Of a stretch of 44,736 nt of DNA, positions 1-44,736 are shown one piece after another; position 1 is the first letter of the stretch, and the number at the start of each line of letters is the position of its first letter. The translations under genes and the position numbers were made by a program. The notes under the pieces are model-generated. The model did no database searches, was not told the origin of the DNA, and worked only from the letters and a program-made list of their open reading frames with translations. Source of the stretch: Pseudomonadota bacterium (GTDB lineage Bacteria > Pseudomonadota > Alphaproteobacteria > SP197); contig JAQCLG010000013.1 of assembly GCA_027592745.1 (NCBI GenBank), positions 1-44,736 of the forward strand, read 5' to 3'.

Positions 1-2
1 GA

Positions 3-66
3 TAGAGCAAATTCACATCCTTCTGCGCAATCGCGAAGCGATTCCGCAGAAGGATGATTTGCTCTA
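3..66. repeat. 64-bp imperfect inverted repeat
   Basis: Arms TAGAGCAAAT (3-12) and ATTTGCTCTA (57-66), TCCTTCTGCG (18-27) and CGCAGAAGGA (45-54), and AATCGC (29-34) and GCGATT (38-43) pair around the loop GAA. One mismatch and one asymmetric bulge interrupt the stem. The right end supplies the TAG stop of the GMC oxidoreductase gene. There is no T-tract, so it looks more like a small palindromic intergenic repeat or mobile-element relic than a standard terminator. It may continue left of the window. Confidence 0.75.
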
Positions 67-1566
67 GCCGTTCAGGATCAGTTCGGCGGCCTTCTCGCCG
101 ATCATCATGGTTGGGATGTTGAGGTTGACGCCGATCATGGCAGGGAAGACGGCGCCGTCGGCGATACGCAGGCCCTCGATGCCGCGAACCCTGAGCCGGG
201 GATCGACCACGGCCATGGGATCGTCGGCACGGCCCATGCGGCAGGTGCCGGCCGGGTGGTAGGTCGTGTTGCTGGTGCGCCGGGCGTAGTCCCAGATGGC
301 GGCGTCGTCGGCGACCTCGGGGCCGGGCAGCCACTCGCGCTCGATCAGGCGGGCAAGCGCGGGCTGGGCCGCGATCTTTCGCATCAGCTTGTGGCTCTCG
401 ACGATGACGCGCCGGTCGTAGCCGTCGGGATCGCTGAAGTAGCGCGGATCGACATCGAGCGTGTCGGCCGAATCGGCCGAACGTAGCCGCACCGTGCCCT
501 CGCTGCGCGCGTGGGCGACGTTGGGGCACAACGAGAAGCCGTGGTCGACCGCGGGCAAACCCGCCGCGATGGTCATCGCCTCGAAGGGCGGGATGCAGAA
601 ATGCGCCATGATGTCGGGCGCGGCGGCGGCCGGGTCGAGACGGGCAAAGACCACGGCATCGGAATAGTTGGCGCGCAGGCGCGGCAGGTCGTCCTGCCTG
701 GTGCGCCAGGTCACCACCCCCTCGACGTGGTCGATCAGGTGTTCGCCCACGCCGGGCAGGTCATGGATCACAGGCACGCCGACCGCGCGAAGGTGGTCGG
801 CAGGCCCGATGCCCGAGAGCAGCAGCATCTGGGTCGAGCCGAAGACGCCGCCGGCCAGGATCACCTCGCGTTCGGCCAGCACCCGGCCCGCCGCGGTCTC
901 GACGCCGACGGCGCGGCCGTTCTCGACGAGCACGCGATGCACCAGGATATCGGTCAGCACGGTCAGGCTGTCGGGCAGGTCAGCGATGGGATGCAGGTAG
1001 ACCACCGAGGTCGACTGGCGGATGCCGTCCCTGGCGTTGAGCTGGACCCAGCCGGCACTGTCGACATGGCCAGGGTTGATGGCAAAGGAGAGCGTGGGAA
1101 AGCCGGCCTGGGCGCAGGCCTCCAGGAAGGCCTCGCTGTAGCGGTCGCCGCCGACATGGCGCTCGATCGGCACGCTCGCCTCGACGCGGTCGAACAGGTG
1201 CTCGACATCGCGCGGACCCCAGCCTTCCGCACCCAGGGCGACCCAGTTCTCCAGGTCGGCATCGGGCAGGCGGAAGGCGATCAGCGTGTTGTGCGAACTC
1301 GAGCCGCCCAGCATGCGGCCGCGGCTCTGCACGATGTTGCCGTTGCCGGTCGGCTGGGGCGCGATGCGGTAGGCCCAGTCGAGCGGGCTTTCGAGCAGTT
1401 CATCCCAGCGGTCCATCGCCAGGACATGGGGCAGGTTCTCGTCGGACGGGCCGGCCTCGATCAGGCAGACCCGATGCCCGGCATCGGCCAAGCGGCGGGC
1501 GACGATGCAGCCTGCGGTGCCGCCGCCGGCAACGACGTAATCGAAGGTTCTGTCAGGCTGGGTCAT
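64..1566 (-). CDS. GMC-family FAD-dependent oxidoreductase (choline/alcohol dehydrogenase-like)
   Basis: A 500-residue flavoprotein predicted to oxidise an alcohol group with FAD. The N-terminal dinucleotide-binding motif is G14-x-G16-x-x-G19 in VVAGGGTAG, followed by an acidic residue in LIEAG. A GGSSSHN stretch near residue 88 matches GMC signature 1. The C-terminal YHPAGTCRMG carries the likely catalytic His437, and VNLNIP near 481 holds the second active-site position. The length is normal for the family. It is the last gene of a three-gene operon, 33 bp after the M19 dipeptidase, and its TAG stop lies inside the inverted repeat at the window edge. The substrate cannot be read from sequence; the choline-dehydrogenase similarity is a family statement only. 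Confidence 0.9.
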   Translation of the reverse strand: MTQPDRTFDYVVAGGGTAGCIVARRLADAGHRVCLIEAGPSDENLPHVLAMDRWDELLESPLDWAYRIAPQPTGNGNIVQSRGRMLGGSSSHNTLIAFRLPDADLENWVALGAEGWGPRDVEHLFDRVEASVPIERHVGGDRYSEAFLEACAQAGFPTLSFAINPGHVDSAGWVQLNARDGIRQSTSVVYLHPIADLPDSLTVLTDILVHRVLVENGRAVGVETAAGRVLAEREVILAGGVFGSTQMLLLSGIGPADHLRAVGVPVIHDLPGVGEHLIDHVEGVVTWRTRQDDLPRLRANYSDAVVFARLDPAAAAPDIMAHFCIPPFEAMTIAAGLPAVDHGFSLCPNVAHARSEGTVRLRSADSADTLDVDPRYFSDPDGYDRRVIVESHKLMRKIAAQPALARLIEREWLPGPEVADDAAIWDYARRTSNTTYHPAGTCRMGRADDPMAVVDPRLRVRGIEGLRIADGAVFPAMIGVNLNIPTMMIGEKAAELILNG

Positions 1567-1599
1567 GCGCGTGGTTCCCGGATCGGTCGCCGGCGGCGT

Positions 1600-2607
1600 T
1601 CAGCCGCCCCAGATGTCGGCGAAGGCGCGGGCGAAGTTGCCGCCCAGAAGCTTGCGCACGTCGTCCTCGCTCCAGCCGCGTGCCTGCAGACGCTCGGCGA
1701 TGCGCACGAGTTCGGCGTGGCTGGAGCAGTCGGAGAGATAACGCGCGCGGATGTCGTTGCCGAAGGCCGCGGCGTAGCGGGCGATGGCGGCGGGAAACTT
1801 CGAGAGCGTCATCTCCGTGATCTGGCGCACGCTGTCGAGATTGGCCACCGCCGGCAGGTCGGTGCCCAGGCCGACGTGATCGGCGCCGACGAGGGCGACG
1901 ATGTGGTCGAGATGGCGCTCGAAGTCGTCGAGGCCGGGATGACGCGCGGCATCGCCGTCCCAGCACATCGGGCCGTAGATGCTGACGCCGATGACGCCGC
2001 CGCTGTCGGCGATGGCACGGATGGCGTCGTCGGACTTGTTGCGCAGCGCCGGCGTCACCGCACGGGCATTGGCGTGGGTGGCCAGGACCGGCCGCGTGCT
2101 CGCCTGCGCGGCCTCGACCGAGGTGCGCTGGCCGACATGGGAGAGGTCGATGGCAATGCCCAGCTCGTTCATCAGGGCGACGGCCTCGCGACCCAGGCCG
2201 GACAGTCCGCCGTCCTCGGGTTCCAGGCAGCCGTCGCCCAGGAAGTTGCGCCGGTTGTAGGTAAGCTGGGCGACGCGCAGGCCGCACTGCTGGAGTGTCA
2301 CCAGGCGGTCGAGCCGGTCGCCGATCGGGCGCAAGTTCTGCCAGCCCATGATGAGACCGACCTGCCCGGCCTTGCGGGCGGCGTCGAGATCGGCCGCCTT
2401 CCCGATCCTGCGCCAGCCGCAGTCCGGGCGGCGCAGGATTTCGAGCCAGGCGCCGATGCCGTCCATGGCCTGTTCGGAATCGCCCTCGAAGTGGCTGACC
2501 GTCAGGTTGACCGCGCCGATGCCGGCCTGACGCAGCACCGAAGGATCGCCGTCGCCGTGGAAGTTCAGGCCGTCGATCACCAGGGCGTCGCGCGGGAATC
2601 CGGTCAT
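1600..2607 (-). CDS. M19 membrane-dipeptidase family hydrolase
   Basis: A 335-residue metallohydrolase of the renal/membrane dipeptidase family, with no signal peptide visible, so probably cytoplasmic. The order of motifs is clear: H17-x-D19 in NFHGD, the block LTYNRRN...GDGCLEP near 116-130, IDLSHVG near 154-158, THANAR near 178 and GLGTDL. The stretch GWQN (residues 88-91) has Gln90 where classical renal dipeptidase has the bridging Glu; many bacterial M19 proteins share this change, so activity on dipeptides should not be assumed. It sits 14 bp after the LLM monooxygenase and 33 bp before the GMC gene, so the three are probably co-transcribed and may act on one amide- or amino-acid-linked substrate. 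Confidence 0.88.
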   Translation of the reverse strand: MTGFPRDALVIDGLNFHGDGDPSVLRQAGIGAVNLTVSHFEGDSEQAMDGIGAWLEILRRPDCGWRRIGKAADLDAARKAGQVGLIMGWQNLRPIGDRLDRLVTLQQCGLRVAQLTYNRRNFLGDGCLEPEDGGLSGLGREAVALMNELGIAIDLSHVGQRTSVEAAQASTRPVLATHANARAVTPALRNKSDDAIRAIADSGGVIGVSIYGPMCWDGDAARHPGLDDFERHLDHIVALVGADHVGLGTDLPAVANLDSVRQITEMTLSKFPAAIARYAAAFGNDIRARYLSDCSSHAELVRIAERLQARGWSEDDVRKLLGGNFARAFADIWGG

Positions 2608-2621
2608 GGCGTCACTCCTCC

Positions 2622-3656
2622 TCAGGCGGCGGCCCGCGGCTGGGTCAGGTGGGCGGGCATCACCTTCGTGGCAAACCGCTCCATCGAGGCCATGACGTCG
2701 GCATGGCTCGCACCGAAGCTCATGTTGAGCAGGAGATCCTGAACCTTCAACTCCTCATAGACCGCGAGTTTCTCGACGATCTCGTCGGCGGTGCCGATCA
2801 GCAGCGCATCGGCAACCTCCTCCAGCGTCTCGGGCACGTCGATGGGAACGATCGCGCCGTCCTTCACCTGGCCCGGCGTGTCGAAGACGTTGGAGAAACG
2901 GCGATGGTTCTCGTAGGCTATCGCGATCTTCTCGCGGGCATCGGCCCTGTCCCTGGCGACATAGAGCATGCGCAGCATCGAGAACTTAAGGTGGTTGAGG
3001 CTGCCGCCGGCGTCGCGCACGGCATCGTTGAAGGCACCGGCCTGCATGCGCACGGTATCCATGCCGCCGCGCAGGGGCGTGGTCTGGATGTGATAGCCGC
3101 GTTTGGCCGAATGGTAGATCGCGGGATAGGTCAGCGCGGCGATCCACAGCGGGATCGGCTTCTGCACCGGATGGGGCGTGATCGCCACGGGATCGAACTT
3201 GTAGAACGGGCTGTCCCAGCCGGTTTCCTCGCCGGTGAGCAGGGCTTCCAGAAGCTTCAGCGAGTCGTCGAACCGGTCGCGCGTCTCCTCCACGGGAATG
3301 TTGAAGCGGTCCATCTCGTAGCGGAAGGCGCCGCGGCCCACGCCCAGCTCGATGCGCCCGTCGGTCAGGCAGTCGGCCTGGCAGATCTCGCCGGCCAGGC
3401 GGCGGACGTCGTAGAGCGGCAGCACCAGCACCGAGGTGATGATGCGGATCGCGCGGGTCTTGCACGCCACCTTCACCGCCGTCAGCAGCGGCTGGGGATG
3501 GGTCAGGTAGTTGATGAAATGGTGCTCGGGGATGCACAGGCTGTCGAAGCCCAGGTCCTCGGCGAGCTGCCCCTGGGCCACCGCGTCGTCGTACATCCGC
3601 GCCGCAGGATAGCTGAGGTCGGGCCAGTAGCAGGGCAGATAGAAGCTGAAGCGCAT
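2622..3656 (-). CDS. LLM-class flavin-dependent monooxygenase (luciferase-like)
   Basis: A 344-residue TIM-barrel flavin monooxygenase of the bacterial luciferase family. It opens with MRFSFYLPCYWPDL and carries EDLGFDSLCIPEHHF near residue 40, ELGVGRGAFRYEM in the centre and a C-terminal LLNMSFGASHADVM, all typical of LLM oxidoreductases using FMNH2. The open frame runs 69 codons further upstream, but that extension is not LLM-like and overlaps the divergent regulator; the ATG at 3656 has GGGAGA a short distance upstream. It is first in the operon LLM-M19-GMC and divergent from a LysR gene that probably controls it. A reductase supplying FMNH2 is not adjacent; the nearest flavin reductase is at 28.9 kb. 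Confidence 0.88.
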   Translation of the reverse strand: MRFSFYLPCYWPDLSYPAARMYDDAVAQGQLAEDLGFDSLCIPEHHFINYLTHPQPLLTAVKVACKTRAIRIITSVLVLPLYDVRRLAGEICQADCLTDGRIELGVGRGAFRYEMDRFNIPVEETRDRFDDSLKLLEALLTGEETGWDSPFYKFDPVAITPHPVQKPIPLWIAALTYPAIYHSAKRGYHIQTTPLRGGMDTVRMQAGAFNDAVRDAGGSLNHLKFSMLRMLYVARDRADAREKIAIAYENHRRFSNVFDTPGQVKDGAIVPIDVPETLEEVADALLIGTADEIVEKLAVYEELKVQDLLLNMSFGASHADVMASMERFATKVMPAHLTQPRAAA

Positions 3657-3708
3657 CGCTGTTCTCCCGTGATGGCCTTGTCTGGCAGATCGCCTGCAAT
3701 CCGAAAAG

Positions 3709-3720
3709 CGAATATATTCG
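3709..3720. promoter_or_regulatory. Perfect 12-bp palindrome in a divergent promoter region
   Basis: CGAATATATTCG is a perfect palindrome and an AT-rich island in the 100-bp gap between the LLM gene (starting at 3656, minus) and the LysR gene (starting at 3757, plus). LysR regulators usually bind dyads in exactly such divergent gaps, so it is a candidate operator; the binding itself is inferred. Confidence 0.4.
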
Positions 3721-3756
3721 GCAATCTTGATCGGTTTTCTCGATTGGATGCCGCCG

Positions 3757-4602
3757 ATGAACGTCGAACAGGCCCGCACCTTCCTCGAGGTCCTGGCCAC
3801 CGGAAACTTCAACCGCGCCGCCGAGCGCCTGCATGTCACCCAGTCGACGGTGAGCGCGCGCATCCGCGCGCTGGAGGAAACCCTGGGCTAGCGCCTGTTC
3901 GAGCGCGACAAGGCAGGCGCCCGCCCGACCGAGGCGGGCCGCCGCTTCCGGCGCCATGCCGAGGGCCTGATGCACACCTGGCAGCAGGCGCGCCAGGACA
4001 TCGCCCTGCCCTCGGGCTTTGCCGGCATCATCGCCATGGGTGCCGAGACCAACCTGTGGGACGGCCTGGGCGAAGGCGCGCTGGGCTGGCTGCGCCGCCA
4101 CGCCGCCGACCATGCCCTGCGCGCCCAGACCGGCGCCCCCGAGACCCTGCAGCGCAGGCTGCACGAAGGCGCCCTGGATCTGGTGCTGGGCTACGAGGCG
4201 GGCGCACGGGCCGGCTTCGACGTCACCCACGTCTTCGACGAAAGCCTGATCCTGGTCGCGCACGAACCCCGCGGACTGGTGCGCTGGCATCCGCTTTATG
4301 TCTACGTCGACTGGGGCGAGGCCGTGCGCGAGGCCCACGACCGCGCCTATCCGGTCGACGAGACGCCCCTGCTCACCGTCGACCGGGCCGCCACGGCGCT
4401 CGCCTACATCCTCTCCTCGGGCGGCTCGGGTTACCTGCCCTGGCGCATGGTGCGCGACGCCCTCGCGCAGGGCAGGCTTCACCGGGTGCCCGATGCCCCG
4501 GAGTTCGCGCGGCCGGTCCATGCGGCATCGCGCCCGGGGATCGCCGGACAGGGCTGGTTTTCCCCCCTGCTCGCCGAACTGCGCCGCCTGGCACTTGTCT
4601 GA
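3757..4602 (+). pseudogene. LysR-family regulator interrupted by one in-frame TAG
   Basis: Reading through one stop gives a complete 281-codon LysR protein. The helix-turn-helix MNVEQARTFLEVLATGNF...HVTQSTVSARIRALE is intact, then codon 45 (3889-3891) is TAG in LG-stop-RLFERD, a position where LysR proteins commonly carry Gln, Arg or Val. The downstream frame stays open through the effector domain to TGA at 4600-4602, with no frameshift or second stop. An alternative start is the ATG at 3748. It is divergent from the LLM-M19-GMC operon. It may be a recently inactivated gene, a sequencing error or a readthrough gene. Without readthrough only a 44-residue DNA-binding stub or an internal-start effector domain could be made. 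The pseudogene label records only that the frame is interrupted. Confidence 0.75.
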
Positions 4603-4637
4603 CGAATCAACAGTTCGTTGTCGGCTGCGATCAAGGT

Positions 4638-4657
4638 GTCTGGAGTCGAGTCCAGAC
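4638..4657. promoter_or_regulatory. 7-bp inverted repeat upstream of the first PotD-like gene
   Basis: GTCTGGA (4638-4644) and TCCAGAC (4651-4657) are separated by six bases, 43 bp before the start codon at 4701. It could be an operator or a leader hairpin. A related TCTGG/CCAGA pair lies upstream of the third paralogue, near 15701-15719. Confidence 0.35.
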
Positions 4658-4700
4658 GGCGCGTTGCCGATGCAATCACCCTGGGAGGTTGACCACGACC

Positions 4701-5843
4701 ATGAGCAGAAAAATGGACATTCAGGAATTCCGTTCGCGCCTGGCGAACCGCGACATCAGCCGCCGCGACATGCACAAGGTGCTGGCCTCGGTCGGCGTCG
4801 CCACGGCCGTTCTCGGGCCGGGCGCCAAGGCCTTCGCACAGAACGACGTCGATCCCGACCTGACGGTCTTCACCTGGTCGGGCTACGATATTCCCGAACT
4901 GCGTCCCAACTACATCGCCTAGTACGGCAAGAGCCCGCAGTACGCGATCTTCGGCGAGGAGGAAGAAGCCTTCCAGAAGATGCGCCAGGGCTTCCCGGTC
5001 GACATCGCCGCGCCCTGCACCTACAGCCTGGGCCGCTGGTACGATGGCGGGCTGCTGAAGCCGATCGACACCTCGCAGCTCGAAGAATGGGAAAATGTAT
5101 TCCCCAGCCTGAAGGAGCTTGAGGGTAGCCACCACGAAGGCCAGAACTACTTCCTGCCACTCGACTGGGGCAACAGCTCGGTCCTTTTCCGCACCGACCT
5201 CGCACCCGAATATGTCGGCGAGAACAACTCCTGGGGCATCCTGTTCGACGAAAAATACGCCAAGCGTCTGGGCATCTTCGATTCGGTCGACGGCGTCTTC
5301 GGCGTGGTCGGCGCCTACATCGGTGCCGAGAACCCCTTCGACATGACCGATGCCGAGCTGGAGGAAGCCACCGTCCTGATGCGCCAGCAGCGCGAGCTGA
5401 TGCGCTACTACTGGACCGACCAGTCGACGGTCGAGCAGGGCCTGGCCTCGGGCGAGCTGGTTGCCTCCTACGCCTGGAACAGCGCCATCAAGCCGCTCAA
5501 GGAGCAGGGCATTCCCGTCGAGTACATGAACCCGAAGGAGGGCATCTACACCTGGGTATGCGGCCAGGTCCTGGTGACCACGGGCGACGGCGACGGGAAC
5601 AAGGCCTACGACTATCTCAATGCCGCCCTGGCCCCCGAGTGCGGCGCCTGGATCATGGAAAAATACGGCTACGGTTATTCGAACATGCGGTCGTTCGATC
5701 TGGTCTCCGAAGAGGTCAAGGCCGACCTGGGCTTCTCCGATCCGGAAGCCTTCATGGCCGATGCCCGCTACTTCCGCGAGATCAAGCCGGACGTGCGCGA
5801 GAAGTACATCGCGCTGTTCGACGAGATCAAGGCAGGCTTCTGA
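4701..5843 (+). pseudogene. Tat-exported PotD-like solute-binding protein interrupted by one in-frame TAG
   Basis: A 380-codon periplasmic binding protein related to spermidine/putrescine-type SBPs. GGGAGG precedes ATG 4701. The Tat signal region contains SRRDMHKVL (twin Arg 21-22) and ends near AFAQ. Codon 74 (4920-4922) is TAG, in NYIA-stop-YGKSPQY. The two paralogues have Lys at this place (YIEKYG, YLAKHE), so Lys or Gln would be expected. Everything after it is intact, including APCTYSLGRWYDGGL, PLDWGNSSV and the C-terminal DEIKAGF, ending at TGA. An internal start at 4980 would lose the signal peptide and could not give a normal exported protein. A strong terminator follows. Mutation, sequence error and readthrough all remain possible. 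Confidence 0.8.
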
Positions 5844-5864
5844 GCCATCGCCCATGCGAACAGG

Positions 5865-5898
5865 GGGGCCGGCGTTGCGACGCCGGCCCCTTTTCTTT
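5865..5898 (+). terminator. Rho-independent terminator
   Basis: An 11-bp stem, GGGGCCGGCGT (5865-5875) with ACGCCGGCCCC (5880-5890), has the loop TGCG and is followed by TTTTCTTTG. It ends the transcript of the PotD-like gene, 22 bp after its stop. Confidence 0.9.
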
Positions 5899-5961
5899 GC
5901 CTCCATCTTTTGCAGGAGAGCAGGGCGCGGCTAAACTCCCGGCGGCGCAACAGGGAGGGCT

Positions 5962-7575
5962 ATGATGCCGCAGACCGACCCCAGGCACGACCAGTCCGTC
6001 GGCTGGATCCTGGCCAAGCGCCTGGCCACCCTGGGCGATGCGCCGCTGATCGTGGCCGACGGCGGCAATCTCACCTATGGCGAGGTCGACCGGGCTTCCA
6101 ACCGCCTGGCCAACGGCATCGAGGCGCTCGGCATCCTGCCCGGCGAGACGGTGCTGGCGATGATGCCCAACGTGCCCGAGTTCATCCTGATCTGGATCGG
6201 GCTGGGCAAACACGGCGCCATCCAGGTTCCGGTCAACACGGCCTATCGCGGCAACCTGCTGGTCCATGTCATCAACGATTCGGCCGCGCGCACGATGATC
6301 GTCGATGCCGGCTACCTCGACCGCCTGGCCGACGTGGCCGACCGGCTGGAGCATCTCGAACGGCTGATCGTGTTCGATCGCGAGGGCGGCACGACCGCCC
6401 TGCCCGCGACCCTTGCCTCGATGACCCGGCTTTCCTTCGACAGCGTGATGGCGGCACCCGAGACGCCGCGCGCGGAACTGCCGCCCCATCATGCGCTGAA
6501 GGCGATCATGTACACCTCGGGCACCACCGGACCGTCCAAGGGCGTGATGGTGACCCACGCCCACGCCTATACCTACGCCCACAGCGGCGTCGACCTGATG
6601 GAGCTCAAGCCGGGCGACGTCTATTACGCGCCGCTGCCGCTGTTCCACATCGCGGGCCAGTGGGCGATGGTTTATGCCGCGATGATCGGCGGCGCCGCCG
6701 CGGTCGTGACCGAACGTTTCAGCGTCGAGCGCTTCTGGTCCGACGCCCGCCGTTTCAATGCGACGGTCACCTTCTTCCTGGGCGCCATGGCCAACTTCCT
6801 GGCGCGCCAGCCCGAACAGCCCGACGACGCCTCGACACCCATCGACCGCGCCCTGGTCGTGCCGATGTTCCCCGACGTCGGCGATTTCGGCCGCCGCTTC
6901 GGCATGCGCATCACCACGACCTATGGCTCGACCGAGGTCAACGCGCCGATGCGCCTGGGCTTCGACGACCCGGACTGGAAGACCTGCGGCAGCCTCGACG
7001 AGGAACGCTTCGAGGCCCGCATCGTCGATGAGAACGACCAGGAGGTGCCCGACGGCACGGTCGGCGAGTTCGTCATCCGCGCCAGGGAGCCCTGGCTGCT
7101 GATGGCCGGCTACTGGCGCCACCCGGAGTGGACCCAGAAGGCCTGGTCGAACCTGTGGCTGCATTCGGGCGATGCCATGTGGCGCAGTCCGAAGGGCCGC
7201 TTCTACTTCGCCGACCGGGTGAAGGATTCGATCCGGCGGCGCGGCGAGAACATCTCCTCGCTGGAGGTCGAGAACGAGATCAACTGCCATCCCGACGTGG
7301 TGGAATGCGCGGTCTTCCCGGTCGCCAGCGAACACACCGAGGACGAGGTCATGGCCGCGATCGTGGCCAAGCCGGGGCGTTGCATCGACCCCGTCGAACT
7401 GATTGCCTTCCTTGAACCGCGCATGGCCTACTTCATGGTGCCCCGCTACATCGACCTGGTGGAAAGCCTGCCCAAGACGCCGACCGGAAAGATCCAGAAG
7501 TACGAACTGCGCGACCAGGGCGTGAGCCCGGTCACCTGGGACCGCGACAAGGCCGGCATCAAGCTCAAACGCTGA
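5962..7575 (+). CDS. Acyl-CoA synthetase / AMP-dependent ligase
   Basis: A 537-residue ANL-superfamily enzyme that should activate a carboxylic acid to acyl-AMP and then acyl-CoA. The phosphate-binding motif YTSGTTGPSKG lies at 184-194, TTYGSTE near 320 is the A5-type motif, SGD near 397 the A7 region, and PTGKIQKYELR carries the catalytic Lys510. The length is usual for this class and resembles CaiC-like or medium-chain ligases. Two ATGs lie in tandem (5962 and 5965); the GGAGG at 5954-5958 is better spaced for the second. It begins after the terminator of the binding-protein gene and is followed 12 bp later by a PhyH dioxygenase, so these two are likely co-transcribed. The substrate is unknown. 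Confidence 0.9.
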   Translation: MMPQTDPRHDQSVGWILAKRLATLGDAPLIVADGGNLTYGEVDRASNRLANGIEALGILPGETVLAMMPNVPEFILIWIGLGKHGAIQVPVNTAYRGNLLVHVINDSAARTMIVDAGYLDRLADVADRLEHLERLIVFDREGGTTALPATLASMTRLSFDSVMAAPETPRAELPPHHALKAIMYTSGTTGPSKGVMVTHAHAYTYAHSGVDLMELKPGDVYYAPLPLFHIAGQWAMVYAAMIGGAAAVVTERFSVERFWSDARRFNATVTFFLGAMANFLARQPEQPDDASTPIDRALVVPMFPDVGDFGRRFGMRITTTYGSTEVNAPMRLGFDDPDWKTCGSLDEERFEARIVDENDQEVPDGTVGEFVIRAREPWLLMAGYWRHPEWTQKAWSNLWLHSGDAMWRSPKGRFYFADRVKDSIRRRGENISSLEVENEINCHPDVVECAVFPVASEHTEDEVMAAIVAKPGRCIDPVELIAFLEPRMAYFMVPRYIDLVESLPKTPTGKIQKYELRDQGVSPVTWDRDKAGIKLKR

Positions 7576-7587
7576 AGGACAGAGGCG

Positions 7588-8457
7588 ATGAAGACCCAAC
7601 ACCCGCTCACCCCCGACCAGATCGTGGCCTATCACCGCGACGGCTATCTTCACATTCCCGGCTTCTTCGATGCCGCCGAAATCGCCCCCGTCCAGCCCGC
7701 GCTGCGGGACGACCCCGGCGTCGGCGGCCGGCTCGCCACGGTGCACGACGGCAGTGCCAAGACCCAGCACGACTACCTGGGCTGGACGCGCCACGGCGAC
7801 GACTGGCTGGGCGTCACGACCCGCCTGGCGCGCCTGGTCGAAGGTGCCGCAACCCTGATCGGCGAGCCGGTCTATCACTGGCATTCCAAGCTGGTGAAGA
7901 AGCCGGCAGGCAAGAGCGGCCAGGTCGTGCGGCACCAGGACTTCAGCGGCTGGTACCAGGACGGCTGCCTGATGCCCGAGATGCTGACCGCCATCGTCGC
8001 GTTGACGCCCGCGACCCGAGAGAACGGCTGCCTGCACATGCTGCGCGGTTCGCACAAGATGGGCCGCGTCGACCGCCTGCGCGACGGCGATGCCTATTCC
8101 AACATCGAGCCGCGCCGCCTGGCCGCGATGCAGAAGCGCTTCGAGGATGTCGCGGTGGAGATGGCGCCGGGCGACGGCCTGTTCTTCCACGGCAATGTCG
8201 TGCACGCCTCCTTCGAGAACACCAGCAGCCAGGACCGCCTGCTCCTGGAGTTCTCCTACAACGGCGTCTCCAACGCGCCGGTTTTCGAGAACCAGGACCA
8301 CCATGCCTTTAAGCCGATGACGGTGATGGCCGACAGCGCCCTGCGCGACGGCGACTTCGACGGCGTCTTCGGGCGCACGCCGCTGTGCGACATCGACGAT
8401 CCGCGCGACGAGGGTTACACCATCTTCCACCGCGAGGGCGTGCCCGACCTCAACTGA
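7588..8457 (+). CDS. Phytanoyl-CoA dioxygenase (PhyH) family Fe(II)/2-oxoglutarate oxygenase
   Basis: A 289-residue cupin-fold oxygenase. The iron triad is visible: H116-x-D118 in VRHQDF and a distal His206 in FFHGNVVHASF, with Arg217 in SSQDRLLL placed to bind 2-oxoglutarate. DGYLHIPGFF near the N-terminus is the usual PhyH opening. It starts 12 bp after the acyl-CoA ligase, so a role in hydroxylating the acyl-CoA product or its precursor is plausible. PhyH proteins also act on free small molecules, so this is inference. Its last 8 bp overlap the convergent glycosyltransferase gene. Confidence 0.87.
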   Translation: MKTQHPLTPDQIVAYHRDGYLHIPGFFDAAEIAPVQPALRDDPGVGGRLATVHDGSAKTQHDYLGWTRHGDDWLGVTTRLARLVEGAATLIGEPVYHWHSKLVKKPAGKSGQVVRHQDFSGWYQDGCLMPEMLTAIVALTPATRENGCLHMLRGSHKMGRVDRLRDGDAYSNIEPRRLAAMQKRFEDVAVEMAPGDGLFFHGNVVHASFENTSSQDRLLLEFSYNGVSNAPVFENQDHHAFKPMTVMADSALRDGDFDGVFGRTPLCDIDDPRDEGYTIFHREGVPDLN

Positions 8458-9511
8458 GGGCGCCGCCGCCGCCTGCGCGGGCATCGCCGCCGGCCGGCAT
8501 GACGCCCGCGATCAGCTCGAGCATGCGGTTGCGGAAGACATCATGGCGGTAGGTCCTGGCCATCCGGTAGGACGCCCGGGCAAGGCGCCGGCGCTCGTCC
8601 TCGTGATCGAGCATGTAGGCGATGTTGGTCGCCAGCATCGCCGCGTTGCCGATCGGCTGCATCAGGCAGTTATGCCCGTGCCGCCAGCCCTGTTCGGTGA
8701 ACACCGCCAGGTCGGACATCACCAGCGGCTTGGCGAGCAGCGCCGCCTCGCCCAGCGACAGCGCATGGCTTTCGCCTTCGGAGGGCTGGACCACGACATC
8801 GGCCGAGGCGATCCAGCCCAGGGTCTCGGCGTTCGGGCGCTGCCCCAGCAGGCGGTAGCGCTCGGGCGCGGCATCGACGATCGCCCGGGCCTCGTCGCTC
8901 ATGCTGAAGTCCATGCCGACTGCGATGAACTCGATGTCGCGCCGCCCCAGACGATGCAGCGCCGTGACGATGTCGGACTGGCGCTTGACCGCGTGAACGG
9001 TGCCGACGCAGACGATGCGCCAGGGCAGGTTCTTCTCCTCCACCGGCTCTGGCGCCGTGGGACGCAGGCCATTGGGCACGACCACCACGTTCTCGGGCCG
9101 GCGCTTGTAGTGGAAGCTGCGGTAGGCGTGATCGCGCATGCGCTGGCTGGGAAAGACGATGCGGTGGGCGTTGTCGAAGGCTTCCTGCCACTCGGGCGCC
9201 TGCAGCAGCAGCGAGAGGCCGACCTCGGATTCGTGAATCCACCAGATCGTGCGTCTCAGCGGAGCCAGCGCGATGACCGCCGGCGCCGCTGAGAGGGTGT
9301 TGGCGATGACGAGGTCGACCGCGCCGGGATCGATGGGAAAGACCTCGGCGATGCCCCGCTTCGCGTATTCGGCGCGCAGCGGCCCGTCCTGACGGTTGAT
9401 GGCGGCGACGCTGAGCTCGAAGCCCTGCTCGCGCAGGATGTCGCCAAGGTCTAGCAGCATCATGGCCACCCCGCTCATGGAGAACTCGTGGTTGACGAGC
9501 AGGATGTGCAT
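8450..9511 (-). CDS. GT4-type glycosyltransferase
   Basis: A 353-residue GT-B fold glycosyltransferase. The N-terminal MHILLVNHEFSMSGVAMMLLDL matches the acceptor-domain start of group 1 enzymes. VPNGLRP sits near the domain linker, and VVQPSEGESHALSLGEAAL is the E-x7-E region that binds the nucleotide sugar in GT4. The ATG at 9511 is preferred over an upstream one at 9544 because this is where homology to GT4 begins. It is a lone glycosyltransferase, convergent with and overlapping one PhyH gene by 8 bp and 53 bp downstream of another, with no polysaccharide cluster around it. Donor and acceptor are unknown. Confidence 0.83.
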   Translation of the reverse strand: MHILLVNHEFSMSGVAMMLLDLGDILREQGFELSVAAINRQDGPLRAEYAKRGIAEVFPIDPGAVDLVIANTLSAAPAVIALAPLRRTIWWIHESEVGLSLLLQAPEWQEAFDNAHRIVFPSQRMRDHAYRSFHYKRRPENVVVVPNGLRPTAPEPVEEKNLPWRIVCVGTVHAVKRQSDIVTALHRLGRRDIEFIAVGMDFSMSDEARAIVDAAPERYRLLGQRPNAETLGWIASADVVVQPSEGESHALSLGEAALLAKPLVMSDLAVFTEQGWRHGHNCLMQPIGNAAMLATNIAYMLDHEDERRRLARASYRMARTYRHDVFRNRMLELIAGVMPAGGDARAGGGGALS

Positions 9512-9564
9512 GACGGACGCCCCCCGGCGCGGCACCCTCCGCACGGAGCGGGGCCGTTGTTCGG

Positions 9565-10449
9565 TCAGGCGGTCCGGACGCGCTTGCCCTGGACCGGGCG
9601 CTCGGCACCGTCGGCGTAGAGGTCGCTGCCGCCCGACGAGAGTTCCTTGTACCCCCGGATGACGTCGAGCGGGTCCTGAAAGTCCTGCACCCAGCCAAGA
9701 AACGGCTTGTGCAGGTTGAAGCCCAGAAGGCGGGCGAGCTTCTCGGGCATGGCCCGCACCTCATCGGCCGACAACGACAGGTACCAGTTCTGTTCCTGGC
9801 GCAGCCAGCCCAGGCTGTAGCCGGCGAACATGGCGACGCGCCACTGATCGGCCGTGATGTTGCGGCCGCCGCCGTGATAGGTCGCGCCGAGGAAGACGCA
9901 GAACGAACCCTTCTCCATCACCGCGCCGACGGTCTCGTCCTCGCGCGGCACGCGCTCGTCGTCCCACAGGTGGCTGCCGGGAATGATGCGGGTCGCGCCG
10001 TTCTTCTCGGTGAAATCGGTCAGCGCCCAGAAGGCGGTGCAGCACATGTTGCGCGGCGTCGGGTGGGCGCCGGGATAGAGCAAATCGTCGCGGTGCAGCG
10101 GCTGGGGCGTCTCCTCAGGACCGATCGCGGTGATCGAGTTCGAATTGAGCTGATAGCTGTCGCACCATGGCCCCAGCGTCAGGTCCATGATCTCGAGCAC
10201 CTTGGGGTGGGTGACGAAGGTGCCGGTGGTGGGCGCCTTGTTGAACAGCGAGTGCAACCGCTTGGTGTGGTAGCCGACGAACTCCCCGGTGCCGCACGGC
10301 TTCTGGACCAGATAGGGCGCGATCTCACCCACCAGCCGGTCCCCCGCCGCCAGGTCGATGGCGTCGCGGACGATGACGCAGCCGTCGCGCGCCAGGATGG
10401 CCTCGATGTCGCTGCTCGTTGCGGTTGTCTCGATCGTCTCGATCGCCAT
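9565..10449 (-). CDS. Phytanoyl-CoA dioxygenase (PhyH) family oxygenase, second copy
   Basis: A 294-residue Fe(II)/2-oxoglutarate oxygenase, only distantly similar to the copy at 7588. H119-x-D121 in LHRDD and His192 in YHGGGRN form the likely metal triad, and Arg204 in QWRVAMF should bind 2-oxoglutarate. RDGCVIVRDAI near residue 21 is the family opening, and IIPGSH near 155-160 is typical. It is divergent from the PotD-like gene starting at 10593, with 143 bp between them, and 53 bp upstream of the glycosyltransferase, with which it may share a transcript. Confidence 0.87.
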   Translation of the reverse strand: MAIETIETTATSSDIEAILARDGCVIVRDAIDLAAGDRLVGEIAPYLVQKPCGTGEFVGYHTKRLHSLFNKAPTTGTFVTHPKVLEIMDLTLGPWCDSYQLNSNSITAIGPEETPQPLHRDDLLYPGAHPTPRNMCCTAFWALTDFTEKNGATRIIPGSHLWDDERVPREDETVGAVMEKGSFCVFLGATYHGGGRNITADQWRVAMFAGYSLGWLRQEQNWYLSLSADEVRAMPEKLARLLGFNLHKPFLGWVQDFQDPLDVIRGYKELSSGGSDLYADGAERPVQGKRVRTA

Positions 10450-10592
10450 GGCTGTTCCCCAGCGGATTCGTCGGGAAAGGTTACGACCTCCCTGCCGGCC
10501 CTGTCGACGCCATGCACGCGCGCCCTTCGTGCGCTTGCCACGGGCCCCTGCTTGAGGTCAAAATCACGGCGTTCCTTAGGGAGGACCAAACC

Positions 10593-11717
10593 ATGAAAGG
10601 TCGGGACATCGCCCGATACTACCGGGATGGCCGCATGTCGCGGCGTAACTTCACCAAGGCAGCGGCCGCGCTCGGCGTCGGCTTTGCCACCGTGCCCGTG
10701 GGCCGGCGCGCCATGGCCGCCGAAGGTACGCCGATGTACTTCGGCTGGGCCGGCTACGAGGACCCTGCGTTCATCAGCAGCTATCTCGCCAAACACGAGA
10801 CGCCGCCCGAATACCAGTTCTGGGGCAGCGAGGACGAGGCCTTCCAGAAGATGCGCGCCGGCGGCTTCAAGCCGGACGTCATGGCGCCCTGCACCTATGA
10901 ACTCTTCAAGTGGAACGACGGCGGCCTGCTCGCCGAACTCGATCCCTCGCGCCTGGAGTGGCTGGGCGACCTCTTCCCCAGCCTGAACGAGATCGAAGGT
11001 TCGATCATCGACGGCAAGCGTTTCTTCATGCCGATGGACTGGGGCAACAGCACCATCATCTACCGCCGCGACCTGGTCGGGCCCGAGTGGAGCGACGAGA
11101 ACGTCTCCTGGAAGATCTTCTACGAAGACACCTTCGCCAACCGCCTGGGCTTCTACGATTCGGCCGGCGCAGTGGTCGAGATTTCCGCCCTGGTGCTGGG
11201 CTACGAGAACATCTTCAACCTTACCGAGGAACAGCTCGTCGAGGTGCGCAAGATGGTCGAGGTCCAGCGCGACAACATGCGCATGTACTGGTCCGACCAG
11301 ACCGAGGCCGTGCAGGCCCTGGCCTCGGGCGAACTGGTCGCCAGCTACGGCTGGAACGACGCCTACGTGCGCCTGAAGTCGGAGGGTTACGACGTCGGCC
11401 TTGGCGTTCCCAAGGAAGGCATCTTCACCTGGTGCTGCGGTGTCGTCATGCATGCCGAGACCGAGATGGTCGACGAGGCCTACGATCTCATCAACGCCTA
11501 CACCAGCCCGGAAACCGGCGCCTACGAGATCGAGAACTGGGGCTACGGCCACGCGAACATGAAGGCCTTCGACCTGGTTGCGCCCGAGAAGCTCGCCGAA
11601 CTGGGCCTCTCGACGCCCGAGGAGCTGCTGGGCAACGGCATCTTCTTCCAGGCGCTGGCACCCGAGATCGAGGAATCCTACATCCGCCTCTACGACGAGG
11701 TTCGTGCCGGCTACTAG
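10593..11717 (+). CDS. Tat-exported PotD-like solute-binding protein, second paralogue
   Basis: A 374-residue extracellular solute-binding protein similar to the products at 4701 and 14464. SRRNFTKAA (Arg 17-18) and a following hydrophobic stretch ending near AMAAEG make a Tat signal. The mature part shares EDEAFQKMRAGGFKPDV, APCTYELFKWNDGGL, PMDWGNS and a C-terminal YDEVRAGY with its paralogues. GGGAGGACC sits just before ATG 10593. It ends in TAG, and no in-frame stop follows soon, so TAG must terminate here. No ABC permease or ATPase is nearby, so it must use components encoded elsewhere or act as a stand-alone receptor. The polyamine-type ligand is a family guess. Confidence 0.88.
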   Translation: MKGRDIARYYRDGRMSRRNFTKAAAALGVGFATVPVGRRAMAAEGTPMYFGWAGYEDPAFISSYLAKHETPPEYQFWGSEDEAFQKMRAGGFKPDVMAPCTYELFKWNDGGLLAELDPSRLEWLGDLFPSLNEIEGSIIDGKRFFMPMDWGNSTIIYRRDLVGPEWSDENVSWKIFYEDTFANRLGFYDSAGAVVEISALVLGYENIFNLTEEQLVEVRKMVEVQRDNMRMYWSDQTEAVQALASGELVASYGWNDAYVRLKSEGYDVGLGVPKEGIFTWCCGVVMHAETEMVDEAYDLINAYTSPETGAYEIENWGYGHANMKAFDLVAPEKLAELGLSTPEELLGNGIFFQALAPEIEESYIRLYDEVRAGY

Positions 11718-11740
11718 ACCGGGACATGCTTGAAGAACGA

Positions 11741-11772
11741 CGGGGCCCGATGCCGCAAGGTGTCGGGCCCCG
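11741..11772 (+). promoter_or_regulatory. Strong GC hairpin between binding-protein and VOC genes
   Basis: CGGGGCCCGA (11741-11750) and TCGGGCCCCG (11763-11772) form a perfect 10-bp stem, 24 bp after the TAG of the binding-protein gene and 20 bp before the VOC start. There is no T-tract, so it may be an RNA-stability or processing hairpin, or a weak terminator reducing expression of the next gene. Confidence 0.55.
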
Positions 11773-11791
11773 CTGTGTTGCGGAGACCGCC

Positions 11792-12178
11792 ATGGCGCGC
11801 ATCACCTTCGACAGCACGATTCCCGTGCTGCGCATCTTCTGTGTCGAGAAGGCCCGCGCGTTCTACGTCGACTACCTGGGTTTTGCCGTCGACTGGGAAC
11901 ACCGCTTCGAGCCGGACCTGCCGCTCTACATGCAGGTCTCGCGCGACGGCATGGTGCTGCACCTGACCGAACACCACGGCGATGCCACGCCGGGGTCGCG
12001 AATCTTCGTGCGCATCCGCGGCATAGACGCGCTGCATGCCGAGATCACGGGGCGCAACGATCGCTACCTGCGGCCGGGCATCGATGACGCACCCTGGGGC
12101 GGGCGTGTCATGGAACTGACCGACCCCTTCGGCAACCGCCTCTGTTTTGCCGAGGCCGAGCCGGAGCCGGATGCCTGA
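11792..12178 (+). CDS. VOC/glyoxalase-superfamily protein (bleomycin-resistance-like fold)
   Basis: A 128-residue single-domain vicinal-oxygen-chelate protein. VLRIFCVEKARAFYVDYLGF is the first beta-alpha-beta unit with the usual FY-x-x-x-LGF signature, and VMELTDPFGNRLCF is the C-terminal signature. MVLHLTEHHG in the middle supplies His residues in the metal or ligand pocket. The overall pattern resembles glyoxalase-like and bleomycin-binding proteins, but no specific activity can be assigned. It is 74 bp downstream of the second PotD-like gene across a GC hairpin. Confidence 0.8.
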   Translation: MARITFDSTIPVLRIFCVEKARAFYVDYLGFAVDWEHRFEPDLPLYMQVSRDGMVLHLTEHHGDATPGSRIFVRIRGIDALHAEITGRNDRYLRPGIDDAPWGGRVMELTDPFGNRLCFAEAEPEPDA

Positions 12179-12369
12179 TCGCCTCCGGGCCGACGGTTGA
12201 GGCATTGGAGCCTTCGCCCTGCCCGGTTATTCTGACCACAGACTTTTGATCCGGGCGGTGCCGTACGGCGTCATGGCATGACCGTCATGCGACGAACGCA
12301 CTCGCCACGGCAAACCAAGGACCGTATTGTGCAGCGCTACATGGACGTTGCGAACAGAGGATGACCATC

Positions 12370-13593
12370 ATGGCCGAAGCAGCCCAGCCCAAGCAGAACG
12401 CATCCGGCGCAAAGGGCACCCGCGCCCATTTCGAGTGGGAAGACCCGTTCCTGCTGGACGAGCAGCTTTCCGAGGACGAACGCATGATCCGCGATTCGAC
12501 CCGGGAGTTCTCGCGCGATTACCTGATGGGCCGCGTGCAGCAGGACTTCCGCAACGAATCCAGCGACCGCGAGGTCATGGCCAGGATGGGCGAGATGGGC
12601 CTGCTCGGCCCGACCATCGAGGGCTACGGCTGCGCCGGCGTCAGCTACGTCGCCTACGGCCTGATCGCCCACGAGATCGAATACGTCGACAGCGCCTACC
12701 GCAGTTCCGCCTCCGTGCAGTCGAGCCTGGTGATGCACCCGATCCATGCCTACGGCACCGAGGAGCAGCGCCAGAAGTTCCTGCCCAAGCTGGCGACCGG
12801 CGAGTTCATCGGCGCATTTGGATTGACGGAGCCCGACCACGGCTCCGATCCCGGCGGCATGAAGACGCGGGCCAGGAAGGCCGACGGCGGCTACATCCTC
12901 AACGGCGCCAAAATGTGGATCTCCAATTCGCCGATCGCCGACGTCTTTGTCGTCTGGGCCAAGGACGACGAAGGCGAGATCCGCGGCTTCATCCTGGAGC
13001 GCGGCATGAAGGGGCTTTCCACACCCAAGATCGAAGGCAAGTTCAGCCTGCGCGCCGGCCCCACCGGCGAGATCGTCATGGCCGACGTCTTCTGCCCCGA
13101 AGAGAACGCCTTCCCCGACATCCGCGGCCTGAAGGGCCCCTTCGGCTGTCTCAACAACGCCCGCTACGGCATCTCCTGGGGCGCTCTGGGTGCCGCGACC
13201 TTCTGCTGGCATGCGGCGCGCAACTACACTCTGGAGCGTACCCAGTTCGGCCGTCCGCTGGCGGCCAACCAGCTGATCCAGAAGAAGCTCGCCGACATGC
13301 AGACCGAAATCTCCATCGCCCTGCAGGCCTGCCTGCGGGTCGGCCGCCTGAAGGACGATGGCCGGGCGGCGCCGGAGATGATCTCGATCGTCAAGCGCAA
13401 CTCCTGCGGCAAGTCGCTCGACATCGCGCGCATGGCCCGCGACATGCACGGCGGCAACGGCGTCTCCGACGAGTACGGCGTCATCCGCCATGTCCTGAAC
13501 CTGGAGGCGGTCAACACCTACGAGGGCACCCACGACGTCCACGCCCTGATCCTGGGTCGCGCCCAGACCGGCATCCAGGCCTTCACGGGCTGA
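12370..13593 (+). CDS. gcdH: Glutaryl-CoA dehydrogenase
   Basis: A 407-residue FAD acyl-CoA dehydrogenase that oxidises and decarboxylates glutaryl-CoA to crotonyl-CoA in lysine and tryptophan breakdown. [19 protein letters not shown], the [13 protein letters not shown] block and the C-terminal [19 protein letters not shown] are the hallmarks of this subgroup; the catalytic Glu is in TYEGTHD. Two ATGs are possible. The one at 12370 lies nine bases after GAGG, whereas 12361 directly abuts it, so 12370 is preferred. The 180 bp upstream show no other gene. No transferase making glutaryl-CoA is adjacent; the class III CoA-transferase at 24.5 kb is a possible partner. Confidence 0.92.
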
Positions 13594-13624
13594 GCGCAAG
13601 CTCCGGCGACCTCGGGGGCTGCGG

Positions 13625-14347
13625 TCAGTCCGCAAGTTCCGAGGCGCTGAGGAAGTTCTCGAACAGGCCGCGCGAGGCGGCGTTGAAACCGGCCATGCCG
13701 GCGGCGCACTTGCGCTCGATGTCGCCCAGCGCACCCTTGCCCAGGGCGGCTTCCAGCGAGGCGGCATAGGCCGGAATGCGGCTCCACTCGGGAACCGTCT
13801 CCTGCGTCATCTCGACATGGTACTGATCGCCCCAGGCGCGTGTCCCGACACGCTGGGCCTGGACCTCGCACAGGGGCGAGCGGGCGAGCGCCACGCCGCC
13901 CTCGGGCAGTTCGGTCACCGCGACGCCGTGCCATTGCAGCGCGGAAAAACGTTCGGGCGATCCGGCAAACAGCAGGTCCTCCCTGCCCGTCCCGGTCAGT
14001 TCGACCTCCAGGATGCCGATCTCGGCCCTGGCCATGCGCTCGCAGCGCCCGCCCAGGGCATCGGCGAGCAACTGGTGGCCCAGGCAGAATCCCAGGTAGG
14101 GCATGCCGCGGTCACGCACCGCCTCGCGGATCGCGGCTTTCTCGGCAACCAGCCAGGGCAGTTCTTCCTCGTCGAAGACGTCCATCGGCCCGCCCATGAC
14201 GATCAGGGCGTCGTAGCCATCCAGGGACGGAATGGCCTCGCCCTCGTCGAGTTCGACGGCGTCCCAGGCAATGCGCTTCTGCGCCATCAGGTCGCGGAAG
14301 ATGCCGGGATGCTCGATGGCGATGTGCTGGAAGACCAGAAATTTCAT
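13625..14347 (-). CDS. Class I glutamine amidotransferase-like protein
   Basis: A 240-residue stand-alone GATase1 protein. GFCLGHQ holds the nucleophile Cys88, and the triad His and Glu are probably in DQYHVEMT near residue 175, where family members usually have a FHPE-type motif. ALIVMGGPMDV near 47-57 is the oxyanion-strand region. It resembles GuaA-like or gamma-glutamyl hydrolase-like stand-alone enzymes, some of which act on gamma-glutamylated amines. It is convergent with gcdH (31 bp between stops) and lies downstream of the third PotD-like gene, past a terminator. A role in amine or polyamine breakdown is inference. Confidence 0.85.
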   Translation of the reverse strand: MKFLVFQHIAIEHPGIFRDLMAQKRIAWDAVELDEGEAIPSLDGYDALIVMGGPMDVFDEEELPWLVAEKAAIREAVRDRGMPYLGFCLGHQLLADALGGRCERMARAEIGILEVELTGTGREDLLFAGSPERFSALQWHGVAVTELPEGGVALARSPLCEVQAQRVGTRAWGDQYHVEMTQETVPEWSRIPAYAASLEAALGKGALGDIERKCAAGMAGFNAASRGLFENFLSASELAD

Positions 14348-14401
14348 GGGCGGCGCCCTCCCCGGGAAGTTCCGTGGGTGGAACTCTACGGGCGCACGGG
14401 C

Positions 14402-14435
14402 GCAAAAGAAAACGGGGCGGCCGAAGCCGCCCCGT
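14402..14435 (-). terminator. Rho-independent terminator, minus strand
   Basis: On the minus strand a 10-bp stem, ACGGGGCGGC with GCCGCCCCGT, closes a TTCG tetraloop and is followed by TTTCTTTTG. It ends transcription of the third PotD-like gene, about 30 bp after its stop. Confidence 0.92.
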
Positions 14436-14463
14436 CGTCGGGCAATTCAAGGAATTCTCGCGC

Positions 14464-15630
14464 CTACATGCCCGCCTTGACCTCCTCGAACATGATCTGG
14501 ATCTGGTCCTCTGGCGTCATGGCTATCTGGAAGATGCCGGTCGAAAGCAGATCGTCGGGGTTCTTCGACAGGCCGCGCTCGATCAGTTCCTCCTCGCTCA
14601 CCATGGCGTAGGACTGCAGGTTGGCGTGGCCGTAACCGTAGTTGATGATCTCCCAGGCACCGGCCCCGGCGCTGAGATAGGAGTCGAGAACTTCGTAGGC
14701 CTTCTCGACCATGGCCTCGCCCGCGGCATCGTTGGCGGTGTTGCGCACCAGGCCGCAGACCCAGGTCATCGCACCTTCCTTCGGGCTCATGAAGGCGGCC
14801 GGCACGCCCTGTTCCTTCAGCGCGGTGATGCTGCTGTTCCAGGTCGCGGCGGCGACCAGTTCGCCCGAGGCGAGCGACTGTTCGACGTCCGACATGTTCT
14901 GGGCGTAGTAGCGCAGCAGCGGCAGCTGCTCGCGCAGCAGGTTGGCGACCAGTTCCATGTCGGCCGGATCGCTGAGGTCGTAGGGGTTCTCGAGTCCGCC
15001 GTAGATGCCGGCGACGGCAACGCCGTCGATCAGGCTGTCGATCATCGCCAGGCGGCCGCTGTACTTCTCGTCCCAGAGGATGCCCCATGTGTCGTTGCCG
15101 ACATACTCGGGGGCAAGGTCGGTGCGGAAGGTGACCGAGGTCTGGCCCCAGTCCATCGGCACGAAGACGCGCTCGCCGTCGATGACCGAGTCGCCGATCT
15201 CCTTCAGGCTGGGAATGATCTCGCCCCAGTTGGTCAGGCGGTCGGTGTCTATCGGCGCCAGCAGGCCGGCATCGTGCCACTGGCGGATCTTGTAGGTGCA
15301 GGGCGCCATGATGTCGGGCGTAAAACCGGCGCGCAGCTTCGAGAAGGCTTCTTCCTCGTCGGCCCAGAACGAGAAGTTGGCCGAACAGCCATATTTTTCG
15401 ATATAGGGCTTGTGGAAGTTGACCTCGTCGTAGCCCGACCAGGTGAAAACGAGCGGATGATCGTTGCCGCAGGATTCGGCTGCGACCTCCTCGGCACGCG
15501 AGCTGCCGGCGGTCAGCGGGACAGCGATGCTGGTGAAGCCCAGTGCTCCCAGGAACTTCTGCACCTGCCGGCGCGAATAGCGCCCCTCGTGGATTCCGTC
15601 GATGACTTCGTTGACGTCGAACTTCTTCAT
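14464..15630 (-). CDS. Tat-exported PotD-like solute-binding protein, third paralogue
   Basis: A 388-residue periplasmic binding protein related to those at 4701 and 10593. YSRRQVQKFL (Arg 20-21) begins a Tat-type signal. The mature domain shares FTWSGYDEVNF, ADEEEAFSKLRAGF, APCTYKIRQWHDAGL, PMDWGQTS and GYGHANL, and ends EEVKAGM-TAG. At the place where the first paralogue has an internal TAG, this one reads YIEKYG. ATG 15630 follows GGGAGAACC; a longer frame to 15714 is less likely. It is divergent from the dimethylformamidase-like gene with a 164-bp gap, suggesting that it delivers that enzyme's substrate or a related amine. No ABC membrane components are in the window. Confidence 0.88.
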   Translation of the reverse strand: MKKFDVNEVIDGIHEGRYSRRQVQKFLGALGFTSIAVPLTAGSSRAEEVAAESCGNDHPLVFTWSGYDEVNFHKPYIEKYGCSANFSFWADEEEAFSKLRAGFTPDIMAPCTYKIRQWHDAGLLAPIDTDRLTNWGEIIPSLKEIGDSVIDGERVFVPMDWGQTSVTFRTDLAPEYVGNDTWGILWDEKYSGRLAMIDSLIDGVAVAGIYGGLENPYDLSDPADMELVANLLREQLPLLRYYAQNMSDVEQSLASGELVAAATWNSSITALKEQGVPAAFMSPKEGAMTWVCGLVRNTANDAAGEAMVEKAYEVLDSYLSAGAGAWEIINYGYGHANLQSYAMVSEEELIERGLSKNPDDLLSTGIFQIAMTPEDQIQIMFEEVKAGM

Positions 15631-15684
15631 GAAGGTTCTCCCTCGCGGCAGCGCTGTTGTTGCCGCTTCTGTTTGCCTAGGAAG

Positions 15685-15719
15685 GATCATCCGACCATGA
15701 TCTGGCCGGGTCAACCAGA
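15685..15719. promoter_or_regulatory. Inverted repeats in a divergent promoter region
   Basis: GATCAT (15685-15690) and ATGATC (15697-15702) form a dyad with a six-base spacer. TCTGG (15701-15705) and CCAGA (15715-15719) form a second dyad. Both lie between the divergent PotD-like and dimethylformamidase-like genes and could be operators. The TCTGG/CCAGA half-sites also occur upstream of the first paralogue at 4638-4657. Confidence 0.35.
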
Positions 15720-15794
15720 CTTGCCTCTTTTTTGAGCGGCCGTTTTGTCGTCTGTTCTGTCCTCACCGAGCCCCGCCGCCACGAAGGTTGCACC

Positions 15795-18089
15795 ATGATC
15801 GGACGGATTCTTGCCTACAGCGACCGGATCAGTGCCCGCCCGGGCGAGGAGATCGCGTTCAAGGTCAGTTGCGACGGCCCCGGTCGGTACGAGGCCGAGA
15901 TCGTCCGGCTGTGGAGCGCGACCGATGCCGAGGACGGCCCCGGCCTGCGCGAGGTCGTGATCCCTACCCCGGTCAACGGCAGCTACCCCGGCCGGTTCCA
16001 GCCGGTGCGAGCCGGCTCCCACGCCGTCGTTGCAGAGGCCGGCCTCGACGGGCTTTCGTCCTTCACCCTGGCCTGCGCCATCTGGCCGACGACACCGGGC
16101 AAGGGCGAGCAGGCGCTGATCGGCACACTCGACGGCAAGGGTGAAGGCGGTTTCCGGCTGCTGATCGATGCCGGCGCGCGTCCCTGCCTGCGCCTGGCGA
16201 CGCCGCAGGGAACACAGGATGTTGCGGTGAACACTGTTCTCCTGTCGCGCACCTGGTATCGGCTCGCGGCAAGCTGGGATGCCGCGACGGGCACCGCCGA
16301 ACTGCACTGCCTGCCCTGTCCCGGCGCAGCCAGTCCGCTGCGACCGGCCATGGCGCGCGCCTCCCTGCCCACGGCACGGCCTGCCAGCACAGGGCCGCTG
16401 CTGATGGCCGCGGCCCGCGACAGGGCGGGCGAACTGGCGAGCCATTTCAACGGCAAGCTCGAGGCGCCGCGTCTGCTCCAGGGCGCCTCGGCGCAGGCGG
16501 CGGAACTGCAGGGGGACACGCGGGAAATCCCCGCCGTGCTGTCCGCACGGGTTCTGGGATGGTGGGATTTTTCCCTGGAAATCCCCAGCCGCACCGTCGT
16601 CGACCGCTCGCCCTGGCAGCGTCACGGCCGCACGGTCAACCTGCCGGCGCGCGCCATGAAGGGCCTCTCCTGGGATGGCAGCGCCATGGACTGGCGCGCC
16701 AATCCGGCGCACTACGGCGCCATCCACTTCCACGACGACGACCTCGACGACTGCCGCTGGGAGACCGATTTCACGCTGACCGTGCCGCAGGACATGGCCA
16801 GCGGCTGTTATGCCGCCCGCCTCAGCAGCGGCGGCGACGAGGAATACGCCCCCTTCTACGTGCGCACGGCGCGCGATGCCGGCCATGCCGACATCGTCTT
16901 CCTGGCTTCCACGGCCAGCCACAACATCTACGGCAACTACCACAAGGCCGCCTATTCGGGGCACAGCGAGGTGATGAACAGCGGCTTCACGATCCTCTCG
17001 GAGGCCGCCGAATACCTCAGCCGCCACCCCGAACTGTCGGGCTCGACCTACGACTGGCACACCGATGCCAGCGGCATGGCCTATGCCACCCGCCTGCGGC
17101 CCATGCTCAACATGCGGCCCAAGACGGACCTCTGGTACTACGACGTCGATTCGCTGGTGGTCGACTGGATCGACCGCTGCGGCCTCGATTGCGACGTGGT
17201 CACCGACGAGGACCTGCACCTGGAAGGGCTGGCCGCGCTCGAACCCTACCGGGTGGTCGTCACCGGCCACCACCCCGAATACTACAGCCCCCAGATGCTC
17301 AAGGCCCTGGCGGCCTTCACCGAACGGGGCGGCCGCCTGATGTACCTGGGCGGCAACGGCTTCTACTGGAAGATCGCCTTCGATCCGGAGAACCCGGCGA
17401 TCGTCGAGGTGCGCCGCAGCGAGGGCGGCATCCGCGCCTGGGCGGCCGAGCCGGGCGAGGCCCATCACAGCTTCGACGGCGGTTACGGCGGCCTGTGGCG
17501 GCGCGCAGGCTATGCGCCCAACAGGCTCTGCGGCGTCGGCTTCACGGCCCAGGGCTTCGACGGCGCCGAACCCTACTGGCGCATGGCCGGTGCCGACGAT
17601 CCCCGCGCTGCCTTCATCTGGGACAGTATCGAGGACGACAAGGTCGGCGACTTCGGCCTGTTCGGCGGCGGCGCGGCGGGGGTCGAGACCGACCGCTACG
17701 ACGCCGACCTGGGTTCGCCGCCCCACGCGCTGATCGTGGGCCGTTCCAGGGACCACACGCCGGGCATCTTCCGCGTGCCCGAGGAACTGCTGGCCACCCA
17801 CAACATGATCGACGGCACGACCAACCCGCTGGTGCGCGCCGATCTGGTGTTCTTCGAGACCGCCGGCGGCGGCGCGGTGTTTTCCGTGGGTTCCATGGCC
17901 TGGGTCTGCGCCCTGCCCCACAACGGCTACGACAACAATGTCGCCCGGATGAGCGAAAACGTGCTGCGCCGCTTTGCCGATTCCGAACCCTTTGTTTTGC
18001 CCGGCGAGGACCGCATGGACGGGCGCGACCAGCAGACCCGCGAGTCCGGTTCGGACGGCGTCGTCGAGGGCATGGGCTACCGCACCTGA
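15795..18089 (+). CDS. N,N-dimethylformamidase large-subunit-like protein
   Basis: A 764-residue protein matching the overall build of the large subunit of N,N-dimethylformamidase, an iron amidohydrolase that splits dimethylformamide to dimethylamine and formate. An N-terminal jelly-roll/LamG-like part (to about 270) is followed by a domain with DIVFLASTASHNIYGNYHKA, TDLWYYDVDSLVVDWI, VVTGHHPEYYS and GGRLMYLGGNGFYWKI. The conserved tyrosines and downstream acidic residues (for example VEVRRSEGG) are candidates for the Tyr/Tyr/Glu iron site known in the Paracoccus enzyme. ATG 15795 is chosen over an upstream ATG at 15732, which reads into promoter sequence. No gene for the roughly 130-residue small subunit is seen, so the substrate may be another amide. 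Confidence 0.85.
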   Translation: MIGRILAYSDRISARPGEEIAFKVSCDGPGRYEAEIVRLWSATDAEDGPGLREVVIPTPVNGSYPGRFQPVRAGSHAVVAEAGLDGLSSFTLACAIWPTTPGKGEQALIGTLDGKGEGGFRLLIDAGARPCLRLATPQGTQDVAVNTVLLSRTWYRLAASWDAATGTAELHCLPCPGAASPLRPAMARASLPTARPASTGPLLMAAARDRAGELASHFNGKLEAPRLLQGASAQAAELQGDTREIPAVLSARVLGWWDFSLEIPSRTVVDRSPWQRHGRTVNLPARAMKGLSWDGSAMDWRANPAHYGAIHFHDDDLDDCRWETDFTLTVPQDMASGCYAARLSSGGDEEYAPFYVRTARDAGHADIVFLASTASHNIYGNYHKAAYSGHSEVMNSGFTILSEAAEYLSRHPELSGSTYDWHTDASGMAYATRLRPMLNMRPKTDLWYYDVDSLVVDWIDRCGLDCDVVTDEDLHLEGLAALEPYRVVVTGHHPEYYSPQMLKALAAFTERGGRLMYLGGNGFYWKIAFDPENPAIVEVRRSEGGIRAWAAEPGEAHHSFDGGYGGLWRRAGYAPNRLCGVGFTAQGFDGAEPYWRMAGADDPRAAFIWDSIEDDKVGDFGLFGGGAAGVETDRYDADLGSPPHALIVGRSRDHTPGIFRVPEELLATHNMIDGTTNPLVRADLVFFETAGGGAVFSVGSMAWVCALPHNGYDNNVARMSENVLRRFADSEPFVLPGEDRMDGRDQQTRESGSDGVVEGMGYRT

Positions 18090-18109
18090 AATCTCCTGCA
18101 CCTGCCCCC

Positions 18110-18138
18110 TTGACATCGCCGGTGCGCAAACGCATTTG
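18110..18138 (+). promoter_or_regulatory. Probable sigma-70-type promoter of the SAM-controlled operon
   Basis: A perfect TTGACA (18110-18115) is followed after 17 bp by CATTTG (18133-18138), a weak -10 box. A transcript starting a few bases downstream would begin at the first aptamer's P1 stem at 18145, which is just what a riboswitch leader needs. Confidence 0.55.
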
Positions 18139-18142
18139 CTCC

Positions 18143-18200
18143 CCAGCGCCGATTTGAACGACAGCTTGCGGGGCGCTTTACAAATTTCAGCTAAAGCGCC
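18143..18200 (+). promoter_or_regulatory. SAM-II riboswitch aptamer 1
   Basis: P1 is AGCGCC (18145-18150) with GGCGCT (18172-18177). Inside are the SAM-II core elements GATTTGAA, CAGCTTGCG and, after P1, TTACAAATTTC followed by AGCTAAAG. This order matches the alphaproteobacterial SAM-II (metA) class, which binds S-adenosylmethionine through a pseudoknot and represses methionine genes. An alternative 9-bp hairpin, GGCGCTTTA (18172-18180) with TAAAGCGCC (18192-18200), would exclude P1. GCCGTG (18198-18203) can pair with CACGGC (18218-18223), opening the terminator that follows. The genes downstream, osmC-like and metY, fit the class. The folding details are my own pairing, not computed. Confidence 0.8.
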
Positions 18201-18212
18201 GTGTTCTACATG

Positions 18213-18250
18213 AACCGCACGGCCGAAAAGCTGGGCGGTTTTTTGTTTTG
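18213..18250 (+). terminator. Riboswitch-controlled intrinsic terminator
   Basis: AACCGC (18213-18218) pairs with GCGGTT (18235-18240), extended inside by CGGC with GCTG, and is followed by a T-rich tract TTTTTTGTTTT. It lies 13 bp after aptamer 1 and well before any coding start, so it acts as an attenuator. Its 5' arm overlaps the CACGGC segment that can pair with the aptamer's 3' tail. Confidence 0.85.
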
Positions 18251-18282
18251 GGCTGATCCCCCACCGGCATGCCGAAAAGGAT

Positions 18283-18334
18283 CCGCGGGATTTGATGGGC
18301 AGCTTGCGTCCGCGTCACCAACCGCTAAAGCGCC
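18283..18334 (+). promoter_or_regulatory. SAM-II-like aptamer 2 (tandem copy)
   Basis: A second core reads CGCGG (18284-18288), GATTTGAT, GGGCAGCTTGCG, CCGCG (18310-18314, closing P1), then TCACCAAC and CGCTAAAGCGCC. It shares GATTTGA, CAGCTTGCG and GCTAAAGCGCC with aptamer 1. TGGGC in the loop can pair with GCGCCA in the tail, with one bulge, as the pseudoknot. The A-rich linker of SAM-II is less well conserved, so this could be a diverged SAM-II or the related SAM-V class, which is known downstream of SAM-II in marine alphaproteobacteria. Confidence 0.62.
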
Positions 18335-18352
18335 ACGGAGTGATCTCCGTGG
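18333..18352 (+). promoter_or_regulatory. Hairpin enclosing a possible GGAG ribosome-binding site and GTG start
   Basis: CCACGGAG (18333-18340) pairs perfectly with CTCCGTGG (18345-18352) around the loop TGAT. It begins inside the 3' tail of aptamer 2. GGAG (18337-18340) lies eight bases before GTG 18349, which is in frame with the osmC-like gene, so the hairpin could hide both the ribosome-binding site and an alternative start. Confidence 0.5.
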
Positions 18353-18381
18353 GCCCTCAATTCGGACCCGAAGATCGCGCC

Positions 18382-18918
18382 ATGACCACCACCCAGTTTT
18401 CCTTCCGTAGCGGCTTCAACGGCCTGCGCGACCATGTCGCGGCCACTCCCGGGGCTGCCGTGGCCACCTTCAGCGCGGCCAGCCGCCAGGTCGAGGGCCT
18501 GTGGAGCAAGGTGGCGGTGCGCGACTTTGCGCTCGATGTCGACGAACCCGCCGCCCTGGGCGGCACCGACAAGGGACCCAATCCGGTCGAACTGGTGCTG
18601 GCCGCGCTGGCCTCGTGCCAGGAGATCACCTACCGGCTTTATGCCGACCGCCTGGGCGTGCCGCTCGACGGCGTCTCGGTGACGGTGGAAGGCGACATCG
18701 ACCTGCGCGGCTTCACCGGCGCCGACGACAGCGTGCGCCCCGGCTTCCGCGACATCCGCATCAAGGTCGATCTCACCAGCAGCGCTCCGCTGGAGGCGCT
18801 GGAACGGGTGAAGGCGACCGTGGACAAGCATTGCCCTGTGCTCGACATCATCGGCAATGCCGTGCCCACGGCCATCACGTTTACTTCGGCAGAGGCTCAC
18901 ATACCGGCGGCGGAGTAG
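18382..18918 (+). CDS. OsmC/Ohr-family thiol peroxidase-like protein
   Basis: A 178-residue OsmC-fold protein. The two conserved cysteines are present, in LAALASCQEITYRLY and VDKHCPVLDI, with GPNPVELVLAALASC as the family signature. OsmC proteins reduce organic hydroperoxides through these thiols; several relatives have unproven roles. The start is uncertain: ATG 18382 has only a weak GAAG upstream, while GTG 18349, in the same frame, has a well-placed GGAG inside a hairpin. It is first in the SAM-controlled operon, 84 bp before metY, which suggests a thiol- or sulfur-related role rather than a simple stress response. It ends in TAG, with TGA ten codons later. Confidence 0.87.
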   Translation: MTTTQFSFRSGFNGLRDHVAATPGAAVATFSAASRQVEGLWSKVAVRDFALDVDEPAALGGTDKGPNPVELVLAALASCQEITYRLYADRLGVPLDGVSVTVEGDIDLRGFTGADDSVRPGFRDIRIKVDLTSSAPLEALERVKATVDKHCPVLDIIGNAVPTAITFTSAEAHIPAAE

Positions 18919-19002
18919 CCCCTGTCGAGGTTGCCGCGGGGGGCGGCATGAACGTGCCGTCCCCCTCCGTTCTTATACACGAAGCGTCCGGAGGACAGCA
19001 CC

Positions 19003-21313
<2,311 letters not shown>

Positions 21314-21322
21314 ACGCCGCCT

Positions 21323-22300
21323 TCAACCGCAGATCTCCTCGAAGAATTCCGCCGTCCTGACGTCGTGCCAGGGCGCGGCATGGCCGCGGCCATGGAAGCC
21401 GACATGGCCGCCCCGACGGGTGATCAGTGGGCGGATCGCCCGTGCGCGCCGCCAGTCGAAGGCGCGGTAGGCGGTATCGTCGATCCAGGGGTCGTCGAGC
21501 GCGTGGATCACCAGCGTCGGCACGGCGATGTCGGTGAGCAGCGGCAGGGAGGACGCCCGGGCGTAGTACTCCGGGGCTCCGGTGAAGCCGTGTCGCGGCG
21601 CGACGAAACGGTCGTCGAGGTCGTAGATGCTCTCCACCGCGTCGATCACCGCCCTCTCCTCATTGCTAAGCACGCGGCCCGGCATGCGCACCTCGCTCTT
21701 GAGCTCGCCCAGGAGCCAGCGCATGTAAAGGCGGTTGCGCAGCCGGTGGAAACGCACCGAGGTCGCAGCGACGTCGACCGGCGCCGACACCGCCACGGCG
21801 GCGCGCAGCGGCGTCCGGGGACCCTGCTCGCCCAGCATGCGCAACAGCAGGTTGGCACCCAGCGAAAAACCCACGGCAACGATGCCGTCGCGTGCGAGGT
21901 CTGCGGGGATGGCATCGAGGGCCTCGGCAAGGTCGCCCGTCGCGGCGGCATGGTAGAGGCCGCGGCAGGTCGCCACCGACGGGCCTGCGCCGCGCAGGTT
22001 GAGGCGGGCGACGGGAAAGCCGCGCTCCAGCAGGCAACGCGCCGTGGCGCGGACATGGATGCTCTCCTGGCTGCCCGAAAGCCCGTGGATCAGGACCGCC
22101 AACGGTCTGCCGCGCGGCACGTTGGGGCGGTGCAGGCTGGCCCACAGGCGGTCGCCGTCGGCCAGGGGCAGCAGCAGGCGCTCGCCCGGCCAGGCCGAGA
22201 GGTCGGGATCGATGCGCAACAGCAGGTTGCGCACGGTCTGCAGGTCGCCGCCCAGCCAGGGCAGCCGCGCACGAAAGTCGCTCCTGCCGGTCACGGTCAC
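21323..22300 (-). CDS. YheT-type alpha/beta-fold hydrolase
   Basis: A 325-residue alpha/beta hydrolase of the YheT/ABHD1-3-like group. HGLSGSQESIHVRATA gives the oxyanion HG motif, VGFSLGANLLLRMLG the nucleophile Ser elbow, VIHALDDPWID the acidic residue and RRGGHVGF the catalytic His. The substrate is unknown; relatives act as esterases. It is last in a three-gene minus-strand operon: its start follows the upstream hydrolase's stop by 4 bp. It is convergent with hemB, with 9 bp between them. Confidence 0.86.
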   Translation of the reverse strand: MTVTGRSDFRARLPWLGGDLQTVRNLLLRIDPDLSAWPGERLLLPLADGDRLWASLHRPNVPRGRPLAVLIHGLSGSQESIHVRATARCLLERGFPVARLNLRGAGPSVATCRGLYHAAATGDLAEALDAIPADLARDGIVAVGFSLGANLLLRMLGEQGPRTPLRAAVAVSAPVDVAATSVRFHRLRNRLYMRWLLGELKSEVRMPGRVLSNEERAVIDAVESIYDLDDRFVAPRHGFTGAPEYYARASSLPLLTDIAVPTLVIHALDDPWIDDTAYRAFDWRRARAIRPLITRRGGHVGFHGRGHAAPWHDVRTAEFFEEICG

Positions 22301-22304
22301 GGTC

Positions 22305-23183
22305 TCAGTCGGGCAGGTCCTCGCCCCGGGGATGGCCCAGCAGCCAGTCGCGCACCAGGTGCATCTGCTCGTTGTCGGCCAGCCAGAGCGGGTGGGTGAT
22401 GTTGTGGAAGGTGAACAGCATGGCGTGCGGCCCGCGGTGGGTCATCGCCTCGGCCGTGGGCTGGTCGAGAATGGGGGAAACCGCGCCGCGCAGGGCCATC
22501 ACCGGCACCTTGATGCGGTCGTAGAGCCCCCAGAGGTCGACATCGGCGGGCGTGATACCCTCCATCGGCGCCGAGATGGCGGGATCGTAGTGCAGGCGCA
22601 GGGTGCCGTCGGCGTCCTTGCGCACGCTGCCGGCGGCGAGTTCCTGCCACTGCGCGTCGCTGACCGGGCCGTAGGGTGTGAAACGGCCCTTGAGATAACC
22701 CACGACCTCGGCGACCGAGACCAGCGAGGGAGGATGGGCGACCGCCGCCGCGATGCCGGCCAGGGCGCCCGCGGAAATGAACGGACCGACGTCGTTGAGC
22801 ACCAGGCTGCGCAGCGGCGCGTTCGAGACCGCCAGCCCCATGCCGATCAGGCCGCCCATGGAGGTGCCGATCCAGTCGACGTTCTCCAGGCCCAGCCGGG
22901 ACATGGCGTGCACCATGTGCTGGACGTAGACCGGCACGATGTAGCCCTTGGGGTCGGCCAGCCACTCGCTCTTGCCGCGCCCGACCATGTCGAAGGACAG
23001 GACGCGCCAGCCCACCTCGGCCAGGCAGTCACCGAGCCAGCGGAAGTCATGCGCATTGCGCGAGATGCCGTGGACGCAGACCGCGACGCGTTCGGCCTTG
23101 GCACTGCCCCATTCGAGATAGTGAAGACTCACCTCGCCCGTGCCATGGGGAACACGGATCGTCCTGCTCTTCATCGACGTCAC
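22305..23183 (-). CDS. Alpha/beta-fold hydrolase
   Basis: A 292-residue alpha/beta hydrolase. VHGISRNAHDFRWL is the oxyanion region, IGTSMGGLIGM the nucleophile elbow with Ser, and the His is probably in NITHPLWLADNE near residue 267. A cap region spans roughly 150-225. No signal peptide is seen. Its ATG overlaps the stop of the decarboxylase gene (ATGA at 23180-23183), so the two are translationally coupled and may act in one pathway, though the family is too broad for a substrate call. Confidence 0.86.
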   Translation of the reverse strand: MTSMKSRTIRVPHGTGEVSLHYLEWGSAKAERVAVCVHGISRNAHDFRWLGDCLAEVGWRVLSFDMVGRGKSEWLADPKGYIVPVYVQHMVHAMSRLGLENVDWIGTSMGGLIGMGLAVSNAPLRSLVLNDVGPFISAGALAGIAAAVAHPPSLVSVAEVVGYLKGRFTPYGPVSDAQWQELAAGSVRKDADGTLRLHYDPAISAPMEGITPADVDLWGLYDRIKVPVMALRGAVSPILDQPTAEAMTHRGPHAMLFTFHNITHPLWLADNEQMHLVRDWLLGHPRGEDLPD

Positions 23184-24352
23184 GCTCCTGCCGCGCGCGC
23201 AGGCACGGCGCTGTTGATTTCGCCCGGGTGTTCGATTTCCACGAAGGTATCGGGGTAGAAACCGTTGAAACTGGTGCGCAGGGCGTTGCCGTAGGCACCG
23301 ACCTGGCCGATCTCGATCCAGTCGCCCTCGTCGAGATCGTCAGGAAGATGGAACGTGAAGGGCAGGATGTCGATGGAATCGCAAGTCGGCCCGGCCACCG
23401 TGAAGTCCGTGCCGGTCTGCGAGAGCGGTCCCTTCAGGCGCACCGCGCGCACCGGCATCTGCACCCGTGCGGTGACCATTTCCGAGAGCGAGCCGTAGAT
23501 GCCGTCGTTGATGTAGACCTGATCGCCCTTGCGCAGCAGCACCTGGGTCACCAGCGACATGCCACCCACGACCAGCGCCCTGCCCGGCTCGCACATGGTG
23601 ACGCAATCGCGCCGCAGGTTGAGCATCTTCAGGCCGCTCTCGATCTCGGCCATGTAACTTTCCAGGGGCGGCAACTGGACGCCCTGGTAGGCCGCGGGAA
23701 ATCCGCCGCCGACATCGAGCATGTGGAGGTCGACCTTGGCCGCCTCCAGCACGTCGCCGACGATCTCGAGCGCCGTGCGGTAGGCGCGCGGCAGCAGGCA
23801 TTGCGAGCCGACATGGAACGAAATGCCGGTCTGCATGCCCCAGGACCGGGCCTCCTTGAGCATGTCGGCCGCCTCGGCGGGGCGGATGCCGAACTTCTTG
23901 GAGAGGTCGTAGGCAGCCCCCGCCGCGGGCGTGGCGATACGCACGACGCAGGTCACGCCCTCTCCGCCCGTCTCGTCGATCACCTTCCTGAGTTCTGCGG
24001 GATGGTCGACCACGAAGTCGCGGATGCCATAGACCTCGTAGGCCGTCCTGATCGCCGCGCGCGCCTTGACCGGGTGCATGAAATAGGCGCCGGCGTCGCG
24101 AAACTGCTCGCGCACCTGGGCGATCTCGGGCAGCGAAGCGGTGTCGAAATGCCGGATGCCGGCCTCGTAGAGGATCTGCAGGACCTTGGGGTGGGGATTG
24201 CACTTGATGGCGTAGAGCACCCGACCGGGAAAGCTCTCGAGGAAGTGCCGCGCACTCCGGGCCAGCACCTGGGGATGCAGGCAATAGACGGGATAGCTGG
24301 GTTCCAGCGCCCGGATCATGGCGTCGACATCGTAGAAGCGGTCGCGTTTCAT
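23180..24352 (-). CDS. Group IV ornithine/lysine/diaminopimelate-type decarboxylase, ODC-like
   Basis: A 390-residue fold-III PLP decarboxylase. LYAIKCNPHP carries the PLP lysine Lys50, SFHVGSQC lies in the centre, MCEPGRALVVGG binds the PLP phosphate, and GPTCDSID holds the catalytic Cys324 that marks ornithine decarboxylases as opposed to diaminopimelate decarboxylases. The predicted reaction is ornithine (or lysine) to putrescine (or cadaverine). A longer frame to 24466 has no family similarity; ATG 24352 has GGGGAT upstream. The first gene of an operon with two hydrolases. Polyamine synthesis here and three PotD-like proteins earlier may be related, but nothing in the sequence links them directly. 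Confidence 0.9.
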   Translation of the reverse strand: MKRDRFYDVDAMIRALEPSYPVYCLHPQVLARSARHFLESFPGRVLYAIKCNPHPKVLQILYEAGIRHFDTASLPEIAQVREQFRDAGAYFMHPVKARAAIRTAYEVYGIRDFVVDHPAELRKVIDETGGEGVTCVVRIATPAAGAAYDLSKKFGIRPAEAADMLKEARSWGMQTGISFHVGSQCLLPRAYRTALEIVGDVLEAAKVDLHMLDVGGGFPAAYQGVQLPPLESYMAEIESGLKMLNLRRDCVTMCEPGRALVVGGMSLVTQVLLRKGDQVYINDGIYGSLSEMVTARVQMPVRAVRLKGPLSQTGTDFTVAGPTCDSIDILPFTFHLPDDLDEGDWIEIGQVGAYGNALRTSFNGFYPDTFVEIEHPGEINSAVPARAAGA

Positions 24353-24483
24353 GGTACATCCCCGGCGAAGGTCCAATATGGCGTCCCCGGCGAGTAGGCG
24401 AAAGCCCGCCCGCGACATGGCCGCATTGCGCGGGCATGTCGCGCGGGCTAGAAGGCAAATCTCCAATCTGGAAGGGCTTTTCG

Positions 24484-25638
24484 ATGGTTCAGGGGCCTCT
24501 GTCGGGCGTTACCGTGCTCGATCTGACGCGTGTGTTGGCCGGTCCGTTCTGCACGCTGATCCTGCAGGACCTCGGTGCGCGGGTGATCAAGGTCGAGGTT
24601 CCTGGCCTGGGCGATGAAGCCCGCGGCACGGGGCCTTTCGTCGATGGCCACTCGACCTATTTCGCCTCGATCAACCGCGGCAAGGAGTCGATTGCACTCG
24701 ACCTGAAGGACAAGACCGACCGTTCGATCTTCATGCAGCTTGCGTCCAGGGCCGACGTACTGACCGAGAACTACCGCCCCGGCGTCATGGACAAGCTCGG
24801 GCTAGGCTGGGACGTCCTGCACGCCCACAACCCACGCCTAGTCTATGCCGCGGTTTCCGGCTTCGGCCACAGCGGACCCTACAGCCAGCGCCCGGCCTAC
24901 GACATGGTCGTGCAGGCGATGGGCGGCATCATGAGCATGACCGGACATCCAGGCGGCGAACCCACCCGCGTGGGGACTTCCGTGGGCGATGTCACCGCCG
25001 GGCTGTTCACGACCATCGGCATCCAGGCCGCGCTGCGCCACCGCGACCAGACCGGCCAGGGCCAGAAGGTCGATGTCGCCATGCTGGACTGCCAGCTTGC
25101 GATCCTGGAAAACGCCATCGTGCGCTACACCGCGACCGGCGAGGTGCCCCGGCCGCTGGGCGCGCGCCATCCCTCCATCGTGCCCTTCGCAGCCTTTCCC
25201 ACGGCCGATGGCCACGTCATCATCGCCGCCGGCAACGACGCCCTGTTCGTCCGGATGTGCGAGGCGCTGGAGCGTCCCGACATGGCCCGCGACGCCCGCT
25301 ACCAGACCAATGCAAAACGGGCCGAGCAGGTCGGCGCCCTGGCGCTGGAGATCGAGGAGGTCCTGCGTCACAAGCCCACGGCCCACTGGCTGAAGGTGTT
25401 GGAGGCCGCCCGGGTGCCTTGCGGCCCGATCAACGACATCTCCCAGGTCGTGGCCGACCCCCAGGTTGCCGCCCGCAACATGCTGGTTTCGGTCGAGGGC
25501 CTGGAAGACGGCCCGATCCGGGTGGCGGGAAACCCGATCAAGATGTCGGCCTTCGAAGACCCCACCCACAGAGGCCCTGTACCGCGGCTCGACGAACACC
25601 GGGAAAGCCTCCTGAAAGAGTTCAAGATTTCCGTTTAA
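24484..25638 (+). CDS. CaiB/BaiF-type class III CoA-transferase
   Basis: A 384-residue family III CoA-transferase that moves CoA between two acyl groups through an Asp-linked thioester. The N-terminal LSGVTVLDLTRVLAGPFC, RVIKVEVPGLGDEAR and FASINRGKESIALDLK are diagnostic. The catalytic Asp169 is in VGTSVGDVTAGLF. ATG 24484 follows GGAAGGG and is preferred to an in-frame ATG at 24436. It is divergent from the decarboxylase gene. The penicillin-acylase-like gene begins 4 bp after its TAA, so the two may share a transcript. Some relatives pair with glutaryl-CoA dehydrogenase as succinyl-CoA:glutarate CoA-transferase, and gcdH is at 12.4 kb; this is inference. Confidence 0.9.
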   Translation: MVQGPLSGVTVLDLTRVLAGPFCTLILQDLGARVIKVEVPGLGDEARGTGPFVDGHSTYFASINRGKESIALDLKDKTDRSIFMQLASRADVLTENYRPGVMDKLGLGWDVLHAHNPRLVYAAVSGFGHSGPYSQRPAYDMVVQAMGGIMSMTGHPGGEPTRVGTSVGDVTAGLFTTIGIQAALRHRDQTGQGQKVDVAMLDCQLAILENAIVRYTATGEVPRPLGARHPSIVPFAAFPTADGHVIIAAGNDALFVRMCEALERPDMARDARYQTNAKRAEQVGALALEIEEVLRHKPTAHWLKVLEAARVPCGPINDISQVVADPQVAARNMLVSVEGLEDGPIRVAGNPIKMSAFEDPTHRGPVPRLDEHRESLLKEFKISV

Positions 25639-25642
25639 CGAT

Positions 25643-28045
25643 ATGAAAAAAATAAGGAAACGACGATCCAGCCTTGGAATTTTTTGGCGCGCGCTCTGCC
25701 TCGCCCTGCTGCTCCTGGTGCTGGGCGCGGGCGTCCTGGCGGGCTGGCTGCGCTGGTCGGTGCCGACGATCGACGGCACGATCACCCTGGACGGACCGGC
25801 CGCACCGATCGAGATCCTGCGCGGTGCCTGGGGCATCCCCCACATCCTGGCCGAAACGCCCGAGGACGCCTACTTCGGCCTGGGATTCGCCCATGCCCAG
25901 GACCGCCTGTTCCAGATGGAACAGCAGCGCCGCCTGGCCCAAGGGCGCCTTTCGGAGGTGCTGGGCTCCTCGACCCTGGCCTTCGACCGTTTCCTGCGCA
26001 CCCTGGGGCTCTACCGGGCGGCAGAGGAGAGTGTCGCCGCACTCGATCCTGAGACCCTGGCGGCACTGGAGGCCTATGCCGCCGGCGTCAACGCCTATAT
26101 CGCCAGCCACGAGGGCGCCCTGGCGCCCGAATTCGCCCTGTTGCTGGCCGACGATCCCGAGCCCTGGCGGCCGGCCGACAGCGTCGCCTGGCTGAAGGTG
26201 ATGGCGCTGCATCTCTCGGGCAACTGGCGCGAGGAAGCGCTGCGCGCCGGCCTGGTCGACCTGCTGGGCGCCGAAAGGGCCGCCAGCTTCTTCCCCGCAC
26301 ACCCGGCCGACGCCACGGTGATTCTCGACGCGGCCCGGCTGCCCGCCGGCGACTGGCCGCAATCCCTGCTCGACCTGCTGCCCCAGTCGGGCAACGGCTC
26401 GAACAACTGGGTGATCGACGGCCGCCATACGGCAAGCGGCCTGCCGATGCTGGCCAACGACCCGCATCTGGGGTTCTCGATGCCGGCGGTCTGGTATCTC
26501 GCCCACCTGGACGCTCCCGGCCTCACCGTGGCCGGCGCCACCCTGCCCGGCATCCCCATGATCGTGGTGGGGACCAACGGCCGGATCGCCTGGGGCGTCA
26601 CCAACACCGGTCCCGATACCCAGGACCTCTTCCTCGAACGTCCCGATCCCGACGATCCCGCGCGTTACCTGACGCCCGAGGGCAGCGCGCCCTTCGAGCG
26701 CCATGAGGAAACCATCGCCGTGCGTTTCGGCGAGGACGTCAGCTTCACGGTGCAAGGGACACGGCACGGCCCGGTGATCTCGGGCATCCGCGAGGAGGCC
26801 GAAGGGCTGGGCGAGGACGAGGCCGACCTCGTCGCCCTGTTCTGGACCCTGCTCAACGGCGACGATCGCACCATGGATGCCGGCATGGCGCTGCACACGG
26901 CAGGGAACTGGCCCGACTTCATGGCCGCCGCCAGGCTTTACGACGGCCCGCAGCAGAACATCGTGTTCGCAGACCGGCGCGGCAACATCGGCATGGTCGC
27001 CCCCGCCCTGATCCCGGCACGGGCCGGCGGAGAGGGCCTGGTGCCCTCGCGCGGCTGGACCGGCGAAGGCGACTGGACCGCCTTCGTGCCCTTCGAGGAC
27101 CTGCCGCGCCTGCGCAATCCGGCCTCGGGCACGATCGCCACCGCCAACGAACGCCTGGTCGGCGACGACTATCCCTGGTTCCTGGGCAACGACTGGCAGC
27201 CGGGTTACCGCGGCGACCGCATCCGCCAGTTGCTCGCCGCCCGCAACGACCACGACATCGCGAGCTTCCGGGCGATCCAGAACGACACGGTGTCGCTGTT
27301 TGCCCTCGAGATGCTGCCCGTGGCCATGGCCGGCACGCCGCTGACCGATGCCGGTCGCGCCCTCAAGGCGCGCCTGGCCGGCTGGGAGGGCGACATGGCG
27401 GCCGATGCCATCGCGCCGACGGTCTTCGAGGCCTGGTACCGCGAACTGACGCGCTCGATCTATGCCGACGAGACCGGCCCGCTGTTCCAGGACGCCTGGT
27501 GGTTCCGCACCATCTTCGTGCGCGCGGTGCTTGCCGGCGAGGCCGGCCCCTGGTGCGACGACATCAACACCGGCGACACCGAGAGCTGCGACGACCTGAT
27601 AGGCCAGGCCTTCGACCGCGCCGCCGCCTTCCTAGAGGTCGGCTACGGGCCTGATCCCGAGGCCTGGCGCTGGGGCAAGGTCCACGCCATCCACCTCAAC
27701 CACCGCCTTTACGGCATGATACCCGGGATTGCGAGGCTGACCGGCCTCGATCTGGAAACCGGCGGCGGACGTTTCACCGTCGCCGCCGGTGGCTACGTCT
27801 ACAACGACGATGCCCGGGTCTTCGAGAACGTACACGGCCCGGTGCTGCGCGCCATCGTGGCGTTGGGCGATCCCGAAGGCGCCCGTTTCGTCATCCTGCC
27901 GGGCCAGTCGGGCAATCCCTTCTCGCCCTTCTGGGACAACATGGCGGCGCGCTGGCTGGCGGCCGACCCGATTCCCATCGCGCTGGATCGCGACGGGATC
28001 GAGGCCGTGTACCGCCTCCTGCTCGAACCTGCCCCGGCCCCCTAG
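25643..28045 (+). CDS. Penicillin-acylase-family Ntn amidohydrolase
   Basis: An 800-residue precursor of the penicillin G / acyl-homoserine-lactone acylase family. A basic N-terminus and a hydrophobic segment (residues 13-36) indicate export or anchoring. An alpha-chain region follows, and NGSNNWV places the self-processing nucleophile at Ser253 after Gly252, so maturation should cut there. The beta chain contains NDPHLGFSMPAVWYL and VGTNGRIAWGVTNTGPD. Length and order are normal. Activity may be on acylated amino acids, lactones or other amides. It ends in TAG with TGA two codons later, and GAGGAG after the stop serves the next gene, so coupling is likely. Confidence 0.9.
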   Translation: MKKIRKRRSSLGIFWRALCLALLLLVLGAGVLAGWLRWSVPTIDGTITLDGPAAPIEILRGAWGIPHILAETPEDAYFGLGFAHAQDRLFQMEQQRRLAQGRLSEVLGSSTLAFDRFLRTLGLYRAAEESVAALDPETLAALEAYAAGVNAYIASHEGALAPEFALLLADDPEPWRPADSVAWLKVMALHLSGNWREEALRAGLVDLLGAERAASFFPAHPADATVILDAARLPAGDWPQSLLDLLPQSGNGSNNWVIDGRHTASGLPMLANDPHLGFSMPAVWYLAHLDAPGLTVAGATLPGIPMIVVGTNGRIAWGVTNTGPDTQDLFLERPDPDDPARYLTPEGSAPFERHEETIAVRFGEDVSFTVQGTRHGPVISGIREEAEGLGEDEADLVALFWTLLNGDDRTMDAGMALHTAGNWPDFMAAARLYDGPQQNIVFADRRGNIGMVAPALIPARAGGEGLVPSRGWTGEGDWTAFVPFEDLPRLRNPASGTIATANERLVGDDYPWFLGNDWQPGYRGDRIRQLLAARNDHDIASFRAIQNDTVSLFALEMLPVAMAGTPLTDAGRALKARLAGWEGDMAADAIAPTVFEAWYRELTRSIYADETGPLFQDAWWFRTIFVRAVLAGEAGPWCDDINTGDTESCDDLIGQAFDRAAAFLEVGYGPDPEAWRWGKVHAIHLNHRLYGMIPGIARLTGLDLETGGGRFTVAAGGYVYNDDARVFENVHGPVLRAIVALGDPEGARFVILPGQSGNPFSPFWDNMAARWLAADPIPIALDRDGIEAVYRLLLEPAPAP

Positions 28046-28058
28046 AGGAGATGACGCC

Positions 28059-28850
28059 TTGGATATCTACCGGCTGCATCAGGGCGATGCCCCGCTGATC
28101 GTCAGCATGCCCCACGTCGGCACCCACCTGCCCGCGCCGATCGCCGACACCATGACGCCGATCGCGCGCCATGTCGTCGACACCGATTGGCATGTCGAGC
28201 GGCTCTACGACATGGCCGCGGCCCTGGGTGCCACGACGATCGCTGCGACCCATGCCCGCTACGTCGTCGATCTGAACCGGCCGCCCGACAACAAGCCGCT
28301 CTATGCGGGTGCCGACAACACCGAGCTGGTGCCGCTGACCACCTTCGACCACGAGCCGATCTACCTGCCCGGCCAGGAGCCCGGCACGGCCGAGGTCGCG
28401 CGGCGTATCGAGGCCTACTGGCGGCCCTACCACGAACGGCTGGCCGGCGAGATCGCCCGCCTGCGCGAGTCTCACGAACGGGTCGTCCTCTGGGAGGGCC
28501 ATTCGATCCGCTCCCATGTCCCGCGGTTCTTCGAGGGCCGCCTGACCGACTTCAACCTGGGAACGGGAAACGGCATCAGCTGCGATGCCGGACTGGCCGC
28601 GCGCATCGAGGCCGAGGCCGCCGCCAGCAACACCTTCACCAGCGTCATGAACGGGCGTTTCAAGGGCGGCTACATCACCCGCCACTTCGGCCAGCCGGAT
28701 CGGGGCGTCCACGCGATCCAGCTCGAACTCTCGCAGATCACCTACATGGAGGAGACGCTGCCCTTCCGTTACCTGCCCGACACGGCAGCACCGACCAGGG
28801 CGCTGATCGCACGCCTGCTGGAGGTCGCGCTCGACTGGGCGAACGCCTGA
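28059..28850 (+). CDS. hutG: N-formylglutamate deformylase-like amidohydrolase
   Basis: A 263-residue protein of the N-formylglutamate amidohydrolase (HutG) family, which splits N-formylglutamate to glutamate and formate in one histidine-degradation route. LIVSMPHVGTHLP near residue 13, DTDWHVERLYD, ARYVVDLNRPPDN and WEGHSIRSHVPRFF supply the metal-binding His and Asp motifs. The best start is TTG 28059: GAGGAG (28045-28050) lies eight bases before it, and the ATG at 28051 is out of frame. No other hut genes are in the window, so it may instead deformylate another N-formyl compound released by the neighbouring amidase. Confidence 0.86.
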   Translation: MDIYRLHQGDAPLIVSMPHVGTHLPAPIADTMTPIARHVVDTDWHVERLYDMAAALGATTIAATHARYVVDLNRPPDNKPLYAGADNTELVPLTTFDHEPIYLPGQEPGTAEVARRIEAYWRPYHERLAGEIARLRESHERVVLWEGHSIRSHVPRFFEGRLTDFNLGTGNGISCDAGLAARIEAEAAASNTFTSVMNGRFKGGYITRHFGQPDRGVHAIQLELSQITYMEETLPFRYLPDTAAPTRALIARLLEVALDWANA

Positions 28851-28854
28851 AGCC

Positions 28855-29370
28855 TCAGGCCCATTCGGTGTCGAGCGGATCGGGCGTCATCTCGCGGTAG
28901 GCGCCCTGGTAATAGAGCAGCGGGCCGCCGGGCTCGCCCATCTGCATGTTGAACGCCTCGCCGACGAAGATAACGTGGTCGCCGCCGTCGTAGTGGAAGC
29001 GCGTGTAACATTCGAAGGTGGCAAGCGAGCCGGGGAACATGGGGCACTGGGTGACGCCGGTGACGTAGTCGACGCCCTTCCACTTCTCCAGGCCGGGCCG
29101 CGCGAAACGGTCCGAAAGCTTGCGCTGGTCGCTCTTGAGCACATTGACGGCGAAGAAGTCCGAACCCTCGAACTCGTTCAGGCTGTGGGCCTGCCGCGCC
29201 AGGCTGAACAGCACAAGCGGCGGGTCCAGCGAGACCGAATTGAAGGAATTGGCGGTGATGCCGAGCAGTTCGCCCTCTCGCGTGCAGGAGGTGATGATGG
29301 TGACCCCCGTGGTGAACGTGCCCAGGGCGTCGCGGAGTTCTCGTTTGGTGAAGTTGCGCTTGCGGGTCAT
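28855..29370 (-). CDS. Flavin reductase domain protein (FMN-binding split barrel)
   Basis: A 171-residue flavin:NAD(P)H oxidoreductase-like protein. ALGTFTTGVTIITSC, ANSFNSVSLDPPLVLFSLARQ and FAVNVLKSDQR are the standard motifs, and HVIFVGEAF is the late core strand. Such proteins supply FMNH2 to two-component monooxygenases; the LLM monooxygenase at 2622-3656 is the only visible candidate partner, 25 kb away. It is convergent with the deformylase gene, with 4 bp between stops. Confidence 0.88.
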   Translation of the reverse strand: MTRKRNFTKRELRDALGTFTTGVTIITSCTREGELLGITANSFNSVSLDPPLVLFSLARQAHSLNEFEGSDFFAVNVLKSDQRKLSDRFARPGLEKWKGVDYVTGVTQCPMFPGSLATFECYTRFHYDGGDHVIFVGEAFNMQMGEPGGPLLYYQGAYREMTPDPLDTEWA

Positions 29371-29584
29371 GTCGGCTGTTTCTGGTCCCGTTCGTCGGCA
29401 AAGGCGGCGGCGCCATCATAGCCCAAGCGCGCCGCGGTGAAAGACGGTGTGCGCATGTCCGGCCGCCAGGTGGTCGCAATTGGTCCGTGACGCCGGGCGC
29501 GGGCTTTCGTAGTAGAACGCCGCGCTGGGCCGTCATGGCCGCGGATTGCCGTTCACGCCATTGCCTGGAACCAAGATAGCCCAG

Positions 29585-31429
29585 ATGGTCGCAGTCGATC
29601 CCTCCCTGATGATGTGGTTGAGCTTCGCGGTGATCGTCATCGCGGTCGTCAGCTACGCCACCGAATACTTCACGCTGGAGTTCACCTCGCTCAGCGTGAT
29701 CGCGGTGCTGCTGGTGCTCTTCGAGGTCTTTCCCGTCGCCACGGCAGCCGGGCCGGTCAGCAGCGCGCGCCTGCTTGCGGGGTTCGCCGACCCCGCCCTG
29801 ATCACCGTGGTCTGCATGCTGGTGATCGGCCAGGGGCTGGTCCATACCGGCGCGCTGCAGCGTATCGCCCGTGACATCCTGTTCCTGACCCGCGGCAGCG
29901 GGCGCCTTGCAATCGCGCTGACCCTGCTGCTGGCCCTGATGCTCTCGGCCTTCACCAACAACACGCCGATCGTCGTGGTCTTCATCCCGGTGCTCCAGGC
30001 CCTTGCCGAACGCGACCGGCTGTCTTCCAGCAAGGTGATGATCCCGCTTTCCTTCGCCGCCATCCTGGGCGGCATGACCACCCTGATCGGCTCCAGCACC
30101 AACCTGCTGGTCTCGGGCGCCATGCTCGACATGGGCGAGGCACCGCTGACGATGTTCTCCTTCACGGTGCCTGCCCTGGTCGTTGCCCTGGTCGGGCTGG
30201 TCTATGTCGGGCTGATCGCCCCGCGCCTGCTGCCGGCACGCACCTCGATGGCGGGCACCCTGGTTGGCTCCGCCGGGCGCCAGTACCTTGCCCAGATCAC
30301 CGTCGGGCCGACCTCGAACCTGGTCGGCCATGCCGCCGCTGCAGGCATGTTCCCTGCCCTCAAGGACCTTTCGGTCCAGCTTCTCCAGCGCGGCGAACAT
30401 GCCGAGCTGGCCCCGTTCGAGGGCATCGTGCTGCGCAGCGGCGACACCCTGGTGGTGGCCGGCACGCGCAAGGCGCTGACCGAACTCCTGGCGCGCGATT
30501 CCGGCCTGATCGGCGACGTCGACCGCGAGGAACCCGAGACGGAATCGCCTGCCGTGCCGCGCAAGCCCGGCGACGAGCAGGTCCTGGTCGAGGTCATGAT
30601 CGCCCCGGCCAGCCGCATGGTCGGGCAGAACCTGGAGCAGATCGGTCTGCGCCGCCGCTTCGGCAGCATCGTGCTGGGGCTGCAGCGGCGCTCCCGCATG
30701 ATCCGCCAGCGCGTCACCGAGATCCGCCTGGAAGCCGGCGACGTCCTGCTCGTGCGCGGCAGACGCGAGGACATCGAGGGCCTGCGCGCCAACCCAGACG
30801 TGCTGCTGATGGAATGGTCGACCGCCAAACTGCCCGCCCTGCACCTGGCGCGCCGTGCGCTGATCATCTCGGCCGTCGTCATCGGCGCCATCTCCTTCGA
30901 ACTGGTGCCGGTGGTCATTGCCGCGGTCTGCGGTGCGGCCGCGATGCTGGCGACGAGCTGTCTCAACATCCGCCAGGCCAGCCGCGCGGTCGACAGCAAG
31001 GTCGTCATGCTGGTCGCCGCCGCACTGGCCATGGGCGTGGCCATGCAGGCCACAGGCGGTGCCGCCTGGCTCGCCCATCTGGTCATTGCCGCGACCGGCA
31101 GCGACGACCCCGCCCTTGTCCTGTCGGCCTTTTTCCTGGTCGTGGCCGTGGTCACCAACGTCCTGTCGAACAATGCCGCGGCCGTGCTCTTCACGCCGAT
31201 CGGCATCAACCTGGCCCACAGCATCGGCGCCGATCCCATGGCCTTTGCCGTCGCGGTGGTGATCGCGGCGAGCTGTTCCTTCGCCACACCCATCGGCTAC
31301 CAGACCAACCTGCTGGTGATGGCCCCCGGGCACTACCGTTTCAGCGACTTTTTCCGCGCCGGCCTGCCTCTGGTGTTCATCGTCTGGTTGACCTTCTCGC
31401 TCTTCGCCCCCTTCTATTTCGGGTTATAG
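29585..31429 (+). CDS. SLC13-family permease with two TrkA-C domains
   Basis: A 614-residue inner-membrane transporter of the sodium-dependent anion/dicarboxylate or sulfate type. Two membrane halves are separated by two cytoplasmic RCK-C/TrkA-C domains, one near residues 230-310 and the other near 335-415. SAFTNNTPIVVVFIPV and VVTNVLSNNAAAVLFTPIG are the twin Asn-containing re-entrant motifs of the divalent-anion:sodium symporter superfamily, and GSSTNLLVSG is a further conserved site. ATG 29585 is preferred; the frame also permits a TTG at 29546, but the extension looks non-coding. TrkA-C-bearing members often carry sulfate; this is not provable here. It ends in TAG with TGA seven codons later, and bpt starts 13 bp on. 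Confidence 0.87.
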   Translation: MVAVDPSLMMWLSFAVIVIAVVSYATEYFTLEFTSLSVIAVLLVLFEVFPVATAAGPVSSARLLAGFADPALITVVCMLVIGQGLVHTGALQRIARDILFLTRGSGRLAIALTLLLALMLSAFTNNTPIVVVFIPVLQALAERDRLSSSKVMIPLSFAAILGGMTTLIGSSTNLLVSGAMLDMGEAPLTMFSFTVPALVVALVGLVYVGLIAPRLLPARTSMAGTLVGSAGRQYLAQITVGPTSNLVGHAAAAGMFPALKDLSVQLLQRGEHAELAPFEGIVLRSGDTLVVAGTRKALTELLARDSGLIGDVDREEPETESPAVPRKPGDEQVLVEVMIAPASRMVGQNLEQIGLRRRFGSIVLGLQRRSRMIRQRVTEIRLEAGDVLLVRGRREDIEGLRANPDVLLMEWSTAKLPALHLARRALIISAVVIGAISFELVPVVIAAVCGAAAMLATSCLNIRQASRAVDSKVVMLVAAALAMGVAMQATGGAAWLAHLVIAATGSDDPALVLSAFFLVVAVVTNVLSNNAAAVLFTPIGINLAHSIGADPMAFAVAVVIAASCSFATPIGYQTNLLVMAPGHYRFSDFFRAGLPLVFIVWLTFSLFAPFYFGL

Positions 31430-31442
31430 ACACAAGGACTCC

Positions 31443-32267
31443 ATGACCCGTGACAACCAGCGCCAGGACGAACCCGACAGCCTGCTCTCCGATGGGGAGG
31501 GCAAGGCGCGGCCGCTGTCCTTCTTCTTCGGCACGCGACACCAGCCCTGCCCCTATCTCGACGGCCGCATGGAAGCCAAGGTCGTCACCGATCTCTCAGG
31601 CCACCATGCCCAGGCGATCCACGACGAACTCTCTCTTGCCGGCTTCCGGCGCAGCCACAACCTGACCTACAAGCCGGCCTGCCTGGGCTGCGATGCCTGC
31701 GTGCCGGTCCGCATCCCCGTCGCGCGATTCGAGCCGTCGCGCTCGCAGCGCCGGATCTGGCGCCGCAACGCCGATCTGGCGGTGCAGGTGACCCCGGCGC
31801 GCGCCACCCTGGAGCACTACGCCCTGTTCGACCGCTACCAGCAGGCACGCCATGCCGGTGGCGGCATGGCCAGCATGTCCTTTGCCGATTTCAGCGCCAT
31901 GGTCGAGGAATCGCCGGTCGACACCCGCCTGGTGGAAGCCCGCGACAACGACGGCGAACTGGTCGCGGTCTCGCTGACCGACTGGCTGCGCGACGGCTTC
32001 TCCGGCGTCTACAAGTTCTTCGCGCCCGAACTGGCGGCGTGCAGCCTGGGCACCTTCCTGGTGCTCTGGCACATCGACCATGCGCGCCGGAAGGGCCTCG
32101 ACCACGTCTATCTGGGCTACTGGATCGGCGCCTGCGGCAAGATGAACTACAAGACCCGCTTCGCGCCGCTCGAGGCGCTCCTCCAGGGCCGCTGGCGCGA
32201 TCTCGACGCGCAGACCAGGGCGGCCCACGGCCAACCCGCTTCCACCAAGGGGACCGACACGCCATGA
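31443..32267 (+). CDS. bpt: Leucyl/aspartate-glutamate-tRNA-protein transferase (Bpt)
   Basis: A 274-residue ATE1-like enzyme that adds leucine to proteins with N-terminal Asp or Glu, marking them for ClpS/ClpAP degradation. The N-terminal YKPACLGCDACVPVRIPV holds the cysteine cluster, and YLGYWIGACGKMNYKTRFAP is the C-terminal signature. The length fits alphaproteobacterial Bpt. It lies 13 bp after the SLC13 gene. Its stop overlaps the start of dctP (ATGA at 32264-32267), so the transporter protein is probably coupled to it, an unusual partner with no evident functional link. Confidence 0.92.
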   Translation: MTRDNQRQDEPDSLLSDGEGKARPLSFFFGTRHQPCPYLDGRMEAKVVTDLSGHHAQAIHDELSLAGFRRSHNLTYKPACLGCDACVPVRIPVARFEPSRSQRRIWRRNADLAVQVTPARATLEHYALFDRYQQARHAGGGMASMSFADFSAMVEESPVDTRLVEARDNDGELVAVSLTDWLRDGFSGVYKFFAPELAACSLGTFLVLWHIDHARRKGLDHVYLGYWIGACGKMNYKTRFAPLEALLQGRWRDLDAQTRAAHGQPASTKGTDTP

Positions 32268-33385
32268 CGACCAAGCAGACCACGCGCAAGACACTGGGAC
32301 GCCGGGAGGTTCTGGCCGGCGCGGCGATCGGCGGCGCGGCGGCAGCCGCGGCGGCCTTTCCGACCCCGGCGATCAGCCAGGACACCATGGAATGGCGCAT
32401 GGTGACGACCTGGCCCAAAAACTTCCCGGGCCTGGGCACCGGCGCCGAACTGCTGGCCAGCCTGATCGGGCAGATGTCGGGCGGGCGCCTGACCGTCACC
32501 GTCTATGGCGCGGGCGAGATCGTGCCGCCCTTCGAGGCGATCGAGGCGGTCGCCGGCGGCACCGTCGAGATGGGCCACGGCACGCCCTACTACTGGAAGG
32601 GCAAGGTGCCCGCGACGGCCTTCCTGACCTCGGTGCCCTTCGGCCTGACCGCCTAGGAGCAGAACGCCTGGCTCGCCTACGGCGGCGGCCAGGAACTCGC
32701 CGATGCCTGTTATGCGCAGGTCAACTGCAAGTTCTTCGCCTCGGGCAACACCGGGGTCCAGATGGGCGGCTGGTTCAACCGCGAGATCAACACCATCGAG
32801 GACTACAAGGGCCTGAAGATGCGCCTGCCCGGCCTTGCCGGCGAGGTCGTCGCGGCGGCCGGCGCCACGGTCGTCAACCTGCCCGGCGGCGAGATCGCCA
32901 CGGCCATGGCCTCGGGCTCGATCGACGCGGTCGACTGGGTCGGTCCCTACAACGACCTTGCCTTCGGCCTCTACCAGAACGCGGCCTACTACTATTACCC
33001 GGGCTGGCAGGAGCCCTCGGGCATGCTCGACAACTTCATCAACCTCGATGCCTGGAACAGCCTGCCCGACGATCTCAAGGCCATCGTCGCGGCGGCCAAC
33101 GGCGCGGTGAACACCCAGGTGCTGTCGGAGTTCATCGCGCGCAACAACGAATCCCTGCGCGTGCTGCGCCAGGACCACGGCGTCGACGTGCGCCCCTATC
33201 CCCCCGAGGTGCTCAAGGAACTGGCCCGGCTCTCCGCCGAGGTCGTCGAGCGCATGGCCGCGCAGGACCCGCTCTCGACCGACCTGTTCGAGAGCCTTCG
33301 CGCCTTCCGCAAGGATGCGGTGGGCTGGGCGGCCTATTCCGAGCAGGCCTTCCTGGAGGCGCGGTCGGCCGACCCGTCCTGGTAA
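32264..33385 (+). pseudogene. dctP: TRAP transporter solute-binding protein (DctP) interrupted by one in-frame TAG
   Basis: Read through one stop this is a 373-codon DctP-family receptor. LGRREVLAGAAIGGA (Arg 13-14) begins a Tat-type signal ending near AISQD. Codon 131 (32654-32656) is TAG in FGLTA-stop-EQNAWLAYGGG; relatives typically have Gln here, one base away (CAG). The rest is intact: FASGNTGVQMGGWFN, LKMRLPGLAGEVV, SIDAVDWVGPYND and the C-terminal PSW. An internal start at 32762 would give a protein with no signal. The matching membrane genes dctQ and dctM lie 2.2 kb away on the opposite strand, beyond the nitrile hydratase genes. Without readthrough the transporter would lack its receptor. 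Confidence 0.82.
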
Positions 33386-33389
33386 CGGC

Positions 33390-34301
33390 TCAGGCCGTCT
33401 TGCCCGCGGCAAGTGCGGCCTGCATCTCCTCGTAGCTGCGCAGGCCCGTCGCCGGCGTGATCACGTCCAGCCAGGCCGCATCGAGCAGGCCGCGCAGTTC
33501 GTCGTTCAGTTCCTGGCGGCCGCGCCCGGAAGCGCCGGAACTGACCTTGTTGGATTCGCCGCCCATGGGCAGGCCGCAGGCCGCATCGCGCATGCGCCGC
33601 ACCAGGTTGTCGTCGAACTGGCCGGCGTGGAGCTTCATGAAGTCGAAGCTTGCCTGGCGGGTGGCGATATCGAGGCGTGAGGGTTCGGCGGCGATGCCGA
33701 TGAACGCCGCGACCTGACGCACCGTACCGGGAAGATCCGCCTTCACCTCCTCGTAGGTCAGGAACAGCACGTCGTCGCGTTCGCGCTGCTGCCACCACGA
33801 GAGCACGTGGTGCCAGTAGTCCTCGCCGCTGTCCCTCTTGAGGAACTCCTCGCGCACGAACTCTTCGAGGGCGATGCTGCCGCTCTCGAAGAACCAGCCG
33901 TCCATGAAGCGGTAGAGCGACAGCGCGACGTCGTAGGTGTGGCGGATGATGGCGATGTAACGCCCGCCCTTGGGCACCTCGTGCCAGTCGAGATGGGTCT
34001 TGAAGGCGCGCGGGTCGGCGGCCTGTTCGGCCTCGGCATCCAGCCCCAGGTCGGCTGCCAGCTCGATCCAGGGCACGACCTCGGTGATCTCGCCGAAGTC
34101 CATGGCACCGCCCGTGCGCAGGCCGTGGACGATCTGCTGCATCCAGGTCGTGCCCGCCTTGGCATAGGTCGCGATGAAGACGTCGCTGGGGCGCGGCCTG
34201 AAGGCCAGGCCGCGGGCCATGCCTTCCTGCGTCGCAAAGCCCTTCCCGGCCTCCCGGTAGGCCTCGAAGGTCGTGGGCCGCCCCGATGCGGTCGCGTTCA
34301 T
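33390..34301 (-). CDS. Sulfotransferase-family protein
   Basis: A 303-residue cytosolic-type sulfotransferase that uses PAPS. YAKAGTTWMQQI near residues 46-57 is the 5'-phosphosulfate loop, and IIRHTYDVALSLYRF near 137-151 the 3'-phosphate site. SSGASGRGRQELND near the C-terminus stands where the usual RKG motif is. Its ATG overlaps the nthB stop (ATGA at 34298-34301), so it belongs to the nitrile hydratase operon and occupies the place where a nitrile hydratase activator gene is normally found. The acceptor is unknown. It is convergent with dctP, with 4 bp between stops. Confidence 0.87.
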   Translation of the reverse strand: MNATASGRPTTFEAYREAGKGFATQEGMARGLAFRPRPSDVFIATYAKAGTTWMQQIVHGLRTGGAMDFGEITEVVPWIELAADLGLDAEAEQAADPRAFKTHLDWHEVPKGGRYIAIIRHTYDVALSLYRFMDGWFFESGSIALEEFVREEFLKRDSGEDYWHHVLSWWQQRERDDVLFLTYEEVKADLPGTVRQVAAFIGIAAEPSRLDIATRQASFDFMKLHAGQFDDNLVRRMRDAACGLPMGGESNKVSSGASGRGRQELNDELRGLLDAAWLDVITPATGLRSYEEMQAALAAGKTA

Positions 34302-34969
34302 GCCGGCTCCAGATAGGAATCCCAGAGATCGACGCAGAGACTGTCCTGCGGCGGAGCTGATGGGCCCCAGAGTTCGCGGGCGGCAAAACGCACGGCATAG
34401 CAGTGCTGGGGCGCCTCGCCCTGCTGCTCGGAATTGGTGTCGGGGAAGACGAAGATGCCGTGGTCGATCACGATCTCGCCGACCCGGCCGCGGGTGTAGC
34501 GGGGCGCGCGGGTGTGGTGGAAGGGGTGATCGTTGCGCACGCGCACCCGCTCGCCGACGGAAAAACGCGGCGGGACCCCGGCGTCCGGCCGTTTCGTCGA
34601 GGCGCCCGCCGCGACCATCGCCGCCATGTCGTCGAGCGAGAGGTCGCTGCCGCCCGGCGCACGGCCGCCCTCCCGGGTCGCAGCGACCCTTTCGGCGATC
34701 TCCTCCGCGCCGGCGACACCGCGCTCGATCATCAGGGTCTCCAGCGCGCGGATCCAGAGCTGGTAGTAGCTCAGGCGCAGGTAGGCGTCCGGCGGCGTGC
34801 GTTCGATGCGCGAGCGCAGGTGGTCGTCGACGAAGCCCATGCCTTCGGCCGCCTGGAGCAGCAGGCCTAGCGCGCGTCCTTCCCAGTCGGCATGAAAGAC
34901 CGGTTCGGCGGCCTCGCGCGCGATGGCGCCGAAGCCGTGCATGCCGCCCATGTCGTGGATGCCGTCCAT
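34298..34969 (-). CDS. nthB: Nitrile hydratase beta subunit
   Basis: A 223-residue beta subunit. MDGIHDMGGMHGFG is the invariant N-terminal signature. RFSVGERVRVRNDHPFHHTRAPRYTRGRVGEIV is the SH3-like C-terminal domain; the sequence ends SLCVDLWDSYLEP. With the alpha subunit it hydrates nitriles to amides in the cytoplasm. The AGGAG ribosome-binding site overlaps the TAG stop of nthA. The gene starts 9 bp after that stop and in the same frame, so any readthrough would fuse alpha and beta. The length is typical of bacterial beta subunits. Confidence 0.93.
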   Translation of the reverse strand: MDGIHDMGGMHGFGAIAREAAEPVFHADWEGRALGLLLQAAEGMGFVDDHLRSRIERTPPDAYLRLSYYQLWIRALETLMIERGVAGAEEIAERVAATREGGRAPGGSDLSLDDMAAMVAAGASTKRPDAGVPPRFSVGERVRVRNDHPFHHTRAPRYTRGRVGEIVIDHGIFVFPDTNSEQQGEAPQHCYAVRFAARELWGPSAPPQDSLCVDLWDSYLEPA

Positions 34970-34978
34970 GTCCTGCTC

Positions 34979-35578
34979 CTAGACCGGTGCCGTGCCGATC
35001 ATGCCGTCGCGCGTGACCAGGGCGGCCAGCGCTTCCTCGTCGAGGCCCTCGCCCTCCGCTGGGCGCTGCGGCAGCACCATGTAGCGGATCTCCGCGCTGG
35101 AATCCCAGACGCGCACCTCCTGTTCGGCCGGCACCGCCATGCCGAATTCGGCGAGCACGGCGCGGGGTTCGCGCACGACACGGGACCGGTAGGGCGGGCT
35201 CTTGTACCAGACTGGGGGCAGGCCCAGCACCGGCCAGGGGTAGCAGGAGCACAGGGTGCAGACGACGACGTTGTGGATCGCCTGGGTGTTCTCGACAACG
35301 ACCATGTTCTCGCCCTGCAGGCCGGAGATGCCCAGTTCGGCGATGGCCTCGGTGCCGTTTTCCAGCAGGCGGGCCTTGTAGGCCGGGTCGGACCAGGCGC
35401 GGGCGACGACCCGGGCGCCGTTGTGCGGCCCGACGCGGGTTTCGTAGAGTTCGACCAGGCGGTCGATCGCGGTGGGATCGACCAGCCCCTTCTCGGCCAG
35501 AAGCTGTTCGATGGCCCGCACCCGAAGGGTCATCTCCGATTCCGGCTCGCCATGCCTGTGATGATGCTGATCTGCCAT
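34979..35578 (-). CDS. nthA: Nitrile hydratase alpha subunit, cobalt type
   Basis: A 199-residue alpha subunit carrying the metal site. C107-T-L-C110-S-C112 in [12 protein letters not shown] is the claw motif; Thr108 indicates the cobalt form, where iron enzymes have Ser. Cys110 and Cys112 are the residues normally oxidised to sulfinic and sulfenic acid. The His-rich [10 protein letters not shown] start may help bind metal. Cobalt enzymes need a small beta-like activator for subunit swapping, and none is visible beside it. It starts 56 bp after dctM, so uptake and hydration are probably co-regulated. It ends in TAG followed by GAGCAGGAC and the nthB ATG. Confidence 0.93.
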
Positions 35579-35634
35579 GCCCCGCTCCTCGATTCCGGTG
35601 ATAGTAACCGCCTCCGGCGCGGAAGGTCACCCTT

Positions 35635-37200
35635 CTAGTCGAACAGCACCGAAGGCAGCCAGGTCGCCATGCCGGGGATGGCGGCAATGACGATCAGGCC
35701 GACCACCTGGATCGCCACGAACGGCACGATGCCGCGATAGATGTCGAGGGTGGTGACCTGGGGCGGGGCGACGCCGCGCAGGTAGAACAGGGCAAAGCCG
35801 AAGGGCGGCGTCAGGAAGCTGGTCTGCAGGTTGACCGCGATCATGACGCCGAGCCACACGGGATCGAGGTCCATGGCGAGCAGCACCGGCCCGACGATGG
35901 GCACCACGACAAAGACGATCTCGATGAAATCGAGAAAGAAGCCCAGCACGAACATCACCGCCATGACGACAATCATCGCACCCAGCGCGCCGCCCGGCAT
36001 GCTCGAGAGCACCTCGTGGACCAGCACGTCGCCGCCCAGGCCGCGGAATACCAGCGAAAACACCGAGGCCCCCAGCAGGATGACAAAGACCATGGCCGTC
36101 ACCTTCAGCGTCGCCTGCAGCACGTCGGGCAGGACGCCGGAACGGTTGCTGCGCAGGATCGCCACCCCGAGGCCCCAGAGGAAGACCAGTCCCAGCACGA
36201 TGCAGACGCCAAAGGCTATGGCGTCCGCCACCGGCACGACGTCGCGGGACATGCGCAGGTCGAACAGCGATGTGATCGTCAGCATGGCAAGCAGGGCGAG
36301 CGCGCCGAGGTAGATCTGCCGGTTGCCCACGGCCCCGTCGCGTCCGCGCGCGGCCAGCAGCAGGGCGCCGACGCAGCCCACGGCGGCGGCTTCGGTGGGC
36401 GTGGCGACACCGGCGATGATCGAACCCAGCACGGCCACCATCAGCGTCAGCGGCGGCAGCAGGACGACGACGACGCGGCGGCCGAGGTCGCCTTCCTGCC
36501 GCGGCGGCAGGGCCGGCGCGATCGCGGGCCGTAGCCAGGCGATGCCCAGCGTCCACACAAGGTAGAGGCCGACCAGCATGAGGCCGGGCAGGAAGGCGCC
36601 GGCGAAGAGGTCGACGACCGAGACCGGGTCGGGCGCCCAGTTGCCCTTGGCGATCTGGGCCTGGGTGTTGGCGCCCTGCAGAATGTCGCCCAGCAGGACC
36701 AGCACGATCGACGGCGGAATGATCTGGCCCAGGGTGCCCGAGGCGCAGATGACACCGGTGGCGATGCGCGGGTCGTAGCCCGCCTTCAGCATGGTCGGCA
36801 GGCTGAGCAGGCCCATGGTGACGACCGTCGCGCCGACGATTCCGGTCGAGGCCGCCAGAAGCGCCCCGACCAGGACGACCGCGATGGCAAGGCCGCCGCG
36901 CACGCGGCCGAACAGCAGGCCCATGGTCTCGAGCAACTGCTCGGCGATGCGCGAACGCTCTAGGATGATGCCCATCAGCACGAAGAGCGGCACCGCGACC
37001 AGCACCTCGTTGGACATCACGCCGAAGTAACGCGAAGCGAGGCTTCCCAGCAGGGCGAGATCGAACATGCCCAGCGCCCAGCCGGCGAAGGCAAAGACCA
37101 GTGCCGAACCCGCCAGGGAAAAGGCGACCGGGAAACCCGCCATCAGCACGCCGCAGGTCGTCACGACCATCAGGACGGCAAGGACCTCCTGCCAGGTCAT
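35635..37200 (-). CDS. dctM: TRAP transporter large permease DctM
   Basis: A 521-residue inner-membrane protein with about 12 hydrophobic segments, the sodium-driven channel of a TRAP transporter. AVPLFVLMGIILERS, ASGTLGQIIPPSIVLVLLGD, GVATPTEAAAVG and the C-terminal NLQTSFLTPPFGFALFY are classical DctM motifs. The length and the extended middle region match the type serving larger or aromatic carboxylates. ATG 37200 overlaps the dctQ stop (ATGA). The gene lies directly upstream of nthA, so the substrate may be a nitrile, amide or the acid made from them; that is inference. Its TAG is 56 bp before nthA. Confidence 0.93.
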   Translation of the reverse strand: MTWQEVLAVLMVVTTCGVLMAGFPVAFSLAGSALVFAFAGWALGMFDLALLGSLASRYFGVMSNEVLVAVPLFVLMGIILERSRIAEQLLETMGLLFGRVRGGLAIAVVLVGALLAASTGIVGATVVTMGLLSLPTMLKAGYDPRIATGVICASGTLGQIIPPSIVLVLLGDILQGANTQAQIAKGNWAPDPVSVVDLFAGAFLPGLMLVGLYLVWTLGIAWLRPAIAPALPPRQEGDLGRRVVVVLLPPLTLMVAVLGSIIAGVATPTEAAAVGCVGALLLAARGRDGAVGNRQIYLGALALLAMLTITSLFDLRMSRDVVPVADAIAFGVCIVLGLVFLWGLGVAILRSNRSGVLPDVLQATLKVTAMVFVILLGASVFSLVFRGLGGDVLVHEVLSSMPGGALGAMIVVMAVMFVLGFFLDFIEIVFVVVPIVGPVLLAMDLDPVWLGVMIAVNLQTSFLTPPFGFALFYLRGVAPPQVTTLDIYRGIVPFVAIQVVGLIVIAAIPGMATWLPSVLFD

Positions 37201-37754
37201 GGTGCTGCGTCCCTTCCGGCCCGTCCGGTGAGGACGAGGAAGCTGCGCGCCGCCAGGGCCAGGCCCTGCAGGGCGAGAAGCACGCAGAAGACGATGAGGA
37301 AACTCTTGAGGACAAAAAGGCCCGGCACGCCGCCCGCCTCGCGCGAGGATTCCAGGCGCGCCCACGACGTCATGACGTAGGGCAGGCTCGACCAGGCGGT
37401 GACCGCGACCATCGGGAGCAGCAGGACGAGACTGCCGACGAGATCGACCCAGGCCTTGTAGCGCGGCCCCAGCGGCCGGTAGAGGATGTCGACGCGGACA
37501 TGGGCATCGGCCATCAGGGCGTAGCCCGCCCCGACCATGAAGACGATACCGTGCATCCAGACATAGGATTCCTGGAGCCAGACGAAGCCGAAGGAAAAGA
37601 CGTAGCGCAGGATCGCCACGGCGAAGGTGACCAGCGCCATGAGGAGCACGAGCCACGATACCCAGCGACCGACCGCGCCGTTGAGCCGATCGACAGCGTC
37701 GGCAAAACGGCCCAGCAGCAAACCTGCCTGTGAACTCCGGCCGCCTTGCGCCAA
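37197..37754 (-). CDS. dctQ: TRAP transporter small permease DctQ
   Basis: A 185-residue membrane protein with four predicted helices. WVSWLVLLMALVTFAVAILRYVF, WLQESYVWMHGIVFMVGAGYAL and DAHVRVDILY are typical DctQ signatures (Q-E-x-x-x-W pattern). It partners DctM at the membrane. It is the first gene of the presumed operon dctQ-dctM-nthA-nthB-sulfotransferase and lies 58 bp after the parC start region on the same strand side; the intervening bases hold no recognisable terminator. Confidence 0.9.
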   Translation of the reverse strand: MAQGGRSSQAGLLLGRFADAVDRLNGAVGRWVSWLVLLMALVTFAVAILRYVFSFGFVWLQESYVWMHGIVFMVGAGYALMADAHVRVDILYRPLGPRYKAWVDLVGSLVLLLPMVAVTAWSSLPYVMTSWARLESSREAGGVPGLFVLKSFLIVFCVLLALQGLALAARSFLVLTGRAGRDAAP

Positions 37755-37812
37755 GGCCGGCCCTCCCCTTCGTGAAACCGCGCCATGCCCCGGCGCGCCG
37801 TGCCCTGCCGGT

Positions 37813-40035
37813 CTAGCCGAACTTGTTGTTGCTGGCGAACCCGGCGGGCGCGATGCGGCCGGCGCCGCTCCTCTTGCCGATCCAGTTTGCGAGATCCGTC
37901 TCGGTGCGCGTACGCGTGCCCGAACGCCAGGTCAGGCCCTCGGCCAGGGTGAACCCCTTGGCGTCCGACAGGCCGCCCGACTTGTAGCGCTGCAGCAGGA
38001 CGCCCTTGCCCCGCGTCATCTCGGGCGTCTCCTCGATCGGGAAGACGATCAGCTTGCGGTTCTCGCCGACCACCGCGACATGGTCGCCCTCGAGGATGCG
38101 CGCCACGGCGGCCTCGCCGTCGCCCGAGACGTTGAGCACCTGCTTGCCTGCCCGGGTCTGGGCGAACACTGCCTCCTCGGGCACGATGAAGCCGTAGCCC
38201 AGGCTGGAGGCAAGCAGCAGCCTGCGGTCGCCCTGGTAGACGAACATGGCGATGATCTCGACGTCGTTGCCCAGATCGAGCATCAGGCGCACCGGATCGC
38301 CGTAGCCGCGCCCGCCCGGCAGCTTGTCGCAGGAGAGCGTGTAGAAACGGCCGTTGGTGGCAAACAGCAGGATCTTATCGGTGGTCTGGGCCTCGGCCCG
38401 GAAGCGCTCGCGGTCGCCTTCCTTGTAGCGCAGCGCGCCGACCTGCTCGCCGTGGCCCTTGGCCGCGCGAATCCAGCCCTTGGCCGACAGCACCACAGTC
38501 ACCGGCTCGCGCTCGATCGTGGCGTCGATCGGAATCTCGATGTCGGCGGGCGGCTTGCCGATGCGGGTGCGGCGCCTGCCCGGTTCGGTCTTTTCGCCGA
38601 AGCGCGCGCGGGTCTCCTTGAACTCGTCCTTCAGCGCACTCTTCTGTTTGGCGTCGCTGGCAAGCAGCGCCTCCAGATCCTTCTTCTCGGCACTGAGCGC
38701 CTTCTTCTCGGAGAGAAGCTGCATCTCCTCGAGCTTGCGCAGGGAGCGCAGGCGCATGTTGAGGATCGCCTCGGCCTGCACATCGCTGAGCTTGAAGCGC
38801 TTCATCAGGGCGGGCTTGGGTTCGTCCTCCTCGCGGATGATGCGGATCACCTCGTCGAGGTTGAGATAGACGATGAGGTAGCCTTCCAGCACCTCCAGCC
38901 GCTTGACGATCTTGTCGAGACGGTAGGCCGAGCGGCGCTGCAGCACGACCTGGCGGTGGTCGATGAAGGCGATCAACGCCTCGCGCAGGTTCATCACCCG
39001 CGGCACGCCGGTGGCGTCGAGCACGTTCAGGTTGAGCGAGGCGCGGGTCTCCAGCTCGGTCGCGCGGAAGACCGATCCCATCATCACCGCGGCATCGACG
39101 GTGCGGCTCTTGGGCACCAGGACGAGGCGGATATCCTCGGCCGATTCATCGACGACGCCCTCGAGCAGCGGCAGCTTGCGCGTCTCGATCAGCTCGGCGA
39201 TGCGCTCAACCAGGCGCGACTTCTGGACCTGCCAGGGGATCTCGGTGACGACGATCTGCCAGGTGCCGCGTCCCAGGTCCTCGACCTGCCAGGTGGCGCG
39301 CACGCGGAAGGAACCCCGGCCTGTGGCATAGGCCTCCATCACCGCCTCGGGTGACTCGACCAGCTCGCCGCCGGTCGGGAAATCGGGCCCGGGGACGAGC
39401 GACACCAGCGTCTCGAAGGTCGCCCTGGGCTTGTCGACCAGATGGATCAGCGCGGCGCAGAGTTCGCCGGCGTTGTGTGGCGGCACGCTGGTCGCCATAC
39501 CCACGGCGATGCCGTTGGCGCCGTTGGCCAGCAGGTTGGGAAAGGCCGCCGGCAGGACGACGGGTTCGCTCTCGGAGCCGTCGTAGGTCGGGCGGAAGTC
39601 GACCGCGTCCTCGTCGAGGCCGGCGAGCAGGGCCGTCGCCACCTCGGTCATGCGCGCCTCGGTGTAACGCATGGCCGCGGCGTTATCGCCGTCAACGTTG
39701 CCGAAGTTGCCCTGGCCGTCGACCAGCGGGTAACGCGCCGCGAACTCCTGGGCCAGACGCACCAGGGCGTCGTAGATCGACTGGTCGCCGTGCGGGTGGT
39801 ACTTGCCGATGACATCGCCGACGACGCGGGCCGACTTCTTGAAACCTTCCTTGGGGTCCAGCTTCAACTGGCGCATCGCGTAGAGGATGCGGCGATGCAC
39901 CGGCTTCAGCCCGTCGCGCACGTCGGGCAGCGAGCGGGAGGTGATGGTGGAAAGCGCGTAGGCCAGATAACGCTCGCCGAGCGCGACGGCGAGCGGCACC
40001 GGCTCGATGCGGGGCGAATCAAGAACGTCCGTCAT
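37813..40035 (-). CDS. parC: DNA topoisomerase IV subunit A
   Basis: A 740-residue type IIA topoisomerase subunit that cuts and rejoins DNA to separate daughter chromosomes. [19 protein letters not shown] is the N-terminal motif, and the DNA-linking Tyr124 is in [26 protein letters not shown] fits alphaproteobacterial ParC. The coiled-coil gate near 440-480 ([19 protein letters not shown]) and a degenerate beta-pinwheel C-terminal domain follow. Its ATG overlaps the recO stop (ATGA at 40032-40035), placing it last in the block from pdxJ. It ends in TAG. Confidence 0.95.
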
Positions 40036-40784
40036 GGCGAGCTTATAACACCAGATTTTGTGGTCGCGCGAGCCATTCGGCTGACGAACCGCTCACGCGC
40101 GGGCGGCGGGCCGCCGTCATCGTGGACAAACAGGTGGCGCTCCAGGAAGTGGCCGGTCAGGCGCAATCCCGCGAGTACCTCTTCGGGTCCACCGTCTGGT
40201 CCTCCGACCAGGAATCCCGGCAGCGCCAGCAGCTTGTCGCGGTAGGGTTCGCCCGCCGAGGCACACACGGCCCGGCCCGAGCGGGGCGAGACCCAGACCA
40301 GGGCATCGTTGCCGCCGGTGACGGCGCATTCGGAAAAATCGAGGCCGAAGCCCAGCTGTTCGAGCAGACCCAGTTCCCAGCGGACATAGACGGGACCCCA
40401 ATGGCTGCCCGGAGCGGCCAGCGCATCGAGCAGCGCCAGGAAACCGTCGAACAGCGGGCCGTAGGGATGGCGCTCGGGCAGCGCCCGCTCGGCCATGGCG
40501 CAGGCCGAGGACAGGCATGTCAGGCGTTCCGCGTCCTCGATGAACCCGGCGGGCGCGGCACGCTCGGCCTCCACGGTGAAGGTGCCCAGGTGTTCGGCAA
40601 GCCTACCGCGCCAGCGCGCCTGGATGACGTTGCCCGGCTGCAGCACCCCCTTGAGGCGCCGCCCGGTGCCGCCGCGCACCAGCCCGGCATGGCGCCCCCG
40701 CTCGCGCGTCAGCAGGGTCACGATGGCGTTGTTCTCGCCATGGACCCGCGCCGCCAGCACGATGCCTCGATCGCTCCACTCCAT
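40032..40784 (-). CDS. recO: DNA repair protein RecO
   Basis: A 250-residue RecO protein that helps load RecA on SSB-coated single-stranded DNA in the RecFOR pathway. [26 protein letters not shown] is the standard OB-fold start, and GLVRGG and the helical part [17 protein letters not shown] follow. ATG 40784 is chosen from this homology; another in-frame ATG is at 40790, and the frame extends to 40832 into repeat DNA. The ribosome-binding site is not obvious. Upstream lies a 138-bp inverted-repeat element instead of the tight overlap seen elsewhere in this block. Confidence 0.92.
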
Positions 40785-40825
40785 GGCCATGACATGGCGG
40801 AGGCCGCGGTTGGGGTCAACAGGGA

Positions 40826-40963
40826 CCCTCACCCTCCCACCGCTTCGCGGCGGGCCCCTCCCTCTCCCGCAAGCGGGAGAGGGGCAAGGACGGCGGCCAC
40901 CCTGCCCTTCTCCCCTACGGGGAGAAGGAGGGGCCCGCGCCGACAGGCGTGGGAGGATGAGGG
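40826..40963. repeat. Multi-stem GC-rich inverted-repeat element between era and recO
   Basis: The outer arms are CCCTCA/CTCCCAC (40826-40840) with GTGGGAG/TGAGGG (40949-40963). A second stem pairs CGGGCCCCTCC (40851-40861) with GGAGGGGCCCG (40927-40937). Two inner hairpins are CCCTCTCCCGC-AA-GCGGGAGAGGG (40860-40883) and CTTCTCCCC-TAC-GGGGAGAAG (40907-40927). They overlap the second stem slightly, so the folds compete. Short palindromic repeats of this style are common between genes in alphaproteobacteria. It could modulate recO-parC expression within the operon. Confidence 0.8.
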
Positions 40964-40970
40964 GGAAGCC

Positions 40971-41888
40971 TCAGCGCGGGAAATCGAGCCCCATCTCGCG
41001 GTAGCGGGCAGGGTCGTCGAGCCAGCCGGGGCGGACCTTCACGTGCAGGAAGAGGTGTACCTTGCACTCGAGGATCTCCTCGAGTTCCAGGCGCGCAGCC
41101 ATGCCGATGTCCTTGATGGTGCGCCCGCCCTTGCCCAGCAGGATGGGCTTGTGGCCGTCGCGCGCGACGTAGATCACCTGGTCGATGCGCACGGCGTTCT
41201 CGCCCTCGATCTGCGTCCACATCTCGGTCTCGACGGCAACCTGGTAGGGCAGTTCCTGGTGCAGGCGCAGAAAGATCTTCTCGCGCACGATCTCGGCAGC
41301 AAGCTTGCGCATCGGCAGGTCGGAGACCTGGTCGGCCGGATAGAGCCAGGGGCCGGGCCGCACCCGCTGGGCCAGCAATTCCAGCAGTTCGGGCATGCCC
41401 TCGCCCTTGAGCGCGGAGATGTAGAAGATCTCCTCGATCGCCGGACTCTGGCTCAGCGTCGAGGTGAGCGGCAGCAGTTCGGCCTTGGACACCGCATCGA
41501 TCTTGTTGAGGGCGACCATGACACGCCGCTTGTGTTCTTCCAGGCGTGCCAGGATCAGCCGCAAGTCCTTGTCGACGCCGCGGGTGGCATCGACCAGCAG
41601 CAGCACCATGTCGGCCTCGTCGGCGCCGGCCCAGGCGGCATCGACCATGGCGTGGTCCAGGCGCCGCTTGGGCTCGAAGATGCCCGGCGTATCGACGAAG
41701 ACGACCTGGGAGGAACCATCGATGCGGATGCCCACGATCCGGCTGCGCGTCGTCTGCACCTTGTGGGTGACGATCGAGACCTTGGTCCCGACCGCGGCGT
41801 TGACGAAGGTCGACTTGCCCGCATTGGGCGCGCCGACGATGGCGACGAAGCCGCAGCGGGTCGCCCCGCCCTCCTGTTCGCCGCTCAT
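40971..41888 (-). CDS. era: GTPase Era
   Basis: A 305-residue ribosome-assembly GTPase that binds the 3' end of 16S rRNA. The G1 loop GAPNAGKS spans 19-26, DTPG is G3 and NKID is G4. The C-terminal KH domain includes GKGGRTIKDIG, the RNA-binding loop. Its ATG overlaps the rnc stop (ATGA at 41885-41888). The gene is followed downstream by the inverted-repeat element, the only break in this overlapping block. Confidence 0.96.
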   Translation of the reverse strand: MSGEQEGGATRCGFVAIVGAPNAGKSTFVNAAVGTKVSIVTHKVQTTRSRIVGIRIDGSSQVVFVDTPGIFEPKRRLDHAMVDAAWAGADEADMVLLLVDATRGVDKDLRLILARLEEHKRRVMVALNKIDAVSKAELLPLTSTLSQSPAIEEIFYISALKGEGMPELLELLAQRVRPGPWLYPADQVSDLPMRKLAAEIVREKIFLRLHQELPYQVAVETEMWTQIEGENAVRIDQVIYVARDGHKPILLGKGGRTIKDIGMAARLELEEILECKVHLFLHVKVRPGWLDDPARYREMGLDFPR

Positions 41889-42586
41889 GTCCGTTCTCCC
41901 TGTTGGGCGCGCGCGAGGAGATCCTCGGCGGCGCTCTGTTCCGCGGCGCGTTTCGAGCCGCCCTGCGCCCTGGTCTCACCGACGCCCTGCACGGTGCAGG
42001 TCACGGTGATGGTGGGCGCGTGGTCGGGCCCGGTGCGATCGATCATGGCATAGGCCGGCAGCGGCAGGCCGCGGCCCAGCGCCCATTCCTGCAGGCGGGT
42101 CTTGGCATCGCGCGGCGGGCGCTGCGTATCGCGCATGCGCTGCGACCAGAGGTCCTCGACGCAGGCTTCGGCAGCCGCCAGACCGCCGTCGATGAACAGT
42201 GCGCCGAGCAGGGCTTCCATGACATCCGAGAGCACTGTGGCGTTCTCGCGCGCGCCGCTGCCCTGGGCATCGCGCGACATCGCGATGTGGTCGCCAAGGT
42301 CGATCAGGCGCGCGACCTCGGCCAGGGTCTCGCGGCGCACCAGATCGGTGTGGCGCACGGCCAGCTTGCCCTCGGCTTCCGTGGGGAAGTGGCGATAGAG
42401 CATGGCGGCGACACACAGGCCCAGGACCCGGTCGCCCAGGAACTCCAGGCGCTCGTAGCCCAGTTCGTCGCGCCGCGAAGTCGTGCTGCGATGGGTCAGC
42501 GCCTCGCGCAGCAGGTCCGGCGTGGCGAAGCGGTGCCCCAGGGCGGCTTCCAGGTGCGCCAGCGTGGCGGGAAAGTCCCTGCTCAT
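41885..42586 (-). CDS. rnc: Ribonuclease III
   Basis: A 233-residue double-strand-specific RNase that matures rRNA and some mRNAs. The family signature ERLEFLGDRVLG lies at 45-56, with the catalytic acidic residues there and in VLSDVMEALLGALFIDGG near 119-136. The C-terminal dsRNA-binding domain ends GGSKRAAEQSAAEDLLARA. The start overlaps the lepB stop (ATGA at 42583-42586) and the stop overlaps era, the usual alphaproteobacterial arrangement. Confidence 0.96.
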   Translation of the reverse strand: MSRDFPATLAHLEAALGHRFATPDLLREALTHRSTTSRRDELGYERLEFLGDRVLGLCVAAMLYRHFPTEAEGKLAVRHTDLVRRETLAEVARLIDLGDHIAMSRDAQGSGARENATVLSDVMEALLGALFIDGGLAAAEACVEDLWSQRMRDTQRPPRDAKTRLQEWALGRGLPLPAYAMIDRTGPDHAPTITVTCTVQGVGETRAQGGSKRAAEQSAAEDLLARAQQGERT

Positions 42587-43458
42587 TCTACCGGCTGGAA
42601 CAGGCGGCCCCAGCGGATGCTGGAAGGCCAGGTCCAGGGTTCAAGCAACCCGCCGCAGCCGTCGGTCGAGAAGAACAGGAACTCGGCGCGCCCGATCAGG
42701 TTCTCGGCCGGAACGAAGCCGACGTCGGCGAAGGCGCGGCTGTCGTTGGATCGGTCGCGGTTGTCGCCCATCATGAAGTAATGGCCTTCGGGCACGGTGT
42801 AGATCGGCGTGTTGTCGAAGGGATGGCTGGTGTCGGACCCCAGGATCGGGTGCGAGACGCCGTTGGGCAGTGTCTCGGTCTCGACCGCCAGCTCGCGCCC
42901 GCCCGTGCACGTGGCATCAAGGAAAGGTGCGGCAGGCTCGTGTTTCACGGCCAGGCCGTTGATATGGAGCACGCCGTCGATCACCTGGATGGTGTCGCCG
43001 GGCAGGCCTACGACGCGCTTGATGAAATCGATCGAGGTCTCGGTCGGCTTGCGGAAGACCGCGACATCGCCGCGCTCGGGCTCGCCCCCCAAAGCACGCC
43101 CGTTGAACAGCGGCACGTCCAGGCCGAACCCCAGGGAATAGCGGCTGTAGCCGTAGGAGAACTTCGAGACGAAGAGATAGTCGCCGATCAGCAGCGTCGG
43201 TTTCATCGAACCCGAGGGGATGTTGAACGGCTCGTAGAAGAACGTCCGCACGACCATGGCGATGACAATGGCGTAGATGATCGTCTTGAAGGAACCCAGG
43301 ACGCCCTTGACGCCGCCATCGCTGTCCCAGCCGACGAACCAGCCCACGGCACGGATCGGAGCAAGAACGATCGCCAGGAGCGGGTTCTGCTTGCCCCCTT
43401 CGTCCGGCGGTCGCTTGGCGCCGTTCCCGGCCTTGGGATCGTTGGGTGGCTGGTTCAT
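42583..43458 (-). CDS. lepB: Signal peptidase I
   Basis: A 291-residue inner-membrane protease that removes Sec and Tat signal peptides. One clear membrane segment lies at about 55-75 ([20 protein letters not shown]). [14 protein letters not shown] has the nucleophile Ser84, and [12 protein letters not shown] the general-base Lys147. [11 protein letters not shown] is the box E motif near the C-terminus. The start overlaps the acpS stop (ATGA at 43455-43458). A Pro/Asn-rich cytoplasmic N-terminus precedes the membrane helix. Confidence 0.96.
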
Positions 43459-43871
43459 CGTTGTTCCGTCGCCGCGATGGGATTGGCCGAGATGATGACG
43501 ATGGCCTGGGCCAGCGGCGGGTCGTCGGTCATGGTGAGGTCGATCTGCGCCTCCATGCCGGGGGGCGTCATGCTGGCAAGACGTTCCGCAGCCCCCCCGG
43601 TGAGATGCAGCGTGGGTTTGCCCGACGGCAGGTTGACGACCTGGAGGTCGCGCCAGAAGACGCCGAGGCGGAAACCGGTGCCCAGCGCCTTGGAACAGGC
43701 CTCCTTGGCGGCAAAACGCTTGGCATAGGTCGCCGCCCGCGTCGCGCGCCCGTCGGCCTTGCGCCGCTCGGTCTCGGTGAAGACACGCTCGGTGAAGCGC
43801 GTGCCGAAACGCTCCAGGGTCTTCTCGATACGACGGATGTCGATGGTGTCGAGGCCCAGACCCAGGATCAT
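43455..43871 (-). CDS. acpS: Holo-[acyl-carrier-protein] synthase
   Basis: A 138-residue phosphopantetheinyl transferase that activates acyl carrier protein for fatty acid synthesis. [16 protein letters not shown] carries the metal ligand Asp8, and [16 protein letters not shown] the Glu57 and Lys motif. The length is normal. It lies 16 bp after pdxJ and overlaps lepB by 4 bp. Confidence 0.95.
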
Positions 43872-43887
43872 GACGGAAAACGCCGGC

Positions 43888-44661
43888 TCACGCCGACCGT
43901 GCGCCGTTGGCGGCCGCGCGCGAATTGTCCATCAGCGCGCGCATGCGCGTGATGGCGCTTTCGAGCCCGCCGAAGATCGCCTCGCCGATCAGGAAGTGGC
44001 CGATGTTGAGTTCGGCGATGGTGCCGATGGCCGCGATGGGGCCGACCGTACCGAAGGACAGGCCATGGCCGGCATGGCACTCCACACCCAGTTCGGCGGC
44101 ACGCGCGGCGGCCTTGACGACCCGCTCCAGCTCGGCATCGCCGTTGGACCCCGCGGCGGCCTCGCAATAGGCGCCGATGTGCAGTTCGACGACCGGAGCG
44201 CCCGCCTCGTGCGCGGCTTCGAGCTGCTTGATGTCGGGATCGATGAAGAGGGAGACCCGGATGCCGGCCTTCGAGAGTTCGGCGATGTAGGCCTTGATGT
44301 CGAAATTGGCGCCGGCGACGTCCAGCCCGTTCTCGGTGGTCTTTTCCTCGCGCCTCTCGGGCACCAGGCAGGCGGCATGGGGCCGGTGGCGCAGGGCGAT
44401 CTCCAGCATCTCGGCGGTCGGCCCCATCTCCAGGTTCAGCGGCAGGTCGATCTCGGCCATCAGGCGCTGGATGTCGCCGTCGGAGATGTGGCGGCGATCC
44501 TCGCGCAGATGCGCGGTGATGCCGTCGGCGCCGGCCTTGACCGCGAGCCTAGCGGCCCGGACCGGGTCGGGGTGGCGGCCGCCGCGGGCGTTGCGGATGG
44601 TGGCGACGTGGTCGATGTTGACGCCGAGGCGCAGCGGGGTGGTGGGCAGGGGGCGGGGCAT
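43888..44661 (-). CDS. pdxJ: Pyridoxine 5'-phosphate synthase
   Basis: A 257-residue TIM-barrel enzyme that condenses 1-deoxyxylulose 5-phosphate with 3-amino-2-oxopropyl phosphate to pyridoxine phosphate. [18 protein letters not shown] is the N-terminal signature. [28 protein letters not shown] and [13 protein letters not shown] follow, the last holding a catalytic His. It is first of the visible block; the 75 bp upstream to the window end hold no recognised gene, only a GCCGCC/GGCGGC hairpin near 44706-44720. The PLP-using enzymes MetY and the decarboxylase in this window depend on its pathway. Confidence 0.95.
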
Positions 44662-44736
44662 CGCGAACTCCGGCAGGTGACGCTGATCTAGGATTTTTCC
44701 GGCCCGCCGCCAGAGGCGGCACCGCCGCGCCCCAGC

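Follow-up and report, generated by a model that had tools for sequence, protein, structure and literature searches.

The question raised by this locus is whether two SAM-II-like elements placed in series within a single leader are two working riboswitches and, if so, which step of gene expression each of them controls. The leader is ~240 bases long and lies, in the window (the whole 44,736-nucleotide stretch of DNA analyzed), 3' of a dimethylformamidase-like gene and 5' of osmC-metY-hemB, as assigned with Pfam and NCBIfam. All features described here are on the forward strand. The operon comprises an osmC-like gene of 178 amino acids (18382-18918; PF02566, E = 7.6e-24); metY, for O-acetylhomoserine/O-acetylserine sulfhydrylase (19003-20292; TIGR01326, over cut-off); and hemB, for porphobilinogen synthase (20297-21313; PF00490 and NF006762). 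A TTGACA promoter, claimed in an earlier note on this DNA, was borne out in part: the -35 box TTGACA is present at 18111-18116, whereas the -10 element (CATTTG, about 18134-18139) is weak in the window, although relatives carry a TTGACA/TATA-like promoter directly 5' of the AGCGCC strand of P1, with a good -10 at the equivalent place. Judged from the sequence, the transcript would start at approximately the first base of copy A P1.

Two predicted SAM-II aptamers below the Rfam gathering score

The earlier note's observation of two SAM-II cores holds. In a cmscan of 18060-18420, RF00521 (SAM_alpha, SAM-II) gave 34.4 bits (E = 2.8e-6) for copy A over 18136-18214 and 28.8 bits (E = 9.6e-5) for copy B over 18275-18348, both below the gathering score of 36; no other family matched convincingly. 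A default Rfam scan, run at the gathering cut-off, accordingly reported neither copy, and the missing Rfam annotation means little at this locus. When the whole genome (3.85 Mb) was searched with RF00521, copies A and B were returned at E values of 7.2e-6 and 2.5e-4, respectively; the only other credible matches were a 73-bit copy and a 30-bit copy before the cys operon, and two stray matches had E values of ~6-8. Several orthologues of copy A exceed the gathering score, and in nearly every tandem the RF00521 score of copy B is below that of copy A. SAM-V (RF01826), which the earlier note had named beside SAM-II as a model to search with, was absent from the five matches at E <= 10 in 18060-18420, and SAM-II long loops (RF01726) reached copy B with 13.6 bits and an E value of 7; a SAM-V or SAM-II long-loops identity of copy B is not supported by these results.

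None of the SAM-II core motif nucleotides (GAUUUGA, CUUGC, and GCUAAAG) is changed in either copy, and both copies share with SAM-II their position before methionine or sulfur genes, namely metY in this operon and the class-wide regulon described below. We regard both as predicted SAM-II aptamers, and we infer that both bind SAM.

Copy A, its terminator, and a candidate antiterminator

Copy A (18145-18203), matched by RF00521 and conserved in relatives, has the SAM-II layout, in which P1 encloses GAUUUGA and CUUGC and is followed by GCUAAAG. Its P1, the 6-bp helix of the earlier note, is perfect (18145-18150 with 18172-18177), and its motifs are GATTTGA (18151-18157), CAGCTTGC (18162-18169), and GCTAAAGCGCC. 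The 3' strand of the pseudoknot is GCTAAAGCGCCGTG (18190-18203), and its pairing with L1 can be drawn as GCUU/AAGC, followed by C-G, A.C, G-C, C-G, and A-U. Comparison of own with foreign strands for this pseudoknot gave p = 0.17 over all A copies and p = 0.03 for the metY tandems.

An intrinsic terminator (18213-18249), also claimed previously, lies between A and B, with a stem formed by 18213-18223 and 18230-18240 (AACCGC-CGGC/GCTG-GCGGTT) and a broken T-run at 18239-18249. A simple terminator scan did not list it; it is supported by folding and by conservation, as an intrinsic terminator stands 3' of every A-type copy examined in the family (23 of 23), whether tandem or single, and whether before cysG, metY, or metZ-like genes. 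Upstream of it, GCCGTG (18198-18203) is complementary to CACGGC (18218-18223) in the terminator 5' arm, and the two strands would form an antiterminator (18198-18223). Among the 23 A-type copies, own strands paired at -11.65 kcal/mol versus -10.17 kcal/mol for foreign strands (p = 5e-5 in a permutation test that ignores relatedness), and the eight metY tandems taken alone gave a weak p = 0.07. In equilibrium folding, the terminator is the more stable form of copy A with or without the pseudoknot locked, and it wins in nearly all copies, so that an antiterminator would have to operate kinetically, while the RNA is being transcribed.

Copy B is a SAM-II subtype with an inserted hairpin

Copy B is abutted by a hairpin, P0 (18255-18283; GATCC at 18255-18259 with GGATC at 18279-18283), which in a comparison of 15 genomes is 100% paired, with both-sided changes in two pairs. 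The main part of copy B (18284-18332) is supported by the RF00521 match, by our own model, and by class-wide covariation, and it shares with copy A the three motifs recognized in the earlier note. A P1 of 5 bp (18284-18288 with 18310-18314) is followed along the strand by GATTTGA (18289-18295), the L1 pseudoknot strand GGGC (18297-18300), CAGCTTGC (18300-18307), and GCTAAAGCG (18324-18332). A further hairpin, P3 (18333-18352), is placed after GCTAAAGCG and ahead of the 3' strand of the pseudoknot; in it, covariation pairs CCACGGAG (18333-18340) with CTCCGTGG (18345-18352). The L1 strand 5' of CAGCUUGC pairs with a strand 3' of P3, by GGGC/GCCC in the window (distal strand GCCC, 18353-18356), and P3 is thus a hairpin inserted in the pseudoknot. 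A local pseudoknot, GGC/GCC, was considered as the sole pseudoknot of copy B and was dropped, because the class-wide alignment shows a covarying distal strand 3' of P3. An extra hairpin inserted in the 3' strand of a pseudoknot aptamer is also a feature of the preQ1-II riboswitch, the ligand, core, and regulon of which differ from those of copy B.

A covariance model of copy B (P1, P3, and GGGCCC), for which 14 family genomes served as the source, matched 79 of 385 genomes of the class Alphaproteobacteria at E <= 0.01, the weakest of these overlapping ordinary SAM-II matches, and 60 of 385 at E <= 1e-6; the genomes were taken one per species, and many are metagenome bins. The class alignment, drawn from 60 matched places, held 91 matches (85 B-type and 6 A-type). 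Over the 85 B-type loci, covariation is found in P1, P3, the distal pseudoknot, and the exchange between P3 and the Shine-Dalgarno (SD) region, by a test that is not tree-aware. Compensatory changes occur in four of the five P1 pairs, and both-sided changes occur in seven of the eight P3 pairs (87 distinct rows, with 96% of cells paired), while the whole B structure outscores every shuffle and every slid control. For the distal pseudoknot, L1 paired with its own distal strand at -6.24 kcal/mol versus -4.81 kcal/mol for foreign strands (74 loci; z = -8.8, relatedness ignored), and pairs read from sequences elsewhere include CGGAG/CUCCG, GAGC/GCUC, CAGG/CCUG, GAGGGGC/GCCCCUC, GGGAG/UUCCC, and GAGGAUC/GAUCCUC.

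Only 1 of 20 tested B loci outside the family passes the Rfam cut-off, and 4 more are seen below it. An A-type core lies within 330 bases upstream in 22 of the 85 B-type loci, 14 of these 22 being outside the family, and copy B is solitary in the other 63. Copy B is a separate SAM-II subtype with an inserted hairpin, mostly solitary across the Alphaproteobacteria, and is no plain duplicate of copy A. In one relative (L037, genome G002), AGCGATCTCC is duplicated in tandem within P3 of copy B.

The genes 3' of B-type RNAs include metZ, metX-like genes (by sequence), metY, metF, cysG, cysH, sulfite reductase, MetN, NlpA, and solute-binding proteins, a set of sulfur and methionine genes that fits repression by SAM. 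OsmC (PF02566) is encoded behind a B-type RNA in at least two further families (L185 in one; L191 and L202 in the other). Redox genes besides osmC are also found: peroxiredoxin-like genes lie 44 bases (L162, AhpC/TSA) and 201 bases (L170) 3' of a B-type RNA. At three loci (L209, L222, and L181), very short open reading frames with Cys codons (MTCCCP, MTTCCP, and MHRCPPSP) start at the B-controlled SD and may be leader peptides. Six others (L186, L204, L214, L218, L231, and L232) have similar small proteins of ~90-125 amino acids 3' of the B-type RNA, and none of those scanned matched a Pfam or NCBIfam model.

The 3' arm of P3 has two mutually exclusive partners

An anti-SD segment, TGATCTCCG (18341-18349), is located in the P3 loop and 3' arm and is complementary to the SD region before osmC, GAAGATCG (18370-18377). 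This pairing is weaker in the window than in relatives (GAAGA versus GGAGA, one mismatch), and within the family it is maintained by compensatory pairs (CGAUCUCC/GGAGAUCG, CAAUCUCC/GGAGAUUG, and GUCUCC/GGAGAC). P3 and the SD hairpin are mutually exclusive. Own P3-arm/SD pairing exceeded foreign pairing in the family (p < 5e-5; rank 2 of 720 in a cluster permutation, relatedness ignored) and across the class (74 loci; z = -7.8, relatedness ignored), and the longest reaches up to 11 perfect pairs (L156). Moreover, in L183 (before metF), L224, and L187, a terminator-like U-run lies 3' of the alternative hairpin formed by the P3 arm, which identifies the alternative pairing as the OFF form. The earlier note's division of labor, with the first aptamer acting on transcription and the second on translation, gains computational support from this comparative evidence for both the terminator and the SD-sequestering platform.

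The computation found A and B as aptamers, the terminator between them, P0, P1, P3, the distal pseudoknot, and, for the 3' arm of P3, two partners that exclude each other. On this basis, we consider that the osmC-metY-hemB leader probably consists of two SAM-II riboswitches in series, A being a transcriptional and B a translational OFF switch. At high SAM, the pseudoknot of copy A would be stabilized and GCCGUG occupied, leaving the terminator 5' arm free, so that transcription would stop at 18240-18249; without SAM, GCCGUG would pair with the terminator 5' arm to form the antiterminator. Read-through transcripts would then carry copy B. Without SAM, P3 (CCACGGAG/CUCCGUGG) would conceal the anti-SD and the osmC start would be open, whereas with SAM the P3 5' arm would lose its first nucleotides to the pseudoknot, and the freed 3' arm would pair with the SD and stop translation. 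Both steps would shut down the sulfur-amino-acid operon at high SAM, and a steeper SAM response from the two stages is possible.

The direction of copy B might also be the reverse. In such a SAM-ON switch, the SAM-bound form, with P1, both pseudoknot helices, and P3, would hide the anti-SD and open the SD; together with the OFF switch A, the leader would be a band-pass filter, and the operon would be on only at intermediate SAM. The distal pseudoknot is the equivalent of the canonical SAM-II P2 helix, with P3 inside it, and when this pseudoknot alone was locked in equilibrium folding, the SD became more accessible in 39 of 66 loci and less accessible in 5, as the SAM-ON reading would have it. 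Locking the local pseudoknot (GCUAAAGCGCC) lowered accessibility in 20 of 66 loci and raised it in 6, and in the window the unpaired fraction of the SD underwent a small change on locking, from 0.34 to 0.22. Equilibrium folding was rejected as an arbiter, since its result depends on which pseudoknot is locked, and the direction of copy B thus rests on the regulon and on the terminator-like relatives. Both speak against SAM-ON: (i) B-type RNAs stand mostly before genes of sulfur and methionine supply, which SAM should not switch on, and (ii) the alternative hairpin ends in a terminator-like U-run in L183 (metF) and L224. Furthermore, SAM-II and SAM-V regulation, as described in the literature covered, represses such genes at high SAM. 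We therefore favor an OFF switch that works by strand exchange and consider the SAM-ON, band-pass reading unlikely; copy B likely turns expression off at high SAM.

Copy B might instead respond to a ligand other than SAM, such as a close relative of it, which would make the tandem a two-input gate. Its periphery is unlike that of SAM-II and its Rfam scores are poor, but its core (GAUUUGA, CUUGC, and GCUAAAG) and its regulon equal those of SAM-II, and we hold a different ligand to be very unlikely.

The tandem in the family, and copy B without copy A

We compared 15 relatives from the same family, which makes up the whole order among the sampled genomes. The comparison of related genomes proposed in the earlier note shows the arrangement to be conserved: the A-B tandem recurs in all five genera (g1-g5), and P0, P1, and P3 are supported by covariation. 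The tandem stands before metY or osmC-metY in g1, g2, and g4 and before an operon of sulfite-reductase-like, cysH, and cysI genes in g3 and g5; osmC is confined to g1 and g4. Since osmC has been lost in several relatives, yet copy B and its SD pairing are kept, osmC translation is not the only target of copy B. One genome (G003, L038) has three SAM-II copies in 1.6 kb, namely an A-type copy before a metZ-like gene, followed by an A-B tandem before sulfite-reductase-like and cysH genes.

Five g2 genomes are without a leader-adjacent metY, their best paralogue having 51-52% identity versus 82-93%. In one of them (G006, L042), from which this metY has been lost, copy A is decaying, with its core mutated to GGTTCGA, CTCGC, and GCCGAAG, while copy B is intact; in the other four (G008, G010, G011, and G014), copy A is absent and copy B is intact. 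Copy A thus follows metY, and copy B is kept alone. In all five genomes (L042, L044, L046, L047, and L050), copy B alone lies ~350-430 bases 5' of hemB, the interval containing no clear gene, and in the four that lack copy A its own promoter immediately precedes it. Control of hemB by SAM is possible in these genomes.

These losses bear on the notion that copy A is the sole functional switch and copy B a decayed or structural duplicate. While the lower Rfam score of copy B in nearly every tandem would suit such a relic, copy B is the more strictly kept of the two in the five genomes above, is mostly solitary across the class, and has pairs that covary, all of which makes a duplicate highly improbable. 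Chance resemblance, or an unstructured repeat, has a negligible probability: the scores are below the curated cut-off, but E values of 1e-6 to 1e-4, recurrence of the paired arrangement across genera, and compensatory changes already refute it.

Relation to known SAM riboswitch arrangements

SAM-II (RF00521), first described in PMC1273637, is known before metA and metZ of Sinorhizobium (PMC9373788), and the copies studied here resemble it in P1, the pseudoknot (a candidate one in copy A), the GAUUUGA/CUUGC/GCUAAAG core, and gene context; copy B differs by its P3 hairpin, which separates GCUAAAGCG from the 3' strand of the pseudoknot. Tandem SAM-II doublets have been published, with 44 examples, some having a terminator after the first aptamer and ribosome-binding-site control by the second (PMC9481103). 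Our leader is alike in its two SAM-II aptamers and in the proposed terminator-then-RBS division, and the locus or its relatives may be among those 44 examples; the P3 insert and the P3/SD strand exchange of the second copy are not described there. In Pelagibacter, a SAM-II/SAM-V tandem precedes bhmT (PMC5069961, PMC9481103, PMC11508383). It likewise has a SAM-II with a terminator first and a translational aptamer second, but its second aptamer is SAM-V, whereas here it is SAM-II and SAM-V has no match. Sulfur limitation raises Pelagibacter osmC and metY, both located behind SAM riboswitches, with osmC among the most induced genes (PMC5069961). The earlier note's suggestion that a tandem before an OsmC gene would be a new gene context is not supported, as osmC belongs to that Pelagibacter regulon and OsmC genes stand behind B-type RNAs in at least two other families.

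The tandem adds another instance to a published arrangement, and neither it nor its osmC context is new in kind; the copy B subtype and its strand-exchange platform appear to be new. We found no description of a P3-insert subtype in the openly accessible main texts searched, and earlier surveys may include such RNAs without comment. The main gain is copy B, a widespread SAM-II subtype mostly below the Rfam cut-off, and covariation allows both states of its platform to be read. If the subtype is confirmed, it would enlarge the SAM-II regulon (osmC, cysG, cysH, metN, and others), and the transcriptional A and translational B would provide a natural pair of subtypes for asking why bacteria stack two switches for the same ligand.

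The region between osmC and metY

A separate riboswitch between osmC and metY (18884-18935) was considered and rejected, as this segment has no Rfam match and consists mostly of the osmC 3' end or a relic of it. In the window, a hairpin within 18884-18966 has the loop CAU(A)..CGGCGGCGGAG and covers the stop codon of osmC; a strong GC hairpin comes next, 5' of metY. Both sequence and hairpin persist in g2 genomes without most of osmC. One osmC relic of 45 codons (L048:1611-1745) seems to retain the original start region and the C-terminus.
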